Part shown: piece by piece, positions 1 through 64,000 of the stretch | Position numbering within the stretch: position 1 is the stretch's first letter | How the letters are laid out: each line of letters begins with the position of its first letter | IMG/VR virus record: IMGVR_UViG_3300031369_000002 | Coordinates: 1 to 64,000 of that record | Source: a virus | Length of the DNA stretch: 64,000 nt | Reading direction: 5' to 3' (one strand) | Notes under the pieces: generated by a model | Told to the model about the DNA's origin: nothing | What the model saw: the letters and a program-made list of their open reading frames with translations, nothing else | Database searches by the model: none | Position numbers and translations under genes: made by a program

Positions 1-1171
1 TTTTCTCATTTAAAACTTTAGATATATTAACATCATTATAAGCTAAAGAAAAAGTAAGTTCTAAAATACCATTGACTTCCTCTTTAATAATAACATCCAT
101 AGCATATAATAAAATAAAATCCATTACCCCAGCCTCATCATAAACAACCACATTAGAATTACTTATGCTCTCAGGCTCCCTAATAGAATCGTTATAAAAT
201 ATACTATCCAAATCATTATATTTAACCACATCCAAATAATTATAAGGCACAATAGTAAAATGTTCTGTAGCTCTAACTAAAGGTATAGGTAAAACCATAG
301 ACATATTTATAGGATTTATACTTTTATTATAATCATTAGTATAAGTTGGTATAGGTAAACTTACTTTTAATGAAGTAGAAGGCACATAATTACCCGCATA
401 AGCTAGAGACTCCATACCTATATTTACCTCTATAGATGGTACATTAATAGAAACATTACCACCAGGATCAGCCTCAGGCAAACTAAGATTTACCTCTATA
501 GGAGGAACTATCACCTCAAAATTACATTGTATAACAGGCTCAGGCAAAGAAATATTTTTAAAAAAACTATTCAAAGTATCCCTAACAGACAAACTAACAG
601 CAGGAATCTGCATGTTAACAGCAAATTTAGGGTATTCCCATTCAACCATTAATCTCAATGCATAAGTATAACTATCATCATAATCAAAAGCAACAATATT
701 ACTATAATCTCCTACAGCACTACCATCGTCTCTTAAGAAAAATTGAATATCATTACCAGCAACCCATCCATCTTGATTAACTATTTCAGAAAGCATATCA
801 GATAAATCAGGAGAATCCGCCCAATAAAAAATCTCTCCATCCAAATCCCAATCAACTTTATTAGTTGTTAAACTACGAGAAAAATAATCAGCGTTACTAG
901 TACATGCAACTGGGTTTAAAGCCTTTTCTGCGGACACTTTCAATTTAACGGACACTCCTGCACCTATATCAAAATAAGCTCTTAAATAAGCACTCTTAAT
1001 CACAGCCTTAGGAGGGATAGTCACATCTGAAACCACATGAAAAGTATTTTGAGTCGTGCCATCTCCATAAACTCCCGCATATAACCAACTACCATTATTT
1101 ATATAATAACCACCACTCGTAGCATATCCGTCATCAATTCCATTCTCTGTATAATACCAATAAATACCCAA
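1..1171 (-). CDS. tail-tip protein, 3' end cut by window
   Basis: Open reading frame that runs off the left edge without a stop (about 390 codons visible). The start chosen is TTG at 1171, 9 nt after GGAGG; no ATG is well placed. The N-terminal 200 residues look like a beta-rich virion module (SAYLRAYF near residue 65). The last visible residues (ELTFSLAYNDVNISKV) resemble the beginning of Prophage-endopeptidase-tail/Tal proteins. Position after Dit and two minor tail genes fits a baseplate or tail-tip role. The fusion of an adhesion-like N-terminus to a Tal-like start is inference. Confidence 0.7.
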   Translation of the reverse strand, partial: MGIYWYYTENGIDDGYATSGGYYINNGSWLYAGVYGDGTTQNTFHVVSDVTIPPKAVIKSAYLRAYFDIGAGVSVKLKVSAEKALNPVACTSNADYFSRSLTTNKVDWDLDGEIFYWADSPDLSDMLSEIVNQDGWVAGNDIQFFLRDDGSAVGDYSNIVAFDYDDSYTYALRLMVEWEYPKFAVNMQIPAVSLSVRDTLNSFFKNISLPEPVIQCNFEVIVPPIEVNLSLPEADPGGNVSINVPSIEVNIGMESLAYAGNYVPSTSLKVSLPIPTYTNDYNKSINPINMSMVLPIPLVRATEHFTIVPYNYLDVVKYNDLDSIFYNDSIREPESISNSNVVVYDEAGVMDFILLYAMDVIIKEEVNGILELTFSLAYNDVNISKVLNEK

Positions 1172-1208
1172 AAGTTATCACCTCCCTATAAACTTTAAGA
1201 TTAATTTA

Positions 1209-1652
1209 TTAAGCAGGAGGCGAAAAATACACTACCCCATTAGCATCCCAAGTAATAGTAAAATCACCTGAGGACACACTAACATCCGCTCCAAAATCTA
1301 TTAAACCAATAACAATACTAGTCGCAGGATTGCCAGTATCTTTAAAAATAACAGCATATCGAGCAGTAAAAGTGGCACTACTCCAAACAAGATCAGCCGC
1401 ATCTAAAGAAGCATTACCCCCACTAGTTGTATTAGTCTTAGATGATAAAGTTTTTTGTGAATAACCCGTTCCACTAGTTGACACCTCATAAGTATCATAA
1501 CCACTAACATCCGCTAAATACGTATCCGTATTTATATCAGGAGCCAAATCACTTGTATATAAAGCTAACTTTATAGTATCACTTACCCAATTAATTTCAG
1601 CCTCTGCCAATTTTTTAGCGAAATTTCCAAAGAAATCAGTACTTACAGCCAT
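1209..1652 (-). CDS. minor tail/virion protein, small beta-rich
   Basis: 147 residues. The pattern (DTIKLALYTSD near residue 25, ATFTARYAVIFKDTG near 92, then IGLIDFGADVS and FTITWDANGV) matches a common family of uncharacterised phage structural proteins of about 120-150 residues found next to tail-fibre genes. No catalytic motif is seen. It sits 15 nt after the 305-residue tail gene with an AGGAGG site, so it is translated from the same message. Role in the tail tip or fibre is inferred from position. Confidence 0.7.
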   Translation of the reverse strand: MAVSTDFFGNFAKKLAEAEINWVSDTIKLALYTSDLAPDINTDTYLADVSGYDTYEVSTSGTGYSQKTLSSKTNTTSGGNASLDAADLVWSSATFTARYAVIFKDTGNPATSIVIGLIDFGADVSVSSGDFTITWDANGVVYFSPPA

Positions 1653-1667
1653 TAATAAAACCTCCTT

Positions 1668-2585
1668 TTAACTAGACTTACGTCTTAAAAATATTGCCCC
1701 TAACTGAGCGGCATCCTCCATAGCTACTAAACTAGCCCCAACACTAAAAGGATTAGGCGGCTCATTGGTATACGTAGCCCCAAGAGTATATCCTACAAAA
1801 TTTTTAACAGGGTTCCAATCACTTGCTATAGGATTAATATAAGAAGTAACTACCCCTTGAATATCCACAGCAACATCAGTAATAAACCCTATCCAATACA
1901 AACCTTTATTTAAAATTATATCCTCTGATAAAACAGTTACACCAGTACTACTAACATCTAATTCCCCATCATAAAGCAACTCCCCAGGATAACCATTGTC
2001 ATTAGCCCAAATAGAAACACACATATTACCAGACAAAGCCGCTACTATGTCAGTTCCTATCCTATCAAAAGTTAAAGTCTCTGGTATTTCCAAAGGTAAT
2101 ACATAATAAGTATCAGCCGAAACAGTTACCGACCTATAAGCAGGAGCTACACTTTTATATTGATTAGGTACATAAACAGGACCTACTTTTCTATTAACTT
2201 CACTTACAATAATAGATTGAGAATCTTTTATATAATCAAAATCTGCTGTTATAGTATCCCCAGGCAACTGTTGACTATTAAAAATAATCAAACCAAAACC
2301 TTTATGTAAAGTATATTCCCCAGAATCAACAGCGACGGCATTTCTATATATTATAGGAGTAGGACTATCTAACCAATTTCTATACCCTCCCGTAGCCTCA
2401 TAAATTCTATACCTCAAAGCTATAACACTCTGATCAATTATAGGAGTTAATTCATGATCGGAGACAGAATCCGAAGATAATCCTAATAAATCCTCAAGTC
2501 TCATTACTCCTTTTGCTATAGCATTTAAATGACCTGATAAAATACTATCTAGAGTACTTAATACTTTAAAATCTGAATTAGCCAT
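1668..2585 (-). CDS. minor tail / baseplate protein
   Basis: 305 residues, not assigned to a named family. An N-terminal helical part (residues 1-45) precedes beta-rich sequence with a segment YRNAVAVDSGEYTLHKGFG (about 100-120) of the kind seen in phage baseplate proteins. The C-terminal half (residues 150-270) resembles a jelly-roll carbohydrate-binding fold (LTFDRIG, MCVSIWANDNGYPGELLYDG). It is the first gene after a strong terminator and its own promoter (2604-2632), so the distal tail genes form a separate transcription unit. Confidence 0.65.
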   Translation of the reverse strand: MANSDFKVLSTLDSILSGHLNAIAKGVMRLEDLLGLSSDSVSDHELTPIIDQSVIALRYRIYEATGGYRNWLDSPTPIIYRNAVAVDSGEYTLHKGFGLIIFNSQQLPGDTITADFDYIKDSQSIIVSEVNRKVGPVYVPNQYKSVAPAYRSVTVSADTYYVLPLEIPETLTFDRIGTDIVAALSGNMCVSIWANDNGYPGELLYDGELDVSSTGVTVLSEDIILNKGLYWIGFITDVAVDIQGVVTSYINPIASDWNPVKNFVGYTLGATYTNEPPNPFSVGASLVAMEDAAQLGAIFLRRKSS

Positions 2586-2603
2586 AATACACCTCCAATC
2601 TTT

Positions 2604-2632
2604 ATTATATCAGCAAACTACACATACGTCAA
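2604..2632 (-). promoter_or_regulatory. sigma-A promoter for distal tail genes
   Basis: Minus strand reads TTGACG, 17 nt, TATAAT. It lies immediately downstream of the terminator at 2643-2661 and would start transcription near 2597, just before the ribosome site of the 305-residue tail gene. It restarts expression after termination behind the Dit gene. Confidence 0.8.
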
Positions 2633-2642
2633 TCAATAGAAA

Positions 2643-2661
2643 AGGCGGCACACCGCCGCCT
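2643..2661 (-). terminator. intrinsic terminator after dit
   Basis: AGGCGGC, 5-nt loop, GCCGCCT, then TTT on the minus strand: a GC-rich 7-bp stem with a U tract, 15 nt after the Dit stop codon. Confidence 0.85.
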
Positions 2662-2675
2662 ATCTGCCTTACAGC

Positions 2676-3422
2676 TTACACCCACCGACTTCGACAAGTC
2701 ACATCTATATCAACGGTGAAATCACTTGTTAAAACATAAAAAGAATTTTCACCAGTAACAGCCTCAAAAAAATCCAAAGAATCTAAATTATTAATAGCAC
2801 TTGTTTTAACTACACCATTTAAAATATAAGCAGTTTTCAACTTAGAATCTATAACTAACTTATCACCTGAGACCATAGTCCCTGTATAATTAATAGTAAC
2901 ACCATTTAAAATTATTTCTATAGTACCACTACCAACAGCAGTAATCTCAATCTTAGGCAAAGAATTTATATTTCCCTTACTCCTAGTAAAATTATGACTA
3001 CCAGTACCATTAAAATTAAAAGTCTCATCCTCTACAGCATACCAATAAGGATCAAAAGCCATAAAATTTAAAGTGCCTGTACCATTTAAAGCTATTAAAT
3101 CTAAAGAAGTATTACCAGATAAAATCGCATTTAAATATTTATCACTCTCATCAGAGAATATTAAAGCCTTAGGCTCAGCCTTTATAAGTTTAGAAGCTAT
3201 ATCCCTTTTAAGACTATGCAAAGCAGTTAAACTATCCTCATATACAACAACATCAACAGGCACCGTTGCAATACCATCCCTTTTATTAATAAATAATTCT
3301 CCATTAGTATTAGTATCCGTTGATTTAACTATCTGATTAATAATTAAATCTCTACCAACATTATTAACAAATAAAAGATTAGAAAAGTCTACTCCATCAA
3401 AACTAAAAGTAACATTAGCCAT
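2676..3422 (-). CDS. dit: distal tail protein (Dit)
   Basis: 248 residues, the usual size of siphovirus Dit proteins, which form the ring joining tail tube to tail tip. The N-terminus (FSFDGVDFSNLLFV), the central ALHSLKRDIASKL helix followed by ALIFSDESDKYLNAIL, and the segment FMAFDPYWYAVEDE then PKIEITAVGSG are typical of the siphovirus-type tail component family. The start codon overlaps the last base of the tape-measure gene, the standard TMP-Dit arrangement. Confidence 0.85.
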   Translation of the reverse strand: MANVTFSFDGVDFSNLLFVNNVGRDLIINQIVKSTDTNTNGELFINKRDGIATVPVDVVVYEDSLTALHSLKRDIASKLIKAEPKALIFSDESDKYLNAILSGNTSLDLIALNGTGTLNFMAFDPYWYAVEDETFNFNGTGSHNFTRSKGNINSLPKIEITAVGSGTIEIILNGVTINYTGTMVSGDKLVIDSKLKTAYILNGVVKTSAINNLDSLDFFEAVTGENSFYVLTSDFTVDIDVTCRSRWV

Positions 3423-6106
3423 TATCTTCGCCTCCCCTCAGACCTATTTTTATTGCCAGTTTTTCTGGCTAAATTAGTAGATACATAAGGAGTAACTACT
3501 CTAGACACTTCACGCCCATCTAAATTAACAGGAACCTCAACAACTATTCTATCCTTTACAAAATCTGATAACTTTTGAGCAAACATACCATTCATATTAG
3601 CATGATTATTACTTAAAACTCTCATTAAGTTAGTATCTCCAATACCAATATCAGATAAATCTCTAAAATTACCTACCATATCTTTCTTCATTTCATGAGA
3701 TTTCAGAGCAATTGCATCCATAGCTCGCTCCAAATATGAAGGCGAATGAATACCTAAACCATCTTTAAAACCTTCCCAAATCTTTTGTCCTGCCTTTTTT
3801 GCGTTATTCCATAAGGTAGACCCTATATTTAATAATTTAGAGGCAACATCACCTAAAATACCTCCAAGTTTAGAGGGTAAACTTGTAATGGCACTAATAA
3901 AACCACTAACCAATTTAGACCCTGCATCCCTGGCCTTAGAAATCAATTGACTACGCCAAGAAGAAACTTTACTAATAGTCTGTAGTAAAAAATTCCAAGC
4001 TTTACCTGGCAAAGTTTGAAAGAAGTTTATAACTCCGTTTAAAAAACTTCTACCTGTTTCAATTGCCTTACTTCTCATCTGAGAACCCCATGAAATAGCT
4101 TTACTTATAGTGCTAGTAAAGAAATTCCATAAGCGACCAGGTAACTGTTGAAAAAACGATATCACAGCAGCTAAAAACTTAGCACCAAGTTCATTAGCTT
4201 TTACTAACATTTGAAGAGTCCACACAATCACCTTAGCTATTATAGTTAAAAATAAATTCCACAGCTTACCAGGTAATTCAGTTACTAAAAACACTATACC
4301 ATCTACAAAAGCCTTACCAACTTTAAGGGCTAACTGTCCTAACTTAATACCAAAATCTATTACAGCCCGTACAGCTTTACCTATAGCAAAACCAAACCAA
4401 TATAATAAATCACTAGGTAAACTCTTAATACCCTCTATAAATTTAGCAGCAGCTTCCCTAGCTTTTGCGGCTAATTGTACTTGCCACTCAACCACCTTAG
4501 CAATAACACCTAATAAAAAGGTCCATATCTTACCTGGCAAAGACTTAAAAAAGTTTACAATAGCATCAATAATACTTCCTATCTTCTCAGGTATTGATTG
4601 AAAAAACGAAACTATAGCACCCCAGACAGAAATAGCAGCAGCTTTTATAGTCTCCCAAACACCCAACAAAAAGGCACTTACAGTATCCCAATTTTTAACT
4701 AATAATACTATAGCAGCTATTAAAGCTATAACACCCAAAACGATCCAAGTTATAGGATTAGCTAATAAAGCCGTAGTAAAAGTCCAGGCCGCCACAGCAG
4801 CACTAGAAAAGGCCATAACTAACGTTGGAAATACCGCCACTATTATCCCTATAGAAGATATCAAATTACCTAAAACCATCAAAATAGGTCCTATAGCCAC
4901 AGCAAAAGCAATGAAACCAGCAACAACACCCTGTAAAGGAGGACTTAATTGAGCATACCAACCGACCAATTTACCAACCACTCCTCCTACCTTTTCTAAA
5001 GCAGGAATCAAAGTATCAGTAACAACAGGAGCCAATTGCTCACCCAAAGAAATCAATAAACCCTCAGTCCTAGATTTTAATGTCCTAAAAGCTCCTCCTA
5101 CATTATCCTCCATAGTAGTAGCCATCTTTTCAGCCGCTCCCTCAGACTCATACATTTTCTTTTCTAACTCTTTATATTTTTTGGAGCCAGTTTCCAGCAT
5201 GATATTGACACCACGAATAGACCTCTCATGGAAAATACCTCCTAAAGCAGCATCTCGCTCAGCCGTAGTCATACCAGCCGTAGCCTTTTCCACATCTCCC
5301 ATAATACTGCCTAAATCTCGCATAGTACCATTAGAATTATAAAGAGCCACAGACATATCACCTATAGCCACTTTACCATCCTCAGCTCCCTTACGCAAAT
5401 CAGTTAACATAGCATTAAAAGTAGTACCTGCCATAGAGCCTTTTATACCACTATTAGCAAGAGTACCCATAACAGCCGCCGTCTGTGCTAAATTCATACC
5501 AGCCGCATGGGCATTAGCACTGGAATATTTAAAAGCCTCACCTAATTGCTCAACACTAGTATTACTTTTTGCCTGAGCTTGTGCAAATATATCAGAAGCT
5601 TTACCAGCCTCAGAAGCTTGCATATTAAAAGCCGACATAGTATCTGTTACTATATCCGCAGCAGTAGCCAACTCTAAAGACCCTGCACTTGCCAAAGACA
5701 ACATAGAAGGTGTAGCCGCTAATATTTGATTAGTATCCCAACCAGCCAGAGCCAAAAAGCCCATAGCATCTGCAGCCTCAGAAGCAGAAAACCTAGTAGT
5801 AGCACCCATATCTTTAGCTTGATCTCTAAGCTTTACCATTTCACCACCAGTGGCCCCACTAACAGCCTTTACCCTAGACATAGAATCATCAAACTTAGCT
5901 ACAGTTTTTATAGCCGCAGCACCTACAGCAACTAAAGGCAAAGTTACATTTTTAGTTAAAGAGCCACCTACTTTACTCATAGTATTCCCTGTAGTAATTA
6001 AACGATTATTTAAACCACTTGTCTGATCGCCTACACCTCTAATAACATTACTAGCTTGATCTATTGCTCTAATCAAAATATTCATTATAGCAGGCATAAA
6101 AGTCAC
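3422..6106 (-). CDS. tail tape measure protein
   Basis: 894 residues. It sets tail length and passes into the host on injection. The N-terminal 350 residues match phage TMP family sequence (DDSMSRVKAVSG, ASEAADAMGFLALAGWD, ALGGIFHERSIRG). Hydrophobic segments occupy about 385-470. From about 475 to 770 there are five or six degenerate repeats of about 53 residues built on LPGKxWNFLL...ISKxxSWxSQ...KAxExG. The C-terminus has GIHSPS, a common TMP signature. Length suggests a tail of roughly 130 nm by the usual 1.5 Angstrom per residue rule. Confidence 0.93.
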   Translation of the reverse strand: MTFMPAIMNILIRAIDQASNVIRGVGDQTSGLNNRLITTGNTMSKVGGSLTKNVTLPLVAVGAAAIKTVAKFDDSMSRVKAVSGATGGEMVKLRDQAKDMGATTRFSASEAADAMGFLALAGWDTNQILAATPSMLSLASAGSLELATAADIVTDTMSAFNMQASEAGKASDIFAQAQAKSNTSVEQLGEAFKYSSANAHAAGMNLAQTAAVMGTLANSGIKGSMAGTTFNAMLTDLRKGAEDGKVAIGDMSVALYNSNGTMRDLGSIMGDVEKATAGMTTAERDAALGGIFHERSIRGVNIMLETGSKKYKELEKKMYESEGAAEKMATTMEDNVGGAFRTLKSRTEGLLISLGEQLAPVVTDTLIPALEKVGGVVGKLVGWYAQLSPPLQGVVAGFIAFAVAIGPILMVLGNLISSIGIIVAVFPTLVMAFSSAAVAAWTFTTALLANPITWIVLGVIALIAAIVLLVKNWDTVSAFLLGVWETIKAAAISVWGAIVSFFQSIPEKIGSIIDAIVNFFKSLPGKIWTFLLGVIAKVVEWQVQLAAKAREAAAKFIEGIKSLPSDLLYWFGFAIGKAVRAVIDFGIKLGQLALKVGKAFVDGIVFLVTELPGKLWNLFLTIIAKVIVWTLQMLVKANELGAKFLAAVISFFQQLPGRLWNFFTSTISKAISWGSQMRSKAIETGRSFLNGVINFFQTLPGKAWNFLLQTISKVSSWRSQLISKARDAGSKLVSGFISAITSLPSKLGGILGDVASKLLNIGSTLWNNAKKAGQKIWEGFKDGLGIHSPSYLERAMDAIALKSHEMKKDMVGNFRDLSDIGIGDTNLMRVLSNNHANMNGMFAQKLSDFVKDRIVVEVPVNLDGREVSRVVTPYVSTNLARKTGNKNRSEGRRR

Positions 6107-6393
6107 CTCCTCTTTTTTCTAGCATTATACATAGCTTTCATAGTCTTTAAATCAGCATTACCACTCTTAGTATTACCAGTCTTAGTCCCAGGTAACCCTT
6201 TATTATTCTCAACCCCATTATCACCCATCATTAATCTATTAATTTCAGGTAAAGCCTCAAGTAAAAATTCCCTTTGCAAAGGTGTTAATTCTCCTTGAGT
6301 AGGGGCTAATTTATAACCATTCACATCCAAGTAAGCAATTCTTAAACCTTCCTCACTCTTTGCGAAATTGTTTGATTGCCTCAGACCTCGCAT
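6103..6393 (-). CDS. tail assembly chaperone, downstream frame
   Basis: 96 residues containing LTPLQREFLLEALPEINRLM, typical of the small protein encoded just before the tape measure. It overlaps the preceding chaperone gene by 41 nt and the TMP start by 4 nt. Its frame is +1 relative to the upstream gene, so expression as a frameshift extension (as in many phages) would need a +1 or -2 shift. An independent ATG at 6393 has only a weak ribosome site (TAGGT). Confidence 0.75.
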   Translation of the reverse strand: MRGLRQSNNFAKSEEGLRIAYLDVNGYKLAPTQGELTPLQREFLLEALPEINRLMMGDNGVENNKGLPGTKTGNTKSGNADLKTMKAMYNARKKRR

Positions 6394-6808
6394 TTTTACC
6401 TATAATTTTTGGAGACACTCCACTTAATTCATATATTTTCTCAGCAATTTTTTTAACTATACCCGCAGGAGTTAACTCTTTAATTTCCTCAATAGTCCAA
6501 GGTTCTTCTTCTACCAAACCAAAACTAACAGCTAAGCAGTCAGCTTCAAACTCAGCAGTAGTGATCTTTTCCATATCCATACTCAAACTCATATTAGACA
6601 TATCTATATTAGATTTATCTTGCATATTAACATCAGGCATGCCAGAAATAGAAACACCACGAGTCCTTATCGCTTCTATCTTTGTCCATTGAGCATCTGT
6701 TAAAGGTCTTAATTGCAATTCACCTTTAAGCTCAGTAAAATACACCCACTCAGTATTAAGAACACCATTTAAAATATCTTTTTTACTTAATTTTTTAATC
6801 TCACTCAC
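6353..6808 (-). CDS. tail assembly chaperone, upstream frame
   Basis: 151 residues encoded between the tail tube and tape measure genes, the position of G-type tail chaperones that coat the tape measure during assembly. Sequence such as LQLRPLTDAQWTKIEAIRTRG fits that family. It ends ...FRKE-stop inside the start of the 96-residue frame. Translation signal: AGGAGGTTATTGTAGTG before ATG. Confidence 0.8.
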   Translation of the reverse strand: MSEIKKLSKKDILNGVLNTEWVYFTELKGELQLRPLTDAQWTKIEAIRTRGVSISGMPDVNMQDKSNIDMSNMSLSMDMEKITTAEFEADCLAVSFGLVEEEPWTIEEIKELTPAGIVKKIAEKIYELSGVSPKIIGKNARSEAIKQFRKE

Positions 6809-6826
6809 TACAATAACCTCCTCACA

Positions 6827-7822
6827 TTAAGCCGATAATGTGGCTATATCGTTTTCCACACTTACCCCTATCTCACTCTCTACCTCACTAGCATCCGCTA
6901 AAGTAATGGTATCCATCAAACATCTACCAGTAACTGACTGCACTATTTCATCTCTAGAGCTAGGTTGCTGTTGGACTTCACTATAAGCAACTTTAGGTAA
7001 AGTGATTTCCATAGAACCATGTGCACCATTATCAAAAGTTAATACTATAGGAATCTCACTAACACCAGTAGCAGCAGGACCAGTAGCACCACCCCAGAAA
7101 TCTTCTAAAACACTGGAATCTTCAAAGAATAACTCCATTGAAATTTCCGTCTCTCTTTCTCCACCAATTACCCGATAAGGATGTCGACTACCTAAACCTC
7201 TGCCAGACTCAGCATCCATATTATTAGATATGGATAAATTTAAAGTTTTAACCTTAGCAGACAAATCAGAGCCATCAATAGTAGCAGTTACCTCATGAAA
7301 AGCCAAAGGATATGCATCAGGTAAAGACAAATCAGCTATAGCCTGAATAGCAGCCTTGGAATCTTTAGCAGCCACAATATCGGCTGTTAAGTTACAAAAT
7401 TCACCCTCTACTTGCAACTCCAAACTATTAATAACACATCCACTAAAAACATGTTCAAAATGATCTTTCCCTACTCTGGCACAAAACGAATCTAATACAT
7501 TATTAGCAGACCCATAAAACTCATGAAGATTTAACGTCCCAGTACCACCCTCACTAGTGAAAACATAAGCACCTAAACCCCATTTTAATAAATAAATAAC
7601 ACTATTAACATCAAAAGCATACATGATATTTCCACTAGGGGCATAAAAACCAGGTCTCTGTAATGTAGCCGATCTTTGTAATCCTCCTCCATAAATAAGA
7701 TTAGGATCAGACGGCGTATCTAAAGAAGCAGAAGCTATATCTAAATGCACTACAGCAGCAGGAGGACTCCCCATATTATAACTTGTCTCCTCAGCTAAAC
7801 CCAAATATCTTTGTACAGCCAT
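6827..7822 (-). CDS. major tail tube protein
   Basis: 331 residues, long for a tail tube protein but correctly placed between the tail completion gene and the chaperones. The N-terminus (AVQRYLGLAEETSYN), the central FEHVFSGCVINSLELQVEG and later VTATIDGSDLSAKVKTLNLSISNN are typical of phage tail tube proteins with a beta-barrel fold. Ring-forming assembly in the virion is known for the family. Good AGGTGTGA ribosome site. Confidence 0.85.
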   Translation of the reverse strand: MAVQRYLGLAEETSYNMGSPPAAVVHLDIASASLDTPSDPNLIYGGGLQRSATLQRPGFYAPSGNIMYAFDVNSVIYLLKWGLGAYVFTSEGGTGTLNLHEFYGSANNVLDSFCARVGKDHFEHVFSGCVINSLELQVEGEFCNLTADIVAAKDSKAAIQAIADLSLPDAYPLAFHEVTATIDGSDLSAKVKTLNLSISNNMDAESGRGLGSRHPYRVIGGERETEISMELFFEDSSVLEDFWGGATGPAATGVSEIPIVLTFDNGAHGSMEITLPKVAYSEVQQQPSSRDEIVQSVTGRCLMDTITLADASEVESEIGVSVENDIATLSA

Positions 7823-7841
7823 AAATCACACCTCCATTTTA

Positions 7842-8297
7842 TTAATACTCTAAAATAGTAAAAATAACTTTAACCGCAGCTAAAGCCGAATATTTATTTC
7901 CTTCCCTATGCCAAGGAGCTGAAGGTTCAAACCTACCGCTTCTAACATCCTGTACATAACTCCTATTTAAAGTCCTACCTTTAATTGTAGCCGATCTTGC
8001 CTGGGCTGCAATACTAGTAGCTGACATATACCCTTCCTCAGGAACATTAGATGTTAATACAGGAGTTAAAATAGCAGTCAACTCCCAAGTCTCATATAAA
8101 GTCCGTCTTTCATGATTAGGAACACATTCCTCCACAAATACCCACACAGATGGCATTTTAGGGTTTGGTCTATCTCTATCTCCTCGAACAACAGAAACAG
8201 CATCCAATTCATGCTCAGTTATAGCAGTCGTTAACTTAGAAACAATAGAATCTAATATCTCATTAATTGCATCTTTCAAAAGTTTAGGCTCTGGCAT
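7842..8297 (-). CDS. tail completion / terminator protein
   Basis: 151 residues. It has the size, alpha/beta composition and position (between an HK97-gp10-like gene and the tail tube gene) of tail terminator proteins that cap the tube and join it to the head. Motifs are not diagnostic. The start overlaps the stop of the preceding gene by one base, implying translational coupling. Confidence 0.7.
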   Translation of the reverse strand: MPEPKLLKDAINEILDSIVSKLTTAITEHELDAVSVVRGDRDRPNPKMPSVWVFVEECVPNHERRTLYETWELTAILTPVLTSNVPEEGYMSATSIAAQARSATIKGRTLNRSYVQDVRSGRFEPSAPWHREGNKYSALAAVKVIFTILEY

Positions 8298-8743
8298 TAT
8301 AACTCGCCCCTTTCTCTAATTGCCATCTCTACATATACATTTAATCTAGGTTCTATTATCCTAGACACAGCATCTACAAAATCATTAGCTTTAGTACCTC
8401 TATGCACAATAGTCCACCAAACAGGCCCAGGAGGTAAACCTTTATACCTAGCCCATTGAGCAATAGGATCAAAAGGTCTAGGACCTGGACCCGTACCCTC
8501 AACAACAGCTTTTAAATAATTTATAGGAGATGAAATACCCCAAGATAAATTACCATTCTTTTTAACTACCCAAGACCTGGCTAAAACTCCTTTATAAAAA
8601 GGACTTTTTTCTTTTAATTTAGCCTTAGTATCAATAGCAGCTAATCTAGCAGCTCTATTAGCAGTCTGTTTCATTTTTACTATTATAACTTCTATTTGAG
8701 TTCTATCAATACCTTCAACTTGAATGTCATAATTACCAGCCAT
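8297..8743 (-). CDS. HK97 gp10-like head-tail protein
   Basis: 148 residues. The segment TANRAARLAAIDTKAKLKEKSPFYKGVLARSWVV is characteristic of HK97 gp10-like/minor tail completion proteins (helix, then 'spY.TG.LrrS'). The gene order connector - gp10-like - terminator - tube supports the call. Confidence 0.82.
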   Translation of the reverse strand: MAGNYDIQVEGIDRTQIEVIIVKMKQTANRAARLAAIDTKAKLKEKSPFYKGVLARSWVVKKNGNLSWGISSPINYLKAVVEGTGPGPRPFDPIAQWARYKGLPPGPVWWTIVHRGTKANDFVDAVSRIIEPRLNVYVEMAIRERGEL

Positions 8744-8746
8744 ATC

Positions 8747-9151
8747 TTAAGCCTCCTCATCATCTTCATAAGTTGAAGCCTTATAAAGACTCATTCTAAA
8801 TCTTGGCTTTGCTGGAAATCTTCTTAAATCTCTTTTAATTGACTCTGTAAAAATCATATCCGTAGCAATATTATTAGTAAAATCATCATTCATAACAACA
8901 GGAGTCTGCCTTTTCATTACTGCCACAGAAGCCATATTTCCTACAATTCTCAAAGCTATATTATGAATACCTTTTGGTACACTACCATCAGCATCATAAT
9001 CCCTATTTCTATCTCCATCAATTAAACTCTTAGCTTCCTCTAACCATTCTTCTATTAAAGTATCTAAAGCAGCCTCATTAGCAAGACCCAAATCAGTATA
9101 AACAAGCCCTGTATATTGCTTGACAGCACTTACACTACTATACACAGCCAT
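8747..9151 (-). CDS. head-tail connector (adaptor) protein
   Basis: 134 residues, mainly helical, with VKQYTG near the start and LIEEWLEEAKSLIDGDRNRDY, the arrangement seen in phage gp6/gp15-like adaptor proteins that bind the portal after DNA packaging. Located between the capsid-side genes and gp10-like gene. Confidence 0.78.
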   Translation of the reverse strand: MAVYSSVSAVKQYTGLVYTDLGLANEAALDTLIEEWLEEAKSLIDGDRNRDYDADGSVPKGIHNIALRIVGNMASVAVMKRQTPVVMNDDFTNNIATDMIFTESIKRDLRRFPAKPRFRMSLYKASTYEDDEEA

Positions 9152-9164
9152 TTATAAAACCCCC

Positions 9165-9632
9165 TTAAACACTTTGCATTCTAGTTTTAAATGCCTCATA
9201 ATGATTAGGATGTTTTAATCTCACATGAGCAAACATGCCAGCTCTAGTGCCATTAAAATCACAATAAGGACAATCAATATCCCCGTTTTTTACCTCTTTA
9301 GTAGCCTCTTTTTTATCCTTAGATTCATTTAAAGGATTTTCATTAGCAGCCTTTATAGGGGCTTTTTTTGATGATTCTATAGTAGTTACCTCAGAGTTTT
9401 CACTTACTTTAGTTGTAACATCTACAGGAGCAGCAGCCACCGCATGAGATATAACAGCCTTTTTAGGTATATCAGCCAAACCTAAAATCTTTAACCTACA
9501 ACAAGCTTTTATTTCCCTATATTTAATGGAACCCTCTTCCATCAACACATCTAGGACTTTACCTGCAGGAAATACAACTCCACCTCTGCCTACATTAATA
9601 TCCGAAATATTTTTAACTCTATATTTAGCCAT
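9165..9632 (-). CDS. head-region protein with C2H2-type zinc finger
   Basis: 155 residues. The N-terminal 35 residues (YRVKNISDINVGRGGVVFPAGKV) look like the beta module of small head-tail proteins. The middle is rich in A, S, K and E. The C-terminus carries C121-x2-C124-x11-H136-x4-H141, a classical C2H2 zinc-finger spacing. The gene follows the capsid gene after a hairpin. Function is unknown; a nucleic-acid or protein contact during head completion is possible. The finger itself is directly visible. Confidence 0.75.
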   Translation of the reverse strand: MAKYRVKNISDINVGRGGVVFPAGKVLDVLMEEGSIKYREIKACCRLKILGLADIPKKAVISHAVAAAPVDVTTKVSENSEVTTIESSKKAPIKAANENPLNESKDKKEATKEVKNGDIDCPYCDFNGTRAGMFAHVRLKHPNHYEAFKTRMQSV

Positions 9633-9658
9633 AATATACTCCTTTCTTATAAATAATA

Positions 9659-9680
9659 GGTAGGTAGTTTCCTACCCACC
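9659..9680 (-). terminator. hairpin after major capsid gene
   Basis: 9-bp stem GGTGGGTAG/CTACCTACC (one G-U) with a GAAA tetraloop, then TATTATTTAT on the minus strand. It would reduce transcription beyond the capsid gene or protect the 3' end of its message, giving capsid protein in excess. Confidence 0.75.
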
Positions 9681-9699
9681 ACAATCTAACAAAAACGCT

Positions 9700-10725
9700 T
9701 TAAGCCGATTCTTTTTGAATCAAAGCAGCTACACTAGCATTTTCGTCCTCATAATGGGCATCCCCTTCAAAAGAAAGAACAAAGTCAGTTCTTCTCGCCT
9801 TAGCTTCTCTTTCCCTCTCAACCATAACATCATGGAATACACCATATGCCATATTATCAGGATTAGTCAATAAAGCAAGTTTACCATTCATTAAACCATC
9901 ATCAGAAGCACCAGAAGTAGCAGCCCTTTCTAATGTTGGTACATATTTAACTTTAATACCCTTATAATATAATTGAGGCATTCCTACTTGAGCCGTATCA
10001 CCTAAAGCAGTACCTCTAGCTTTTAGTAAATTATGATAAGCGTTATGGACTTCCCAAGTTACCTCATACTCCCAATCTTGCACATTAACAAGATATTGTT
10101 TAGGTAAAGCAGCTAACATAGCGTCAAACATATTCTCAGGGTAAGAACTAGCAGCAGGATCAAAATCCTTACCAGCACCCGCACCATATATTTTATTACC
10201 AGCTAACTTAATCCATCCATCAGTCTGAGACAACACATCATCAGTACCATAAGCAACACTAGTATCACCAAGTAAACAATATTCTTCCAAGTCTCTACCA
10301 GCAGCTCCACCAAATAGGTCTAATAAAGTATCCTCAAACCCACCTCTTTCAATATTTCTTCTTAATGCATCATCCCTTAAAGATGTAATAGCTACAAGCT
10401 CTCTAGCTATTAACTGATTAGTAACAGGCGTAGGACTAACCCCATGAGTAGACGCATTTAATTCTACTACAGCACCGCCACCTTGAGCAGCAGCTCTACC
10501 AGCTTTTATAATTCTTCCAACAAAACCTGTTCTATCAATATCAGATTTTTGAGCATCCATTCTTATAAATCTAGCATTAGGTAAAACATTAACAGCATGT
10601 TCCATAGTTCTCACAAACCTATCGAATTTCTCAGGTTGTAAAATACTATCTCCAAAATCAGATATTTCAGTAATACCTTTAAAAGCTGCATCCAACTTTG
10701 CTAAAATTTCCATATTACTAGCCAT
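9700..10725 (-). CDS. major capsid protein
   Basis: 341 residues, HK97-fold type by context and features: a long N-terminal helix region, NQLIARELVAITSLRDDALRRN (about 125-150), and C-terminal LLTNPDNMAYGVFHDVMVEREREAKARRTDFVLSF-like strand signature typical of phage capsid proteins. It follows the protease/scaffold gene and precedes connectors. No cleavage site can be assigned from sequence alone. Confidence 0.9.
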   Translation of the reverse strand: MASNMEILAKLDAAFKGITEISDFGDSILQPEKFDRFVRTMEHAVNVLPNARFIRMDAQKSDIDRTGFVGRIIKAGRAAAQGGGAVVELNASTHGVSPTPVTNQLIARELVAITSLRDDALRRNIERGGFEDTLLDLFGGAAGRDLEEYCLLGDTSVAYGTDDVLSQTDGWIKLAGNKIYGAGAGKDFDPAASSYPENMFDAMLAALPKQYLVNVQDWEYEVTWEVHNAYHNLLKARGTALGDTAQVGMPQLYYKGIKVKYVPTLERAATSGASDDGLMNGKLALLTNPDNMAYGVFHDVMVEREREAKARRTDFVLSFEGDAHYEDENASVAALIQKESA

Positions 10726-10758
10726 TTATTTCTCACTCCTTATATAAAATATTTAAAA

Positions 10759-12183
10759 TTAATTAGCTACTTTTTTACGTCTCCTACCAAAATGATCTCT
10801 ATAGTTTTTAATACTATACTCATCCTCAATAACCTTATTATTACCTTTCTCAGCCTCAACAAGTTTTAAGCCTTTAGAGCTAACAGTCTTTTTACCGTAA
10901 AGTTTTTCTAAAGAGTCAAGTCTTTCCATAATAGCCTCTTTAAAAGCTTTATCGTCATTATCATCCTTAGAATCAACATTAGAATCATCAGTAGGATCAG
11001 CTTGAGACTTCTTAACTTCCTTATCATCCTTAGAATCATCAGTAGAATCAACATCTTTAGACTTCTTAGCTTCCTCATTAATAGACTCAATTTGAGACTT
11101 AACAGAAGTTAAACTTTCCTCTATAGTAGCCACTCTTTCATTTAAAGGCTCTACAGCAGTCTTAACCGAATTAGCTATAGTCTCAGCTAAAACATCTAAA
11201 TCTATTTCCTTCTTTGCGTTACTCTTATCAGACATATCAATATCCTCCTCTTTCTTAGATTTCTTTAAAATGCCTATGGCATCCATAAACTTACTAACTT
11301 TTGCAAATAAAGAGTTCTCGTTATCTGCCTCAATTTCTTTTTTATCCTCAGCAGACTTATCTGCAGACTTAATAGAGAAAAATTTTGCTTTAGGAACAGC
11401 AGGATCATCCACAATTGATACATGAGTAGCCACCCAATCAGGCCCTAAATCTTGAAGTAAAGTTCTCTTATAAGCAATATCCTTATCTTTAGACTTAGCA
11501 GCACTTTCAAAAGCAGACTTTCTAACTCCCATAACTGAATAGCCCTTAAACGTGCCATCCTCAACACCATTCCAGGTCTCCTCAGAAAATTTAGAAGCTA
11601 ATACCCACGTACCTTTAGGTAGTAAAGTCTTTTCTCCATATATATCAACCTCCATAGGACTAGAGGTAATATAACTTTCCACAGGCACACCAACATTATT
11701 TAAAGTATGCATTAAATCAACATTTCTATATGATTCCATCCAACCATGTGCCACTTCCTCAATCTTTTCAGATGTTACAATCTCACCATCTGAATCAGGT
11801 TCCCCAGGAACCAACACAGCAGCATGAGCAATTCTTTTAACAGCATTTTTTATAACAATAGGACCACCTATTTCCACACCTTTAAAAGCTTTAGCCGCCG
11901 ATAAATTAATTTCTATGCCTGCTATTTTTGCCCTTTTTGCAACATACTGCTCCTCAACTTCTCTTAAGCTACTAAAAACAACTTGACTATCAGATATTAG
12001 ATAAGAAGCCTCATATAATTTCTCATTGCAGGTATTCATTAAGATAACAGCATCCGAAAAAGTATGTAAAACCCTACTATCAAAAGCATTATCAGGGTCA
12101 TCATAATTATCAAAATTTCTCCATGCCGCACGCTGAACCGTATTTAATAAAACTTCATAACTATCATTTTTATTTTTAGCCAA
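10759..12183 (-). CDS. XkdF-like prohead protease fused to scaffold
   Basis: 474 residues with the TTG start at 12183, which follows AAAGGAGGG; the longer frame upstream has no ribosome site and would overlap the head-fibre gene. Residues about 100-260 resemble the XkdF-type phage serine protease (HAAVLVPGEPDSDGEIVTSE, WMESYRNVDLMHTLN, KGTWVLASKFSEETW, GTFKGYSVMGV). The C-terminal 200 residues are highly charged (D/K/E/S) and coiled-coil-like, as expected for a scaffolding domain cleaved during maturation. Just upstream of the capsid gene. Confidence 0.82.
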   Translation of the reverse strand: MAKNKNDSYEVLLNTVQRAAWRNFDNYDDPDNAFDSRVLHTFSDAVILMNTCNEKLYEASYLISDSQVVFSSLREVEEQYVAKRAKIAGIEINLSAAKAFKGVEIGGPIVIKNAVKRIAHAAVLVPGEPDSDGEIVTSEKIEEVAHGWMESYRNVDLMHTLNNVGVPVESYITSSPMEVDIYGEKTLLPKGTWVLASKFSEETWNGVEDGTFKGYSVMGVRKSAFESAAKSKDKDIAYKRTLLQDLGPDWVATHVSIVDDPAVPKAKFFSIKSADKSAEDKKEIEADNENSLFAKVSKFMDAIGILKKSKKEEDIDMSDKSNAKKEIDLDVLAETIANSVKTAVEPLNERVATIEESLTSVKSQIESINEEAKKSKDVDSTDDSKDDKEVKKSQADPTDDSNVDSKDDNDDKAFKEAIMERLDSLEKLYGKKTVSSKGLKLVEAEKGNNKVIEDEYSIKNYRDHFGRRRKKVAN

Positions 12184-12214
12184 AGTCAATCCCTCCTTTC
12201 TATTTACTATCCTC

Positions 12215-13648
12215 TTAAACCATTGAAAAACTATAAGTATAATCCTCAGCCAATAAAGCACCATCATCACCCTTAACAGTAGCAGCACTAGGAATAGTAA
12301 CGGTAACCGTCTGACTATTTTCTCCTAAATTAGCTCCTAAAGTTATAGTAAGAATAGCCCCAGTAATATCAATATTTGTAGCATCATTCGTAAAGGTCTC
12401 AGGCACTCCACCATTAGTAACTATAATAGAATCAACTATATCACCCGCACCAGAATTATCTGCTATATCTCTATCAAAAGTAATAGCTATAGTATCGGTA
12501 TTACTTGTACCAGAACCAGCCACAGGACTGACAGAACTAACAGCCAAATTAGTATCCATAGTAAAGCTAAATTCTAAATCAGCCGCCATTACTCCACCCG
12601 TAGCAGTAGCCACAGTAGCAGCACTATTAACGGTAACCTCAACTAATTGGTCCTCACAATCAATCTGAGAAGCCATAGTAATTCTTAAAGTATCATTAGG
12701 AATAGTAGTCTGTTCTATAGAAGTGCTGGCAATAGTAGCAGCCACACCACCAACAAGAACACTAATACCATCCTTAATAGCAGCCGTACCAGAATTATCC
12801 GCAATAGCTACATCAAACACCACATCTATAGTAGTCCTTGCAGCTTGGTCATCAGCTTCATCAGTAGGTACCGTACTAGCTACAGTTAAATAAGTATATC
12901 CATTTGTAAATGTAAACTCATAATCATCAGCTAATAATTCATTATTAGAACCTTTAACAGTAGCCGCCGCAGGAATAGTCACAGTGACCTCATCCGCTTC
13001 GTCAAGAGTACCACTAAGAGTTAATCTTAATGTATCATTAGACACAGTAGTAGTAGCTAAAGCCGAACTAGCTATCGTAATAACCCCAGTACCTTGCTCC
13101 AAAGTAATATTAGTATGCATATCATCTTCACCAGAATTATCTGTTAAAGTTCTATCAAATACTATATCAATACTTGAAGCAGGTTGAGCAGACGAACCAC
13201 TAGGAGACGTTGATAACACAGCTAAATTAGTCGCTAAAGTCTTATCAAAAGTTGTGACAGCAGCCGACACAGTAGTATCATCATAACTAACACTAGTATA
13301 ACCTGTCTTAGAAATAACTACATCATATACCCCAGGGTATAAATTCATTGTAAAATATCCATCTGAATCCGATAAAACCGCACCCGCTACATTAGACGTA
13401 TCTTTCACGTAAGCTGTGACTAAAGCCCCTGCCAAAGCAGCAGCATCCTCATCAACTATATCCCCTGCTAAAACATATTTTGTCTCATTATTACCTCTGA
13501 ATGTTCTAGCAGCTTTATTAACAGAAGCAGCAGTATATAGAGTTTCCATATCAGCAGCCGCAGCATTTAACAAATCTTGTATTTGTGCTATTTTAGAACC
13601 GCCTTCGCCTTTACCAATCTCATTAGGTAAAATCTTATAATAACCCAT
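12215..13648 (-). CDS. head fibre / decoration protein with Ig-like repeats
   Basis: 477 residues, acidic and T/S/A-rich. The N-terminus (GYYKILPNEIGKGEGGSKIAQIQDLL) resembles phage head-fibre proteins. Residues about 70-125 match a carboxypeptidase-regulatory-like beta sandwich (GALVTAYVKDTSNVAGAV ... DGYFTMNLYPGVYDVVISKTGY). Three Big_5-type Ig-like repeats follow, each with a (I/V)xFDRxxxDNSG segment and an (T/S)VTIPxAATVKG-like end. It is surrounded by head genes, so it likely decorates the capsid exterior and may bind host or mucosal glycans, as proposed for capsid Ig domains. Confidence 0.82.
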   Translation of the reverse strand: MGYYKILPNEIGKGEGGSKIAQIQDLLNAAAADMETLYTAASVNKAARTFRGNNETKYVLAGDIVDEDAAALAGALVTAYVKDTSNVAGAVLSDSDGYFTMNLYPGVYDVVISKTGYTSVSYDDTTVSAAVTTFDKTLATNLAVLSTSPSGSSAQPASSIDIVFDRTLTDNSGEDDMHTNITLEQGTGVITIASSALATTTVSNDTLRLTLSGTLDEADEVTVTIPAAATVKGSNNELLADDYEFTFTNGYTYLTVASTVPTDEADDQAARTTIDVVFDVAIADNSGTAAIKDGISVLVGGVAATIASTSIEQTTIPNDTLRITMASQIDCEDQLVEVTVNSAATVATATGGVMAADLEFSFTMDTNLAVSSVSPVAGSGTSNTDTIAITFDRDIADNSGAGDIVDSIIVTNGGVPETFTNDATNIDITGAILTITLGANLGENSQTVTVTIPSAATVKGDDGALLAEDYTYSFSMV

Positions 13649-13674
13649 TTAATTTCCTCCTTTATTTAAAAATT

Positions 13675-14544
13675 TTAAACTACACTTATCAAATCCCCCT
13701 CATAAAAATAAGGAGCAGTTGGAGCCGCAGACCCTAAAGGCATTAAATAAGGAACAGTAAAACAACGACAATTTATCCATTCACTTATTGGAGCATTTCT
13801 ATCCCCAGGAAATTGCAACCCATTTGAAAAAGGTTCACCCACTCTAACAATCTGACCATGTAAAGCAATATGATTAGCTCTATCATACCGCCCTAAACCT
13901 CTAACTCTATTATCCAGAGCAGTCATCCACATATGGTACACAACACCCAACTCTAAATCTGACATATAAGAGGATAGATTTTGTGACCCTTGTATTTCAG
14001 TCCTAGCAATTCTTTCAAGTTCCCACCCTCGCATATCTTCAAAAACACTTTCTAATCTACGAGTAGTGTCATAAATACCTAACCCTTTACTATAGCTATC
14101 TGCTAATACTTCCATAACATCCCCAGTCATCCGTCTAATTGTAGACTGAGAAGCTACAAAAACTTGATTTCTTAACAAATCTACAGTAGTAGAGGGTAAA
14201 GTAGACCTAGCTAATTGCCTACCTTGTAATCTTAAATCATTAATAAGCTTTATTCTAGCAGCTTGAGCCGCAGGTTCTACCTCATCAAAAACAACACTAG
14301 CCATATCATCAATAGAACCCCTTAAGTCAGATAATATACTACTACGAGACACATCATCTGAAGGAACACGCCCCAACCTTGATAAATTCCTTAAAACATT
14401 GTTAAAAACTCCACCAAAAAAACTTTTTAATCTATTAATTAAATTAGTCTCAGCATTATTTTTAGCCTTCATTACCTTCAGATAATGGAGAGTTCTCTCC
14501 ACTTCCACCATTGCCTTGAGAGCTATTAAGGGTCGATTCTCCAT
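13675..14544 (-). CDS. minor head protein (Mu F / SPP1 gp7 family)
   Basis: 289 residues. The C-terminal signature DNRVRGLGRYDRANHIALHG ... PGDRNAPISEWINCRC is diagnostic of the phage Mu protein F-like/SPP1 gp7 minor head family, thought to act with the portal in head morphogenesis or DNA ejection. The ATG at 14544 follows AAGGTGA and overlaps the portal gene by 83 nt; a shorter start at 14472 overlapping only the portal stop is possible. Confidence 0.9.
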   Translation of the reverse strand: MENRPLIALKAMVEVERTLHYLKVMKAKNNAETNLINRLKSFFGGVFNNVLRNLSRLGRVPSDDVSRSSILSDLRGSIDDMASVVFDEVEPAAQAARIKLINDLRLQGRQLARSTLPSTTVDLLRNQVFVASQSTIRRMTGDVMEVLADSYSKGLGIYDTTRRLESVFEDMRGWELERIARTEIQGSQNLSSYMSDLELGVVYHMWMTALDNRVRGLGRYDRANHIALHGQIVRVGEPFSNGLQFPGDRNAPISEWINCRCFTVPYLMPLGSAAPTAPYFYEGDLISVV

Positions 14545-16063
14545 CTATCTCACCTTCCATATCCTCAGCAGGATCATCACCAACAACTACCCCAGCTAAT
14601 CTATCATTTAAACCATTAAGTATCTCTTTAACTTCATCAGAAGACGTATTATCTCCGTCAATAGCTTTACCTTTAATATAATGCAAGTTCATAGCCTCAT
14701 GATCTGATTCCTTAAGACCAAATCTTCCACCAAAATTTTTAATAAGTTCATTTGGTGTCATAGCTGCATTTTCAAATAATTTAACAGCCATAGTAATATC
14801 AGTATCCTCATCCTCAGCATCTATAGCAGCTATTTTAAATTCCAGGTCATAAGCTCCAAACATACCCCAAAGGATATCTTTATTGAAAAAATCCTCAATA
14901 ATAGCCTGTCTAGGTTCTATTACAGAAGTCTTATATACCTTTGTAGCTTCCTCAGCAACATTACTTCCTAAGGTACCTGTCTCAACAATACCTAATCTAT
15001 AAGGAGGTACCCCATGAGCGGCTAATATTTCATCTCTATTATCTTGTCTATATAATCTAAAGGAGGACTCTTTTATTTCCACTGATAAAGGGTGAAATTT
15101 GATTTGAACATCTCCCCCGCCATCATCAGAAACAGAGGGAATAGATAAAATCAACACTGAATTTGGATTCTTAGAAGCCTCATCAAAATGAGCCTCTATT
15201 TCCCATTCCAAAGGAGTCTTACCCAGCTCATCAGGATTACCATTTTTATCGACAGGCTCACCAGGATCGAAGTCACCAGTTATATAAACAGCATATGCAG
15301 GAACCCCATAATTATCAAAGAAAGAAATATTATAATCTCGCCTTGAAATATCACCCTGTACAGCTCCCATAGCAGGAACTATATCAGGAACTCCATAATA
15401 AGTACATCTAGGTGAATAATTTTCCCAAAATATAATCTCCGTAGCTCTATCCTCTGGCTTTAAAGAACCTAAAGGATATTCCTTACCAGTCTTACAATCT
15501 ATATCCATAGGATAATTAATTTTTTTAAACCAAACATGTTCAGCTCCAACACGTTGCATATATTTATTACCAGTAATATGGACCCTAAAGTTTATAGCAG
15601 GTAAATGATAAATCTTAGCCAATTCCCCATCAGCTTTATGACTCTCACGCACTATCTCCAAAACACCATAACCTATAGCCTCCCAATCTACACAAGCTCT
15701 ATATAAACTTTTCGACAAGGATTCATCCATATCCTTTAAAATATTTTCTATATTATCTTTCATAGCAGAGGTGTCAGTACCCTCAGTGTCTTTTAATTGC
15801 CAACCTAAGCCAGCAGTATCCTTAGCTTTAGTCTGACAACACCGCATATGATACACGTTTAATTCTAATAAATATGATAAAGATAAGGGATTATATAAAG
15901 GTTCACTTAATTGATAAGAGCTATAAGCATTTAAAAACACATCAGATAATATCTGTTTGCTCTCAGCTTCTTTACCTTTACCAGTAAATAAATTTAACTG
16001 TCTTTCACTAAAAGTCTTACCACCTTTAGAAACATAACAAAAAGGCTTTTTAACTTTCTTCAT
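14462..16063 (-). CDS. portal protein
   Basis: 533 residues with PBSX/HK97-type portal features: PLYNPLSLSYLLELNVYHMRC near residue 55, a core with VPAMGAVQGDISRRDYNISFFDN, and LAAHGVPPYRLGIVETGTLGSNVAEEATKVYKT near 340-370. It forms the dodecameric DNA gate. Gene order terminase-portal-minor head confirms the call. The C-terminal 60 residues are acidic and disordered. Confidence 0.93.
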   Translation of the reverse strand: MKKVKKPFCYVSKGGKTFSERQLNLFTGKGKEAESKQILSDVFLNAYSSYQLSEPLYNPLSLSYLLELNVYHMRCCQTKAKDTAGLGWQLKDTEGTDTSAMKDNIENILKDMDESLSKSLYRACVDWEAIGYGVLEIVRESHKADGELAKIYHLPAINFRVHITGNKYMQRVGAEHVWFKKINYPMDIDCKTGKEYPLGSLKPEDRATEIIFWENYSPRCTYYGVPDIVPAMGAVQGDISRRDYNISFFDNYGVPAYAVYITGDFDPGEPVDKNGNPDELGKTPLEWEIEAHFDEASKNPNSVLILSIPSVSDDGGGDVQIKFHPLSVEIKESSFRLYRQDNRDEILAAHGVPPYRLGIVETGTLGSNVAEEATKVYKTSVIEPRQAIIEDFFNKDILWGMFGAYDLEFKIAAIDAEDEDTDITMAVKLFENAAMTPNELIKNFGGRFGLKESDHEAMNLHYIKGKAIDGDNTSSDEVKEILNGLNDRLAGVVVGDDPAEDMEGEIDGESTLNSSQGNGGSGENSPLSEGNEG

Positions 16064-16066
16064 TTT

Positions 16067-17581
16067 TTACCTCCTTCCCCTAACTCTAACTTTAGCTTTC
16101 TTATTTCTTTTCTCAGGAACTACATTACCAAAAGCTAACAACCATGCATCTCCTCTATCAGGAGACTTACCCAATCGATCAGCTTTCCTTAAATCTTCCT
16201 TTGATTCAATTTTTATTTGCCCCTTAGAAGTCATACTATACTCAGGAGCCGACAATTCTTTTAATCCTTCCGAGGAAATATTCTTAGTAGATATTTCTCT
16301 CTTTTGTACTCGTTCTCTAAATTGCCACCATAAATTGTCTCTTAAAGTTACAAATCTTAATCTATCCTTTTTTAACTCTTTAGTTTTTAAATCCTTACTA
16401 GCCATAGCTACATTAACACCAATAATCTCAATATGTTGAGGAAATTCTCCCTCCTCTTGTAGCTCCAACAATCTATCCACAGGACCTGCACCTAAACCAA
16501 TAACATCTAACTTAATTTTACTTACCCTATGAGGACCTAAAAAAGATATCTCCTCTCTTATAGCCCCTACTACAGCCATAGTAGATTTATGATATAACAC
16601 TCTCTCATATAAGGGCTGTCTACCAGCTCTAAAAGCTAATACAGACTCATCCGTTCCATATCTTGCTATATCAACCCCAACCTCAATCTCTGAATAATTC
16701 TCATCTTGAGCAAAATATAAATCTCTACACTCATCTAAATCAGCTATAGGAATAACCTTATCAGTTTGATCACTACTAGGAAAATCAGCATCTATTTTAA
16801 TTTTTACTAAAACGGACTCTGATCCCCAGGTCTGAAATCTTTCAGCTACCCATTGAGGAGTAACTAAATAAGGTCTGGGCATCTTCTTATCTCCAACTTT
16901 TTCTTGCCAGGCCCCAGTTAAAATATCCTCTCTAGTTATACCAAAATAAACAAAATTAGGTGTATCAAAAGCTGATATTTTAAATTTAGCATATAAATCA
17001 TCTGTAAAAGATTCTCTAAATCTTCCCTCAGCTCTAGTTGGATTTCCTACAAGTAACATATGAGCATTACCAGAAGACATTAATCCCTCTAAAGCGTCAA
17101 ATATAGGGTCGGGAACTCCACTAGCTTCATCAACAATAATTAAAATATTATCAGAATGATATCCCGTAACCCTCTCTATATTAAACTCAGAAGTAGCAAA
17201 CCCTTCGGCATACCACCCAGGCTTTAATTCTAATCTAGTTTTTAAAGGGTCTCCCCCTAAAGGCCTAATCTTACTGCCTCTTCCATGAGCTTCTCTTATC
17301 TCTGACCATAATAAAGAATAAACTTGTCTCCCAGTAGGAGCCGTAGTTATAACTTTAGAAGGTTTATGCGTATATAAGAACCATAACACAGTATTTCCAG
17401 ATAAAAAAGTTTTACCAGGACCATGACAGGCCCTAACAGTAGTATATCTTTTGTCTTTAACAGAATTTATTATATCAATTTGTTTCTGCCACAACTCAGC
17501 CCCAAGCATATTCTTAATAAACCAATCAGGCTTTTCCTTACTTTTACTCAACAACCGCAAGGCGTTATCTTTACTAATCAT
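16067..17581 (-). CDS. terL: terminase large subunit
   Basis: 504 residues. ATPase: Walker A RACHGPGKT (50-58), Walker B ILIIVDEAS (146-154). The nuclease domain begins around residue 298 with EVGVDIARYGTDES, giving the first catalytic aspartate, and continues with KLDVIGLGAGPVDRL. It packages phage DNA into proheads with the small subunit. The start overlaps the small-subunit stop by 8 nt; only 3 nt separate it from the portal gene. Confidence 0.95.
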   Translation of the reverse strand: MISKDNALRLLSKSKEKPDWFIKNMLGAELWQKQIDIINSVKDKRYTTVRACHGPGKTFLSGNTVLWFLYTHKPSKVITTAPTGRQVYSLLWSEIREAHGRGSKIRPLGGDPLKTRLELKPGWYAEGFATSEFNIERVTGYHSDNILIIVDEASGVPDPIFDALEGLMSSGNAHMLLVGNPTRAEGRFRESFTDDLYAKFKISAFDTPNFVYFGITREDILTGAWQEKVGDKKMPRPYLVTPQWVAERFQTWGSESVLVKIKIDADFPSSDQTDKVIPIADLDECRDLYFAQDENYSEIEVGVDIARYGTDESVLAFRAGRQPLYERVLYHKSTMAVVGAIREEISFLGPHRVSKIKLDVIGLGAGPVDRLLELQEEGEFPQHIEIIGVNVAMASKDLKTKELKKDRLRFVTLRDNLWWQFRERVQKREISTKNISSEGLKELSAPEYSMTSKGQIKIESKEDLRKADRLGKSPDRGDAWLLAFGNVVPEKRNKKAKVRVRGRR

Positions 17582-18071
17582 CCTCTATCACATCAAATAA
17601 ATCTAACCAAGTCTCAGTATTAGATTGAGCAGCACTAGTATTTTCACCTAAAGCAAGCCTACCTATTTTTTGAAATTTATCAGCACACCTCGCCAAAGCC
17701 TCTAAACTATCTAAGGATATATTCTTTCCAGTTTCATTATATTTAAATTTAGCTTGTCTAAAATAATTCTCAACATGTTCTAATCCATCCTTAGCCACAC
17801 TTAAAACCCTAAAATCAAAATTCGCCGCCTCATCAGCTAAAGACTCAATGCGTTTTTCTCTCTTACGTTTTTCTACATTATCTAAGTATAAATTTTTCTC
17901 AGTTTTCCAGTTATCATCTTTTATTCTTACACTTAAAGCCTGAGGAGAAATCCCAAACCTTTTGGCTAAATCTACATTAGAGCTATAAATTATATTTCCT
18001 TCCTTGTCAAGCTCACCCATAATATATAAATCTTTTAATTCAATCCAATTAACACCATTATTAGCAGGCAT
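17574..18071 (-). CDS. terS: terminase small subunit
   Basis: 165 residues. A helix-turn-helix of the kind used for DNA recognition is seen at about 31-55 (VDLAKRFGISPQALSVRIKDDNW), followed by a helical oligomerisation region (80-145). Directly upstream of and overlapping the large subunit. GGAGGTGTCTTAA precedes the ATG. A promoter lies at 18098-18126. Confidence 0.87.
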   Translation of the reverse strand: MPANNGVNWIELKDLYIMGELDKEGNIIYSSNVDLAKRFGISPQALSVRIKDDNWKTEKNLYLDNVEKRKREKRIESLADEAANFDFRVLSVAKDGLEHVENYFRQAKFKYNETGKNISLDSLEALARCADKFQKIGRLALGENTSAAQSNTETWLDLFDVIEDD

Positions 18072-18097
18072 TTAAGACACCTCCCTTTTATAGCTCA

Positions 18098-18126
18098 AGT
18101 TTAGCATACCACTTAATCAAAGTCAA
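18098..18126 (-). promoter_or_regulatory. promoter of the late (virion) operon
   Basis: Minus strand TTGACT, 17 nt, TAAACT, 27 nt before the small terminase start. The -10 box is imperfect, as would suit an activated late promoter. It follows a hairpin-ended short transcript (see 18137-18230), so the operon has two tandem promoters. Confidence 0.6.
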
Positions 18127-18136
18127 GGTACATAAC

Positions 18137-18230
18137 AATAGAGAGTACTATTAAAGCACTCTCTATTTTGAGTAGAAGTTGTCTTATCAGATTTATATAT
18201 ACACTATTGTAGTGAGCTTAGCAGTTATCT
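18137..18230 (-). ncRNA. candidate short RNA between two late promoters
   Basis: A promoter at 18236-18264 would start RNA near 18229. The 90-nt stretch has no open frame and contains a 5-bp hairpin CACTA/TAGTG, a TAGAAG/CTTCTA pair enclosing it, and ends with a perfect 10-bp hairpin AATAGAGAGT/ACTCTCTATT (18137-18146 with 18158-18167). The tail after the hairpin is only weakly U-rich, so it may be a leader rather than a terminated RNA. Confidence 0.4.
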
Positions 18231-18235
18231 TCTAC

Positions 18236-18264
18236 AGCGTAGCATAATTTACAAAAACTGTCAA
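18236..18264 (-). promoter_or_regulatory. upstream late promoter
   Basis: Minus strand TTGACA, 17 nt, TACGCT. The -35 box is perfect and overlaps the stop of the 114-residue gene; the -10 keeps only the TAnnnT positions. Confidence 0.5.
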
Positions 18265-18605
18265 GCTCCTGAAGGTATTTGATAAGCCATTACATAACTC
18301 CCAGCCGTACAAGTTACCTCCGTAAACCTACCTGCTAACATCTGACCTTTATTTAATACTTGTGAAGCTACAGAACTATTACCAGTCACCGTAATATTAG
18401 AATCCTCAACAGCATACACCACACAAAACTTATACCCACTATCAGGAGTTATATTACTTGCAGGATTCACCAATCTTTTAAAACCATAATACCCAGACAT
18501 AGCTCTTTCAATAATCAACTTATTATAGTCAATAATATTTAAGACTCTAATATCTTTTAAATCTTCCTCACTCAAACTAATAACACTGTTATCAAAATTA
18601 AGCAT
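18261..18605 (-). CDS. putative virion-associated protein, unknown
   Basis: 114 residues, not recognised. Beta-rich C-terminal half (YKFCVVYAVEDSNITVTGN, GRFTEVTCTAGSYVMAYQI) suggests a small trimer-forming or decoration module. It starts one base after the stop of the lectin-like gene and probably forms a pair with it. No signal peptide or metal motif. Confidence 0.6.
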   Translation of the reverse strand: MLNFDNSVISLSEEDLKDIRVLNIIDYNKLIIERAMSGYYGFKRLVNPASNITPDSGYKFCVVYAVEDSNITVTGNSSVASQVLNKGQMLAGRFTEVTCTAGSYVMAYQIPSGA

Positions 18606-19463
18606 TTAAACACCTCCATTTTTTAAATCTGTATACTTACTATAAACATCCGCATTAAAAACATAAACACTTTTTATATGACCATTAAAATAAGTAGAGT
18701 GACTAGTAGGGTTTTTCCTGGCTCCTATAGACACATTACTAACGTTAACCAGAGTAGCATCAAACAAAGCACTTGATTCACTGCCATTAGCATTTAATTT
18801 TAAACCATCAGCTACAAGAGTATCCCAGAAAATCATATCTTGACTAGGCTCCCCATTAGCAGCAATAAGCCTCTCATTCCCATGCCACCAAGCACTAACA
18901 CTAGTACCATCATTTAAAATAGAATATTGTGCATCATCAGAACCAACACCATTTTTACAAAATACAAAGCCTACATGAGAGCTGACCCTTTTATAATTTG
19001 CATATAAAACTAATTTAGGAGCTATTATATCTAAAGCTGAATAATTATCTATCACTAATACATCATCAGTACCATCATATAATAAACCCTCAGTAACAAC
19101 AGCACCAGCATTCACAATTTTAGGCATATAATTAAAATCCTCTTGATAAGCGTATTTACTGTTATCATTTTGCAAATAAACCCTTTTAATAAATGTGTCT
19201 ACTCCACCACACCAGGATAAAATAGAAGCCGTATCTAATACCCCATTCTTAAAAGTAAATTCTTCCTCAGCTAAATCCCCTGACCTTACACACCTAATAA
19301 TAGGTCCTGTAAAACTACTTATAACCTGAGTATAAGGATTAAAAATTAATATAGCATTCTCACTAATACCTAAAACATCAAATAATAAAGGTATCACTGC
19401 ATTTTCAAGTAAAGTATAAGTTGAACTAAAACCTAAACCAAAGCCTAAACGTCTCACACTCAA
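18606..19463 (-). CDS. putative receptor-binding protein, lectin/arabinofuranosidase-like
   Basis: 285 residues. Residues 45-115 (SSFTGPIIRCVRSGDLAEEEFTF... LDTASILSWCGG) follow the pattern of GH54 arabinofuranosidase-like domains widespread in phage tail proteins. Residues 125-275 (LLYDGTDDVLVIDNY ... VSIGARKNPTSHSTYFNGHIKSVYVFN) have the concanavalin/LamG pattern. No catalytic assignment is possible. It lies just outside the main late operon behind a strong terminator (19514-19538). Role in host recognition is inferred. Confidence 0.72.
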   Translation of the reverse strand: MSVRRLGFGLGFSSTYTLLENAVIPLLFDVLGISENAILIFNPYTQVISSFTGPIIRCVRSGDLAEEEFTFKNGVLDTASILSWCGGVDTFIKRVYLQNDNSKYAYQEDFNYMPKIVNAGAVVTEGLLYDGTDDVLVIDNYSALDIIAPKLVLYANYKRVSSHVGFVFCKNGVGSDDAQYSILNDGTSVSAWWHGNERLIAANGEPSQDMIFWDTLVADGLKLNANGSESSALFDATLVNVSNVSIGARKNPTSHSTYFNGHIKSVYVFNADVYSKYTDLKNGGV

Positions 19464-19513
19464 ATCACCACCTAACTATATTGTATAGTATATCATAAAA
19501 AGACAAAAAAATA

Positions 19514-19538
19514 GGATTAGGGGACACAACCCTAATCC
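19514..19538 (-). terminator. strong intrinsic terminator
   Basis: 9-bp stem GGATTAGGG/CCCTAATCC with a 7-nt loop followed by TATTTTTTT on the minus strand. It overlaps the stop codon of the 39-residue gene and ends the unit coming from the right. Confidence 0.9.
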
Positions 19539-19651
19539 TTATCAAAACCAACCATTACCCACTCTCTTTTATCTATCTCACATCTCTTTACTTTAGCTTC
19601 ATATTCACCAGCACTAAGTTCCTCCCTAGTAAATATGTTTCGATAAAACAT
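19532..19651 (-). CDS. small hypothetical protein (39 aa)
   Basis: ATG at 19651 to TAG at 19532, 39 residues (MFYRNIFTREELSAGEYEAK...). Charged, helical N-terminus; no family recognised. GGTGGTG precedes the ATG by 6 nt, and the start sits 2 nt from the stop of the upstream 79-residue gene, so it is the last gene of that unit before the terminator. Confidence 0.6.
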   Translation of the reverse strand: MFYRNIFTREELSAGEYEAKVKRCEIDKREWVMVGFDKD

Positions 19652-19653
19652 AA

Positions 19654-19893
19654 TCACACCACCTTATTTAAAAATCTTTTATCCTCAGTACATCTAAACC
19701 CTAAAAACTTCTCTAAAAGATAAATACTTTCAGCATTTTCACGAGAAATATGATCAGCTATAGCATATAAAAACCAAAACATTTCTCTAAACTCCTGAAA
19801 ATCCTCCATATCCATAACCGCATAAGGACATATACCACAATCCTCATTAATACGATTAATTTTTTTATAAGCAATTACACCTAGCTTAGCCAC
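19654..19893 (-). CDS. hypothetical protein (79 aa)
   Basis: GTG start at 19893 directly after the stop of the 35-residue gene; preceded by GAGGAGGAGG. Has CGICP (residues 19-23) and a later single cysteine (RC near 68), with an aromatic helical middle (REMFWFLYAIADHI). Possibly a metal site shared in a dimer; function unknown. Confidence 0.65.
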   Translation of the reverse strand: MAKLGVIAYKKINRINEDCGICPYAVMDMEDFQEFREMFWFLYAIADHISRENAESIYLLEKFLGFRCTEDKRFLNKVV

Positions 19894-20001
19894 TTAATCC
19901 TCCTCCTCTTCATCCTGAACACAGCCATTAAAATATGTACATTCTACCTGTTGAGTAGCTACGTTAATACGACCCCAAGGACATGATCTGCAATTTCTCA
20001 T
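19894..20001 (-). CDS. small cysteine-rich protein (35 aa)
   Basis: ATG at 20001 overlapping the previous stop (TGATG) to TAA at 19894. Sequence MRNCRSCPWGRINVATQQVE then CTYFNGC and an acidic tail: a CxxC pair and a Cx5C pair that could bind one zinc ion. No family recognised. Confidence 0.6.
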   Translation of the reverse strand: MRNCRSCPWGRINVATQQVECTYFNGCVQDEEEED

Positions 20002-20540
20002 CAATTACACCTCGCATTATAAACGTCATCTAATAACGTATTCTTAGTATGTCTTAAACTATTAAACACTTCTTTTTTATTAGGTAATTTATCAATAATA
20101 GGTTTATATTGATTCAAATAAGCTATCTTCTCATCACTTGATAAACTACTAAATTCCTCACGAGTTAAAGGCTTTAAATTTTTATTTTGATTAACTTCCA
20201 AATCCCTATATTGTGAAAACTCTTTCTCAAAAACTATGCTCTTTTCTTTCTCAGCTTCCTTAACAACTTCCTTTACAATCGAGGGAATATGAGGAGTTAA
20301 ATCCATTTCCGTAGGAGCATCAGTTGGATCACTAGGAACCATATTAAATCTCGTCATTAACCCATAAGTTAATATATCTATAGACTCCAACCTTTTTTTA
20401 TTTTTATTTAAAGAAATACTTAACTTTCTAACATCTCTCACCATACTTTTTAGATGTTTATAAACCAACAAAAACAAAACACCTAAAGTAATAACTACTC
20501 CTACTATAAACATTCCCGCCGCCAATAATATGTTAAACAT
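20001..20540 (-). CDS. membrane-anchored coiled-coil protein
   Basis: 179 residues. One N-terminal transmembrane segment (about 3-28, ILLAAGMFIVGVVITLGVLF) with no cleavage site, then basic juxtamembrane and coiled-coil sequence to about 120. Part of a run of three membrane-anchored genes (20001-21706). Function unknown; surface or envelope association is inferred. Confidence 0.7.
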   Translation of the reverse strand: MFNILLAAGMFIVGVVITLGVLFLLVYKHLKSMVRDVRKLSISLNKNKKRLESIDILTYGLMTRFNMVPSDPTDAPTEMDLTPHIPSIVKEVVKEAEKEKSIVFEKEFSQYRDLEVNQNKNLKPLTREEFSSLSSDEKIAYLNQYKPIIDKLPNKKEVFNSLRHTKNTLLDDVYNARCN

Positions 20541-20560
20541 AATATAATCCTCCCTTTAAT

Positions 20561-20986
20561 TTAAGGACCCAGGACCTCGATATCAACATCAAAGTCCACA
20601 ACCCCTTTATCAAAACTTACAGCTTCAAATTTCCAAGTAACACCTTTTTTAAGTCTCCCTGAATAAGCTGTCGCTTCACCAACTTTATTTTTATCCTTAT
20701 CATATAAGGCTACTATTGCCTCTATTCCTCTGATATTCACACCAGAAGTATTTTTTATAAGACCTGTAATATTATAACCCTTATCAGTCTCCGTCATAAT
20801 TAAATCTTTTATACTTAAGGAATCCTCTATAGGCTCTAACTCCACATTAATATCTTTTTTCTTCTCAGCTTCCTTATTAGAAAACTCAGCCAAATTAAGA
20901 CTTAAAGCAACAAGACCCTGCAGAGCCAAAGCAATTAAACCCAAAAGCAATACTACTATACAACCACCTATTAATAGTCTTTTCAT
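20561..20986 (-). CDS. membrane-anchored FxLYD-type beta protein
   Basis: 141 residues. N-terminal hydrophobic anchor (5-28), charged linker, then a domain (about 58-141) with ITGLIKNTSGVNIRGIEAIVALYDKD ... LKKGVTWKFEAV, the pattern of FxLYD domains of Firmicutes cell-surface proteins. Likely exposed outside the membrane. It could modify the surface of an infected cell or lysogen (inference). Confidence 0.72.
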   Translation of the reverse strand: MKRLLIGGCIVVLLLGLIALALQGLVALSLNLAEFSNKEAEKKKDINVELEPIEDSLSIKDLIMTETDKGYNITGLIKNTSGVNIRGIEAIVALYDKDKNKVGEATAYSGRLKKGVTWKFEAVSFDKGVVDFDVDIEVLGP

Positions 20987-20995
20987 AAGACCCTC

Positions 20996-21706
20996 CTACT
21001 TTTCTATAAGTTTTATAGTCACATTTTCTAATTGTAAAGTGGCCCCTTTATTTAATTTAGCGTTTTTATATTCACTGATATATAAATTATCTGCCACAGT
21101 ACTCATTATTAAATTAACTGAATCCATAAAGCCATTATCATGAGCTATAACATTACCACTACCAGACAAACAAACTATATCATAAGTAGCAGCTTTAATA
21201 TCAGACCCAACAGCATATCGCCCAGGACTAAAATTATAAGTCTTTTTAACTACAGGTTTTTGAGTAGGTTTCTTAGTTGGCTTAGGTGTAACTTTTTCAG
21301 TTTCCTTAATAACTACCTTTTTATTATCTTTCTCAGCCTCTAATTTATCCACTTTAGATTGATACTCAGAGACTTTATTCTCATAATCATTAAACTTAGC
21401 CTCTAACTTTTCATACTTCCCTAAAGTTTCTTTATACTTTGCTTTATAATCAGTACCTATACCAAATAAGTTACCAAAACTAAAATTAGCAAGCAATAAA
21501 GCAGCCAAACCAACTAAACAAGCTTTCCACCATACAAACTTAAGTCTTTTATTACTTTCAAGCCCTACTATTAACCAAGGAACAATACTTAAAATCAAAG
21601 CATCTATCCAAAAATTACCCGTTACATTAAACAATCTAGTCTCCGCTACCTGCAACTCAGCAAAAGTCTCTACATTTTCATCATATCTATTATTTCTATC
21701 ATCCAT
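20996..21706 (-). CDS. membrane protein with coiled coil and C-terminal beta domain
   Basis: 236 residues. Two hydrophobic segments (about 32-50 and 58-80), a coiled coil (88-135), a K/P/T-rich linker (PKPTKKPTQKP), then a C-terminal domain (about 157-236) with SPGRYAVGSDIKAATYDIVC, as in small Firmicutes surface modules of the 'G.Y.vG.dI..GtY' type. Expected topology places the C-terminal domain outside the cell. Good ribosome site GGAGGAAG. Confidence 0.7.
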   Translation of the reverse strand: MDDRNNRYDENVETFAELQVAETRLFNVTGNFWIDALILSIVPWLIVGLESNKRLKFVWWKACLVGLAALLLANFSFGNLFGIGTDYKAKYKETLGKYEKLEAKFNDYENKVSEYQSKVDKLEAEKDNKKVVIKETEKVTPKPTKKPTQKPVVKKTYNFSPGRYAVGSDIKAATYDIVCLSGSGNVIAHDNGFMDSVNLIMSTVADNLYISEYKNAKLNKGATLQLENVTIKLIEK

Positions 21707-21795
21707 TTTAATCTTCCTCCTAAAAGTTTATTTAATACTTATACCTAAAAAATAATGAAATATTAAGTTATCATTTTAAATTTTTCTCAAATAAA

Positions 21796-21824
21796 AATAA
21801 CAGGATATAAAAATACACCCTGTC
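21796..21824 (-). terminator. probable terminator
   Basis: ACAGG/CCTGT stem (21800-21804 with 21819-21823) followed by TATTTTTATTT on the minus strand, just after the 64-residue gene. Short stem, so moderate support. Confidence 0.6.
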
Positions 21825-21831
21825 ACTCCTC

Positions 21832-22026
21832 TTATTTCTTAATCTGTACCAATTCTAAAACTCGCTGATATTTTTTACGCAAAATAAAACCACTTATACT
21901 AATTAATATAATAGACAAACATATTAATACAGATATAAATGGATTACCATTATGATGTATAGTTTGATACACATCTCTTAAAAATATTATGAATACAAGA
22001 CCTAGTATAAAACTTAATACTTTCAT
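21832..22026 (-). CDS. small membrane protein (64 aa)
   Basis: Two transmembrane segments (1-18 and about 33-50) and a basic C-terminus (RKKYQRVLELVQIKK). No family recognised. Preceded by a 130-nt leader with predicted structure and its own near-perfect promoter at 22166-22194; AGGAGG before ATG. Confidence 0.65.
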   Translation of the reverse strand: MKVLSFILGLVFIIFLRDVYQTIHHNGNPFISVLICLSIILISISGFILRKKYQRVLELVQIKK

Positions 22027-22159
22027 AATAACCTCCTAAAGGCATAATAATGGAGCCAATAGATGAGGATATTGGCCCCTATAAGATAAATTCAATTTAA
22101 AGGAGAATCATTTTTAATGACTCTGAACCTCATCACTTAAGTACTTTATTTTGAATATG
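22027..22159 (-). ncRNA. structured leader with candidate pseudoknot
   Basis: Between the promoter (start near 22159) and the small membrane protein gene. Contains a 10-bp hairpin (22052-22061 with 22070-22079, one G-U) whose 8-nt loop holds plus-strand GATGAGG, perfectly complementary to CCTCATC at 22128-22134 near the RNA 5' end. A second hairpin AGAGTCATT/AATGATTCT lies between. The loop-leader match would form a long-range pseudoknot. Confidence 0.45.
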
Positions 22160-22165
22160 TGCCTA

Positions 22166-22194
22166 ATTATATCCCTAAAGAATACACATGTCAA
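22166..22194 (-). promoter_or_regulatory. consensus sigma-A promoter
   Basis: Minus strand TTGACA, 17 nt (TGTGTATTCTTTAGGGA), TATAAT: a perfect consensus. The -35 overlaps the stop of the 112-residue gene. Drives the leader and small membrane protein gene. Confidence 0.85.
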
Positions 22195-22529
22195 GCCTTA
22201 ATTTTAAATCTTTCAGACAAAGGATCATAATCAGCACCAGAAGTAATGCTCATGATAATAATCTCTTTATAAGACACACCTTTTTTAACTAACCATTTAA
22301 CATCAGGTCCATAAACATTCCCATAAATACGCTTATTTTTAGGTTTAACTCTTTCCAATAAAGTAATAGATTTTATAGCCTGGTATTTTTTACACACTTT
22401 TCTTTTAGTTTTCCATAAAATAATAGCCATGTCTTTCTCACTAAACTTAAAATCAAGTAACAACTTATACAAAGTATCAATCTTTTCTATCTCAGCTTCT
22501 CTCTCTTCAACAGCCTTAGTAATTTTCAA
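22191..22529 (-). CDS. hypothetical protein (112 aa)
   Basis: Basic, helical protein (KFSEKDMAIILWKTKRKVCKK) with a C-terminal YKEIIIMSITSGADYDPLSE. No family recognised. It lies 11 nt downstream of dnaX with AGGAGTTA, so it is probably co-expressed with the clamp loader gene; a link to replication is only suggested by position. Confidence 0.6.
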   Translation of the reverse strand: MKITKAVEEREAEIEKIDTLYKLLLDFKFSEKDMAIILWKTKRKVCKKYQAIKSITLLERVKPKNKRIYGNVYGPDVKWLVKKGVSYKEIIIMSITSGADYDPLSERFKIKA

Positions 22530-22540
22530 AGTAACTCCTC

Positions 22541-23671
22541 CTAACTATTAAAGAAACTGGCTACAGCTTCTTTACTTGTAAAATGGGCTGGCTTTTCTAC
22601 TTCTCCTACCATTGGATTAAGCACATAACTTAATCTCAAATAAACAAGACCTAAAGACACTTTATCCCCAGACACTTTAATTTTTCCTTTATACTCCCAC
22701 AATACATTTAACATATTAAAGATAAGTTTAGGAGTTAATTTCTCTGCCAACTCCATATAATTCTCATAACCTTTAACATTATTCTTAGCTAATAAAATGT
22801 TTTTTAAAGTCTCCATAAAAGAATCTACAATTCTCACAACAGAATTAGCTCTATCAAACACCTCCTCCAATAAAACCACGCCCTCAGCCAACTTATTATT
22901 AATTAAACAATTAATTAATTCAAAATAAAAAGATTTATCTATGATTCCAAAGAAATCTTTAAACACCTGAGAAGTTATATGATCAGATATATACTTAAGT
23001 TGATCTAAACACATAACAGCGTCACGCATACCACCATTAACATAATGGGCTATAGCCTGAGCCGCATCCTTATCTAACTTAATATTCTCAGCTTCCGCAA
23101 TAAAAAAGAGTCTATCCATAATATCCTTAACAGAAATCCTCTTATATTCAAAAACTAATAATCTTGATTTAATAGTCTCAGGTACTTTATGGCTCTCAGT
23201 AGTAGCCATAATAAATATAGTATTGCTTGGCGGTTCTTCTAATATCTTTAGTAATGCCTGAAATCCCTGAGTAGAACACCCATGCACTTCATCTATTACT
23301 ATGACTCTATACTCTCCATTATGAGAAGTCATAGCCACATCTTTTAACTTCCTGATATCATCCACTAAACCATTAGAAGCGGCATCTATTTCCAAAACTG
23401 AGGTATCATTAGCCTTGGAAATAGCCACACAAGAAGGACATTTACCACAACTTTTAATACCTTTTCGATCAGAGCAATTTAAAACCCTTGCTATTATTCT
23501 TGCACTAGTAGTCTTACCTATTCCCCTAGAACCACAGAACAATAAACCTGCAGGTAAAGCAGCACCCTTAAAATGTTTATCTAAAATAGCTTCCAAAATC
23601 TTAATAATATGCTCCTGCCCAACCATATCAGATAAATTTAAAGGTCTATATTTTAATGCTAACTTTTCCAT
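22541..23671 (-). CDS. dnaX: DNA polymerase III gamma/tau-type clamp loader
   Basis: 376 residues from ATG 23671 (AGGGGG ribosome site); the 8 codons upstream in the frame are not needed. AAA+ ATPase: Walker A GSRGIGKTT (47-55), zinc site C66, C75, C78, C81, Walker B VIVIDEVH (123-130), sensor ATTES. It ends near residue 376, so it corresponds to gamma and lacks the tau C-terminal part that binds polymerase. It would load the phage's own beta clamp (dnaN at 54519-55619), although the two genes are 31 kb apart. Confidence 0.92.
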   Translation of the reverse strand: MEKLALKYRPLNLSDMVGQEHIIKILEAILDKHFKGAALPAGLLFCGSRGIGKTTSARIIARVLNCSDRKGIKSCGKCPSCVAISKANDTSVLEIDAASNGLVDDIRKLKDVAMTSHNGEYRVIVIDEVHGCSTQGFQALLKILEEPPSNTIFIMATTESHKVPETIKSRLLVFEYKRISVKDIMDRLFFIAEAENIKLDKDAAQAIAHYVNGGMRDAVMCLDQLKYISDHITSQVFKDFFGIIDKSFYFELINCLINNKLAEGVVLLEEVFDRANSVVRIVDSFMETLKNILLAKNNVKGYENYMELAEKLTPKLIFNMLNVLWEYKGKIKVSGDKVSLGLVYLRLSYVLNPMVGEVEKPAHFTSKEAVASFFNS

Positions 23672-23672
23672 A

Positions 23673-23891
23673 CTAAACCCCCTTAACTTTTTCACCTATC
23701 CATACTAAATCCTCAGAAGATAACAACCTATTTTTAGTACCACCACATATAGGACACAAATAAACTAAATGCATGGACCATTTAGAGACTTGCACATTAT
23801 AATTAGTTGTCATTTCAATAGGTTCCTTATGAAATAAACCTGTTTTATTACAATGTGAGTCTAAATAATTACAAAAAACAATCTCTTCCAT
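23673..23891 (-). CDS. small zinc-ribbon-like protein (72 aa)
   Basis: CPIC near residue 46 and two N-terminal cysteines (C7, C14) could complete a zinc site. Stop codon 1 nt from the dnaX start, implying coupling. Function unknown. Confidence 0.6.
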   Translation of the reverse strand: MEEIVFCNYLDSHCNKTGLFHKEPIEMTTNYNVQVSKWSMHLVYLCPICGGTKNRLLSSEDLVWIGEKVKGV

Positions 23892-23901
23892 AATAGCCTC
23901 C

Positions 23902-24249
23902 TTACTTATCCATCATCTTTTTTAAAACTCCAAACACTTGAAAAGCTTCCATATAAAAGTTAGTGCTAACAGCAAACATTTTTTTAAGAGTCTCCTTTAA
24001 TCGATCAGGATCATGATTGGCAATGGCTTCACTCAACTCATCAAAACCCTCAATAAAAAATCCCTGTTCTCTAAATAGCTCATCCATTTCAAATTTAAGA
24101 ACCCCAAAAAACTGGAATTCATCAACAAACTTATCATGTAAGGCGATACCCAATTGAGTCATTTCCTCAATCATATCATTTATTACTTTTAATCCTTCAT
24201 CAGACCATTGCACCTTCTCTATATTCTGATTATACTTAAAATATTTCAT
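23902..24249 (-). CDS. helical hypothetical protein (115 aa)
   Basis: Acidic all-helical protein with alternating hydrophobic positions (IEEMTQLGIALHDKFVDEF). Internal similarity between the segments FQFFGVLKFEMDELF and FQVFGVLKKMMDK suggests a duplicated helical hairpin. Function unknown; sits in the small-gene cluster upstream of dnaX. Confidence 0.6.
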   Translation of the reverse strand: MKYFKYNQNIEKVQWSDEGLKVINDMIEEMTQLGIALHDKFVDEFQFFGVLKFEMDELFREQGFFIEGFDELSEAIANHDPDRLKETLKKMFAVSTNFYMEAFQVFGVLKKMMDK

Positions 24250-24253
24250 GTCC

Positions 24254-24556
24254 TCATCTCCTATTTAACTTACTTAAAATTGTTTTCCTAGCTTCCTTAT
24301 TTTCCATGGCTAACATATAATACTTTTTAAAATCTGTTGAGCCTCTTTTAAATTTAAAAGCTCTGGCCATATTAGCCTGCATTTCCTTATCTAACTTCAA
24401 AGACTCCTCATTCTCAAGTGACACATGATAAAGTTTTTTACAATGACTACACTGTATAAAAAGCTCTACCAAATCACCCTTAAGTTTTTTCTCTTCAAAC
24501 CTATCAGCTTTAAAAGCTTTCTTACACAAATCACAAACATACATACCATTATCCAT
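24254..24556 (-). CDS. zinc-ribbon protein (100 aa)
   Basis: Two CxxC knuckles (CDLC at 8-11, CSHC at 37-40) form a zinc ribbon, followed by a basic helical tail (RAFKFKRGSTDFKKYYML). Likely nucleic-acid or protein binding; no family recognised. Preceded by the TAGGTATAAT-type promoter at 24585. Confidence 0.65.
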   Translation of the reverse strand: MDNGMYVCDLCKKAFKADRFEEKKLKGDLVELFIQCSHCKKLYHVSLENEESLKLDKEMQANMARAFKFKRGSTDFKKYYMLAMENKEARKTILSKLNRR

Positions 24557-24584
24557 ATATAAACTACCTCCCTTTTTAAAAAGT

Positions 24585-24594
24585 ATTATACCTA
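24585..24594 (-). promoter_or_regulatory. TAGGTATAAT promoter-like element
   Basis: Minus-strand TAGGTATAAT located between the terminator of the radical-SAM gene and the ribosome site of the 100-residue zinc-ribbon gene. One of five identical 10-mers at gene junctions; no recognisable -35 hexamer. Confidence 0.55.
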
Positions 24595-24629
24595 TAAAAT
24601 AGTAAAATTTAATGTTATTTTAAAAATAA

Positions 24630-24652
24630 AAAAGAAGCTAAAAGCTCCTTTT
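24630..24652 (-). terminator. intrinsic terminator after radical-SAM gene
   Basis: 8-9-bp stem (AAAGGAGC/GCTTCTTT with one G-U) followed by TTTTTATTTTT; overlaps the stop codon at 24651. Confidence 0.8.
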
Positions 24653-27506
24653 ATTTTATTACTTTATTCTTATCAGCACATTTAGGACAAAAATCAACAC
24701 TTAAAGATTTATCTAAAAAGTTTACAGGAATAGTTTTCCCGCACTCCACACAAGAAGGTCTAAAAAAATCAGCCTGTATATCCTTAAAAGAAACAAAACT
24801 ATCAACTCTTAAAATATTATGCTTATAAGCAGCACCAAACACCTTATTAAATAAAGCATTATATACTTCAAAAGGAGACGCTTTACCTTTAACAAATAAT
24901 TTAAGCTTTACCTCTAATCCTTCTCTCACAGCCCATATATCACTAACAAAATCCTTAGCATTACATTCAATAACATTAAGCCCAGCCCTATAAACAACCT
25001 CTCTAATTTTCATAGTGATTTTTTCAGCCTTATGCCAATAATTAAGGGCATTAATAACAGACATTTCGGTTTTATCCGTATCTATTTGATATAAAGAATA
25101 TCCTTTTTGTTTCTTTAAACTTTCCATAGAAGAGGGTACTTTAATACCATCTAAAAGCTCAATACCAAAATGAGTTAATTCTTTATTCATCTCACTTATT
25201 AAGTTTATTAAATCTGTCTCATTTTTAATAAACTTTTCTAATAAACCAAATTCTACATAATCGATCCCATACAACCAATTTTTAAATTTAATATTATCAG
25301 ACACAAACCTAATACTTCTTTTAGTAATAGGTATATCAGCTTTCCAAGCAGCTCGCCTAATTAAACATTTCCAGTAAACATTTTCTACATACTTATATTT
25401 TTCATGTATACAAATTTTTAATCTCACTTTTTCTCTTATAGTTGATTCATCCTTACGCTTTAAAGAGGATAAATTTTTTAAACTAATATCTTTTTCTCTA
25501 GCCTTATAAGACTCCTGGACCTTTTTTGCTTCTACAGGACTACAAGCCCCACAAGTACTACAACCATGTAGACACTTTTTAACAAGAAAACCATTTTTAT
25601 TAGGTCCTCTATGATCTTCTCCTAACTCTGTATTAAGCATAAAATCACAAGACTTTTTATACAACCTATAAATATAATCTTTAGTTACTCCTATATCAAT
25701 ATGATCCCAACCAAAAATATAATCCCAAGGTTTTTCTTTAAAATAATACTCATAAGACACTCCATATTTCTGCAGGTTCTTTTCTAAAGTTTCTTTCATT
25801 TTACTATTTACGGCTCCTATATAAACAGCATCTAATTCATCATAAGAATCCACCAGAGCATAACCGCCAAGCCTATCACATAAATGAGCTACTTGAGTAC
25901 TCCACAAATAATCCTCTTTTGTTTTTTTGCCTAGTGTAAATTCTATACCTAAATCTCTTAATTTTTGAAAAACACCAGTTAACATCTTTTCTCCTAAAGT
26001 AACCCTATGCCATTGAAAAGGAGTCCAGGATTCAATTAATAAAGGTGTAAAAGAAACCCTAACACCTATAGCGGACCCCATAGAATTCTTTAAATCTACA
26101 ATTTTTTTACACAACTCTAAAAAATCTTCTATATCTTTATCAGACTCAAAAGGCAAGTTAGCTATCATATAAAGTTTTAATTTTTTATATCCACCTTTTA
26201 TAACATTTTCACAAGCTTTTAATATAATTTCCTTAGTAGCCCCTTTATTTACAAAAGTCCTTAATCTCTCTGAGCTTCCTTCTACTCCTACGGCCAATTG
26301 ATTCATGCCACCCTCACCAGATATTAAAGAAAAATTAGCGTCCTCAGCCATACTATCAATCCTCTGAGACTGAGAATCAAAAGTATCAGACACTTCCTCT
26401 AAGATAGTCTTAGTTAATAAATTCTTTTGAGTATATCCAGTATACTCAAAAGCTGTTGGAAAAGCATAAATAGAACCAGAATTTTTAATATTAGCTTTTA
26501 AAGCTTTAACCATATAAGAAATAGACCTTTCCCTATATGGCCTATATCGATACCCTACAGCACAAAAAGAACAATTACCAGCATTACAACCCCTAGCCAA
26601 TTCAACCTCTCCTAAACCCATCTCAGGAAAAATCCAAGGTACTGGAGGAGCATCCACACAAGGCACATTATTTAAATCCTTAACATGTCTTTTTTTAATC
26701 CTCTTAGGTATATCATCATATTTAGCCGCAAAACAATCTATTTTAAGCTCATTATTCACCTTTTTATATTTAGGGTATAAAAACTTAGGCATATATAAGA
26801 AGTCGTATTCTTTAGCTAAAAAATGCAGTAATTCTTCACGTCCTTCTTTAGTATAATAAAAACTCTCAGCTTCCTTTTTAAAAGAGTTAATATCTTCTAA
26901 TACAGCCATTAAACCAGGAGACCCTTTTTCATCCTCAGCCTCTCCAATAAACATAAAATCTACTATAGGACTCCAAATCTCAGGACTCCCAAAAGTCGAA
27001 CCTCCTGAAATAATCAAAGGATAATTTTCTTTCATTTCTTCTCTGTCTTTCCATCTTACAGGAACACCAGACATCTTTAATATTTTAACTACATTCGCTA
27101 AAAATGGAGGGAATCCCAAAGAAAAGCCTACCACATCAAACTCACCCATAGGCCTCTTAGACTCCAAACCAAACACAGGAATCCCCTCAAAATATCTTAA
27201 TTCTTTATGACTAATAGGCATAAAAGACCTTTCAGCTTTAAAGGGTCTTATACCATCCGATCTCCTATACTCATTAATCAATTTATATAATAAAGGTCCT
27301 CCTTGATTACCAACAAAATCTCTATAGCCCCAAGGATTTGCTATTAAAAATTTTAACTCAGCAGCATCCCATTCTTTATAAAATAAATCTTTTCCCCATT
27401 CTCCATAAGTATTACACTCACAACCTAAAAAAGCCTCAGGCATTTCCATTTTAGGCATAATTGAAGTTAAAAATTTTTCTATTTGTATTTTCGTCATTTC
27501 CACCAT
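24651..27506 (-). CDS. B12-type radical-SAM / DUF2344-like fusion protein
   Basis: 951 residues. Residues about 125-195 form a B12-binding-like Rossmann module (VVGFSLGFPPFLANVVKIL, PLIISGGSTFGSPE, VDFMFIGEAE) without the DxHxxG cobalamin-ligand motif. Residues 300-560 are a radical-SAM core; the cluster motif is C307-x4-C312-x2-C315, one residue longer than the canonical CX3CX2C, followed by YRYRPYRERS as in the TIGR03960 family. CLHGCSTCGAC (about 650) is a second cysteine cluster. Residues about 690-890 resemble DUF2344/TIGR03936. A C-terminal CxxC pair (CVEC, CPKC) makes a zinc ribbon. In bacteria the two enzymes are usually separate adjacent genes near RNase G; substrate unknown. Single-gene unit with its own promoter and terminator. 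Confidence 0.88.
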   Translation of the reverse strand: MVEMTKIQIEKFLTSIMPKMEMPEAFLGCECNTYGEWGKDLFYKEWDAAELKFLIANPWGYRDFVGNQGGPLLYKLINEYRRSDGIRPFKAERSFMPISHKELRYFEGIPVFGLESKRPMGEFDVVGFSLGFPPFLANVVKILKMSGVPVRWKDREEMKENYPLIISGGSTFGSPEIWSPIVDFMFIGEAEDEKGSPGLMAVLEDINSFKKEAESFYYTKEGREELLHFLAKEYDFLYMPKFLYPKYKKVNNELKIDCFAAKYDDIPKRIKKRHVKDLNNVPCVDAPPVPWIFPEMGLGEVELARGCNAGNCSFCAVGYRYRPYRERSISYMVKALKANIKNSGSIYAFPTAFEYTGYTQKNLLTKTILEEVSDTFDSQSQRIDSMAEDANFSLISGEGGMNQLAVGVEGSSERLRTFVNKGATKEIILKACENVIKGGYKKLKLYMIANLPFESDKDIEDFLELCKKIVDLKNSMGSAIGVRVSFTPLLIESWTPFQWHRVTLGEKMLTGVFQKLRDLGIEFTLGKKTKEDYLWSTQVAHLCDRLGGYALVDSYDELDAVYIGAVNSKMKETLEKNLQKYGVSYEYYFKEKPWDYIFGWDHIDIGVTKDYIYRLYKKSCDFMLNTELGEDHRGPNKNGFLVKKCLHGCSTCGACSPVEAKKVQESYKAREKDISLKNLSSLKRKDESTIREKVRLKICIHEKYKYVENVYWKCLIRRAAWKADIPITKRSIRFVSDNIKFKNWLYGIDYVEFGLLEKFIKNETDLINLISEMNKELTHFGIELLDGIKVPSSMESLKKQKGYSLYQIDTDKTEMSVINALNYWHKAEKITMKIREVVYRAGLNVIECNAKDFVSDIWAVREGLEVKLKLFVKGKASPFEVYNALFNKVFGAAYKHNILRVDSFVSFKDIQADFFRPSCVECGKTIPVNFLDKSLSVDFCPKCADKNKVIK

Positions 27507-27530
27507 AAATAATATAACCTCCTACAAAGT

Positions 27531-27571
27531 AAAAGCCCCTGATAAATAGATTGGTAATATCAGAGGCTTTT
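27531..27571 (-). terminator. terminator-like hairpin in radical-SAM leader
   Basis: 14-bp stem AAAAGCCTCTGATA/TATCAGGGGCTTTT (one G-U), 13-nt loop, then TTTTACTTT. It lies between the promoter at 27599-27627 and the radical-SAM start codon, so it could act as an attenuator rather than the end of an upstream unit. Confidence 0.7.
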
Positions 27572-27598
27572 TATTAAATTATGACTATCTCTTTCTTT

Positions 27599-27627
27599 AT
27601 TGTAACGTAAAATCAGTTAAAAATCAA
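27599..27627 (-). promoter_or_regulatory. promoter for radical-SAM gene
   Basis: Minus strand TTGATT, 17 nt, TACAAT; overlaps the end of the 128-residue gene. RNA would begin near 27592 and meet the hairpin at 27531-27571 before the gene. Confidence 0.65.
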
Positions 27628-28003
27628 TCTCCTTTTTCCAACAAGGTAAAGCAGACACATGGGCATCCCACGCCACTCCAAAACATAAATTTTCTTTTAA
27701 ACATGTTACGGTATAGTCAATCTTACCACTTAAAATTGAATGTGCTTTACTAAAATCCTTAGCATATTTACAATACCAGCATTTAAACATTTTAGGATTT
27801 GCATCAGTATAACTTTTATTATTCATAGCAATCTTATGGGCTTTATTCAACCTAGAAGAATACTCTAAAATGTCTTTCTTATTAATATCCTCAGAAGATT
27901 TAATATTAACTATCTTTCTCTTATCATAGAGCTTACACCAATCAATATACTCTAATAATGTAAGCCCTCTTTCAATATCTTTTTCCTTTAATAAGTTAAT
28001 CAT
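27617..28003 (-). CDS. hypothetical cysteine-containing protein (128 aa)
   Basis: Helical, with CWYCKYAKDF (about 74-83), then two spaced cysteines (CLKENLCFG) and a final CW. Four or five cysteines may bind metal. Overlaps the regulator gene by 4 nt, so coupled to it. Not recognised. Confidence 0.6.
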   Translation of the reverse strand: MINLLKEKDIERGLTLLEYIDWCKLYDKRKIVNIKSSEDINKKDILEYSSRLNKAHKIAMNNKSYTDANPKMFKCWYCKYAKDFSKAHSILSGKIDYTVTCLKENLCFGVAWDAHVSALPCWKKEIDF

Positions 28004-28392
28004 GATAAAACCTTCAACTTAGTATAATCATAATTTAATATATTACAAAATTCTTTTAATGAGGAATCTGATAACCTATGAGTACCAGCCTCCACCTTAG
28101 CATAAGTACTAAGAGACATACCCAAAGCTTTAGCAATCTCTCTTTGTGTCCATCCTCGCCATACTCTTATCTTACGTATTGTACTAAAACTTTTCTCGCT
28201 CACTATACTCAACCTCTTATAAGGTTTATATACTTTTTTAGTCTTTCTTTTTTCATAAGCATCCGTAGCCCATTCTAAAAAAACGTCAACCACTTCATCC
28301 ATATTTAAAGGGTTTTCCTCAGCAACCTTTTTTAATTTTTCTAAAGTGGAATTTTTTATTAAAAATCTACAAGTACTACGCAAAACTTTCAC
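28000..28392 (-). CDS. XRE-family transcriptional regulator
   Basis: 130 residues. C-terminal helix-turn-helix (about 70-125): WTQREIAKALGMSLSTYAKVEAGTHRLSDSSLKEFC, the standard Cro/CI-type fold. The N-terminal 65 residues are helical with LEKLKKVAEENPLNMDEVVDVFLEW, resembling a ribbon-helix or dimerisation part. The only clear repressor-type protein in the window, so a candidate for control of the repeated promoters. Target unknown. Confidence 0.82.
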   Translation of the reverse strand: MKVLRSTCRFLIKNSTLEKLKKVAEENPLNMDEVVDVFLEWATDAYEKRKTKKVYKPYKRLSIVSEKSFSTIRKIRVWRGWTQREIAKALGMSLSTYAKVEAGTHRLSDSSLKEFCNILNYDYTKLKVLS

Positions 28393-28410
28393 TCCTTTCT
28401 ATTATCCCAT

Positions 28411-28596
28411 TTAGGACATATAAATTTTTACTACTTTTATAGTCAGTCTATACATATAAAGCCAAATAAAGAAAATACCTAAAAGCAACCAACTTTTACA
28501 GGTATAATCTCTTTCATATATAATAAATATCATATGAGTCCCAGCTATTAAAAGAACAAACAAACTATAAACCATTCCAATTAAAGTCCAGACCAA
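28411..28596 (-). CDS. small membrane protein (61 aa)
   Basis: TTG start at 28596 follows AGGAGGTG with 7-8 nt spacing; the GTG further upstream is inside the ribosome site. Two transmembrane segments (about 5-25 and 38-55) separated by YERDYTCKSW. Unknown function. Confidence 0.55.
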   Translation of the reverse strand: MVWTLIGMVYSLFVLLIAGTHMIFIIYERDYTCKSWLLLGIFFIWLYMYRLTIKVVKIYMS

Positions 28597-28613
28597 ATTA
28601 AACACCTCCTAAA

Positions 28614-28623
28614 ATTATACCTA
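28614..28623 (-). promoter_or_regulatory. TAGGTATAAT promoter-like element
   Basis: Identical 10-mer, 8 nt before the ribosome site of the 61-residue gene and preceded by ACATGCTTTTTTG, which also precedes the copy at 43934. Confidence 0.55.
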
Positions 28624-28660
28624 CAAAAAACCAAAAAAGCATGTACACATAAAAATAAAA

Positions 28661-28683
28661 TAAGCCCCTGAAAAAGGAGCTTA
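28661..28683 (-). terminator. intrinsic terminator
   Basis: TAAGCTCC/GGGGCTTA stem (one G-U), loop TTTTTCA, then TTTTATTTTT on the minus strand; ends the unit containing the 75-residue gene. Confidence 0.75.
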
Positions 28684-28715
28684 CTTCTTAAAAGGCATAA
28701 TATGTAGTAAATTAC

Positions 28716-28943
28716 TTATATTATATCAGCCTCAGAGATTACAATCAAATCTAAAATTTTAATTTGATTAAAAGACTTCAAGCATAAATTATCATCATAG
28801 GCATTTAACAAATACTCGGCCTTTTTCTCTAACCCATTATAATTAATTATGGTCTCGATCTCTTTACTGGGTAACTGGACCGCAGTTACAATCATTTTTT
28901 TATTAGGTTTCTTTAATTTACTCTCATAAGAAGCTCTATTCAT
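28716..28943 (-). CDS. hypothetical protein (75 aa)
   Basis: Mixed alpha/beta, starts MNRASYESKLKKPNKKMIVTA. No family recognised. Its start lies in a repeated junction sequence GGAAGCTAAGAAATG also found at 37121. It follows the methyltransferase gene by 14 nt. Confidence 0.6.
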   Translation of the reverse strand: MNRASYESKLKKPNKKMIVTAVQLPSKEIETIINYNGLEKKAEYLLNAYDDNLCLKSFNQIKILDLIVISEADII

Positions 28944-28957
28944 TTCTTAGCTTCCTC

Positions 28958-29929
28958 CTAAAATAAAGCATATGTATTCGCCAAATCAATGATCACACTA
29001 TTATTATCCCTTACAATAGCGGACTCATTTAATAAAAATAATTTCTTTATCCATTCAATAGACTGCTCAAAGTATTTAATATCTTTCTCTATACCTATAA
29101 AAAATCTCTTAGTATTTGCACAAGCTATTCCAGTACCGCCCGACCCAAAACAAAAATCTAAAACAGTATCACCCTCATTACTAAAAGTTGTTATTATATC
29201 CTCCAATAATCTTATAGGCTTTTGCGTAGGATGTACTTTAGCATAATCCTTTTTATAATAAAACACACTGCCTTTAAAATTACCTTTGATATTAAAAGTT
29301 TTATTATGTCTTGCAAATCTATCACATACTTTAGCATAAGGCCAAAAGTTAGGAGCTTTATCAATATGGAATACATTAATAAGCTCCTGATATATATCCT
29401 CAGAACATAATTCAAATTGTAGAGTATCCCACCTTAAAAAGTGTTCTGCTTTTCTATGTCCTAAGATATGATTTATTTTAGTCCTATTAACATTTATATA
29501 AGACATTAAGTATTTTACATACAATCTAACAGGGTTATTATGGTTGCTATCATATTTCTTACAAAAAATACTTATGTCCTCATGATATTTAACCAAAGCT
29601 TTTTTAGCTATTAAATTATTTGCAAAATGATCCTTAACCCATACAGCATCATATAAAAAGAACAAATTTTCATGTTTATAACTTCTTAATTGTGAAGTAT
29701 AAGGCTCCTGGGAAAACACTATTAAATAACCCTTAACTCTCAGCAACTTATTACAATGATTAAAAAATTTGTCCATGTCTAACCTATCATCCCAGGACGT
29801 ATCCTGATTAGAATAACCTTTTAATTCAATATCTTTAATCGTTCCATAAGGAGGGTCCACCAAAATTAAATCTAGCTCCTTATGGATTTTAGTCATCTCT
29901 TCAAAACAATCACCATTATATAAAAGCAT
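28958..29929 (-). CDS. beta-class DNA methyltransferase (N4-C or N6-A)
   Basis: 323 residues from ATG 29929, which follows GGGAGGA. Catalytic motif DPPY at 25-28 precedes the SAM-binding motif VLDFCFGSGGTGIA (about 260), the order of beta-class enzymes (PF01555). TQKP (VHPTQKPIRLLEDII) is the usual adjacent motif. No partner endonuclease is nearby, so it is an orphan enzyme, probably protecting phage DNA from host restriction or marking it. Target specificity cannot be read from the sequence. Confidence 0.92.
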   Translation of the reverse strand: MLLYNGDCFEEMTKIHKELDLILVDPPYGTIKDIELKGYSNQDTSWDDRLDMDKFFNHCNKLLRVKGYLIVFSQEPYTSQLRSYKHENLFFLYDAVWVKDHFANNLIAKKALVKYHEDISIFCKKYDSNHNNPVRLYVKYLMSYINVNRTKINHILGHRKAEHFLRWDTLQFELCSEDIYQELINVFHIDKAPNFWPYAKVCDRFARHNKTFNIKGNFKGSVFYYKKDYAKVHPTQKPIRLLEDIITTFSNEGDTVLDFCFGSGGTGIACANTKRFFIGIEKDIKYFEQSIEWIKKLFLLNESAIVRDNNSVIIDLANTYALF

Positions 29930-29944
29930 AATTCCTCCCATAAA

Positions 29945-29976
29945 TTAAAGCCCTTTAAAAAAATAAAGAGCTTTAA
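29945..29976 (-). terminator. hairpin in methyltransferase leader
   Basis: 13-bp A/T-rich stem built on AAAGCTCTTTA/TAAAGGGCTTT with a T-rich loop, 16 nt before the methyltransferase start codon and downstream of its promoter. Weak U tail, so it may be regulatory rather than terminating. Confidence 0.5.
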
Positions 29977-30028
29977 ACAAATATATTAAACTACACAGCA
30001 ACAATAATAATAAATAACTTCTATATTG

Positions 30029-30057
30029 AGTATAGCATAAGGCTATACAAATGTAAA
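30029..30057 (-). promoter_or_regulatory. promoter for methyltransferase
   Basis: Minus strand TTTACA, 17 nt, TATACT; transcription would start near 30022, giving a leader of about 90 nt. Confidence 0.7.
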
Positions 30058-30060
30058 CAT

Positions 30061-30123
30061 TAAAATAAGCCCCATACAGAGCTTATTTTAAAGTCAATAA
30101 CAGTTCCATTATGAAAAAACTAT
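30061..30123 (-). ncRNA. candidate 60-nt RNA or leader peptide unit
   Basis: A perfect promoter (30130-30158) fires into 60 nt that hold no real gene and end in a 12-bp hairpin (TAAAATAAGC/GCTTATTTTA plus two inner pairs) before the methyltransferase promoter. It includes an 8-codon frame (MELLLTLK) without a ribosome site. May be a small RNA or an attenuated leader. Confidence 0.4.
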
Positions 30124-30129
30124 ACAACT

Positions 30130-30158
30130 ATTATAAAATACCATTTTACTTTAGTCAA
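30130..30158 (-). promoter_or_regulatory. consensus sigma-A promoter
   Basis: Minus strand TTGACT, 17 nt, TATAAT, directly after the stop codon of the 49-residue membrane protein. See 30061-30123 for what it transcribes. Confidence 0.75.
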
Positions 30159-30308
30159 TTATTTCTCATCTTCCAAACTATTAACCATAGCCTCATGTTC
30201 TACCACAACTTTTTTAATCCTGCTTATTAACCAAACACCTACTACATAACATACAACAAAGATTAAATAAGCAAACATCAACACATAAATTCCAGCTAAC
30301 CTACTCAT
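30159..30308 (-). CDS. small membrane protein (49 aa)
   Basis: ATG 30308 to TAA 30159. One long hydrophobic segment (about 5-29, GIYVLMFAYLIFVVCYVVGV) then a basic/acidic helix. AGGTGAAATT before ATG. 8 nt after the stop of the lipoprotein-like gene. Not recognised. Confidence 0.6.
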   Translation of the reverse strand: MSRLAGIYVLMFAYLIFVVCYVVGVWLISRIKKVVVEHEAMVNSLEDEK

Positions 30309-30316
30309 AATTTCAC

Positions 30317-30538
30317 CTACCCTGTAATCTCAGGAGTTATAATTGTAGGTAAAGTAACATCAGGAGTTATAGTCGGTGTTGGCGTAGGAGTATGAGAAAT
30401 AGGCGTATAAGATTTAAAAGTCCTACGTATATTTGCCTTTTCAAGCTCCTTTTTATTACCATTTTCATTGTTGGAAGCCAACAATAAACCAACGATACAA
30501 AATCCTAAAACAATCAAAACTAAAACTACTTTTTTCAA
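30317..30538 (-). CDS. small secreted or anchored TP-rich protein (73 aa)
   Basis: N-terminal hydrophobic signal/anchor (4-22, VVLVLIVLGFCIVGLLLA) followed by a hydrophilic part with TPTPTPTITPDVTLPTIITP. The proline-threonine tail is typical of cell-wall-spanning linkers. Probably sits at the membrane with its tail outside. AGGAGGGGGA ribosome site. Confidence 0.6.
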   Translation of the reverse strand: MKKVVLVLIVLGFCIVGLLLASNNENGNKKELEKANIRRTFKSYTPISHTPTPTPTITPDVTLPTIITPEITG

Positions 30539-30556
30539 AAGAATCCCCCTCCTTTC

Positions 30557-30685
30557 TTACTTTTTAATAACCAACTTTTCCCAATTACGACACTTACTAT
30601 TCTTGGGATTTGCACAGACCCATCTAGTCCATTTATTAGTATCTTCTATACAAGTGGCTTTATCGCCACACTCTGCACAATACAT
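30557..30685 (-). CDS. small zinc-ribbon protein (42 aa)
   Basis: ATG 30685 to TAA 30557: C3-x2-C6 ... C24-x7-C32 could chelate one zinc. The start MYCAECGDKATC and later WVCANPKNSKCRNW suggest a minimal rubredoxin-like knuckle. GGGAGG precedes the ATG. Unknown function. Confidence 0.6.
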   Translation of the reverse strand: MYCAECGDKATCIEDTNKWTRWVCANPKNSKCRNWEKLVIKK

Positions 30686-30704
30686 AATCTTAATCCTCCC
30701 TTTC

Positions 30705-30809
30705 TTAGCTTCCTTTTATAGAAGCTCTAACAACTTTAGTAATCATAGGGAACCATACTACACTAGTACTCCCTAATAACAAACATGCACTAATTATAAC
30801 AGTTTTCAA
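30705..30809 (-). CDS. very small membrane peptide (34 aa)
   Basis: TTG 30809 (9 nt after AGGAGG) to TAA 30705: MKTVIISACLLLGSTSVVWF then a basic tail. One transmembrane segment or signal. Its 3' end lies in the repeated GGAAGCTAAGAAA junction motif. Low certainty because of length. Confidence 0.45.
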   Translation of the reverse strand: MKTVIISACLLLGSTSVVWFPMITKVVRASIKGS

Positions 30810-30830
30810 TAAAATTCCTCCTCTCCTAAG

Positions 30831-31469
30831 TTAATCGAAAAAATCACTAGTCTTATCAAAAAGGTCATAAGCATTATACTTATCTCTGAGAGCATCGAAT
30901 TTTTTCTCTCTATCTTTTAATCTATTAATTAAATCTTTAACTGTAAACCCACAATCTCGTAGTCTCATCATACTAAAGTCATCCTCCAAAAGAGCAATAA
31001 GAGACTCTTTTGCATTTTGTAACAAATCCCTATAAATTTCTATCTCAGCCTCTAGACAATTGTACACATAATCATATACAATCTTACACAAATCTGACAA
31101 ACTGAGTTGAAATACAAGAACCTCGGCCCCACTATCAAAAGCCTCAAAAACAAAATCCTCTTCTTGTATAAAGCACTCTATAGGAAACCTTATTTTATAA
31201 TTATCAGGTTTAAAAGAATCCTGATAAAAATATTTTACTTTGCGTAAATAATCCAAGCATTTATTTTCTAATAAAGAATACTCTATCTCTATCTTTTTTA
31301 TAATGCCATCCTCATCATAAACATTATCTATTTTCACATTCTCAGCATCACAAATCCAAGTTATTTTTGGAGTCTTTTGTAACTGTCCAAACTCAGTTAT
31401 TCCTAGACGTTCCAAATCCTCGACTTTTAAATCTTCCACTATAAAATCAAAACTTAATTCTACTACCAT
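30831..31469 (-). CDS. hypothetical protein (212 aa)
   Basis: Start at ATG 31469 after AGGAGGC. Acidic alpha/beta N-terminal half (VVELSFDFIVEDLKVEDLERLG), helical C-terminal half with coiled-coil character (VKDLINRLKDREKKFDALRDKY). No family recognised. Immediately follows the 160-residue gene. Confidence 0.6.
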   Translation of the reverse strand: MVVELSFDFIVEDLKVEDLERLGITEFGQLQKTPKITWICDAENVKIDNVYDEDGIIKKIEIEYSLLENKCLDYLRKVKYFYQDSFKPDNYKIRFPIECFIQEEDFVFEAFDSGAEVLVFQLSLSDLCKIVYDYVYNCLEAEIEIYRDLLQNAKESLIALLEDDFSMMRLRDCGFTVKDLINRLKDREKKFDALRDKYNAYDLFDKTSDFFD

Positions 31470-31496
31470 AATTATGCCTCCTAATAAATTATACAC

Positions 31497-31979
31497 TCAT
31501 CCAAAAACAGCCTCTTCATAATCTTTTAAAGCTTTTATATACACCTCTCCCATATAGGTGTATTCAATTTTTTTATCATACACATTAGCTTTAAAATATC
31601 CCACAAAAGCATCTTTTAGCTCTGGCTTAATATATTTCTCAAAAGCTTTATTAGCTACTTTAAGATATGCACCGTAGCTATTAAAATTTTTAAACATTAA
31701 ATGCCTATACTTATCATAAAACTCCCTTTTAAATACAATAGAAGAATAGTCTAGAAAAACCTCCTCAATATAAATAGTACTATTAAAGTCTTTTGCTAAC
31801 TCAAATAATCTAGTTTTACTTAAATCCTCAGAATTAGCACAAATATCAATCTCAGAACTAAGACAAATATCAAGTACAGGATATTTATCTTTAAACTCCT
31901 TTCTTAGTTCAGTTAAATTAACCACCTTTAATTGTTTTCTCTTAGCTTCCTCTATAAAATCTTTTATTTCCTTAACCAT
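31497..31979 (-). CDS. hypothetical protein (160 aa)
   Basis: Alpha/beta protein; N-terminal helix (IKDFIEEAKRKQLKVVNLTEL) then a segment that may adopt a nucleotidyl or HTH-like fold (LDICLSSEIDICANSEDLSKTRLFELA). No motif is diagnostic. AGGAGGTATTT before ATG. Confidence 0.6.
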   Translation of the reverse strand: MVKEIKDFIEEAKRKQLKVVNLTELRKEFKDKYPVLDICLSSEIDICANSEDLSKTRLFELAKDFNSTIYIEEVFLDYSSIVFKREFYDKYRHLMFKNFNSYGAYLKVANKAFEKYIKPELKDAFVGYFKANVYDKKIEYTYMGEVYIKALKDYEEAVFG

Positions 31980-31988
31980 AAATACCTC

Positions 31989-32132
31989 CTAATAAACTAT
32001 ACTCTCATACCACATAACTTTGCCACATCTAGAGCATTTATGTTCGTATAATAGAATACCTGAGAAGTCCTCAGTTTTTCCCGTATACTCAAAATACCCT
32101 ATGCAATGAAACCTATCACATTTTACTGCCAT
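31989..32132 (-). CDS. small zinc-ribbon protein (47 aa)
   Basis: ATG 32132 to TAG 31989. C5 ... C10 and CSRC at 33-36 (HKCSRCGKVMWYE), a zinc knuckle common to phage ribbons. AAAGGATTTT before ATG; 9 nt before the next gene. Confidence 0.6.
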   Translation of the reverse strand: MAVKCDRFHCIGYFEYTGKTEDFSGILLYEHKCSRCGKVMWYESIVY

Positions 32133-32148
32133 ACTAAAATCCTTTCTT

Positions 32149-32179
32149 ATAATATTATACAGCCTCATATTTAAAAAGA
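32149..32179 (-). promoter_or_regulatory. possible promoter
   Basis: TATAAT on the minus strand with CAGTCT 17 nt upstream. CAGTCT recurs 18 nt upstream of the TAGGTATAAT element at 61033. Weak -35, so tentative. Confidence 0.35.
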
Positions 32180-32221
32180 CTGTACTTAAATTTATTTTAA
32201 AACAAAGCGGGGAAATATTCC

Positions 32222-32392
32222 CTACTCTATTATAAATTTTCCCCAGTTGTTAACCACTGACTCATACAGTTCATTACAACTATCAAACTTATTCATGTCT
32301 ATCATATAGTTATCAAGTTCCCATTGAGAGAACTCAATTCCTCTGTCCATCAACCTACTTGCAATTATTTTTTTAGCTATAACACTTAACAT
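32222..32392 (-). CDS. hypothetical protein (56 aa)
   Basis: ATG 32392 to TAG 32222; helical, with WELDNYMIDMNKFDSC. Sole gene behind a repeated promoter cassette (32418-32464), with AGGAGG 6 nt before the start. A GGGAA/TTCCC hairpin overlaps its stop codon. Small size, but the dedicated promoter supports a real gene. Confidence 0.62.
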   Translation of the reverse strand: MLSVIAKKIIASRLMDRGIEFSQWELDNYMIDMNKFDSCNELYESVVNNWGKFIIE

Positions 32393-32417
32393 CTTAACGT
32401 CCTCCTCAAAATTTATT

Positions 32418-32464
32418 ATTTATCTTATGTTCTTATTATATAATAATCCTTTACATGTGTCAAG
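32418..32464 (-). promoter_or_regulatory. repeated promoter cassette, copy 1
   Basis: TTGACA (complement of 32458-32463), 17 nt, TATAAT (32435-32440), then CATAAGATAAAT at the predicted RNA 5' end. The -35 region reads CTTGACACATGTAAAGG. Same layout in seven places; see findings. Confidence 0.88.
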
Positions 32465-32481
32465 CATAAAGCTAAAAATTT

Positions 32482-32724
32482 TTAACTTAAATTTCTTATA
32501 AAATGCAGTATACCCAAGGACTCCAAATCATTTAAAAATCCCTCTGCATTAACTCTTATTTTTATGCCTTTTAAAATATTAACTCGATCTCGGACCTGAC
32601 ACATATATATCAAGTCCGACTTATCATTACAATAAGCTGCCTTTTTCATTTCCTGGACCACTTCAAGACAAGTATCCCCAGAAAATATGTTTTTATCATC
32701 TCTATATTTTAACATTCTATTCAC
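32482..32724 (-). CDS. hypothetical protein (80 aa)
   Basis: Helical (MLKYRDDKNIFSGDTCLEVVQEMKKAAYC). No family recognised. Encoded 18 nt downstream of the amidoligase gene on the same message, with AGGAGGTGA, so it may work with that enzyme. Confidence 0.6.
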   Translation of the reverse strand: MNRMLKYRDDKNIFSGDTCLEVVQEMKKAAYCNDKSDLIYMCQVRDRVNILKGIKIRVNAEGFLNDLESLGILHFIRNLS

Positions 32725-32742
32725 CTCCTGACACTATTAGCC

Positions 32743-33585
32743 CTAAGAGGCTAATAATGCTTTTCTTCCAGTATAGAATTTCACTACACTGGCTTCAACC
32801 TCTGCGGTATACATCAAAGACTCAAACCATTTATTTTGATTTGGTCTTTTAGCTACGACTTTTTTAGCCCTGGCCCCTCTTTCTACTAAACCCTGAGTTA
32901 ATAATAACCAGTTTAAGATTTTTTCAAACTCTACAGTACCACTATGATGACGAAACTCAATAGTGCCGTAAACAGCATAACTGTTTACATTTAATTTTCT
33001 ATATCTAGCTCTATAAGTGTCTGTGAATACTTCAAGCAAGTCACTGACTGTACTTTTAGAGTCGATCAAATCAAATTTAGCTTTTAAATTCATACCTGAT
33101 AAAGTTCCAACATCTGAGAAGTTTAAGCAATACATATTAGCATTGCCTTTTCTTGAGAGAGGCATAAAATTATCAATTTCATCCTCAAACTTTAAATAGG
33201 CCTTAGTTAGCGTTTTCCAGCTATCCAAGGTATAATCAATAATTTCATGATGGATATGCAAGCCACAAGACTTGTTAACAGTGGCTCCTATGGTATCTAA
33301 TACAGCACATACAGCCTTTAACTGATTAACACCATCTTTACCAGATAACGGCGGCGATACTAACTCATAACCTTTAAAATTAACTGTTTTAATTGATTCC
33401 TCAGGCTTTATGGAACAGTCAGTAACAACTTTCCAACAGTTATTTAATACTTCATGAGTATAACCAGCATACACACAAGGTATACCTTCACTCATTAAAA
33501 CATCTGCTATAGCTCTACCAGTATACTGCTGAGGTACCAACATTTCTATTTCAATCCCAAACTTTCTACCAGTTAATTTTTTCAT
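32743..33585 (-). CDS. amidoligase-family enzyme
   Basis: 280 residues. Carboxylate-amine ligase of the amidoligase superfamily (PF12224): RKFGIEIEML (7-16), GLHIHHE (108-114) and EFRHHSGT (about 212-219) supply the acidic and histidine metal/ATP residues. The family joins amines to carboxylates of amino acids or peptides; phage members are often linked to wall or peptide modification, but the substrate is unknown here. Directly behind promoter cassette copy 2. Confidence 0.87.
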   Translation of the reverse strand: MKKLTGRKFGIEIEMLVPQQYTGRAIADVLMSEGIPCVYAGYTHEVLNNCWKVVTDCSIKPEESIKTVNFKGYELVSPPLSGKDGVNQLKAVCAVLDTIGATVNKSCGLHIHHEIIDYTLDSWKTLTKAYLKFEDEIDNFMPLSRKGNANMYCLNFSDVGTLSGMNLKAKFDLIDSKSTVSDLLEVFTDTYRARYRKLNVNSYAVYGTIEFRHHSGTVEFEKILNWLLLTQGLVERGARAKKVVAKRPNQNKWFESLMYTAEVEASVVKFYTGRKALLAS

Positions 33586-33613
33586 TTTTAAAATCCCCCT
33601 TAAATTTGTTATG

Positions 33614-33660
33614 ATTTATCTTATGTTTACATTATATAATAAACCTTTACACATGTCAAG
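33614..33660 (-). promoter_or_regulatory. repeated promoter cassette, copy 2
   Basis: TTGACA (33654-33659), 17 nt, TATAAT (33631-33636), then CATAAGATAAAT. Drives the amidoligase and its partner. Confidence 0.88.
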
Positions 33661-33704
33661 GAGGATTTTAAAATTTTTATGTTAATATTTAATTTTTTTA
33701 TTTT

Positions 33705-34346
33705 CTACAGAGAATCAATATACCTTCTTTCCCTATGAAAGATAGGCCATAAATCCTTCTCAGCTTCCTTTATAGTATTACCAAAAGAGTAATAGTTGCA
33801 ATCAGCTAAATAATCCCATACTGACATTTTCTGAGTTCTTTCCACATCAGCCACCTTTTCAGTAGCAATAAACTCAAAATTAGGACTGATAAAGCTCACA
33901 TATGGGATATGTGACCCTATTTCCTCCAAATCATTATAAAACTCATTAAATGAATTAACAAACCCGCTGGACATATAGCTGCAGACCTCTCCTAATGTCA
34001 AAGGTAAAGCCTTATAATTCTTATCATAGATGACATTTAAACCATCTATAAAATAACCCTCATAAAAGGTCTTTTTTAACTTATACACTTCATTATTAAG
34101 CTTTTTTCTACTTGGCATAACATCTAATAAATCCTGGGCCTGCAAACCCAAGTGATAATTTTCTACTGAATATTTAAACGTATATTTATTAACTTTAGAC
34201 ACCATAGTAAGTTCCTCCTTAGTATTATCAGCACTATCCACACACTCCATTTCTTGCTCAGAGTCCACTCTATCATTATACTCACAATAACCGTTTACAT
34301 TATACACACACGCACCATAAGCGTCACAAGGTACATAATCACACAT
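33705..34346 (-). CDS. hypothetical protein with N-terminal cysteines (213 aa)
   Basis: N-terminal CDYVPCDAYGACVYNVNGYCEY (cysteines at 2, 7, 13, 21) looks like a small metal- or disulfide-bound module. The remainder is alpha/beta (KVNKYTFKYSVENYHLGLQAQDLLDVM). No family recognised. Expressed from promoter cassette copy 3 just upstream of the amidoligase unit. Confidence 0.62.
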   Translation of the reverse strand: MCDYVPCDAYGACVYNVNGYCEYNDRVDSEQEMECVDSADNTKEELTMVSKVNKYTFKYSVENYHLGLQAQDLLDVMPSRKKLNNEVYKLKKTFYEGYFIDGLNVIYDKNYKALPLTLGEVCSYMSSGFVNSFNEFYNDLEEIGSHIPYVSFISPNFEFIATEKVADVERTQKMSVWDYLADCNYYSFGNTIKEAEKDLWPIFHRERRYIDSL

Positions 34347-34369
34347 AATTGTCTCCTCCTAAAAATATA

Positions 34370-34416
34370 ATTTATCTTATGATTTAATTATATACCTATG
34401 CTTTACACATGTCAAG
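34370..34416 (-). promoter_or_regulatory. repeated promoter cassette, copy 3
   Basis: TTGACA (34410-34415), 17 nt, TATAAT (34387-34392), CATAAGATAAAT. The -35 box overlaps the stop of the upstream 126-residue gene. Confidence 0.88.
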
Positions 34417-34792
34417 GATTATTTTTTATTTCTTCTAAAACTTCATCATCTAAACTGCAGTGATAACATAAACCCTCATAATGCTTTACAACTCCACACT
34501 TAGGACACTTTAAAAGAGCCTCAGCAGAAGCATCTTTTTTAAACTTCTCTATAAATCTTTTATATCTGGCTTCTAATATAGAGGCCTTATCTTTTCTATT
34601 AAAATAAGCCTCCAACAATATATAAAGATCAGCCATCTCAGCTTCCCATTTATCGCTAACCTTCATATACTTATATTCATGATCGTATAAAAAAGAAACT
34701 TCTCGAACATGATCCATAATACCCAGCTTATTAAAATACTCCTTAGCATATATTTTAGCTATCTCAGCCACATATTGAAACTTTTCAAACAT
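34412..34792 (-). CDS. zinc-ribbon protein with helical N-terminus (126 aa)
   Basis: ATG 34792 after GGAGGAAT. N-terminal 95 residues are helical (FEKFQYVAEIAKIYAKEYFNKL). C-terminal zinc ribbon CPKC ... CYHC (KCPKCGVVKHYEGLCYHCS). Likely a nucleic-acid or protein adaptor; not recognised. Confidence 0.62.
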   Translation of the reverse strand: MFEKFQYVAEIAKIYAKEYFNKLGIMDHVREVSFLYDHEYKYMKVSDKWEAEMADLYILLEAYFNRKDKASILEARYKRFIEKFKKDASAEALLKCPKCGVVKHYEGLCYHCSLDDEVLEEIKNNP

Positions 34793-34814
34793 AAATATTC
34801 CTCCAAACGAAATA

Positions 34815-34839
34815 AAGGCGACCAACAAAAGGCCACCTT
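34815..34839 (-). terminator. intrinsic terminator
   Basis: 9-bp stem AAGGTGGCC/GGTCGCCTT (two G-U) followed by TATTT; overlaps the stop of the 54-residue zinc protein. Confidence 0.7.
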
Positions 34840-35002
34840 ATTTTTTACAATCCCTACATGTTTTAGTTTTATCATCCCAGCATTTAGGACAAACCAACTT
34901 ATCACAAGTAGGACAATAAATCATATCTTTTTTTATATGCATATTGATACACAAATCACAATTACACATATAAGTATAGCGTTTTTCTGGCTTTTCTTCC
35001 AT
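34838..35002 (-). CDS. small multi-CxxC zinc protein (54 aa)
   Basis: ATG 35002 to TAA 34838. Four cysteine pairs: CNCDLC, CPTC, CPKC, CRDC. The C-terminal CWDDKTKTCRDCKK is nearly identical to that of the gene at 35748, at DNA level too, so the two are recent paralogues. Probably binds two zinc ions in a RING/ribbon-like cross-brace. Confidence 0.65.
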   Translation of the reverse strand: MEEKPEKRYTYMCNCDLCINMHIKKDMIYCPTCDKLVCPKCWDDKTKTCRDCKK

Positions 35003-35026
35003 AATAAAAACCTCCTCATAGATAAA

Positions 35027-35045
35027 AGGGAGACATAATCTCCCT
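35027..35045 (-). terminator. intrinsic terminator
   Basis: AGGGAGA/TCTCCCT, 5-nt loop, then TTTTATC, 5 nt after the 61-residue gene. Confidence 0.8.
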
Positions 35046-35049
35046 AAGT

Positions 35050-35235
35050 TTACTTACCTTTTTTATATTTATCTCGTCTTTTTTGGTGATAATCTTTCAC
35101 TTTCTGATTACCTGGCTTAGTAGTATCACAAGGACAATCTTTTCCAGGCGGTAACCCACAAACAGGGCCACCTTTTAAAGTCTCACAATACCAATCACAG
35201 CCTATCTGAGTACACCTTTTAGATATCTCAGTCAT
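35050..35235 (-). CDS. cysteine-rich basic protein (61 aa)
   Basis: Six cysteines (CTQIGCDWYCETLKGGPVCG, then CPCDT) and a strongly basic tail (KVKDYHQKRRDKYKKGK). Suggests a metal-binding nucleic-acid protein. Not recognised. AGGAGGAATT before ATG. Confidence 0.6.
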   Translation of the reverse strand: MTEISKRCTQIGCDWYCETLKGGPVCGLPPGKDCPCDTTKPGNQKVKDYHQKRRDKYKKGK

Positions 35236-35247
35236 TTAATTCCTCCT

Positions 35248-35463
35248 TTAAAAAGCGTTTAAATGAGTTTCAAAAGCTGTCTTAGCTTCCTCCTCTGTGC
35301 CTGTAAAAATAAAACAATGGTTAAGTCTATTAGAAGACACATAAGCAAAATCATCTTTTGTCTTTAGGGCTTCTACAAAACTTACAGGAAAAGTTTTTCT
35401 AATTCTTACAGTAGTATGCCCAGTGACATCATCATAACTAAAACTAACTTTTTTCTTCCACAT
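35248..35463 (-). CDS. hypothetical protein (71 aa)
   Basis: Beta-rich start (KKKVSFSYDDVTGHTTVRI) then FVEALKTKDDFAYVSSNRLNHCFIFTGTEEEAK. First gene behind promoter cassette copy 4. No family recognised. Confidence 0.6.
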   Translation of the reverse strand: MWKKKVSFSYDDVTGHTTVRIRKTFPVSFVEALKTKDDFAYVSSNRLNHCFIFTGTEEEAKTAFETHLNAF

Positions 35464-35482
35464 ATCAACGCCTCCAAATATA

Positions 35483-35529
35483 ATTTATCTTACATTCTTA
35501 TTGTATAATATTCCTTGACATATGTCAAG
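35483..35529 (-). promoter_or_regulatory. repeated promoter cassette, copy 4
   Basis: TTGACA (35523-35528), 17 nt, TACAAT (35500-35505), then GTAAGATAAAT. The -35 region forms the palindrome TTGACATATGTCAA. Confidence 0.83.
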
Positions 35530-35536
35530 CTTTTAT

Positions 35537-35743
35537 TTAAAATAATTTATAAATATTAGGCTGTTTATAAAAGCATTCAAACTTAATATCATCTAAACTT
35601 ATTCTAAATTGCATTCCATTTTTACAGATAAGCATTTCATTAGAATCATTAAAAGTAACTGAGTAATAATTTCCTTCTTTATCAGTACCCCTATATAATC
35701 CATCATCTTCATAAGCTTTATTTATAGCCTGAATAAAATGCAT
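35537..35743 (-). CDS. hypothetical protein (68 aa)
   Basis: Small beta protein (GLYRGTDKEGNYYSVTFNDSN ... FRISLDDIKF), possibly an SH3-like barrel. GGAGTGATTAA before ATG, 4 nt after the zinc gene. Unknown. Confidence 0.58.
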   Translation of the reverse strand: MHFIQAINKAYEDDGLYRGTDKEGNYYSVTFNDSNEMLICKNGMQFRISLDDIKFECFYKQPNIYKLF

Positions 35744-35747
35744 TTAA

Positions 35748-35957
35748 TCACTCCTTACAGCTCTTACATGTTTTAGTTTTGCTATCCCAACAATCATCAC
35801 AAACATTATGCAAACAAGGGTAACAATAGTTACCCTTTTCATTTTCTTTCAATATGATAAGCTTTTTGCAACAACCACAATGCACCATAACTCCAGCACA
35901 ATTATAACTGTTAACACTGAAAAAAGAAGGTCCTTTATCTTTCTTTTTTCCAAACAT
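35748..35957 (-). CDS. RING/ribbon-like zinc protein (69 aa)
   Basis: Cysteine pairs CGCC, CYPC, CDDC and CKSC in a cross-brace-like spacing, with CWDSKTKTCKSCKE at the end matching the 34838 gene. N-terminus basic. Probable two-zinc fold; function unknown. Confidence 0.63.
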   Translation of the reverse strand: MFGKKKDKGPSFFSVNSYNCAGVMVHCGCCKKLIILKENEKGNYCYPCLHNVCDDCWDSKTKTCKSCKE

Positions 35958-35977
35958 TTAAAACAACTCCTACTCTT

Positions 35978-36262
35978 TTATGTAAAATTCACACTATCAA
36001 ACGAAACATTACAGATTTCATTTTCCCCAGGTTTTATAATAAACACTCCCCCAGTTAAGCCCTTATTTAGCCACTTAATTCCGTCCTGTATAGCTGCATG
36101 ATTAACATCATTTAAATTTACCTTATACTCATATAAATCTCCAAAACTTAAAAGGTATACAGGCTTATCCCCATACAAATCTTTATCTATATCAACAGTA
36201 CATAAAACGCTTTTAGTTTCAAATACGCTGATATCATCCTCATATTTCACACAAACACGCAT
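35978..36262 (-). CDS. hypothetical protein (94 aa)
   Basis: Beta-rich (RVCVKYEDDISVFETKSVLC, then VYLLSFGDLYEYKVNL). Start lies after GGAGGCTGAGAATT, a variant of the repeated junction motif. No family recognised. Confidence 0.58.
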   Translation of the reverse strand: MRVCVKYEDDISVFETKSVLCTVDIDKDLYGDKPVYLLSFGDLYEYKVNLNDVNHAAIQDGIKWLNKGLTGGVFIIKPGENEICNVSFDSVNFT

Positions 36263-36280
36263 AATTCTCAGCCTCCTTCC

Positions 36281-36406
36281 TTATCTACATTTATTGCATA
36301 AACCATTAGAATAACAGTTAATACAAACCATATTTCCGCATTTAGTACAGGTATAGAGCCTAAATACATAGGCTCCACAACCAGCACAAACTAACACTCC
36401 AGTCAT
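36281..36406 (-). CDS. eight-cysteine zinc protein (41 aa)
   Basis: ATG 36406 to TAA 36281. Four evenly spaced CxxC pairs (CAGC, CTKC, CINC, CNKC) in 41 residues, able to bind two zinc ions. AGGAGGGAT before ATG. A minimal treble/cross-brace design; unknown function. Confidence 0.62.
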   Translation of the reverse strand: MTGVLVCAGCGAYVFRLYTCTKCGNMVCINCYSNGLCNKCR

Positions 36407-36425
36407 ACTTTATCCCTCCTAAAAA

Positions 36426-36578
36426 CTATCTGATTTCTGTAATCTCCCATGTACGACCACATTTATTACATTGATGATAAACTACGACTTTCTTTCTTCT
36501 CTGATTATTAATAACTATTTCCTCCGTAGATTTTACGGCCGATATTTTATGCCTACTATCACAATTACATTCTTTCAT
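36426..36578 (-). CDS. zinc-ribbon protein (50 aa)
   Basis: ATG 36578 overlaps the upstream stop (TTATGA) and ends at TAG 36426. CNC near the start and CNKC near residue 40 (YHQCNKCGRTWEI), a ribbon with a basic middle. Confidence 0.6.
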   Translation of the reverse strand: MKECNCDSRHKISAVKSTEEIVINNQRRKKVVVYHQCNKCGRTWEITEIR

Positions 36579-36724
36579 AAATAAACATATCCTCCCTTTA
36601 CAAGTTTTATACTAAATTCATTATGACAGTTATAACAGATGGAATCATAAAACACATTCCCACCTCTATAAACAGAGATAACAAATTGATTAGTATTACA
36701 TTTAAGACACTTAGGCTCCTCCAT
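36575..36724 (-). CDS. zinc-ribbon protein (49 aa)
   Basis: ATG 36724 to TGA 36575. CLKC (6-9) and CYNC (30-33) with RGGNVFYDSI between: a typical zinc ribbon. AGGAGG before ATG; overlaps the next gene by 4 nt. Confidence 0.62.
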   Translation of the reverse strand: MEEPKCLKCNTNQFVISVYRGGNVFYDSICYNCHNEFSIKLVKGGYVYL

Positions 36725-36733
36725 AAGAACCTC

Positions 36734-36799
36734 CTACAAATTTTCTAAAAAAGCAGCTAACACCATTAGCCAGCCACTTACACGATTTATAATTTTCAT
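36734..36799 (-). CDS. possible 21-residue peptide
   Basis: ATG 36799 after GGAGG to TAG 36734: MKIINRVSGWLMVLAAFLEN plus one residue. Amphipathic or membrane helix. Kept only because of its ribosome site and tight packing between genes. Confidence 0.3.
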   Translation of the reverse strand: MKIINRVSGWLMVLAAFLENL

Positions 36800-36814
36800 T
36801 AAATAACCTCCATA

Positions 36815-36946
36815 TTAGGCTTTATTATAATTCCATTTATGACCGCATTTAGTACATTCCAAAGGGATAGAATCCACTGGTCCAACAGGAGCAGTGAAAT
36901 AAACTTTTTCTCCACACATAGGACAAACCGCCACAGAAATAGCCAT
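36815..36946 (-). CDS. zinc-ribbon protein (43 aa)
   Basis: ATG 36946 (AAAGGTGG upstream); the longer frame to 37048 overlaps the next gene and has no ribosome site. CPMC (8-11) and CTKC (33-36) make a zinc ribbon (MAISVAVCPMCGEKVYF). Confidence 0.62.
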   Translation of the reverse strand: MAISVAVCPMCGEKVYFTAPVGPVDSIPLECTKCGHKWNYNKA

Positions 36947-36965
36947 AAGACACACCACCTTTCCT

Positions 36966-37121
36966 TTAAAAATTACCTTTCTCATCACAACTAATAATAA
37001 ACTCATGTTGACATTTAATACATACAACTTTAATATGCCAACCATCAAACATCTTTACAGGCTCAGCACCTACAGCAGGTACTAAGAGGCCACCACAGCC
37101 AACTGCTCTACATACTTCCAT
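36966..37121 (-). CDS. zinc-ribbon protein (51 aa)
   Basis: ATG 37121 to TAA 36966. C4...C9 and CIKC (34-37) plus C45. Start is embedded in GGAAGCTAAGAAATG, identical to the start of the 28943 gene. Confidence 0.6.
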   Translation of the reverse strand: MEVCRAVGCGGLLVPAVGAEPVKMFDGWHIKVVCIKCQHEFIISCDEKGNF

Positions 37122-37136
37122 TTCTTAGCTTCCTCT

Positions 37137-37481
37137 CTAATTTTCAGCAAATAAATCAATGCCAAGAAGTTGTCCATCTCTTTTACTTTTATCACAATAA
37201 TCTCGATACTTACCCTCTATTCTACCAAAGACTACAGTAACAGCATGATGCAGCTTAGTTTTATTTAAATAGTTGTCTAAATAAATAACCCATATTTCAC
37301 TATCAAAAGTAGCCTCTAGTAAATCAAGAGTAGAATCATCAATAAGCTTTTCACTTATTAACACATTCATTTTATCATTAAACTTAAACACATAAGCATA
37401 AGTTGATTTCTTAGCTTTAAGCCAACTAGATAAAATAACATGTCTTACTAAACCTTTACTACTATTTTTAAGCTCTCTCAT
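37137..37481 (-). CDS. hypothetical protein (114 aa)
   Basis: Alpha/beta: ISEKLIDDSTLDLLEATF, SEIWVIYLDNYL, HHAVTVVFGRIEGKY. No family recognised. Preceded by a TAGGTATAAT element with a 15-nt leader and AGGTGA. Confidence 0.58.
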   Translation of the reverse strand: MRELKNSSKGLVRHVILSSWLKAKKSTYAYVFKFNDKMNVLISEKLIDDSTLDLLEATFDSEIWVIYLDNYLNKTKLHHAVTVVFGRIEGKYRDYCDKSKRDGQLLGIDLFAEN

Positions 37482-37496
37482 AATATCACCTCAGAT

Positions 37497-37506
37497 ATTA
37501 TACCTA
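37497..37506 (-). promoter_or_regulatory. TAGGTATAAT promoter-like element
   Basis: Identical 10-mer, preceded by ACAGGCTTTTTTAATTATTT; 8 nt before the ribosome site of the 114-residue gene. Confidence 0.55.
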
Positions 37507-37526
37507 AAAATAATTAAAAAAGCCTG

Positions 37527-37787
37527 TTAATCTTCTAATAAATTTAAAGTATGTCTAACAGCTTCATAATGAGTAAAAGGCTCTTTCCTTTCTTTTCGAT
37601 CAGTGACAAAACCCATAAACAAACTTTTAAATTTATTTATATCAGTCTTAAATAACCTTCTACTTCCTCTATAATAAGACTTACCAACTTCTATAGCATA
37701 ATCTACAGCGGACCAGTTAACACCCTCTTTAGACTTATACTTCAAAGGTTCTCCTCTATCTCTTCTTTTCTTATTTCCTCTACTCAT
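37527..37787 (-). CDS. basic hypothetical protein (86 aa)
   Basis: ATG 37787 after AGGAATGGTT. N-terminus SRGNKKRRDRGEPLKYKSKE is strongly basic, rest helical (VGKSYYRGSRRLFKTDINKF). Likely nucleic-acid binding; not recognised. Confidence 0.58.
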   Translation of the reverse strand: MSRGNKKRRDRGEPLKYKSKEGVNWSAVDYAIEVGKSYYRGSRRLFKTDINKFKSLFMGFVTDRKERKEPFTHYEAVRHTLNLLED

Positions 37788-37807
37788 AACCATTCCTCCT
37801 ATAAATA

Positions 37808-38056
37808 TTATTTATTCATATAGCCAACTTGCCATCTATTAAGCCAAACCAATAAACAGCCATCAACTAACACCATCTTATCAATAGCAGCAGCAGCCAC
37901 ATAAATATCACCCTGCAAAGCTGTTTTAGTTTTAACCTCATCAGAGTAACAAATAACTAAACCCTTCCCATCTAAGATCACTTTATCATGAGAAGTATAT
38001 GACTTACTCTGATTACCAAAATAACAAGTTACGCTCTTAATATTAATACTCTCCAT
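37808..38056 (-). CDS. hypothetical protein (82 aa)
   Basis: Beta-rich (SVTCYFGNQSKSYTSHDKVIL) with a C-terminal aromatic stretch. Its leader (38060-38150) contains two mutually exclusive hairpins next to the ribosome site GGGG. No family recognised. Confidence 0.58.
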   Translation of the reverse strand: MESINIKSVTCYFGNQSKSYTSHDKVILDGKGLVICYSDEVKTKTALQGDIYVAAAAIDKMVLVDGCLLVWLNRWQVGYMNK

Positions 38057-38064
38057 AAAATTCC

Positions 38065-38100
38065 CCTTTCACGCACTAAAGGATATTCCTTTAGGGAATA
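38065..38100 (-). promoter_or_regulatory. switch-like RNA hairpin before the 82-aa gene
   Basis: The minus strand can form GGGTATTCC/GGAATATCC (loop CTAAA) or, using the same bases, CTAAAGGA/TCCTTTAG. The CTAAA loop can also pair with the TTTAG that follows, giving an H-type pseudoknot. It ends about 15 nt before the start codon. Confidence 0.5.
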
Positions 38101-38156
38101 CCCTCAACGCTGTTTAATTAATTAATATTGCCAATTACAAATATGATTATACACAT

Positions 38157-38185
38157 ATTATATAAACAGCCCATACACTTGTCAA
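38157..38185 (-). promoter_or_regulatory. consensus sigma-A promoter
   Basis: TTGACA, 17 nt, TATAAT on the minus strand, with AGTGTA after the -35 box. Drives the leader and the 82-residue gene; lacks the AAGATAAAT element of the cassette family. Confidence 0.82.
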
Positions 38186-38436
38186 GTCTCATCTACCCAA
38201 TAAGAAGCTATACTATCATCATCAGCTAACTTATTCAAAATTCTTTTGTATCTAAAAACACTAATCTGATGTTTAAAATACATATCATATAAGCTCTGGG
38301 TAGTATGATACATATAATTTTCTACTATTAACATTTTAATAAAATAATGCTTGAGATATACCCAAATGACAAGCCCTAGACTTAGGGCCACAGAACAAAA
38401 CCCTATAAATAGAATTAATTTAACAATTTTAATCAT
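38182..38436 (-). CDS. membrane-anchored small protein (84 aa)
   Basis: N-terminal transmembrane segment (about 5-27, VKLILFIGFCSVALSLGLVIW) followed by a cytoplasmic or external helical tail. ATG immediately after AAGGAG, slightly too close. Not recognised. Confidence 0.5.
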   Translation of the reverse strand: MIKIVKLILFIGFCSVALSLGLVIWVYLKHYFIKMLIVENYMYHTTQSLYDMYFKHQISVFRYKRILNKLADDDSIASYWVDET

Positions 38437-38450
38437 CTCCTTACACCAAA

Positions 38451-38480
38451 AAAGATTATACCCCAGACAGTATAATCTTT
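38451..38480 (-). terminator. strong hairpin terminator
   Basis: Perfect 11-bp stem AAAGATTATAC/GTATAATCTTT, 8-nt loop, then TTT. It lies between the promoter at 38521-38549 and the 84-residue gene, so it also bounds a short transcript. Confidence 0.8.
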
Positions 38481-38520
38481 AACAAATTTAGAAGGCTTTT
38501 TAGTTCTTCCCCTCATAACC

Positions 38521-38549
38521 ATTATACCTTAAAAACTAAAAGATAACAA
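38521..38549 (-). promoter_or_regulatory. probable promoter
   Basis: TTGTTA, 17 nt, TATAAT on the minus strand. RNA from near 38514 meets the 11-bp hairpin after about 35-65 nt; a 29-codon frame there has no ribosome site. Confidence 0.5.
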
Positions 38550-38567
38550 GTTACAAAGAAATTATTC

Positions 38568-38957
38568 TCAGCTTCCTTGCTTATCTTTCTTTTGCCAGGA
38601 TTTAAACTCTTCTATCTTTTCAGCTAAAGTAAACCCATTACCATCGAAACAGATTGCCCTATCATCTATAGTCAAATAAGCTGCCTTCTTATGTGCTGAT
38701 ATTTCATCATAATAAATATTATGCTCAGTACAATAATCCTTAATAGCTTGTATACCTTCCTTATGAGTACACCTTGAGGAATAAATAACTATCTCATACC
38801 TTCCACTATCTTTTAACCCATCTATACACTCTTTCATGCCTTCAACAACAGGATCAGGAGCCATATCAACTCCATGCCAGCCACTAGTATAAGAATGTAT
38901 AACTCCATCAAAATCAAACAACAATCTTAATTTATTCATTTCTTTTTTAGTCTCCAT
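38568..38957 (-). CDS. HAD-family phosphatase-like protein
   Basis: 129 residues. HAD motif I RLLFDFDGVI with D15 and D17, motif II IVIYSSR (S near 57), a lysine near 90 and motif IV YLTIDDRAICF (D-D near 97). Phosphatase or 3'-phosphatase activity on nucleotides or DNA ends is plausible for this small cap-less type; the substrate is unknown. AGGAGGTC before ATG. Confidence 0.82.
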   Translation of the reverse strand: METKKEMNKLRLLFDFDGVIHSYTSGWHGVDMAPDPVVEGMKECIDGLKDSGRYEIVIYSSRCTHKEGIQAIKDYCTEHNIYYDEISAHKKAAYLTIDDRAICFDGNGFTLAEKIEEFKSWQKKDKQGS

Positions 38958-39000
38958 AAAGACCTCCTATAAAATAATATTCTTAGCTTCCTTAGATAAA

Positions 39001-39030
39001 GAAATAGCAGGATGTTTATCCCACTATTTC
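39001..39030 (-). terminator. hairpin in HAD gene leader
   Basis: 13-bp stem GAAATAGTGGGAT/ATCCTGCTATTTC (tandem G-U), AAAC loop, followed by TTTATC. It lies between the promoter at 39128-39156 and the HAD gene, 44 nt from the start. Confidence 0.65.
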
Positions 39031-39127
39031 CCCCATTAATTACATTTAATTATTTGCTTTCAAACATGGATATAAAATATTAAATTAACATATATTATTA
39101 TTTTAAGGTCATTACCTTAATAAAAAG

Positions 39128-39156
39128 AGATTACCACAGTTAATTACATGTGTCAA
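39128..39156 (-). promoter_or_regulatory. promoter upstream of HAD gene
   Basis: TTGACA, 17 nt, TAATCT on the minus strand; the -35 is followed by CATGTAA as in the cassette family. RNA begins near 39121 with a TTAAGGT/ACCTTAA hairpin. The 170-nt leader (38958-39127) has no gene. Confidence 0.65.
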
Positions 39157-39172
39157 GCCTACACCTTTATAC

Positions 39173-39571
39173 TTACTTTAACCAAGCTTCTTGTAGCCAA
39201 ACATTTTTAAAAACGCCCTCTTTAAAACATACTGTCATCTCAAAACCTTCCTCACCTTTTACATTAGGAGTCCCAGCTCTTAAAATAACATGGCATTCAT
39301 CAGCAACACTTTTATCGACCACATAACAAACATTCCAGCTCTCCAATAACTGAATAAAGCTATCTTTATCCGCAATAGCAGTCCTAAAATTCTCTGTGCT
39401 GCCAAGCATAAACTTTTCTATGTATTCCCTATCCGTAGGAATGGGATAACTACAATATTTAGTACAATAAGGAGCCATATTTTTAATATTTTCCTTATCC
39501 TTTTGGCTTAATATAACCATAATAGGCTCCTCTTCACTATCATAAATCGTATTTCCTATCTTAACTTTCAT
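39173..39571 (-). CDS. hypothetical protein (132 aa), paralogue of 43738 gene
   Basis: N-terminal part has QKDKENIKNMAPYCTKYCSYP. The C-terminal 60 residues (FIQLLESWNVCYVV ... FEMTVCFKEGVFKNVWL) align with the whole 58-residue product at 43738. Start sits in GGAGGCTAAGAAATG, a repeated junction sequence. Function unknown. Confidence 0.6.
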   Translation of the reverse strand: MKVKIGNTIYDSEEEPIMVILSQKDKENIKNMAPYCTKYCSYPIPTDREYIEKFMLGSTENFRTAIADKDSFIQLLESWNVCYVVDKSVADECHVILRAGTPNVKGEEGFEMTVCFKEGVFKNVWLQEAWLK

Positions 39572-39681
39572 TTCTTAGCCTCCTCTATTTGTCAATTATA
39601 TTATATTTTTTATGTTGTCTTGTCTCCTCGCAATGAAAAAATCCCAGGGATTAGTAAAAACCTAGTCAGCAAAACACTACA

Positions 39682-40077
39682 TTATATACAAACCTCAACT
39701 TTTTTTAAATTTCCAGGAATACTTACAGTCAAACCACAAAGTAGACAGTTAATATTTGTATACATAGATTTTTCATAAGACACCTTAGAACTCTCTACTT
39801 TAGAAGGTATAACCTCCTTTTTCTCTATAAAAAGTTTATGTCTAGTATTGCACTGAGGACATACAAAAGTCATATTACTATTAGACTCATCAATTCTAAT
39901 TTCACCTGTTATCAAAAATAATAAAAACTTACTTATAGAATAGCCAGTTACTTTCTCGAACTCTTCCACATCTCTTCTTAAACCTTCAATAGTAAACTCA
40001 TCTATTAAGGCTTTTCTTTTACCATCATCTTTTAAAGCCTCCTTAAAATCGTTTAATAACTTTTCTTTTTCATCCAT
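39682..40077 (-). CDS. zinc-finger protein (131 aa)
   Basis: Helical N-terminus (NDFKEALKDDGKRKALIDEF), then a zinc ribbon CPQC (about 72-75) ... CLLC (about 112-115), each followed by a hydrophobic strand. Function unknown. Confidence 0.62.
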   Translation of the reverse strand: MDEKEKLLNDFKEALKDDGKRKALIDEFTIEGLRRDVEEFEKVTGYSISKFLLFLITGEIRIDESNSNMTFVCPQCNTRHKLFIEKKEVIPSKVESSKVSYEKSMYTNINCLLCGLTVSIPGNLKKVEVCI

Positions 40078-40273
40078 AAATATCTCCTCCTATAATACAC
40101 TCATTTTTTACCTTTTAAACACCTTTTATTTTACCTTATTAATAATATAACACCCTTACCTATTAGATTAATTTAAACCATAATTTTAGGTTAATTTTAG
40201 GCTGATTTTACCCAAAAACCATTGAGCTGTCTTAAAGTAAAATTAATGTTTATTCAAGTTATCATAAAATAAA
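40078..40273 (-). promoter_or_regulatory. AT-rich intergenic region with direct repeats
   Basis: 196 nt without a gene. On the minus strand CCTAAAATTA occurs twice, 11 nt apart, and GGTAAAA occurs three times. A possible -10 TATATT lies near 40150. Could hold an operator or origin-type repeats; nothing decisive is visible. Confidence 0.3.
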
Positions 40274-40492
40274 TTAATAATCATGTCTTACAAATAATTC
40301 TCTACATTCTGTACAATACTCCATTGCTATAGAGACACCTATGCTTCTCTTATAATTCACACCGACCTTACTAACCCTTAAATCCTTATATTTATTGGTA
40401 TACAAAGGAGTCTTACACTCTGGACATTCTTTCAGCCAATAACTCTTAGACCTGTATATCTTGCCCCTCGTTATAGCAGTAAACTTCTCCAT
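40274..40492 (-). CDS. zinc-ribbon protein (72 aa)
   Basis: ATG 40492 chosen over the upstream GTG because GAAAGGT lies at better distance. CPEC (about 23-26) and CTEC (about 60-63) form a ribbon; basic overall (TAITRGKIYRSKSYWLKECP). Confidence 0.6.
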   Translation of the reverse strand: MEKFTAITRGKIYRSKSYWLKECPECKTPLYTNKYKDLRVSKVGVNYKRSIGVSIAMEYCTECRELFVRHDY

Positions 40493-40524
40493 ACTGCACA
40501 CGACCTTTCTATCTTAGTATTTAA

Positions 40525-40719
40525 TTAAAGCAACCATTTAATCCTTTTTAAGTATTTTCTATAGCACCATACTTTTAATTGCATACAGTTAATACAATAA
40601 ATATACCCATCCCCTTTATTGACCTCATTACACTTAGCTATTAACCAATAAACATATAACCTTATTCGTATGTACTTAAAGCGTCTTTTTATTTTTCTCT
40701 TACAATTATTTATTCTCAT
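40525..40719 (-). CDS. basic protein with CxxC (64 aa)
   Basis: ATG 40719. Very basic N-terminus (RINNCKRKIKRRFKYIRIRL) and CINC with later C (GYIYCINCMQLKVWC). Likely membrane- or nucleic-acid-associated. Weak ribosome site; overlaps the upstream gene by 14 nt. Confidence 0.45.
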   Translation of the reverse strand: MRINNCKRKIKRRFKYIRIRLYVYWLIAKCNEVNKGDGYIYCINCMQLKVWCYRKYLKRIKWLL

Positions 40720-40900
40720 TCTTATTACTCTCAAAATATAAGTTATGCTCATCCTTAAAAGATAGTTTATTAAATAGCTCCTCAGTTACATACAACATAG
40801 AATCTCCTACAGTAGTACCATTAACGTCCATCTTAACATATAATCTGAAGCTTGCAGGTAAAGCCTCTTTCTTATATATCCTAAATTTAATCTCTGACAT
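40706..40900 (-). CDS. hypothetical protein (64 aa)
   Basis: ATG 40900 after AAAAGGAGTG. Begins MSEIKFRIYKKEALPASFRL; beta-rich. No family recognised. Confidence 0.58.
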   Translation of the reverse strand: MSEIKFRIYKKEALPASFRLYVKMDVNGTTVGDSMLYVTEELFNKLSFKDEHNLYFESNKNENK

Positions 40901-40919
40901 AACAACACTCCTTTTTATC

Positions 40920-41516
40920 TTAGCATTTAAAATCATCATCCAAAAGAGTCATAGCATAAGGAAAGCCCTCCCAGTTATCCACTCCCGCATTTTCTAAAGC
41001 ATTAAGCGTGGCCTCAGACTTTCTTAAACCCTTAACTTCCTTTTCTAACCTCTCTATCCACTCCATATGAGTGAATTTAGCATTTAAAAGCTCTTTATTA
41101 TTAGACCTTAACACCAGATTATCCTCTCTTACTTTTTGATAGCTTTCTATTAAAGCCTCATCTAAAACAGTTAAGTCTTTAAGCTCTAATACTATCTGAA
41201 TAAACATGGCATCCTTTAATTTTTGAAATATATTTAATTCAGCAAAAGGAACCAAACAAGCATGTTGTTTCTTTTCTCGATCAGTGACAGGAGAATACTC
41301 CCAACCATCTTTTAATTTGGCCTCCATCCACACATCATGGGCCTCATAAACAGTAATCTTAGGATTATCTAAAACCTCTTCCACAGTATATATTACCTGA
41401 CTCTTTCTTTCCTCAGACAAATTATCATAAGTCTCAATACAATCCTCACTATTATAAATACGTATAACCTGTAACAAATTAAAAGCTATCTTTGCTATAT
41501 ATTCTTTATCCATCAA
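40920..41516 (-). CDS. hypothetical protein (198 aa)
   Basis: Acidic helical protein; TYDNLSEERKSQVIYTVEEV, ARDVW-like segment (VYEAHDVWMEAKLKDGWEYS) and a C-terminal coiled coil (NNKELLNAKFTHMEWIERLE). The middle resembles RyR-type or 'DinB/Rha' helical modules seen in phages but no firm assignment can be made. Overlaps the upstream gene by 4 nt. Confidence 0.6.
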   Translation of the reverse strand: MMDKEYIAKIAFNLLQVIRIYNSEDCIETYDNLSEERKSQVIYTVEEVLDNPKITVYEAHDVWMEAKLKDGWEYSPVTDREKKQHACLVPFAELNIFQKLKDAMFIQIVLELKDLTVLDEALIESYQKVREDNLVLRSNNKELLNAKFTHMEWIERLEKEVKGLRKSEATLNALENAGVDNWEGFPYAMTLLDDDFKC

Positions 41517-41764
41517 TAAAATTTCCCCTTATACTTTATATTTTGTGTAGCGGTAATAATACTATTACCCTTACCACAATTAATCTGTCCTATATTATTT
41601 TTATGATTGACGACTACTTTTCCATCTTCCATAGTTTCATTGATATTATCTATAATCTCATCAACTAAAATAATCTCAGACTTAAGCTCTGCAATTTCCA
41701 GAGCTTCATTTACAGTCTTTAACATACTTATAATTTCTCTCTTCATTTCATCTTTTTTAACCAT
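41513..41764 (-). CDS. hypothetical protein (83 aa)
   Basis: ATG 41764 after AAAAGGAGTG. Coiled-coil N-terminus (MKREIISMLKTVNEALEIA) then a beta-hairpin tail with NHKNNIGQINCGKGN. Unknown. Confidence 0.58.
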   Translation of the reverse strand: MVKKDEMKREIISMLKTVNEALEIAELKSEIILVDEIIDNINETMEDGKVVVNHKNNIGQINCGKGNSIITATQNIKYKGKFY

Positions 41765-41777
41765 TTTAGCACTCCTT

Positions 41778-41945
41778 TTATTTAATTTTTCTATCACACA
41801 GAGGACAATAATAACTTCCCTCTTTTAAGAGCATACAACTATTATGGATATTTGCCCCACAATCACAGATTCCAAAAACAGTATCATGCAATAGACCATC
41901 ACAAGCATTACATATTAAAAATCCATCTTTATCAAACATATCCAT
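41778..41945 (-). CDS. PHD/RING-like C4HC3 zinc finger (55 aa)
   Basis: ATG 41945 to TAA 41778. Cysteines and histidine at C12, C15, C27, C29, H34, C37, C47, C50: the C4-H-C3 order of a PHD finger with almost the same spacing as the protein at 55894. Preceded by AAAGGAGC. Two interleaved zinc sites are predicted. Partner unknown. Confidence 0.68.
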   Translation of the reverse strand: MDMFDKDGFLICNACDGLLHDTVFGICDCGANIHNSCMLLKEGSYYCPLCDRKIK

Positions 41946-41972
41946 ATTAAAGCTCCTTTCTATCTTAACATT

Positions 41973-42296
41973 TTAAAACCCTAATTCTTTCTTAAAACAG
42001 GATATACAAAACTCTGCAAACTGATCCTCGTCTAAATCATCTTTTAAATAAGCTTTATAATACAAACAATTATCTAAAAAATCAAAGTCGTTATCAGTTA
42101 AAATCTCTTTAATACATTTAGATACTACAAGCTCATTAAAGAAACTTGACTCCTTTAATAACCACTCAAAAAACTTTTTATTATTCTTCTCAGCTTCACT
42201 CTCTACGATATATTTTTTACACTCAGGACACCATTTCATAGGTTTATTCTCTAAAACAGTATCACAAGCAGAACAAACCTTTTTATCCTTATTCAT
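41973..42296 (-). CDS. double-zinc-ribbon protein (107 aa)
   Basis: N-terminal zinc ribbon CSAC (8-11) ... CPEC (24-27), then a helical acidic domain (FFEWLLKESSFFNELVVSKC). Similar ribbons are encoded on both sides. Unknown function. Confidence 0.62.
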   Translation of the reverse strand: MNKDKKVCSACDTVLENKPMKWCPECKKYIVESEAEKNNKKFFEWLLKESSFFNELVVSKCIKEILTDNDFDFLDNCLYYKAYLKDDLDEDQFAEFCISCFKKELGF

Positions 42297-42440
42297 TTAA
42301 TCATCCCTTTCCATAACTTCCCTTGCATAATCCTCAAACTCTGCCTCATCTGAAATATAAGTCTGACATACAGGACACCAGCCACTGCCATCATCAATAA
42401 TAAAGTCACAATAAGGACACTCTTCACTAAAAAAATCCAT
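42297..42440 (-). CDS. zinc-ribbon protein (47 aa)
   Basis: ATG 42440 to TAA 42297, stop adjoining the next start. CPYC (8-11) and CPVC (22-25) then an acidic helix (DEAEFEDYAREVMERDD). AGGAGGTG before ATG. Confidence 0.63.
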   Translation of the reverse strand: MDFFSEECPYCDFIIDDGSGWCPVCQTYISDEAEFEDYAREVMERDD

Positions 42441-42442
42441 GT

Positions 42443-43255
42443 TTAAACACCTCCTCTTAATATTTTCTCCATTAAATCGACTATACCTATAGCTTTAGCA
42501 AACTCATAACTTTTAGGCTCTAAAAATTCAAGTCTATCAATCTTATTAGGTCTTTTCTCAAAATGTATTCCATACAGGCAAAACTTACAGCCTGTACGAA
42601 GTTCATACTTATAAATATCACATAATTTTATATTATGGTACATGATATATTTATTGACTAATTCATCAGACCATAATCTTAATGGAACACATTTATTAGG
42701 CATTATACAGGTATTGTATTTTTGCTTTCTTAAAATACTCTCACTTATACGCTCCCCAGTAAAATAATAATGCCCTAATCTTTTTAATGGAGCTTTTTTT
42801 AAATGATAACAACACTTATCACTAATTTTTATATTTGTATCCAACAGCCATCTCCATTTATTAGATATTCTAAAATTACCGTTCCCTAATCTAATATCCT
42901 TTGTCTTTTGACAACACTTAGGATTCCTAACATCTGATATATATCTGGATTGCTCTTTTGATATAATAGGATAACCATAATCTTTTATTACACCTACAAA
43001 GGATTTTTTAGGTTTTACTATTTCAACATTATCAAAACTTTTAACAAAATCAACTATAGAATTATACTCAACGCCAGTATTACAAAAGATAGGCTTTATT
43101 CCTGTCAACACACTATCAATTAAATGCTTTAATACTGTACTATCCTTACCACCACTAAAACTCAATGCTATATCATCTTTCCCCATAAAGGCTATAACAC
43201 TAAATATCTTTATTTGTGCTTTTTCTATCAACATTTTTTCATAATCAGTAAACAC
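42443..43255 (-). CDS. PAPS-reductase-family (PP-loop) protein
   Basis: 270 residues with GTG start at 43255, 9 nt after AGGAGG. PP-loop LSFSGGKDST (31-40) binds ATP or an adenylylated substrate; IFCNTGVEYNSIVDFV follows. Cysteines PKCCQKT, DKCCYHL and the C-terminal RTGCKFCLYGIHFE are typical of phage PAPS-reductase-like proteins and may bind a [4Fe-4S] cluster. Sulfur transfer to nucleotide or DNA/tRNA is the family's general chemistry; no Dnd phosphorothioation partners are nearby, so the exact role is open. Confidence 0.85.
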   Translation of the reverse strand: MFTDYEKMLIEKAQIKIFSVIAFMGKDDIALSFSGGKDSTVLKHLIDSVLTGIKPIFCNTGVEYNSIVDFVKSFDNVEIVKPKKSFVGVIKDYGYPIISKEQSRYISDVRNPKCCQKTKDIRLGNGNFRISNKWRWLLDTNIKISDKCCYHLKKAPLKRLGHYYFTGERISESILRKQKYNTCIMPNKCVPLRLWSDELVNKYIMYHNIKLCDIYKYELRTGCKFCLYGIHFEKRPNKIDRLEFLEPKSYEFAKAIGIVDLMEKILRGGV

Positions 43256-43268
43256 TTGCTTAAACCTC

Positions 43269-43349
43269 CTATCCTTTTTCTCTATCAATAGGTAAAGGTT
43301 CAGTAGTTTCTTTAGGCTTCTCAGGAATATAATTTTCTCCTTCTACCAT
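43269..43349 (-). CDS. small acidic peptide (26 aa)
   Basis: ATG 43349 after GGAGGGG to TAG 43269 (MVEGENYIPEKPKETTEPLP...). Proline- and glutamate-rich, disordered. Its stop lies within the ribosome site of the PAPS-reductase gene, suggesting a coupling or leader peptide. Confidence 0.4.
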   Translation of the reverse strand: MVEGENYIPEKPKETTEPLPIDREKG

Positions 43350-43359
43350 AACACCCCTC

Positions 43360-43731
43360 CTAAAATATAAGATGAGGACAACTAAAAGCCGCCTCTACTT
43401 CAATTAATATAATAAAATCACCTGACTGTATACCAGGTAAAATCTCATTAATTTTTTTAACTGTAACCTCAGCGGCAATACTTACCATATCACTACAAGA
43501 GGTATTATAATAACCCTCTGAGTAATACTTACCGCTCCTTTTAAAGTAAGTTAATTTCACTCTATACATTTCCTTTTTCTCCCCTTTACAGCAATGACAA
43601 TGCATATATTTTTTTATATATTCACAATAATAAGTCAATTCTCCGCATTTTTCACATCCACCAGAAAAACACCTATTATCAGCTAAAGAAATACTCTTGG
43701 GTATACTTAATATTTTAAAGCAATCAGCCAT
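43360..43731 (-). CDS. zinc-binding hypothetical protein (123 aa)
   Basis: ATG 43731. Cysteine-rich N-terminal half: CFSGGCEKCGELTYYC and CHCC, enough for two zinc ions; C-terminal half alpha/beta (YNTSCSDMVSIAAEVTVKKI). Not recognised. Confidence 0.6.
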   Translation of the reverse strand: MADCFKILSIPKSISLADNRCFSGGCEKCGELTYYCEYIKKYMHCHCCKGEKKEMYRVKLTYFKRSGKYYSEGYYNTSCSDMVSIAAEVTVKKINEILPGIQSGDFIILIEVEAAFSCPHLIF

Positions 43732-43737
43732 AAACAC

Positions 43738-43914
43738 CTACTCCCATAATCCAAACTTTACAAACTTGCCATCCACAAAATAGACCACAGTCTCAAAACA
43801 TGTATAGCCTTCAACCTTTTTAGTATCAGCCGATAAAACCACATTTTCTCCTTCTTTACTATAGGCTACACCCCAATTATTCAACAATGCTATAAACTTA
43901 TCAAAATCAGACAA
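43738..43914 (-). CDS. hypothetical protein (58 aa), paralogue of 39173 gene
   Basis: TTG start at 43914, 7-8 nt after AGGAGGTG; the upstream frame is non-coding and overlaps a terminator. SDFDKFIALLNNWGVAYSK then beta strands matching the C-terminal half of the 132-residue product at 39173. Confidence 0.6.
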   Translation of the reverse strand: MSDFDKFIALLNNWGVAYSKEGENVVLSADTKKVEGYTCFETVVYFVDGKFVKFGLWE

Positions 43915-43933
43915 GACCAACACCTCCTTTAAT

Positions 43934-43943
43934 ATTATACCTA
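43934..43943 (-). promoter_or_regulatory. TAGGTATAAT promoter-like element
   Basis: Identical 10-mer directly after the terminator at 43959-43986, whose ACATGCTTTTTTG tail matches the sequence before the 28614 copy. 6 nt before the ribosome site of the 58-residue gene. Confidence 0.58.
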
Positions 43944-43958
43944 CCATTAAACAAAAAA

Positions 43959-43986
43959 GCATGTACAATTTAAAAATTATACATGC
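43959..43986 (-). terminator. intrinsic terminator
   Basis: 12-bp stem GCATGTATAATT/AATTGTACATGC (one G-U), 4-nt loop, then TTTTTT on the minus strand. Confidence 0.85.
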
Positions 43987-43994
43987 TATAACTA

Positions 43995-44300
43995 TTAAAT
44001 TAATCCTGACCAATTATTATAAGTTCTACCATTATCATTAGCGAATAATATATAACAGTTTAACTCAGTATCCCATATAAATTTAGAATTAAAGTAACCC
44101 TGACCAGTCTTTAAAGTGCCAGTTATACATTTAAAGTCTGGCACCTTTTTAGTCACCTTATATCTAGCCTCTAAATAATCCACCAGATCATATACATCAT
44201 CTAAGAATATACCTCTGGATAAATTTTGTATTCTCTTATCATCAGCAAAAAACTTTCTCTCAACCCTATTCTCACACACCATTACTTTTAGTTCTTTCAT
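43995..44300 (-). CDS. hypothetical protein (101 aa)
   Basis: ATG 44300 at 8 nt from AAGGAGG. KELKVMVCENRVERKFFADD; beta-rich C-terminus with YFNSKFIWDTELNCYILFAN. No family recognised. Confidence 0.58.
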   Translation of the reverse strand: MKELKVMVCENRVERKFFADDKRIQNLSRGIFLDDVYDLVDYLEARYKVTKKVPDFKCITGTLKTGQGYFNSKFIWDTELNCYILFANDNGRTYNNWSGLI

Positions 44301-44324
44301 TCCCATTCCCTCCTTATCACACCA

Positions 44325-44693
44325 TTAACCTATACACTCAGCAAACCCTTTAATAGCTGCCTGAAACAAATCTCTTTCTAAATCTTCAAAGCTTTCTATT
44401 TCAGTACACTTAAATGTTCTTTTTAACTTCACTAAATCACCTTTAACACCACTTTTAACAGTCTTTACAGTGTTATCAGAATAATCTGATAACTTAGTAT
44501 ATCTCCAAGAAGAATCAATCTTTTTTTGAGCTTTTACCCATTTTCTATAGGCTTGCTTTTCATGCAAAGCCTTTTTAGAAATATGCCGAAAACACTTAAC
44601 TTTATCACCTTTTATCTCTTTTATGGTCCAGGGTAAAAATAAACCCCTGACCTTACTTTCTAAAACTAAATCACCTTTATTAAAATCACTCAT
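44325..44693 (-). CDS. basic hypothetical protein (122 aa)
   Basis: Basic (pI high by composition): WTIKEIKGDKVKCFRHISKK, then KQAYRKWVKAQKKIDSSWRY. A KOW/SH3-like start (FNKGDLVLESKV) is possible. Expressed from promoter cassette copy 5. Confidence 0.6.
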   Translation of the reverse strand: MSDFNKGDLVLESKVRGLFLPWTIKEIKGDKVKCFRHISKKALHEKQAYRKWVKAQKKIDSSWRYTKLSDYSDNTVKTVKSGVKGDLVKLKRTFKCTEIESFEDLERDLFQAAIKGFAECIG

Positions 44694-44717
44694 ACAATAA
44701 TTCCTCCTCCTAAAAAT

Positions 44718-44764
44718 TTTTATCTTATGATTTAATTATACACCTATCCTTGACACATGTCAAG
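44718..44764 (-). promoter_or_regulatory. repeated promoter cassette, copy 5
   Basis: TTGACA (44758-44763), 17 nt, TATAAT (44735-44740), then CATAAGATAAAA. Directly after the terminator at 44775-44806. Confidence 0.88.
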
Positions 44765-44774
44765 CTTTAATATA

Positions 44775-44806
44775 AAAAGAGAGGATAATTAAATAACCTC
44801 TCTTTT
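44775..44806 (-). terminator. intrinsic terminator
   Basis: 10-bp stem AAAAGAGAGG/CCTCTCTTTT, 12-nt AT loop, then TATATT; 10 nt after the stop of the 164-residue membrane gene. Confidence 0.82.
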
Positions 44807-44816
44807 CTCAGCTTCC

Positions 44817-45311
44817 TTAATCATACATGGATTTTACAAACCTGTTAGTCTTAGCACAAATAACTTGCAATGTGCTAGGCTCAAATTTATAATCCCTTAA
44901 AAGCAAACCATCTTTTAATTTAGTGACCTCCATTACATAATCATAACTATCCTTGAAAAAATACTTATTTATATAACTTTCTACAGAATATAAAACCGTC
45001 CAATCATGACTGCTAAAAACATCACTTAAAGGCAAATCATTACCTGCATTTTTAAGGACCGTATCAAAAGAGGCAAACTCATCATTATAGATAATTAAAG
45101 AAATTAACTGGTACCTATCCTCATACAAATAATATTTATTGGTGTCTACCTCTTTAATTTTCTCCTCTATTTTAACCTTTTCCCGCACTTTAATAACCGT
45201 TTTTGGTTTTAAACAAGTAGACACTAGCCAAAGGTTAAAAAGCACTATGCCTACTAAAACAATGAAATAAATTAATATAATTTTTATATGTAACCTCAAC
45301 CATTTAATCAT
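44817..45311 (-). CDS. membrane-anchored protein (164 aa)
   Basis: Single N-terminal transmembrane segment (about 10-31, IILIYFIVLVGIVLFNLWLV), basic stretch, then an alpha/beta domain. Overlaps the upstream stop (TAATG). Third gene of the unit from promoter cassette copy 6. Unknown. Confidence 0.6.
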   Translation of the reverse strand: MIKWLRLHIKIILIYFIVLVGIVLFNLWLVSTCLKPKTVIKVREKVKIEEKIKEVDTNKYYLYEDRYQLISLIIYNDEFASFDTVLKNAGNDLPLSDVFSSHDWTVLYSVESYINKYFFKDSYDYVMEVTKLKDGLLLRDYKFEPSTLQVICAKTNRFVKSMYD

Positions 45312-46138
45312 TATGAATCCCCTTTAAGATTATATTTTTCTACCAGTTCTAAAAGCCTGGTATCTAACTTAGCCTTATTTTTTTCACCACTATAAATCAC
45401 TAAATAGTAGTTGGTCTCATCTATATTACTAAGAGCATTATAACTATCCCAATAATGCTCTTTTATCAGAACAGCGTAAGTATTACTTAATGTAAAATTA
45501 GGCTTGCATTCTTCTTCCTCAGGAGTTTCAGTGTCTCCATTATTTGAGTACTCATAATAATATTCAAATCCACAATGAAGATCATCACCATATAATATAG
45601 TATCCTCCTGCAATTTCCCTTCTTCTCCTGCCCATGAGTGCTTTCTTGTATAATCTACAAGAGTCATTCTTTTAGCAAATTCCTCATAATCAGTTATAAA
45701 TTCAACTTCTATATCCATAATAGATAAATCTATATTATCCACTACGGCATGTATAAAATTTTCATCTTCTATATTAGAAGCTCTGATAATTTTCTCTGTC
45801 AATCTGGCTTTCTTTTCTGTCTCCGTTAAAGCCAGATAATTATTATATTCCTCTTCCTTCTCAGACACATAATCTCTCCATCTATGAGAGACATAGATAT
45901 AATCTTTATCAACATAATCGATATAATATCTATGAACCTCATCCTCAGACACATAAACATTCCTGCCTCTGGCAAGAGGTAAAGGATACTCAGGTTTATA
46001 AATCTTGATAAACTCAGATTTATGATCTCTAAAGGTATCAGAGACAAACTCCAACACATCCTTTTCAAAGATCGCATTTATTTCTATAACATCAAGACCA
46101 GTTAACTGGCCTATAATTTCTTTTTGTAAAATTTTCAT
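45311..46138 (-). CDS. acidic hypothetical protein (275 aa)
   Basis: ATG 46138 after AAGGAGGA. Very acidic and tyrosine-rich (DEVHRYYIDYVDKDYIYVSH; GFEYYYEYSNNGDTETPEEE). Helical middle (TEKKARLTEKIIRASNIEDE). High net negative charge is a feature shared by DNA-mimic inhibitors, but there is no specific match. Function unknown. Confidence 0.6.
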   Translation of the reverse strand: MKILQKEIIGQLTGLDVIEINAIFEKDVLEFVSDTFRDHKSEFIKIYKPEYPLPLARGRNVYVSEDEVHRYYIDYVDKDYIYVSHRWRDYVSEKEEEYNNYLALTETEKKARLTEKIIRASNIEDENFIHAVVDNIDLSIMDIEVEFITDYEEFAKRMTLVDYTRKHSWAGEEGKLQEDTILYGDDLHCGFEYYYEYSNNGDTETPEEEECKPNFTLSNTYAVLIKEHYWDSYNALSNIDETNYYLVIYSGEKNKAKLDTRLLELVEKYNLKGDS

Positions 46139-46151
46139 ACTATTATCCTCC

Positions 46152-46694
46152 TTAAAAGTACTCCACCACAAATTTTAATTTAGTATCATCATAAAAAGCC
46201 CATACGTTACATAAAGTTTCTTTTGAAAACACTAACATATAAGACCCATCAAATTTACCTTTACTAGTAAAATAAATATAGTTAGCGTTAACAGTTTGAA
46301 AAATATTATATAATTCTAAATGAATAATATACGTTTTACTATGCTCAGGTTTCATTACAGGCTCTTGCTTATATCTAAGAACATCTAATAAATCCCTTAA
46401 TTGAACCAAAGTTTCAAACTTATCACCAGCTACATTATCTTGGGCATCTTCTCTTTGCATTTCAAAAGACACCTCATGAGTATTAAAATACTCTATATCT
46501 TCCTCAGAGATATTCAATTCATCAATAATTTTATTGATAGACATACCCTGGGCTTTATAAATTCTAGCCAAAGAAGCTCTAGCAGCCTTATACTTTATCA
46601 ACTCTTTAACTACAGCCCTTCTAGTAATACCCTCAGGCTCTTTAACACCATCTAAATTTTTATATTCCTCTAACAAATCTTTATAATTTTTCAT
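46152..46694 (-). CDS. hypothetical protein with HTH-like segment (180 aa)
   Basis: N-terminal helices include ARIYKAQGMSINKIIDELNISEEDIEY (about 41-68), resembling a DNA-binding helix-turn-helix. C-terminal part beta-rich. First gene after promoter cassette copy 6; could regulate but unproven. Confidence 0.6.
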   Translation of the reverse strand: MKNYKDLLEEYKNLDGVKEPEGITRRAVVKELIKYKAARASLARIYKAQGMSINKIIDELNISEEDIEYFNTHEVSFEMQREDAQDNVAGDKFETLVQLRDLLDVLRYKQEPVMKPEHSKTYIIHLELYNIFQTVNANYIYFTSKGKFDGSYMLVFSKETLCNVWAFYDDTKLKFVVEYF

Positions 46695-46718
46695 ATGATC
46701 TCTCCTTCAAAAAATTTT

Positions 46719-46765
46719 ATTTATCTTATGGTTATATATTATCATGACACTTTACACATGTCAAG
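46719..46765 (-). promoter_or_regulatory. repeated promoter cassette, copy 6
   Basis: TTGACA (46759-46764), 17 nt, TAATAT (46736-46741), then CATAAGATAAAT. Terminator at 46784-46806 lies just upstream. Confidence 0.83.
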
Positions 46766-46783
46766 GATAAATATAAAAAAATA

Positions 46784-46806
46784 AGAGAGTATCTTAAATA
46801 CCCTCT
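46784..46806 (-). terminator. intrinsic terminator
   Basis: 9-bp stem AGAGGGTAT/ATACTCTCT (one G-U), 5-nt loop, then TATTTTTTT. Confidence 0.87.
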
Positions 46807-46820
46807 CAGCTTTATTACTT

Positions 46821-47054
46821 CTAATCAATTTTCTTTATATCCTGCCAATTCAAAACATACACATCTAACTTATACTCATATTTATCCTTAGCATTCTTAA
46901 TTTTAGTTTTCTTATACCATATAATATTAGCCATAGGAATAGTTATTTCATCTATAGTAATGCCTATAGAATTAATAATACACTCAGCTGTACCCGATTC
47001 TAAAAGATCACCCTTATAAAAACTATCTACATAGGCATTAAATTTATCAAACAT
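46821..47054 (-). CDS. hypothetical protein (77 aa)
   Basis: Beta-rich (AECIINSIGITIDEITIPMANIIWYKKTK split over the middle). Last gene before the terminator. ATG overlaps the preceding stop region (GATGATTAAATG). Not recognised. Confidence 0.58.
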   Translation of the reverse strand: MFDKFNAYVDSFYKGDLLESGTAECIINSIGITIDEITIPMANIIWYKKTKIKNAKDKYEYKLDVYVLNWQDIKKID

Positions 47055-47192
47055 TTAATCATCCTTTCTATTCAAATACATACTATCAGTTACTATATCT
47101 ACAACAGCAACCAACTCTATAGACCCTACAATTGCCCCAGCACCTTCGACAACCCGTCCACCAATTACACATTTAAAGTTATTATTCTCCAT
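47055..47192 (-). CDS. hypothetical protein (45 aa)
   Basis: ATG 47192 after AGGAGGAAGTT to TAA 47055. Glycine/valine-rich (MENNNFKCVIGGRVVEGAGA) with a beta-hairpin look. Unknown. Confidence 0.52.
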   Translation of the reverse strand: MENNNFKCVIGGRVVEGAGAIVGSIELVAVVDIVTDSMYLNRKDD

Positions 47193-47218
47193 AACTTCCT
47201 CCTATTAAGCATCCTTTC

Positions 47219-47365
47219 TTATAAAACATATTCCTCATAAAAATCCTCAATGGAATAAGTCTCCCAGGAATCACCATTATTAACCTCAACACAATCCCCA
47301 TGACAAACAAAATTGCTAGGGTCTACCTTACAAAAAGTCTCTACCATATCCAACATACTACTCAT
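47219..47365 (-). CDS. acidic hypothetical protein (48 aa)
   Basis: ATG 47365 after GAGGAGGAA to TAA 47219. Three cysteines with H (CKVDPSNFVCHGDC) could bind a metal; acidic C-terminus. Follows the Bro-N gene closely. Confidence 0.55.
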   Translation of the reverse strand: MSSMLDMVETFCKVDPSNFVCHGDCVEVNNGDSWETYSIEDFYEEYVL

Positions 47366-47384
47366 AATATTCCTCCTCTTTTAT

Positions 47385-48137
47385 TTAATTAAAAAATTCT
47401 TCTAAATCAATATCATAACAATTATACCAGGCATCTGCATGATAACAATTAACGCTGCCATAATTAACATCAGGTACCTTTTTAATTTCCACCTCATACT
47501 TTTTAGAGTAATCCTTCAAAGGTTTCCATCTAAACTTACGATTAGTAAACATCTCAACTTTTTTAATGGTAGCATGTTTTTTATTAAATCCTACCTCTTC
47601 TCTTAACTTATTAACTTCTCTACTAAGATGAGAAGCAGTCACCATAGCTGTAGCAGTTTTCTTATCTGATATCCAGGCTTTAGTTCTAATAGCCTCATCT
47701 CTTTCTCCTATAACTACAGCCTTTTCACCCTCTAATTTTTCAATAGATAATTGCTTTTCAGCAGCTAACATTAAAGCTTCCCCATAAGTTTTAGGTACAT
47801 TTAAACTATAGCTGCCAGTCTTTCTAATTGAGGGCAATACTTCACTAGTAACCCACTTCTTAAATTTCTTAGCTTCCTCTTTCTTACTTGATAAAATTAA
47901 GGAATATAACCCAGATTCATTAATGATAGTTACACTATTTGTCCCTAATTCTTGAATTGAGAGAGTGGCTCTGTCATCTTCATCAACATGTCTTATCAAA
48001 GCGTTATACGTATTAGAATAATCTAAAATATGAGCTACATCCACGCCAATAAACCAAGGCTCCCCTTCAATCTCTAAAGACCTAATTTCAAATCCTAACC
48101 CTTTATCATCTTTCCAAACTTGTAACGCACTGTTCAT
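47385..48137 (-). CDS. Bro-N domain antirepressor
   Basis: 250 residues. Bro-N domain at 1-110: GFEIRSLEIEGEPWFIGVDV, ILDYSNTYNALIRHVDEDD, INESGLYSLILSSKKEEAK, FKKWVTSEVLPSIRKTGSY. The C-terminal part (120-250) has a helical linker and a basic DNA-binding-like end (TNRKFRWKPLKDYSKKYEVE). Such proteins counter phage repressors. Its message carries two hairpins with complementary loops (48158-48258), so expression is probably controlled at RNA level. Confidence 0.9.
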   Translation of the reverse strand: MNSALQVWKDDKGLGFEIRSLEIEGEPWFIGVDVAHILDYSNTYNALIRHVDEDDRATLSIQELGTNSVTIINESGLYSLILSSKKEEAKKFKKWVTSEVLPSIRKTGSYSLNVPKTYGEALMLAAEKQLSIEKLEGEKAVVIGERDEAIRTKAWISDKKTATAMVTASHLSREVNKLREEVGFNKKHATIKKVEMFTNRKFRWKPLKDYSKKYEVEIKKVPDVNYGSVNCYHADAWYNCYDIDLEEFFN

Positions 48138-48157
48138 AAAACTCCTCCTAAATATAC

Positions 48158-48258
48158 AAAGCCCCTATATACCACCAAGTCCGACCTCAGTTATATAGGG
48201 GCTTTTACCTTATTATTTAGGTTTTTTAGTTTGGGTCGGATTCAAACCAAAAAACCTA
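48158..48258 (-). ncRNA. kissing-hairpin leader of the antirepressor gene
   Basis: Two stable hairpins between the promoter and the ribosome site. The first is 16 bp (48218-48233 with 48243-48258; one G-U) with a 9-nt loop whose plus strand is GGTCGGATT. The second is 14 bp perfect (48158-48171 with 48192-48205) with a 20-nt loop containing TCCGACC at 48180-48186. The loops are complementary over 7 nt (GGTCGGA/TCCGACC). The second hairpin has terminator-like AAAGCCCC...GGGGCTTT arms. Confidence 0.65.
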
Positions 48259-48265
48259 CTCAGGT

Positions 48266-48294
48266 ATAATATCAAATTTTAGATTTATAGTCAA
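48266..48294 (-). promoter_or_regulatory. promoter for kissing leader and antirepressor
   Basis: TTGACT, 17 nt, TATTAT on the minus strand; RNA would begin at about 48259, exactly at the foot of the first hairpin. Located right after the stop of the 47-residue zinc protein. Confidence 0.75.
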
Positions 48295-48298
48295 CCTC

Positions 48299-48442
48299 TT
48301 AATCTTTTTCCTTCATCAATTCCTCTGCACACTCCGCACAAACATTTAAAACCTGCTTTGTTTTTTTATGCGTCATTTCAATTAAAAAATAATGTACAGT
48401 CTTACTACATTTCTCACACTTAGCAGTATATACAGGCCTCAC
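48299..48442 (-). CDS. zinc-ribbon protein (47 aa)
   Basis: GTG 48442 after GGAGGGAT to TAA 48299. CEKC (9-12) and CAEC (35-38) frame a classic zinc ribbon (MRPVYTAKCEKCSKTVHYF). Next to another ribbon gene. Confidence 0.6.
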   Translation of the reverse strand: MRPVYTAKCEKCSKTVHYFLIEMTHKKTKQVLNVCAECAEELMKEKD

Positions 48443-48456
48443 TATATCCCTCCTTT

Positions 48457-48612
48457 CTACCATTTTTCGAGTTTACCGTCAATCATCCAGCCATACTTAC
48501 AGCGACTACAGTAGCACTTTTTAACCTTTACGGTACCACCTTTAACAAACTGGGTATTTTCATCCACCTTATCAGACTTGCCACACTGCGGACATACTTC
48601 TTTAACAGCCAT
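48457..48612 (-). CDS. zinc-ribbon protein (51 aa)
   Basis: ATG 48612 after GAGGAGGGA to TAG 48457. CPQC (7-10) and C33-x-C35-x2-C38 (KKCYCSRCKYGWM). Resembles Ogr/transposon-type ribbons in spacing; unknown function. Confidence 0.62.
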   Translation of the reverse strand: MAVKEVCPQCGKSDKVDENTQFVKGGTVKVKKCYCSRCKYGWMIDGKLEKW

Positions 48613-48629
48613 ATCAATCCCTCCTCATA

Positions 48630-48965
48630 CTATACATTAGGAGCATTAGTCCTTAGAACATAACATTCAGGAGCAGGCTCCCAGCAAAAAAACATATTAT
48701 CCTCATTAATTAACCTATCAATAAATACCTGATAATAACCTAAATGCAAACAAACATTATAGCCACCAGCTTTGACCGCACTATCCATAGTATCAGCCAA
48801 TAAATCATATTTTTCTAAGAGTTCTTTTTTAGGTCCAGTTAACTTAAAGTCAAAAGGAGCAAAAGATATCCAAACTACCTTTGATTTCTCAGCAACATTA
48901 CACATTACTTTTGCTGGCTTAATAGAAATCAAAACATTACTTCTATCTAACAATGTAAATCTCAT
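48630..48965 (-). CDS. hypothetical protein (111 aa)
   Basis: Alpha/beta: FTLLDRSNVLISIKPAKVMC, KKELLEKYDLLADTMDSAVK, FFCWEPAPECYVL. No family recognised. Preceded by the longest non-coding leader in the window (48966-49240), which holds a second pair of kissing hairpins. Confidence 0.6.
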   Translation of the reverse strand: MRFTLLDRSNVLISIKPAKVMCNVAEKSKVVWISFAPFDFKLTGPKKELLEKYDLLADTMDSAVKAGGYNVCLHLGYYQVFIDRLINEDNMFFCWEPAPECYVLRTNAPNV

Positions 48966-49240
48966 TTCATTCCTCCTTAGAATAAATAAAGCCTCTTATT
49001 TTATGTTAAAAGTCAGAGTAACATAAAACAAAAGACTATTTTCATCATGTATTATTATATTTAAGGTTTTAAACTTGACTCTGACAACAACTTTAAAACC
49101 TTAGATACTTTAAATAAAATAAGCCTTCTCCTTGCCTATAGTTGTGATAGGACACGCATTTTCGTCGAAGCAGAAAACTTAAAGACCGCAAGTGGTTTAC
49201 ACAAGCTAGATTACTAAAATCTCTTCGATAACTTCATCCT
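48966..49240 (-). ncRNA. structured RNA with two kissing hairpins
   Basis: No gene lies in 48966-49420. From a promoter at 49247-49275 the RNA has small hairpins at 49208-49222, 49159-49177 and 49135-49151. It then has a 12-bp hairpin (49062-49073 with 49092-49103; 18-nt loop) and a 10-bp hairpin (48999-49008 with 49019-49028; 10-nt loop). Their loops contain plus-strand ACTCTGAC (49078-49085) and GTCAGAGT (49012-49019), complementary over 8 nt, 7 of them unpaired in both stems. No known RNA family or tRNA is recognised. Confidence 0.6.
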
Positions 49241-49246
49241 AAAAAC

Positions 49247-49275
49247 AATATAACACAAAATGATGTATCAGTCAA
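49247..49275 (-). promoter_or_regulatory. promoter of the structured RNA
   Basis: TTGACT, 17 nt, TATATT on the minus strand, between the terminator of the 115-residue gene and the structured RNA. Confidence 0.78.
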
Positions 49276-49285
49276 GCATAAATTA

Positions 49286-49312
49286 AAAACACCCTAGAAA
49301 ATTCTAGGATGC
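49286..49312 (-). terminator. intrinsic terminator
   Basis: Stem around CCTAGA/TCTAGG with G-U extensions (about 10 bp), then TTTTTAATTT on the minus strand. Ends the 115-residue gene unit. Confidence 0.72.
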
Positions 49313-49420
49313 TAAAACCTGCAACACATTATAAATTATAAGAAAAGTAAAACTAATATTTATCACTTATTATCCAGCACATAATAAATGAACCATTCGA
49401 CTTAAAAGAAGTATAACATA

Positions 49421-49768
49421 TTAAATCATGCCATGCAACTGACAACGAATTTTAATATCACAAGGATTAGCTCCAATATTTTTAGCCACTAATCTAAAAG
49501 AATAGCCTTGAGGGCCTCCGTTACGATAAGTAGTATATTGACCAAAAGCCGCACTCATAGGAACATTAAAAGGCATATTAGGCACATCCTCAACAAGTTC
49601 CGAATCTCTTCTTTGAAAATCAATTTCTATATCCTCAGTATTAGTGATCATCATTAAAACATCTCTAACAAATTGAATATCATTAAACCAACCAGATTTA
49701 ACAACGCCACCAACATTAAGTCCAGATACATCAATAACTAGACCCTTATCAATATAATTTGTATCCAT
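49421..49768 (-). CDS. hypothetical protein (115 aa)
   Basis: ATG 49768 after GGAGGTATTTT; the longer frame overlaps promoter sequence. Contains MDTNYIDKGLVIDVSGLNVG and VPMSAAFGQYTTYRNGGPQG; beta-rich, reminiscent of small capsid-decoration proteins, but no firm match. It is a single-gene unit with its own promoter and terminator. Confidence 0.6.
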   Translation of the reverse strand: MDTNYIDKGLVIDVSGLNVGGVVKSGWFNDIQFVRDVLMMITNTEDIEIDFQRRDSELVEDVPNMPFNVPMSAAFGQYTTYRNGGPQGYSFRLVAKNIGANPCDIKIRCQLHGMI

Positions 49769-49798
49769 AAAATACCTCCAAAATATTAGTATATTTCC

Positions 49799-49827
49799 AT
49801 AATAGCATACTCTTTTTACTAACACAA
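49799..49827 (-). promoter_or_regulatory. promoter for 115-aa gene
   Basis: TTGTGT, 17 nt, TATTAT on the minus strand, starting right after the U tract of the hairpin at 49829-49853. Confidence 0.55.
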
Positions 49828-49828
49828 A

Positions 49829-49924
49829 AAATAGAAGCTTTTGGCTTCTATTTGTATTTATGGTGTAATCCTCTATATAAATCCGTAAACTTATTTATAG
49901 GAAGGAATGACTAAAAGTATTTAT
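49829..49924 (-). ncRNA. candidate small RNA (about 95 nt)
   Basis: Perfect promoter at 49931-49959 starts RNA near 49924. After 95 nt without a gene it meets a 10-bp terminator hairpin AAATAGAAGC/GCTTCTATTT (49829-49838 with 49844-49853) followed by TTTTT. An internal hairpin TATAAAT/ATTTATA has loop AAGTTTACGG. A second promoter follows for the next gene, so this is a separate transcript. Confidence 0.58.
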
Positions 49925-49930
49925 AGACAC

Positions 49931-49959
49931 ATTATACTTTAGTCATTCACCAAAGTCAA
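49931..49959 (-). promoter_or_regulatory. promoter of candidate small RNA
   Basis: TTGACT, 17 nt, TATAAT on the minus strand, overlapping the 3' end of the 148-residue gene. Confidence 0.8.
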
Positions 49960-50399
49960 ACTTTCTTCTCAATAATGATTTTAACTTTCTTAGAAACATC
50001 CTCTACCAGATCACAATTAAATAAATCTTTTAATTTATTTAAAGCCTGGCCATCCACCCCAGAATATTCCCTATAATCTTCTATCTCATAAAGCACATCA
50101 TTTAAAACATCCAACTCCGCATAAGATAGAATAGTTTCCTCAGGATATATTTTATCTTTTAATTCCTCTTTATCATCCTTATCAGGCTCCAAAGAACCAT
50201 CAAGCCAAAAATATCCCTTTACTTCAACATAAGTTTGATTTTTTAAACCTAATAAATTAATTAATATTGCTTTTAAATGACCCATATGCATCTCATCAGG
50301 CCCAACCTTAGAGCCTATTATAGCAGTACATTGCATATGACTTGTCATAAGCTCAGACCTAATATAAAACTCTACACTATAATTATATATCTTTTCCAT
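49956..50399 (-). CDS. hypothetical protein (147 aa), paralogue of next
   Basis: ATG 50399 at proper distance from GGAGG. N-terminal 70 residues (YNYSVEFYIRSELMTSHMQC, GSKVGPDEMHMGHLKAI) are similar to the whole neighbour at 50402. The C-terminus adds an acidic helical tail. Tandem duplication; function unknown. Confidence 0.6.
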   Translation of the reverse strand: MEKIYNYSVEFYIRSELMTSHMQCTAIIGSKVGPDEMHMGHLKAILINLLGLKNQTYVEVKGYFWLDGSLEPDKDDKEELKDKIYPEETILSYAELDVLNDVLYEIEDYREYSGVDGQALNKLKDLFNCDLVEDVSKKVKIIIEKKV

Positions 50400-50401
50400 T
50401 C

Positions 50402-50608
50402 TCATTCCTCCACTATAAATACTTTTTGAACCATAATATAAGTACCATCTTTTAAATTTAATAAGCTTTCTAAAACAGACTCAAGATAACTAAAGGACAC
50501 CTCATCAGGCCCAACTTTAGATTGGATTGTATCTGAAGATAAAATTCTAGTATTTATAAAATCTGACTCAATAGTATATTTGACCACATAATCATAAAAT
50601 TTATCCAT
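50402..50608 (-). CDS. hypothetical protein (68 aa), paralogue of previous
   Basis: ATG 50608, 9 nt after GGAGG. DKFYDYVVKYTIESDFINTR and QSKVGPDEVSFSYLESVLES align with the neighbour (shared SKVGPDE). Confidence 0.6.
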   Translation of the reverse strand: MDKFYDYVVKYTIESDFINTRILSSDTIQSKVGPDEVSFSYLESVLESLLNLKDGTYIMVQKVFIVEE

Positions 50609-50632
50609 CTTCATTCCTCCCATAAAGCTATT

Positions 50633-50818
50633 TTAGTATTTCATATCTAAATATAATTTTTTTAATTCTTCCAATGACTTATCGGCATAGTCTTTATAAC
50701 TGCATATAATACTTATAAATTGTTCGCCTAAACTTGCAACTTGATCATTGCAAAAAGTAATTCTAACTTGATTATCTTCTATTATCGATATACTAAAAAA
50801 ATCATATCTTAATGTCAT
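50633..50818 (-). CDS. hypothetical protein (61 aa)
   Basis: Beta start (RYDFFSISIIEDNQVRITFC) then a helix (YADKSLEELKKLYLDMKY). Weak sequence similarity in layout to the two following paralogues. Not recognised. Confidence 0.55.
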   Translation of the reverse strand: MTLRYDFFSISIIEDNQVRITFCNDQVASLGEQFISIICSYKDYADKSLEELKKLYLDMKY

Positions 50819-50839
50819 AACCTTATTCCTCCCATAAAG

Positions 50840-51025
50840 CTATTTTTTATCCAATCCAATTATATAATCTCTGATAATATACACAGACTTTTTAAGCATT
50901 GTATTATTGCCAAAAGACACTAACCAGACAGCAAAAGCAATTAACCAACCTACTTTAAAACCTAAAATAATTAAGCCCACAAGCCAAAAAATAAAACCTA
51001 TACAAATATACTTATTATATTTCAT
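50840..51025 (-). CDS. small membrane protein (61 aa)
   Basis: Two transmembrane segments (YICIGFIFWLVGLIILGF; GWLIAFAVWLVSFG). Overlaps the preceding stop by 4 nt (ATGA). Unknown function; may partner the following membrane protein. Confidence 0.6.
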   Translation of the reverse strand: MKYNKYICIGFIFWLVGLIILGFKVGWLIAFAVWLVSFGNNTMLKKSVYIIRDYIIGLDKK

Positions 51026-51549
51026 TTCTGATCCTCCACTTTTTCCTTAGCTCCAAACTCACTAATATGACAACTATTTAATTTATTATTTAAAAAATCA
51101 AAGTCGCTTTCAAAACCACCAATATAATCTAATACTCCTAAAACTGTTACTATATCACCAACTTTTACTTTTAATAATTCTTTATCCGTACTAAAGTTAC
51201 AATTAAAATAATATGCCTCAATACCATTAACATCATCTTTAGGACTATAAAACTCTATTTCATTCCAACCATCTATAATATCGTTTATTTCACCAGTTAT
51301 TCTATATTTTTTCCCTATATACTTATTTTTGGCTACTATCTCATTAAAATGATAATCTTTCATTATAGAGGCAAATTCTACATTATCTAAAAGTTTATAT
51401 TCTTTTATATTCTCCATATAAGAAGGACTTTCAGAGTTATAATCAGGAGTAGCCACCAACCAGCCAACTACTAAAGACAAAATAATTATGAAAAATATAC
51501 CTCCTACAATACTAAAACCAATAATTAACAATATTTTATTTATACTCAT
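51022..51549 (-). CDS. membrane-anchored OB-fold-like protein (175 aa)
   Basis: ATG 51549 overlapping the upstream stop. N-terminal transmembrane segment (about 5-28, ILLIIGFSIVGGIFFIIILS). The external part (NKYIGKKYRITGEINDIIDG ... LLKVKVGDIVTVLGVLDYIG) has the pattern of tRNA_anti-like OB domains (PF12869) found in membrane-anchored Firmicutes proteins. Confidence 0.68.
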   Translation of the reverse strand: MSINKILLIIGFSIVGGIFFIIILSLVVGWLVATPDYNSESPSYMENIKEYKLLDNVEFASIMKDYHFNEIVAKNKYIGKKYRITGEINDIIDGWNEIEFYSPKDDVNGIEAYYFNCNFSTDKELLKVKVGDIVTVLGVLDYIGGFESDFDFLNNKLNSCHISEFGAKEKVEDQK

Positions 51550-51899
51550 TTCTGATCCTTCCTTTTCTTGGAGCAATCTCCGCAAACTATAAAACTAAAC
51601 TCTATATCTTTATTACAATCTTGGCACTTATGGCCTACTATGGTAACTCTAGGCTCCTCAGGTTTACCAGTAAAAATCCTCTGACCTACAAAAGGCTTAT
51701 AATGCAATTGCCTAGTATCCAACTGCCATGCTGTATGCAACATATTAGGCATGGTACCTTCCTCATGACACACTCGACAAGCTATACAAAAAGGAACTAC
51801 ACCGTCTCTAGAGTTCCAAAGAATTTCTAAAGCTCCGCAAGCCTTACACCTATACAACATCAAACAATAAGCCTCGTTGTATTTATTTTTTTCAATCAT
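51546..51899 (-). CDS. zinc-ribbon protein (117 aa)
   Basis: Three cysteine pairs: CKAC (15-18), CIAC/C (about 37-43) and CQDC ... CGDC near the C-terminus. Likely two zinc sites. Overlaps both neighbours by 4 nt. Function unknown. Confidence 0.62.
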   Translation of the reverse strand: MIEKNKYNEAYCLMLYRCKACGALEILWNSRDGVVPFCIACRVCHEEGTMPNMLHTAWQLDTRQLHYKPFVGQRIFTGKPEEPRVTIVGHKCQDCNKDIEFSFIVCGDCSKKRKDQK

Positions 51900-52222
51900 T
51901 CCTCTACCTCCACTATTAACTGATAATCATCTAAAGACTTATCAGTTTTTATATTTAATACTCTTTCAAGAGTTCTAAGAACCCATCTTAATTCCCCATA
52001 TATAGCTAAATTAGCCTCTAATCTTGGCCTATCAAATTGAATCAAATCATATCTCTCTTTAGAAGCTTTAAAAGCAATCTGTTCTTTTGCCACATGATAA
52101 GCACTTAAAAAATCCTCTCTACACTTATAATACAAAGTAACCAGGTCCTCTGTCTCCTGAGAAGATAACACATAATTTCTATCCTTGCATTCTTTTCTTT
52201 TTTCCTGAAAATTAATAGCCAT
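51896..52222 (-). CDS. helical hypothetical protein (108 aa)
   Basis: Charged helices (FQEKRKECKDRNYVLSSQET; YHVAKEQIAFKASKERYDLI). No family recognised. Coupled by overlap to the downstream zinc protein. Confidence 0.58.
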   Translation of the reverse strand: MAINFQEKRKECKDRNYVLSSQETEDLVTLYYKCREDFLSAYHVAKEQIAFKASKERYDLIQFDRPRLEANLAIYGELRWVLRTLERVLNIKTDKSLDDYQLIVEVEE

Positions 52223-52233
52223 TAATAACCTCC

Positions 52234-52434
52234 TTAACCTATAATCATCTTTTTACCCGTAGGCCCGCATTTAGGGCAATAATTAAACCAGCATCTAAAA
52301 TCATCAGAGTGTATATTCCACCAATGATAATCTTTGCTGGCTTTAACTGCCTCTTTATGGGTCTTACGCTTAATCAGCAGCCCACAGAGATCACATCTTA
52401 ATTCCCAAAAATTATTAGTATTCTTTAAACTCAT
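52234..52434 (-). CDS. zinc-ribbon protein (66 aa)
   Basis: ATG 52434. CDLCG ... CPKCG with an amphipathic helix between (HKEAVKASKDYHWWNIHSDD). It has the same layout (CDxCGLxx...EAV...CPxC) as the 62-residue protein at 62419, so these are paralogues separated by 10 kb. Overlaps the upstream gene. Confidence 0.62.
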   Translation of the reverse strand: MSLKNTNNFWELRCDLCGLLIKRKTHKEAVKASKDYHWWNIHSDDFRCWFNYCPKCGPTGKKMIIG

Positions 52435-52885
52435 AGTTGGCCTCATCATTTAAACAAATATTTAACCCTTCCTCAGAACATAAGGCACCATCTTTGAATT
52501 TAATTTTAACTTCACCAGAACCATCTAGCTTAGTAACCCAAGCTATACCACTAGCTCCGTTATTCATAGAATTTAAACGATTAATCTGCCCCTCTACTTT
52601 TTTACCATTAATAATTAAGTTTACTTTTCTTCTAAGAAGAGGATGATCAGCCAATAAATCCTCTACAGGGCTATCTAGAAACTTAATGCTATCAGCCTCC
52701 ACCACAACCACCTGACCGATCATTAATTCCACTATAGCCATAGGGTAAGGGTAAATCCCGTCCATATCAGAAGAACTAGCAGGGGAAAAGCCATGAAACC
52801 ATCCAACCACATCATAAGTATATTGGCTATTAATATACACCTTTTCAACTAAAACCTTTCTAGGTTTCTTACCATCTTTACTCAT
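52415..52885 (-). CDS. hypothetical protein (156 aa)
   Basis: ATG 52885 after GGGAGGTTT. Beta-rich: VEKVYINSQYTYDVVGWFHG, IYPYPMAIVELMIGQVVVVE, KIKFKDGALCSEEG. SH3/barrel-like features; not recognised. Confidence 0.6.
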   Translation of the reverse strand: MSKDGKKPRKVLVEKVYINSQYTYDVVGWFHGFSPASSSDMDGIYPYPMAIVELMIGQVVVVEADSIKFLDSPVEDLLADHPLLRRKVNLIINGKKVEGQINRLNSMNNGASGIAWVTKLDGSGEVKIKFKDGALCSEEGLNICLNDEANYEFKEY

Positions 52886-53081
52886 CCTTAAACCTCCCAG
52901 GTAGTTTAATATTATGTATGCCATTAATTAATCTTAAGGCATACTCTAAGATTTCATCATCAGAAGTATTTAACTCAGCAAATACCTTTTTAACTTTTTT
53001 CAACTCATACAATGTTTTAACAGACACAGCCAATAACACCTTTTTATCATTCTTAGCACTCATATCCTTCTTATCATTCAT
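52878..53081 (-). CDS. hypothetical protein (67 aa)
   Basis: ATG 53081, 7 nt after AGGAGG. Lysine-rich N-terminus then helix (VSVKTLYELKKVKKVFAELN). Leader contains the 8-bp hairpin at 53121-53159. Confidence 0.55.
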   Translation of the reverse strand: MNDKKDMSAKNDKKVLLAVSVKTLYELKKVKKVFAELNTSDDEILEYALRLINGIHNIKLPGRFKDE

Positions 53082-53120
53082 AATCATTCCTCCTATACCT
53101 ACACTATATATAAATTCACT

Positions 53121-53159
53121 TTTGCCCCTAACAAGGTATTATACCGCCGAAGGGGCAAA
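53121..53159 (-). promoter_or_regulatory. leader hairpin, three-way-junction-like
   Basis: Perfect 8-bp closing stem TTTGCCCC/GGGGCAAA around a 23-nt interior that contains the palindrome GGTATAATACC, able to form an inner hairpin. No U tract, so not a terminator; 40 nt before the 67-residue gene. Confidence 0.45.
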
Positions 53160-53204
53160 GTTTACTGTTATTTTAAAAAATTTTTAAACTTTTTTATTAT
53201 ACGC

Positions 53205-53513
53205 TCATATACTTATAAAATTATTATATGCGATTAAATCAGACCTGATTGATTTTAAAGCCTTTAAGTTAGCTTTAAAGCTATTTAACATATCAGATAA
53301 AGTGCCTTCATCCAATAAGGCTAATTGATTAATACTAACCCATAAGGTATACATATAAATATCAGCGTATTTATACTTAACCTTCAAAGAATCATAAAAA
53401 CGATTCTTATTTAATCTATTGCCTCTGAGTTTGCTAATAGCATTCTCAATATTAAGGCAATTTTTAGCTAATAATGACACTTCCATACAAAGTTCTAAAT
53501 GCATTTTATTCAT
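53205..53513 (-). CDS. helical hypothetical protein (102 aa)
   Basis: All-helical, four-helix-bundle-like (LELCMEVSLLAKNCLNIENA; LSDMLNSFKANLKALKSIRS). Sole gene behind promoter cassette copy 7. No family recognised. Confidence 0.6.
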   Translation of the reverse strand: MNKMHLELCMEVSLLAKNCLNIENAISKLRGNRLNKNRFYDSLKVKYKYADIYMYTLWVSINQLALLDEGTLSDMLNSFKANLKALKSIRSDLIAYNNFISI

Positions 53514-53534
53514 TTAATCATCCTCCAAAAATTA

Positions 53535-53581
53535 ATTTATCTTATGTATCTATATTAACATTATCCTTTACATATGTCAAG
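53535..53581 (-). promoter_or_regulatory. repeated promoter cassette, copy 7
   Basis: TTGACA (53575-53580), 17 nt, TAATAT (53552-53557), then CATAAGATAAAT; preceded by the 12-bp terminator at 53595-53624. Confidence 0.84.
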
Positions 53582-53594
53582 GAAAAATATAAAA

Positions 53595-53624
53595 AAATAG
53601 ATAGGGCATAAACCCTATCTATTT
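53595..53624 (-). terminator. strong terminator of the recombination operon
   Basis: Perfect 12-bp stem AAATAGATAGGG/CCCTATCTATTT, 6-nt loop, then TTTT and more T. Overlaps the stop of the 73-residue zinc protein. Confidence 0.9.
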
Positions 53625-53844
53625 ATACTCTATGATTCCAAATCTTAACCGCAGTATCCAAATCCAAATAAGAAAAAGTATTCACCGCTATTACCTTCTC
53701 ACTTTTACAATTCTCACAACTCACAGAATAATGATATATTTTTTCAATTTCATTAACTAACCACCTATCTACGCCCTTAGGTACAGTACCACAAAAAGGG
53801 CAACTCTTAATAGGTATCTTAGACTCTATTAACTCATAATCCAT
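53623..53844 (-). CDS. zinc-ribbon protein (73 aa), Lar-like layout
   Basis: KSCPFCGTVPKG (C15, C18) and VSCENCKSEKV (about 43-46) with a final IWNH(R): the arrangement CPFCG...C.nC...A...WN.R is that of Lar/restriction-alleviation-type zinc ribbons common in phages. Last gene of the recombination operon. Confidence 0.68.
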   Translation of the reverse strand: MDYELIESKIPIKSCPFCGTVPKGVDRWLVNEIEKIYHYSVSCENCKSEKVIAVNTFSYLDLDTAVKIWNHRV

Positions 53845-54509
53845 TATTTCATCTTTTCAATTACAGTCTTATATTTAGGTTTGCTGAACCTATAAACCCG
53901 ATCAGCATAATCAATAAACTCTTTTTGATGAGTTACAAGAATTATCTGCAGGTCCTTTCCTAACTCAGTAACTAATTTATTAATCACCTTAGCAATTAAA
54001 GGTACATACTCAGCCGATAAATTAGCAAAGCTTTCATCTAAAAATAAAACAGGTCTATATTTTTTAGACTGAAATACCAGGACTAATAATTTCAATAAGA
54101 ACCCTACTATATTACTTACACCACCACCATGAGACGACATAATATCTGTAGTGACTTCTTTATCCTCATACATAAAAGTTAAGACAGGTTTAATAGTAAA
54201 TTGATTTCTTTCTATACTGTTAATAAATTTAAAACTTTTGAACTGTCCTTCAAAAATAATTGATAAAGCGTAAGATATCAACATTTCAAATTTATCTTGT
54301 ATATTTCTATGTTCTCTTTCACTAAATTTTTGGAATAGTCTAGCCACCTCTTCCAATATACTAGTATCAAATTTAAGCTCTTCCACAACTTTATCCAGAT
54401 CAGCAATCCTGCTATTTAAATCTTTTAATAATACCTCTTCTCTATTGACCGAAAATTCAAAGGTATCAATAGCATTTGATAAAATACCTAATTTATTCAT
54501 CATTCCCAT
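53844..54509 (-). CDS. SbcC/Rad50-like ATPase, C-terminal half
   Basis: 221 residues. Coiled coil (20-75), ABC signature SSHGGGVSN (125-133), Walker B VLFLDES (154-160), D-loop region FANLS, and H-loop histidine H194 (ILVTHQ). It lacks Walker A entirely. The matching N-terminal half with Walker A and zinc hook is at 58447-59682, so the active ATPase must be assembled from two polypeptides. With SbcD it would form an Mre11-Rad50-type end-processing complex. Confidence 0.85.
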   Translation of the reverse strand: MGMMNKLGILSNAIDTFEFSVNREEVLLKDLNSRIADLDKVVEELKFDTSILEEVARLFQKFSEREHRNIQDKFEMLISYALSIIFEGQFKSFKFINSIERNQFTIKPVLTFMYEDKEVTTDIMSSHGGGVSNIVGFLLKLLVLVFQSKKYRPVLFLDESFANLSAEYVPLIAKVINKLVTELGKDLQIILVTHQKEFIDYADRVYRFSKPKYKTVIEKMK

Positions 54510-54518
54510 TACAACCTC

Positions 54519-55619
54519 CTAATCAAAATCAATTTGTAATTGATTTATAATAGCTAAATTATTATCATGCTCAAATAATAAAGGAGCTTTTCTAGTTTTC
54601 TTATCATCCCCTAATAAAATCTCTAAGTTAGGATTGTCTATACAAGAAATAGCCCCTAATATATGCTCATGATTAACTCCTATAGTTCGATCAGCATATG
54701 ACCAGGACACATCTATTACCTCAGTAGCCATATTACCGTATCTATCCTTAGCCCGCAAAATTAAACTATTCTTTTTTAAAGCCAATAAAACTCCTTTTGT
54801 ATTTTCATCCGCAGTAATCCGCACTCTCCTAATACCCGCTCGCAAAGCTGCCTTATCCACAGATAATTTATATTTATTCTTCCTTGCGGGTTCAACTAAT
54901 AAAGCTTCGACATCAGGATAATCCACATTATTCTTAGTTATTAAAAAGCAATCAATACCTGAGAATACTAATATATGGTCCTCAGTCTCCCCAATACCGA
55001 TATTTTCTGTCTCAGTATTTTTAAGCATTTTTATTAAATCTTCTACAGCTCCAACAGGAAACTGCAAAGATATATCCTTCAAAGCTTCTAATTTAACCTG
55101 TCTAAATATAGCTCCATCAGAAGCCATCACCGACCCTTTAACTACATTAATCATCTGCAAAGCAGGTCTAACAGATTCCTTAGCAGCAGCCCCTTTTACT
55201 TTTAATAAAGCACTTATTAAAGCCAATCTAGGTACATCTATTTTAGTACAAGATTCAATCTTAGGAATCTCAGGATAATCATCAGGATTCATTAAATGTA
55301 TAGACCACTCAGCCCCAGCACACTTAATTAAGGCTTTATCATCAGCCACAGAGATTAAAACTATATCATCCTCACAACCATTAATAATCTCTTTTAAGGT
55401 TTTACCAGGAAATATGGCCTTACCTGAGGACTCTATTTCAATTAAATCACTAGAAGCCCTGATAGAAAGTTCTAAATCAGTAGCTATTATTTCAATGTCT
55501 TTATCTACTTTTATATGAAAGTTTTTAAGTATTGGCATAAAATCGCCTTTTGACAATAATACTGCAGAGGCCTTATTTAATAAAGCCTCTAATACAAATT
55601 TTTTAATCCTAAATTTCAT
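54519..55619 (-). CDS. dnaN: DNA polymerase III beta sliding clamp
   Basis: 366 residues, the standard bacterial clamp length (three domains per monomer). Typical sequence: FMPILKNFHIKVD..., FPGKTLKEII, MNPDDYPEIPKIE (about 108-122), and the second-domain VDYPDVEALL. Replaces or supplements the host clamp; with DnaX (22541) the phage has its own clamp and loader subunit. Overlaps the 83-residue coiled-coil gene by 4 nt. Confidence 0.95.
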   Translation of the reverse strand: MKFRIKKFVLEALLNKASAVLLSKGDFMPILKNFHIKVDKDIEIIATDLELSIRASSDLIEIESSGKAIFPGKTLKEIINGCEDDIVLISVADDKALIKCAGAEWSIHLMNPDDYPEIPKIESCTKIDVPRLALISALLKVKGAAAKESVRPALQMINVVKGSVMASDGAIFRQVKLEALKDISLQFPVGAVEDLIKMLKNTETENIGIGETEDHILVFSGIDCFLITKNNVDYPDVEALLVEPARKNKYKLSVDKAALRAGIRRVRITADENTKGVLLALKKNSLILRAKDRYGNMATEVIDVSWSYADRTIGVNHEHILGAISCIDNPNLEILLGDDKKTRKAPLLFEHDNNLAIINQLQIDFD

Positions 55620-55867
55620 AGTAATCCTCCTGCTTTTAATTTAGCTTCTATATCATTTAATTCTTTTTCTATCTCTGCCTCTAAAATTTCTTTTTTCTTA
55701 ACTAGATCATCATAATCCTTAATTCCAAATTTCTCTTTAGCACCAGTTAACAACTCATTATAAGAATTACTATTAATTTCTAATTCTCTCTCAGCTACAG
55801 CCAATTTTCTCTTACCATCTTCAACAGCAATTTTACACTTTTCATATCTTTTAGTTAAATCTGTCAT
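55616..55867 (-). CDS. coiled-coil protein (83 aa)
   Basis: ATG 55867 after GAGGAG. Almost entirely coiled coil (TKRYEKCKIAVEDGKRKLAV ... KKEILEAEIEKELNDIEAKL). Lies within the SbcCD/clamp operon; could bridge the split SbcC halves (inference). Confidence 0.65.
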   Translation of the reverse strand: MTDLTKRYEKCKIAVEDGKRKLAVAERELEINSNSYNELLTGAKEKFGIKDYDDLVKKKEILEAEIEKELNDIEAKLKAGGLL

Positions 55868-55893
55868 ATCTAAACAACTCCTCATTAAATTTT

Positions 55894-56061
55894 TTAAACT
55901 ACTTTAGTTTTGCACTGAGGACAATACCACTCGCCCTTTATTTTTTCATAGCATTTATTATGAACATCAGCCCCACAACCTTGACATGTAGAATAAATAT
56001 AACCCTCAACAGGCTCATTACATATATCACAAATGACATAACCATTTAAATCTTTGCTCAT
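55894..56061 (-). CDS. PHD-like C4HC3 zinc finger (55 aa)
   Basis: ATG 56061 overlapping the nuclease stop (ATGA) to TAA 55894. Ligands C11, C14, C26, C29, H34, C37, C47, C50, with W45 two residues before the last cysteine pair, as in PHD fingers. Spacing nearly equals the 41778 protein. In the recombination operon, so it may dock a repair protein or polymerase; unproven. Confidence 0.7.
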   Translation of the reverse strand: MSKDLNGYVICDICNEPVEGYIYSTCQGCGADVHNKCYEKIKGEWYCPQCKTKVV

Positions 56062-56936
56062 AATTTAATTCTCCCATCTTCCATAGGTCTATCAATAGGC
56101 TTTTCCGCTTCTTTAGCAGCAGGACAAAAAGCCTTTACGGGGCATTGATAGCAATTAGTTTTATCATAATTCAAAAGCCATTTACCAGTATGAAGAGAAC
56201 TACCTATCACCCCTATAGCTTTTTTAACTCTCTCATATAACTTTTTAAAATCCTCACTTTCAAAAGACAAAGTAACTACCTTATCTTTTCTTAAAGGTAC
56301 GATAAAACCACATTTAGTCACTTTCCACCCTGCCAAAGTACCCATCATGGTATAATAACAGATTTGATCCTCATCCATAAATCTGGCTGAACTGGTAACT
56401 TTAAGATCATAAACTACTTTATCATCCTCATCGTACAAATCTAAAACACCAGTTAAGAAAACATTTTTATAAGCTTTTAATTTTATTTTCCATTTAGTTT
56501 CATTTCTTAAAGCCTTCTCAGTAAAACCAAAATCAATAAAAACATCCTCTATAGCCTGAGCATTAACTACAGACTTCTCTCGCATATTATTAATATCCTG
56601 AGCATTTAAAGGAATAACATTATGCTTTTTTAAATACAAATCAAATAGCTTTGTAGCTATAGACTGCATATAGCCTATAATTAAGTTACCATCTTCATCT
56701 CTACCATTAGCAAGCCATTCCTCAAGACAAGAATGGCCTACAGAACCTAAACAAAAATTCCTCTCATTAAAATCCTTAGGCTTCCAATACATTATATTTT
56801 GCATAAAATATCTACCTGGACAATACTCCAAAGACTTAAAAGAACTATAAGACAACTTTAAAGGTCTATTATTAAAATAATTTATCTTATAATTATAATC
56901 TTTAGAATCTAAATTTTTTACCTCTAAATACACCAA
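56058..56936 (-). CDS. Cas4/RecB-like PD-(D/E)XK nuclease with Fe-S cysteines
   Basis: 292 residues; TTG 56936 (or GTG 56933) after GGGGTGAT. Nuclease motifs: H68 region (GSVGHSCLEEW), D166 in LTGVLDLYDE, and D177-x-K179 in VVYDLKVTSS. Cysteines C39 and C262, C265, C271 match the four ligands of the Cas4/AddB iron-sulfur cluster. Phage Cas4-like exonucleases act in recombination and end processing. No CRISPR array is present. Confidence 0.88.
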   Translation of the reverse strand: MVYLEVKNLDSKDYNYKINYFNNRPLKLSYSSFKSLEYCPGRYFMQNIMYWKPKDFNERNFCLGSVGHSCLEEWLANGRDEDGNLIIGYMQSIATKLFDLYLKKHNVIPLNAQDINNMREKSVVNAQAIEDVFIDFGFTEKALRNETKWKIKLKAYKNVFLTGVLDLYDEDDKVVYDLKVTSSARFMDEDQICYYTMMGTLAGWKVTKCGFIVPLRKDKVVTLSFESEDFKKLYERVKKAIGVIGSSLHTGKWLLNYDKTNCYQCPVKAFCPAAKEAEKPIDRPMEDGRIKL

Positions 56937-56937
56937 A

Positions 56938-58002
56938 TCACCCCTTTACCTTTTCTAATATTTCTACAGCTTTTTCCTTTACTGCATGATAAAATTCTAG
57001 AGCCTGATCCTCAGACGCAGGATCAATCTCAGGATTATAAGCCTCAAATAATATTTCCTCTCCTATAGCTTTAATAGCCTCCTCAGTAGAAAAAATACCA
57101 AAAGAGGTCTCATTAACATTATCTAATAAAGTTTTGATAGACTCATCAATTTTATTATCAGAGCTTTCCTCTTTAAATACATCCTCTACTACAGGGATTT
57201 CCACTTCTTTATAACTTAAACTTATCTTCTTATTTTTATTGGTTACATCAAACAACAAAAATTTAGGCTTTCTTCCCTTATCATCTATAGAAGTTCTGGA
57301 AACACTTCCTACTTGTGCAAAAGTAGTAGTTTTATTATTTAAAGTACTTTCCCATATGCCCTTATCATCATGCATATGGGCTATTAAACCTAAATCAAAC
57401 TCCCCCGCTAAATCATCAGCAGGAATCACCTCATAAGGATAAACTTTCTTATCCTTAACAATAGGCTGATGTAATAAAGCAATATCATAATACTTTCCAG
57501 TAAAAGAATTAATAGCACTTGATTTTTTATACTCTTTAATTTTATTTAAGACTTCATCAGTTTTATTATAGGTATCACTTAAAGGCAATACCCTAATTAA
57601 TAACTCTGTATCCTCATCAACTATCTCAAAATCAGGGTTTATTATATAAGGTTCTTCTAAAAATCTAACCATAGGATGTTTTAAAATAGTACCTATAGGC
57701 CTTTTATTTATAGTTTCTAATCTCCCATAACTAATGTCATGAGAACCCACTATAAATAATATAGGGCATGGAAATTCATCTAAAACCTTTAAAATTTTAT
57801 TGACTAAACCATGCGATATTTTAGAAGCTATTTTAGAATGAAATAAATCCCCACCAAAAACAACATACTCAGCATTAACCTTAAGGCAAGTCTGAGCTAT
57901 AAATAACAACTTTTCTATTATTGCATCACTATAAGATTCATCCTTACGAGATGCAGGAGCGACATCCGCAAGATGGACATCGCTAAACCAACAAAATATC
58001 AT
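56938..58002 (-). CDS. sbcD: SbcD/Mre11-like nuclease
   Basis: 354 residues from ATG 58002 after AAAGGGG. Calcineurin-type phosphoesterase motifs in order: FSDVHL, VVFGGDLFHS, FIVGSHDIS, ALLHQP and LIAHMHDD. The usual GNHD is GSHD here, which still supplies the histidine and aspartate. Forms the nuclease half of SbcCD; the SbcC halves flank it on both sides. Confidence 0.9.
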   Translation of the reverse strand: MIFCWFSDVHLADVAPASRKDESYSDAIIEKLLFIAQTCLKVNAEYVVFGGDLFHSKIASKISHGLVNKILKVLDEFPCPILFIVGSHDISYGRLETINKRPIGTILKHPMVRFLEEPYIINPDFEIVDEDTELLIRVLPLSDTYNKTDEVLNKIKEYKKSSAINSFTGKYYDIALLHQPIVKDKKVYPYEVIPADDLAGEFDLGLIAHMHDDKGIWESTLNNKTTTFAQVGSVSRTSIDDKGRKPKFLLFDVTNKNKKISLSYKEVEIPVVEDVFKEESSDNKIDESIKTLLDNVNETSFGIFSTEEAIKAIGEEILFEAYNPEIDPASEDQALEFYHAVKEKAVEILEKVKG

Positions 58003-58023
58003 TAAGACAACCCCTTTCAAAAT

Positions 58024-58155
58024 TTAACTGAATTCATCCTCTGACTCCCATTTAGTAGCGTTACATTTAGAGCATTCAAACTCATACTCTACTTTTCCAT
58101 TGCTATTGCTAATCCTGGTATTCCCAGTTTCTAACCATAAGTGCGAACATGCCAT
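58024..58155 (-). CDS. zinc-ribbon protein (43 aa), duplicated
   Basis: ATG 58155 after GGAGGTGTGA to TAA 58024. MACSHLWLETGNTRI then CSKC: C3, H5 and CxxC may bind zinc. It is clearly duplicated with the 58178 gene (pattern CSHxWxETG...ExECSKC...KW). Confidence 0.65.
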   Translation of the reverse strand: MACSHLWLETGNTRISNSNGKVEYEFECSKCNATKWESEDEFS

Positions 58156-58177
58156 TAATCACACCTCCTTATCTATA

Positions 58178-58300
58178 TTAATCTTCTTCTACCCATTTAA
58201 CTATATGACACTTAGAGCATTCTACCTCAAACTCATTTTTACCAGTAGACTTATTAACTCTAACCTCACCAGTCTCTTGCCAATCATGAGAACAACCCAT
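58178..58300 (-). CDS. zinc-ribbon protein (40 aa), duplicated
   Basis: ATG 58300 after GGAGGTTTAA to TAA 58178. MGCSHDWQETGEVRV ... ECSKCHIVKW; tandem paralogue of the 58024 gene. Confidence 0.65.
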   Translation of the reverse strand: MGCSHDWQETGEVRVNKSTGKNEFEVECSKCHIVKWVEED

Positions 58301-58311
58301 AATTAAACCTC

Positions 58312-58443
58312 CTAATATTTCTCTATAACTACTTTCTCCTCATTGCAATTATCACATTTATAAGTACAAATATGATCTTCGCCTTTATCCTCTATATCAG
58401 TTAAGATCATATCCTTGCCACAGCATACAGGAGTATCCGCCAT
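58312..58443 (-). CDS. zinc-binding small protein (43 aa)
   Basis: ATG 58443 after GAGGAGGTGTG to TAG 58312. CC near residue 7 and CDNC near 30-33 plus C26. Third small zinc gene between the SbcC N-half and SbcD. Confidence 0.62.
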   Translation of the reverse strand: MADTPVCCGKDMILTDIEDKGEDHICTYKCDNCNEEKVVIEKY

Positions 58444-58446
58444 AAG

Positions 58447-59682
58447 TCACACCTCCTCATTATCTAATGGCTTATTACATACAGGACACAAAGGATTTTC
58501 TTTTATAAAATCCCTTAAGGCTATTTTTCTTTTGTCTAGCTCCACCATAACAACATCTTTCTTATCTCTGGACTTACTTAAAAGCTTCTCAGTTCTATCT
58601 ATTTGTGCAATAGCCCTTTTACTATCAAGATAAGAAGAAATATCAGGCAACTTAATAAGATTAATAACATTTAACTTGGCTAAACTATCCTCAGAAACTT
58701 TTACTTTTTGAGAAATTACCACCAAATTTTTAATTATCTCAATTAGTTTATTATACCGATCAACCATATTAAAAAGCCTGTTAATTTCAATATTTTCTGT
58801 ATTTCTCCAATGAGCAACTTCATCATAAGTCTTATCCATAAATACTTTTAATTGCTCTAATTTTAAGGTTATATCACTAAAAACATTTACAGCAAATAAT
58901 TTATCATTTAATACTTTTAAATTAGTTTCTAACCCCTTTAAAGTTGTTTTAAGATTATGCACAACTACAGCATTATTTTTCATTGACTGAGAATAGACAA
59001 TTAAATTTTTCTCTATCTCAGCCAAAGCCTCTAAAGCCTTAATTTTATTTTGTACTTTTTCTCTAGAGTCTTTTAAAACCTCTAAAAACTTCCTTTTACT
59101 TTCTAACTGTGAATATTGCTCTTTGTCTCCTCTTAATACAATTAAATCTTTTTCTCTAATAAGTTTCAATTTATTTTTATTTACTTTTTCCTTATTAGCC
59201 TCTTTATTAGCAGCTATTAGAAGATTTACATTAGTAATCTCCCCTAATATTTTTGCTACCATAGAGCCAGAAGCATCACAAAGAAAAGGTAAGTCAAACT
59301 GTCTATCAAAATTAACTAAAAACTTACTGCCATCAATAGAAATTTCACTCATCTGCAAAAAATGAGTTACTTCCTCAGGACAACCCCTGCCAACATTTTT
59401 CAAGAGTTCACCATCAACAGCATAATTATTTATATTTTTACCTTTGACCCATTCCACCACATGACCATCTAAAGTCATAGAAATATGAGTCTTATTAGAC
59501 CCAGCAGGTAAATAAGACCAATCTGAACCACACACAGCACTATTAGTGACCATAGACTCCAAAGCACGAATTAAGGCACTTTTCCCGCAATTTGATTGTC
59601 CAATAATAGCAGTAAATTTACCAGGCTCTATAACAACATCAGATAAAGACTGGTAATTTTTTATATCTATTCTTTCCAGCAT
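58447..59682 (-). CDS. SbcC/Rad50-like ATPase, N-terminal half with zinc hook
   Basis: 411 residues. N-terminal ATPase lobe: KNYQSLSD, Walker A GQSNCGKSA (28-36), later DLPFLCDASGSMVAKILGEI. A long coiled coil spans about 165-395. The protein ends with the zinc-hook CPVC (C399, C402) only nine residues from the terminus. Canonical SbcC would return from the hook through a second coil to Walker B; here that return half is a separate gene (53844-54509). Confidence 0.87.
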   Translation of the reverse strand: MLERIDIKNYQSLSDVVIEPGKFTAIIGQSNCGKSALIRALESMVTNSAVCGSDWSYLPAGSNKTHISMTLDGHVVEWVKGKNINNYAVDGELLKNVGRGCPEEVTHFLQMSEISIDGSKFLVNFDRQFDLPFLCDASGSMVAKILGEITNVNLLIAANKEANKEKVNKNKLKLIREKDLIVLRGDKEQYSQLESKRKFLEVLKDSREKVQNKIKALEALAEIEKNLIVYSQSMKNNAVVVHNLKTTLKGLETNLKVLNDKLFAVNVFSDITLKLEQLKVFMDKTYDEVAHWRNTENIEINRLFNMVDRYNKLIEIIKNLVVISQKVKVSEDSLAKLNVINLIKLPDISSYLDSKRAIAQIDRTEKLLSKSRDKKDVVMVELDKRKIALRDFIKENPLCPVCNKPLDNEEV

Positions 59683-59692
59683 AAGACTCCTC

Positions 59693-59980
59693 CTAATCTT
59701 TTTTTATACCATTAAAACTTATAAGCATATCATTAGCCTTTTTATCAATCATAACTCTCACATTATTTTTATTAATCTCTTCTAACTCATCCAACCCCTT
59801 TAATAAAATCCCTTTATAACTTTTAACGACCTGACATCTTATCAGGTCATTAAAAGCACTATTTTTTACTACATTTACTTTATTATATAAAGACTTACTA
59901 CAGACTTTTAAAAGTATAATCTGAATAAGCATCCATAATAAAGTTACTCCTACCACTACACATAAGATATAGAATTGCAT
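59693..59980 (-). CDS. membrane-anchored hypothetical protein (95 aa)
   Basis: ATG 59980 overlapping the DUF932 stop. One N-terminal transmembrane segment (MQFYILCVVVGVTLLWMLIQ), then a short soluble part (RCQVVKSYKGILLKGLDELE). Unknown; odd among DNA-metabolism genes. Confidence 0.58.
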   Translation of the reverse strand: MQFYILCVVVGVTLLWMLIQIILLKVCSKSLYNKVNVVKNSAFNDLIRCQVVKSYKGILLKGLDELEEINKNNVRVMIDKKANDMLISFNGIKKD

Positions 59981-61005
59981 TAATCTACATCCAATAAACT
60001 CTGGCAAGTAGGGCAAAAAGTAGAATGTTCAGCTACGCCACTAGCTAACATTTGAAGGGATTGCGTCATATTAGGATTGTCTACAAATTCACCAGAATTA
60101 GCTGCAGAGGTTATAGCATTAAAAACATCATACATATTTTTAATTTCCCCCGCATTTATAATCTCATCAGTTATGGCCTCTCTTAATTTAGAGGACACAC
60201 TAAACTCGCTAAATATATTTCTTAATAGAACAGAACCATGATCATTAATAGGAATCTCTTGTAAATGCTTAATTCTTTCAAACTCAGAAGTAATCTCCGT
60301 CTGAGCTTGCGTAACACTATTTTTTACCCATTCTTCCAAATGTTCGCTATTAGAACGCCTTGACCATTTAGATAGAATATTTTGCGATATCATACCGTTA
60401 GAACAAACTAAACGATATACATAGCCTGAAATAGTAAAAACCTTTTCTCCAAGAATATGATCTTGCACAGAAATACCACCTCTAACTACATCACCTACAT
60501 TCATAGCCTCTTCTTGATTTGAGACTACAGAGTAATACAATCCTCTATCAAAGCTATGATGCACCTTATCATAAAGCAAATTATCTTTTTCCAAACTAGT
60601 AGGAGCCAAAGTATCCTCAATAATTTCAAGGACCTTAACCCTACTATAATAATCAGTTGAGCCTTTAATAAAAGACACCACATTATCCCCAGCAATTAAT
60701 AATTTTCCATCATCTGACTTAGTATTAAACCAATGATTAAAATGAGGATTCATTAAATGTAAAGATTCATCATTGAATTTTTTTACATAAGTAGCAGGTA
60801 CACCGCAAATCCTAGAAGCTTTAATAAAAGCCTCCTTAGACAATTTAAATTCATTATTATCCAAACGGAATAACATATTATTCGCACTGTCTTTAGTAAA
60901 CTCTATCTTATTACTACCCATTCTAAAGGGTACTTCTTTAAAGCCATCAGTAGGCTTTAATAATTTAACCACGTCATCTCTAGAAAAAACTTTATCATTT
61001 CTCAT
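59980..61005 (-). CDS. DUF932 family protein
   Basis: 341 residues of the phage/plasmid DUF932 type: KLSKEAFIKASRICGVPATY, NHWFNTKSDDGKLLIAGDNV, SVQDHILGEKVFTISGYVYR, CSNGMI(S). Found near single-strand annealing and recombination genes in phages and plasmids; biochemical role unestablished. C-terminal CPTC may bind metal. Confidence 0.83.
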   Translation of the reverse strand: MRNDKVFSRDDVVKLLKPTDGFKEVPFRMGSNKIEFTKDSANNMLFRLDNNEFKLSKEAFIKASRICGVPATYVKKFNDESLHLMNPHFNHWFNTKSDDGKLLIAGDNVVSFIKGSTDYYSRVKVLEIIEDTLAPTSLEKDNLLYDKVHHSFDRGLYYSVVSNQEEAMNVGDVVRGGISVQDHILGEKVFTISGYVYRLVCSNGMISQNILSKWSRRSNSEHLEEWVKNSVTQAQTEITSEFERIKHLQEIPINDHGSVLLRNIFSEFSVSSKLREAITDEIINAGEIKNMYDVFNAITSAANSGEFVDNPNMTQSLQMLASGVAEHSTFCPTCQSLLDVD

Positions 61006-61032
61006 ATAACAACCTCCATTTTTTTATTAAAT

Positions 61033-61042
61033 ATTATACCTA
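61033..61042 (-). promoter_or_regulatory. TAGGTATAAT promoter-like element
   Basis: Identical 10-mer between recA and the DUF932 gene, with CAGTCT 18 nt upstream in the recA 3' end. Confidence 0.5.
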
Positions 61043-61048
61043 TAAAAT

Positions 61049-62251
61049 CTATAAAGAGACTGTTTTATTTTTATTATTTGTCTCTTCTAATAATTCCTCA
61101 GGCAACTCTTGAATCGGTCCATCTTCGACTAAAGCGTAACTATCCTCTATTTCCGTTCTAGTCTCCATATACTTCATATCTTTATCAATGGCATCTTGTA
61201 AATCCTTTGATAAAACTTTAAAACCTTTAACCCCAGCCTCTCTAAAATATGTGCATACTTTTTCCAAGCCTTGAATATTTTTTTCCTCTTTATCATGCCT
61301 ATATTTAGCAGGCACTTTTAAAAAGGCTCCATTCTTTTTAATCATTTTTCTATCAATAGCCACAAGTATAATAGACATTACATCATCTACACCTATACCA
61401 TAGCGAATAATAAACTCACAAGACCTAAAAGGCGGGGCAACTTTATTTTTAATAAGTTCACATTTAATTTTAGTGGCCACTAATCCATCTTCCCACTCAC
61501 CTTTTATCGCATTAAATATTTTACCTTTTACTCCACCTATCTTAGTAAATTTTAATCTCATAGTAGAATAAAATTTTAAAGCAGACCCACCAGGAGTCGT
61601 CTCTTTTTTAATTCCCTTTGCCTTTTCAAAAGGAGTCATAGGCAAGCCAATCCTCAATTGATTTATAAAAGCAAAAGCTACATTAGTAGTTGAACATATA
61701 CCCGCCAACTTCTTTAAAGTCTGAGCCATAATCCTAGCACCATGAGCGACACCACCTGCAGTAGGATCACCAATCTCCCCTTCCATTTCAGCCTGAGTCT
61801 TCATAGCTGCAACGGAATCAGCTATAACCAACCCTATAAACCCAGTTTTCATATAGAACTCAGCTATACGAAATCCTTGCTCCATATATGTTGGTTGTAC
61901 ATAAATAAACTTATCATCCGATAAATCTACTCCTTGAGCGATCATATATTTTTTATCAAGAGCATGCTCATAATCTAAATACAACACAGCTTTTTTTAAA
62001 ACCTTTTGACATTGTACAGCACAACTACTCATCACCGTAGTCTTACCCGAACTCTCTAGACCATAACATTCTATAATACGGCCTAAAGGTATGCCTCCAA
62101 TACCAGTTATATAATCTATTAAAAAGCTACCTGTAGAAATATGAGGCATAGGTTTAACTTTGCCCTCCAAAGATATTATAGTGTCATCACCCTCAATACC
62201 TAAAATATGTTTTTTAGCATCGTCCAAAGTTTTTATAACAGTTTTAGCCAT
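61049..62251 (-). CDS. recA: RecA recombinase
   Basis: 400 residues from ATG 62251 (GAGGAGG upstream). Walker A GLESSGKTT (64-72), ISTGSFLIDYITGIGGIPLG entry strand, Walker B LVIADSVAAM, AFINQLRIG and GGSALKFYST motifs of RecA. Longer than bacterial RecA (about 350) because of a divergent C-terminal tail. Provides strand exchange for phage recombination-dependent replication with SbcCD and RuvC-like enzymes. Confidence 0.94.
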   Translation of the reverse strand: MAKTVIKTLDDAKKHILGIEGDDTIISLEGKVKPMPHISTGSFLIDYITGIGGIPLGRIIECYGLESSGKTTVMSSCAVQCQKVLKKAVLYLDYEHALDKKYMIAQGVDLSDDKFIYVQPTYMEQGFRIAEFYMKTGFIGLVIADSVAAMKTQAEMEGEIGDPTAGGVAHGARIMAQTLKKLAGICSTTNVAFAFINQLRIGLPMTPFEKAKGIKKETTPGGSALKFYSTMRLKFTKIGGVKGKIFNAIKGEWEDGLVATKIKCELIKNKVAPPFRSCEFIIRYGIGVDDVMSIILVAIDRKMIKKNGAFLKVPAKYRHDKEEKNIQGLEKVCTYFREAGVKGFKVLSKDLQDAIDKDMKYMETRTEIEDSYALVEDGPIQELPEELLEETNNKNKTVSL

Positions 62252-62405
62252 TACTATCCTCCTCTTTAACACAATCCTTAATTCCTTGATAATTACATGT
62301 GCCTACTTGAGTCAGATCATACTTACTTTTAGGTCCATATCTAAAATAAGTACATCCCGAACATTTAGCCCAGCACTCTTGTATTTCTCCTAAATCTCTA
62401 CCCAT
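62244..62405 (-). CDS. cysteine-rich small protein (53 aa)
   Basis: ATG 62405 after GAGGAG. Cysteines in CWAKCSGCTYF, then C and C (GTCNYQGIKDC), enough for a zinc or Fe-S site. Overlaps the recA start by 8 nt, so translated together. Confidence 0.6.
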   Translation of the reverse strand: MGRDLGEIQECWAKCSGCTYFRYGPKSKYDLTQVGTCNYQGIKDCVKEEDSNG

Positions 62406-62418
62406 TAATAACAACTCC

Positions 62419-62607
62419 TCATTTATCAAACTCCTTCTTACAATCAGGACAATATTCTGCCCAATCGTCAGAATTAATCCCTACTTTTATACTTTTCCAA
62501 CCGTTATCTTTCTTATAGTCCACAGCTTCCCCAAAAGAATCTACTTCTACTCTCAGACCACAGCCATCACACTCTAAAAAGTACTGCCCTCTAATATTAT
62601 CAATCAT
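62419..62607 (-). CDS. zinc-ribbon protein (62 aa)
   Basis: CDGCG (13-17) and CPDC (about 53-56) with GEAVDYKKDNGWKS between; paralogue of the 52234 gene. Overlaps the resolvase stop by 8 nt. Confidence 0.65.
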   Translation of the reverse strand: MIDNIRGQYFLECDGCGLRVEVDSFGEAVDYKKDNGWKSIKVGINSDDWAEYCPDCKKEFDK

Positions 62608-63274
62608 TATTTTTCACCTCCAAAAGACTATATAAAACATCATCATTTAACAATAAATCCTTATTATCCATTAATCCATTTTTAGTTTTAGGATTAACAA
62701 ATATCTTTTTCCTAATTGGAGACAATATATCCATAGAAACACCCATTAAGAAAAAACAATAATAAACTCCTATTACACCATGTACAAAAGCATCAGTACA
62801 ATCAGACCTTTCCTTCGCATAATGCCTGGTTGACTCATACTTAAACTCTTTTTTAACCCACTCAACAATAAGCCTCTTAGCAGCTCCACCTTTAGGAGCT
62901 TTCTTGCCATCAGCAATAAAACTTCTAAACTTAGCAGGATTATTTAAAAGCATACTAAATTTACGCTCATAATGAAAAGCCCTGATAATACCATTAAACT
63001 CTGCTATAGAAAAGGCTACATGACTCATATTGTTAATGTAATCCTCATTAACTATTAAATCTATGCCATTATATTTCTCATCCATAGCCCAGGTAAACTC
63101 AAAAACACCCTCAGCATTCTTATACCTAGATTTAAAATTATTCTCTATAGTAAAAGACTTCTCAGCTAAAGATTTAAATTTTATATCATTTCCAGTAAAT
63201 TCACCTCTAACTAAGTTCAAACCTGAACTAATAGAGGCTATATCCTGGCCCACTACATAAACAAATTTTTTCAT
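62600..63274 (-). CDS. RuvC-like Holliday junction resolvase
   Basis: 224 residues from ATG 63274 after GGAGG. RNase-H-fold layout: first acidic residue in VYVVGQDIASISSG (D10), second in DLIVNEDYINNMSH, and a C-terminal pair in ERSDCTDAFVHGVIGVYY, like the RuvC 'DA..DA' end. Expected to cut branched recombination intermediates before packaging. Located directly upstream of recA. Confidence 0.75.
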   Translation of the reverse strand: MKKFVYVVGQDIASISSGLNLVRGEFTGNDIKFKSLAEKSFTIENNFKSRYKNAEGVFEFTWAMDEKYNGIDLIVNEDYINNMSHVAFSIAEFNGIIRAFHYERKFSMLLNNPAKFRSFIADGKKAPKGGAAKRLIVEWVKKEFKYESTRHYAKERSDCTDAFVHGVIGVYYCFFLMGVSMDILSPIRKKIFVNPKTKNGLMDNKDLLLNDDVLYSLLEVKNND

Positions 63275-63292
63275 TTTATCCTCCAAAAAATT

Positions 63293-63325
63293 TAAAGCCT
63301 ATATAAATAAACTATATAGGCTTTA
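63293..63325 (-). terminator. hairpin before resolvase gene
   Basis: Perfect 12-bp stem AAAGCCTATATA/TATATAGGCTTT, 7-nt loop, then AAATTTTTT. Could terminate the upstream unit or attenuate entry to the recombination operon. Confidence 0.68.
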
Positions 63326-63335
63326 TAATATAAAA

Positions 63336-64000
63336 CTATGAATTTAATAAGCTATCAAAATCCACCGTATCCGCTTTAACATTATCAGCAGGATTACTAC
63401 CAATATTATCAAGCAAATCAGGCACATTATTAGTAGCAGGGGCATTATTGCTAAGTACATTATTATCCACTTTAGATAAATCTTTTGCCCCTCCATTAGT
63501 AACTAGCCCAGGATTTTGACCTTGATTATTGCTAGGTACATTATTGCCTAATAAATCATCAAAATTAGTGCTAGATACATTATTATTAGCAACATTAGTA
63601 GGCCCACTATTTGAAACATTAGGCACATTAATCGCAGGAGTCTGGTTTTGAACATTAGGCACATTATTAACAGGAGTTTGATTTTGTACATTAGGCACAA
63701 CATTATTAACAGGAGCCGTATTATTACCTAGCAAAGCAGAAAAATCTGTATTAGCAGGAATATTAGGCTGACCTTGATTAACAGGAGGAGTAACACCCTG
63801 AGCAGCACCATTCAATATACTATTAATATCCGTATTAGCATATTGAGGCACAGTAGTAGAAGAACCAACAGCATCATTTATAACTTTGTCTATCTCTTCT
63901 AATTTGCTAACATCTCGACCTAATAATCTCCTCATATCACCACCATATTTATGCATGATATTTTTATACTCCGCTACAACCTGAGCCTTTAGATTAGCAT
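63336..64000 (-). CDS. N/P-rich low-complexity protein, 5' end outside window
   Basis: The frame is open to the right edge (…LKAQVVAEYKNIMHKYGG), so the ATG at 63956 is probably internal and the true start lies beyond 64000. About 170 residues are rich in N, P, V, Q with NVPNVQNQTP repeated. The motif (D/N)F(S/D)xLL(G/N) recurs (FSALLGNN, FDDLLGNN, FDSLLN), like a set of short docking peptides. Possible scaffold or loader for recombination or replication proteins; not recognised. Confidence 0.6.
   Translation of the reverse strand, partial: ANLKAQVVAEYKNIMHKYGGDMRRLLGRDVSKLEEIDKVINDAVGSSTTVPQYANTDINSILNGAAQGVTPPVNQGQPNIPANTDFSALLGNNTAPVNNVVPNVQNQTPVNNVPNVQNQTPAINVPNVSNSGPTNVANNNVSSTNFDDLLGNNVPSNNQGQNPGLVTNGGAKDLSKVDNNVLSNNAPATNNVPDLLDNIGSNPADNVKADTVDFDSLLNS

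Follow-up and report, generated by a model that had tools for sequence, protein, structure and literature searches.

A tail assembly chaperone gene very likely expressed by programmed +1 frameshifting at a UUU_C site conserved among prokaryotic tailed viruses

That tail chaperone genes undergo frameshifting, mostly in the -1 direction, is textbook knowledge; the lambda G/GT case was reportedly described by Xu, Hendrix and Duda in 2004. The locus studied here raises the question of how a chaperone-like gene could be continued into an overlapping downstream frame that a -1 shift does not reach. It lies in a 64 kb stretch of DNA (the window) out of a virus record of 88,665 bases, on whose minus strand terminase, portal, MuF-like, capsid and connector genes are followed by the tail tube gene, a chaperone-like ORF (TAC1), an ORF in the +1 frame and the tape measure gene. 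Two overlapping ORFs between tail tube and tape measure are also what lambda G/GT-type chaperone loci contain. The tail tube protein (6827-7822, minus strand) and the tape measure protein (3422-6106, minus strand) were identified by family matches, the former to Phage_tube_2 (PF18906); the latter is listed with a GTG start, and an ATG at 6097, after AGGAGGTGA, appears to be the likelier one. The portal and MuF-like genes also overlap in +1 register, by about 83 nt (14462-14544, minus strand), but this is probably a plain overlap, because the MuF-like ORF starts from an ATG of its own. No tRNA genes were found in the window.

TAC1 (6353-6808, minus strand) encodes 151 residues from a GTG start, has homologues, and is preceded by a ribosome-binding site, GAGGAGG, read from the sequence at 6823-6817. 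A listed ORF of 96 residues (6393-6103, minus strand) overlaps it. The low-end register changes from 2 to 1 modulo 3, which places the second frame at +1 (or -2) relative to the first, as the preliminary description had stated. It had also held that the -1 frame meets a TGA at once, which is roughly right: stops flank the site in that frame, a TGA at 6383-6381 and a TAA at 6344-6342, so that a canonical -1 shift on X_XXY_YYZ fails here and +1 is needed. In the zero frame the message reads ATC AAA CAA UUU CGC AAA GAG UGA, with the UGA at 6355-6353, and its last six codons agree with the earlier reading.

TAC1 itself falls below all curated family cut-offs, the values being E 0.016 for PF08890 and E 0.048 for phrog_4976. 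Nevertheless, its AlphaFold model (12 sequences, pLDDT 72.6) has the HK97 tail assembly chaperone 2ob9 as top match in the PDB (probability 0.99, E 0.044), and retrieves from BFVD the protein of the Methanobacterium virus Drs3 first, followed by several annotated chaperones. Three further IMG/VR contigs, at 97-98% identity, carry the same arrangement, while a comparison of TAC1 with a plasmid collection gave no match. The nearest named relatives are archaeal viruses: Drs3, with 31.9% identity over 61% of TAC1 (E 4e-5), and, found through the tail tube, PhiF3 and Methanobrevibacter smithii tailed virus 1 (MSTV1). Their TAC1 homologues match the tail assembly chaperone family phrog_344 (E 5e-6 to 1e-4), and in all three the gene is followed by a +1-frame ORF homologous to the downstream ORF of the window. 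These ORFs have in common the consensus NF..S.EG..I..LD..GYKL...Q.DLTPLQ..F, which in the T-like domain of the window takes the form GYKL..TQ.ELTPLQ..F, and the codons at the junction are AAA_UUU_CCU in Drs3, CAA_UUU_CAU in PhiF3 and GAA_UUU_CGU in MSTV1. Judging from these homologues, the two ORFs very probably constitute a single gene read by way of a +1 frameshift. For the window virus, an archaeal host was considered, given that the nearest named homologues infect Methanobacterium, and set aside; the virus carries DnaX-, DnaN- and RecA-like proteins (22541-23695, 54519-55619 and 61049-62272, minus strand), which makes a bacterial host the likelier one. A 951-residue B12-binding radical SAM protein (24651-27506, minus strand; TIGR03960-like, below the cut-off) is an odd viral cargo.

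The candidate shift site (6362-6367, minus strand) has UUU at 6367-6365 in the P site, CGC at 6364-6362 in the A site and CAA at 6370-6368 in the E site. With UUU and CGC so placed, peptidyl-tRNA-Phe would slip one base forward onto UUC (6366-6364), a full cognate codon, as the preliminary description had proposed, and reading would resume as GCA AAG AGU into the +1 ORF. The resulting extension, running from the shift-site codons AAU UUC to the stop (6103-6369, minus strand), corresponds to the T-like domain, whose homologues are the +1 ORFs in Drs3, PhiF3, MSTV1 and viral contigs, and the predicted transframe fusion TAC1-T (6103-6808, minus strand) would have 234 residues, TTTC being read as a single Phe. 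Most ribosomes would stop at the UGA and yield TAC1, and a minority would yield TAC1-T. In lambda, the proportion between the short and the long chaperone governs the coating of the tape measure protein and then the recruitment of the tail tube protein; by analogy, the ratio of TAC1 to TAC1-T may let the tape measure be coated before tail tube protein is recruited. What the sequences show is the gene order, the frames, the site, its conservation across viruses of bacteria and archaea, the codon signature and the lack of starts in relatives; slippage, its efficiency and this role are inferred. In-phase UUU_C occurs elsewhere in the window at a frequency of 0.0030, so that one such site in the 15-codon overlap, with a chance of 0.044, is not striking by itself; what is striking is its conservation.

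To evaluate that conservation, which had been put forward as a check, loci were gathered with TAC1, the +1 domain, the tail tube or the tape measure as homology queries. Several of the alignments used (A2-A4) start with the shift-site Phe (UUC) of the +1 frame or with the residue preceding it, which favours +1 loci but does not require the preceding U. The collected set comprised 36 loci from bacterial phages, Bacilli prophages, methanogen viruses and haloarchaeal viruses, which formed 22 clusters with less than 50% identity between them (clustering at 50% over 80 residues). Searches of viral contigs with profiles, and one genome scan, contributed +1 loci (L018, L019, L023, L024, L025, L027, L030, L040, L042, L068, L069 and L070) as well as loci in need of a -1 shift (L026, L028/L041 and L029). 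The initial location of the sites relied on protein tags picked after the sequences had been read. Counts exclude HHTV-1 (L011), which has other ORFs between tube and tape measure, L078 (a weak match without phage context), L073 and L002, the last having been read but not counted. They also exclude duplicates (L071 has the sequence of L051, L067 that of L050 and L041 that of L028, so that 13 rows classed as -1 become 12) and repeat fetches of the same places (L072, L074-L077, L005-L008, L015-L017, L020-L022, L033-L039, L048, L066 and L082-L084).

Exactly one in-phase UUU_C was found in the ORF overlap of every one of the 22 clusters, against 0.97 expected, which supports the proposed UUU-to-UUC slippage. 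A simple codon model based on each locus's own in-phase UUU_C frequency and overlap length gives a log10 P of -34.7 for all 22; as the clusters share ancestry yet are counted as independent, this and the other P values overstate independence. The Phe codon at the sites is UUU in 22/22 clusters (9.9 expected), even where UUU makes up only 3% (L042), 8% (L081) or 12% (HRTV-27) of Phe codons. Moreover, the neighbouring codons are restricted: the A site holds CGC or CGU in 16 of 22 clusters, compared with 5 of the 93 other in-phase UUU_C sites of the same loci (p 8e-11), and the E site holds UCC in 8 of 22 compared with 1 of 93 (p 4e-6). None of these 93 background sites reads UCC_UUU_CG. The other six clusters have CCU, CAU, CUU or CAA in the A site (UUU_CAA in L054). 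The UUU-CGC motif named in the preliminary description was therefore right in its UUU_C core but too narrow, and is better widened to UUU_C with CGY preferred.

A sample chosen without reference to the +1 domain was provided by the class Bacilli, where 398 genomes were searched with the tube family PF18906; 14 matched, 12 of them over the cut-off, and one locus was classified per genome (12), dropping L055 and L056 (below the cut-off) and L057 (a second tube copy). A +1 shift is needed in six of these loci (L047, L050-L054) and a -1 shift in the other six (L043-L046, L048, L049); UUU_C is present in 6/6 of the former and 0/6 of the latter (Fisher p 0.002). Overall, among 12 distinct -1 loci, 11 have X_XXY_YYZ and one has an in-phase UUU_C (L026, inside A_AAU_UUU_C), while L065 has neither. 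L065 came from a search of 296 genomes of the phylum of L042, in which two matched, L042's own (+1) and L065's (-1, without the motif). The L065 pair (2274-3061) is tube-linked and chaperone-like, with 26% GC and no X_XXY_YYZ in its overlap. The direction of the shift switches within one homologous chaperone family, as the related loci L026, L028/L041 and L029 use -1 heptamers (A_AAU_UUU, A_AAA_AAG and G_GGA_AAC) instead of UUU_C.

The haloarchaeal viruses were reached through HRTV-25, by a weak match of the +1 domain (E 6). The TAC1 of HRTV-25 has 53 matching records, and in the eight examined (L031, L058-L064) UUU_CGY stands in phase at the junction. In five of these eight (L031, L061, L062, L063 and L064), the chaperone is nevertheless labelled a "putative programmed translational -2 frameshift". 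A -2 shift as in phage Mu, two bases back into the same frame with one extra residue, is indeed permitted by the frame arithmetic. However, a Mu-type shift requires the P-site tRNA to re-pair two bases upstream, and the codon found there is CCU, AAU, CGU, AGU, CAU or ACU in 21 of 22 clusters (AAU in the window; UUU only in L054), on which tRNA-Phe cannot re-pair, whereas the +1 codon is UUC in all 22. In addition, the signature matches UCC_UUU_CGU, for which a +1 shift was shown by mass spectrometry in influenza (PMC3498833). A -2 shift is therefore very improbable, and slippage by +1 is the economical reading.

Equally improbable is that the downstream ORF is translated as a separate 96-residue protein, with no fusion, through independent initiation at the ATG at 6393 (6391-6393, minus strand) or through translational coupling. 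The window does have this in-frame ATG, which a weak AGGU precedes by 4 nt, and MSTV1 annotates a separate ORF from a GTG right after UUU_C. However, the window ATG is not conserved and lies upstream of the part homologous to relatives, where the residues before NF have no counterpart, and it is probably unused. No ATG, GTG or TTG precedes the conserved core of the +1 ORF in members of 6 of 22 clusters, the start-less ORFs including those of Drs3, PhiF3, L018, L023, L047, L053 and the Bacillus subtilis phage BSP7; in Drs3 and PhiF3 a stop stands just upstream in the +1 frame. Independent initiation would also leave UUU_C without a reason for its conservation. That the two ORFs come from a sequencing mistake or from disruption of the gene, the split being the one argument for this, can be practically dismissed, since the arrangement recurs in the three further IMG/VR contigs and is kept in 22 clusters.

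Altogether, we are confident that this is a tail assembly chaperone gene of the lambda G/GT type whose long form would be made by programmed +1 frameshifting. As for what might promote the slip, CGC had been suspected of being a slow codon, and the codon counts support this: it is the rarest sense codon in the window (5 of 14,508 codons in 53 ORFs), which fits a hungry A site. In Salmonella, wild-type tRNA-Phe slips +1 at UUU-CAA under a shortage of the A-site tRNA (PMC3617221). Slow decoding in the A site may not be a general feature, however, as the codons named as rare in Halorubrum in the halovirus text consulted are TTT and AGA, not CGC (PMC7230728). Folding of 12 sites revealed no conserved 3' RNA structure that could act as a stimulator (z -2.24 to +1.36), and no Shine-Dalgarno-like element stands upstream at a fixed spacing, its distance being variable in 13 of 22 clusters and the element absent in 9 of 22.

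The codon signature is shared with eukaryotic viruses. Influenza A PA-X is produced by the +1 shift at UCC_UUU_CGU mentioned above, and the same work predicted that UUU_C sites with a limited choice of A- and E-site codons form a class (PMC3498833); UUU_CGN has been described for plant amalgaviruses (PMC5052127). The loci studied here resemble both systems in the P-site UUU_C, in the preference for CGN in the A site (CGC in the window) and in the direction of the shift, and four of them (L027, L051, L052 and L070) have the nine bases UCC_UUU_CGU identical to those of influenza. They differ in belonging to tail chaperone genes of DNA viruses of bacteria and archaea, read by ribosomes from other domains; compared with influenza, the window has CAA rather than UCC in the E site, and the A site in the set can be CCU, CAU, CUU or CAA. 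With lambda G/GT, whose -1 frameshift has been described (PMC5009743), they share the gene order, the proposed two-product logic and a putative chaperone-like fold, but would shift by +1 on UUU_C rather than by -1 on X_XXY_YYZ, the form used by the related loci L026, L028/L041 and L029. Listeria phage and SPP1 have +1 frameshifts in tail genes (PMC3498833), the direction and the setting in a phage structural gene being alike but the gene another one.

The same chaperone gene was considered earlier in a report on HF1-group haloviruses, which we take to be that of Dyall-Smith and colleagues (2020). There, TTT-CGC was noticed in six viruses and compared with eukaryotic viruses (PMC7230728), and in another report the shift of HSTV-2 was termed "very likely +1" (PMC5009743). 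The gene, its place, TTT-CGC and the proposed +1 direction agree with ours; the HF1-group report deals with one haloarchaeal group, whereas the present set adds bacterial phages, methanogen viruses, a second chaperone family and codon controls. The second family is that of BSP7, fetched only as a tape-measure relative, whose chaperone belongs to another PHROG family, phrog_6280 (function unknown); UUU_CGU is present in 4/4 loci, those of BSP7 and its relatives Youna2, Dulem virus 36 and L081. In the BSP7 group (L013, 2623-2634; L079, L080 and L081) the +1 ORF after UUU_CGU has no fusion annotation. Within the searched literature, in which subscription papers are poorly covered, there was no report of the UUU_C motif in bacterial phages or methanogen viruses, and the motif appears to have been noted before only for the HF1 group, in the text consulted (PMC7230728).

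Judged by sequence, the window belongs to a broad class of loci with a UUU_C +1 signal and the codon preferences of influenza and amalgaviruses. As relatives among both bacterial and archaeal viruses keep it, UUU_C looks like a widespread, largely unrecognised prokaryotic signal with a conserved three-codon signature. We lean towards the view that UCC/xAA_UUU_CGY may be a general +1 signal for the tailed viruses of prokaryotes, shared in bacteria and archaea by at least two tail chaperone families without detected similarity. As the same three-codon signal serves influenza and amalgaviruses, this would point to a property of P-site tRNA-Phe with A-site CGN common to the ribosomes of all three domains. 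Annotations would be corrected, both for the unmarked +1 ORFs of Drs3, PhiF3 and BSP7 and for the "-2" labels of several haloarchaeal records. Moreover, BSP7 and its relatives would offer laboratory-tractable systems for finding out the reason that +1 slippage is favoured by UCC and CGY, which the influenza work, in the text consulted, left unanswered (PMC3498833).
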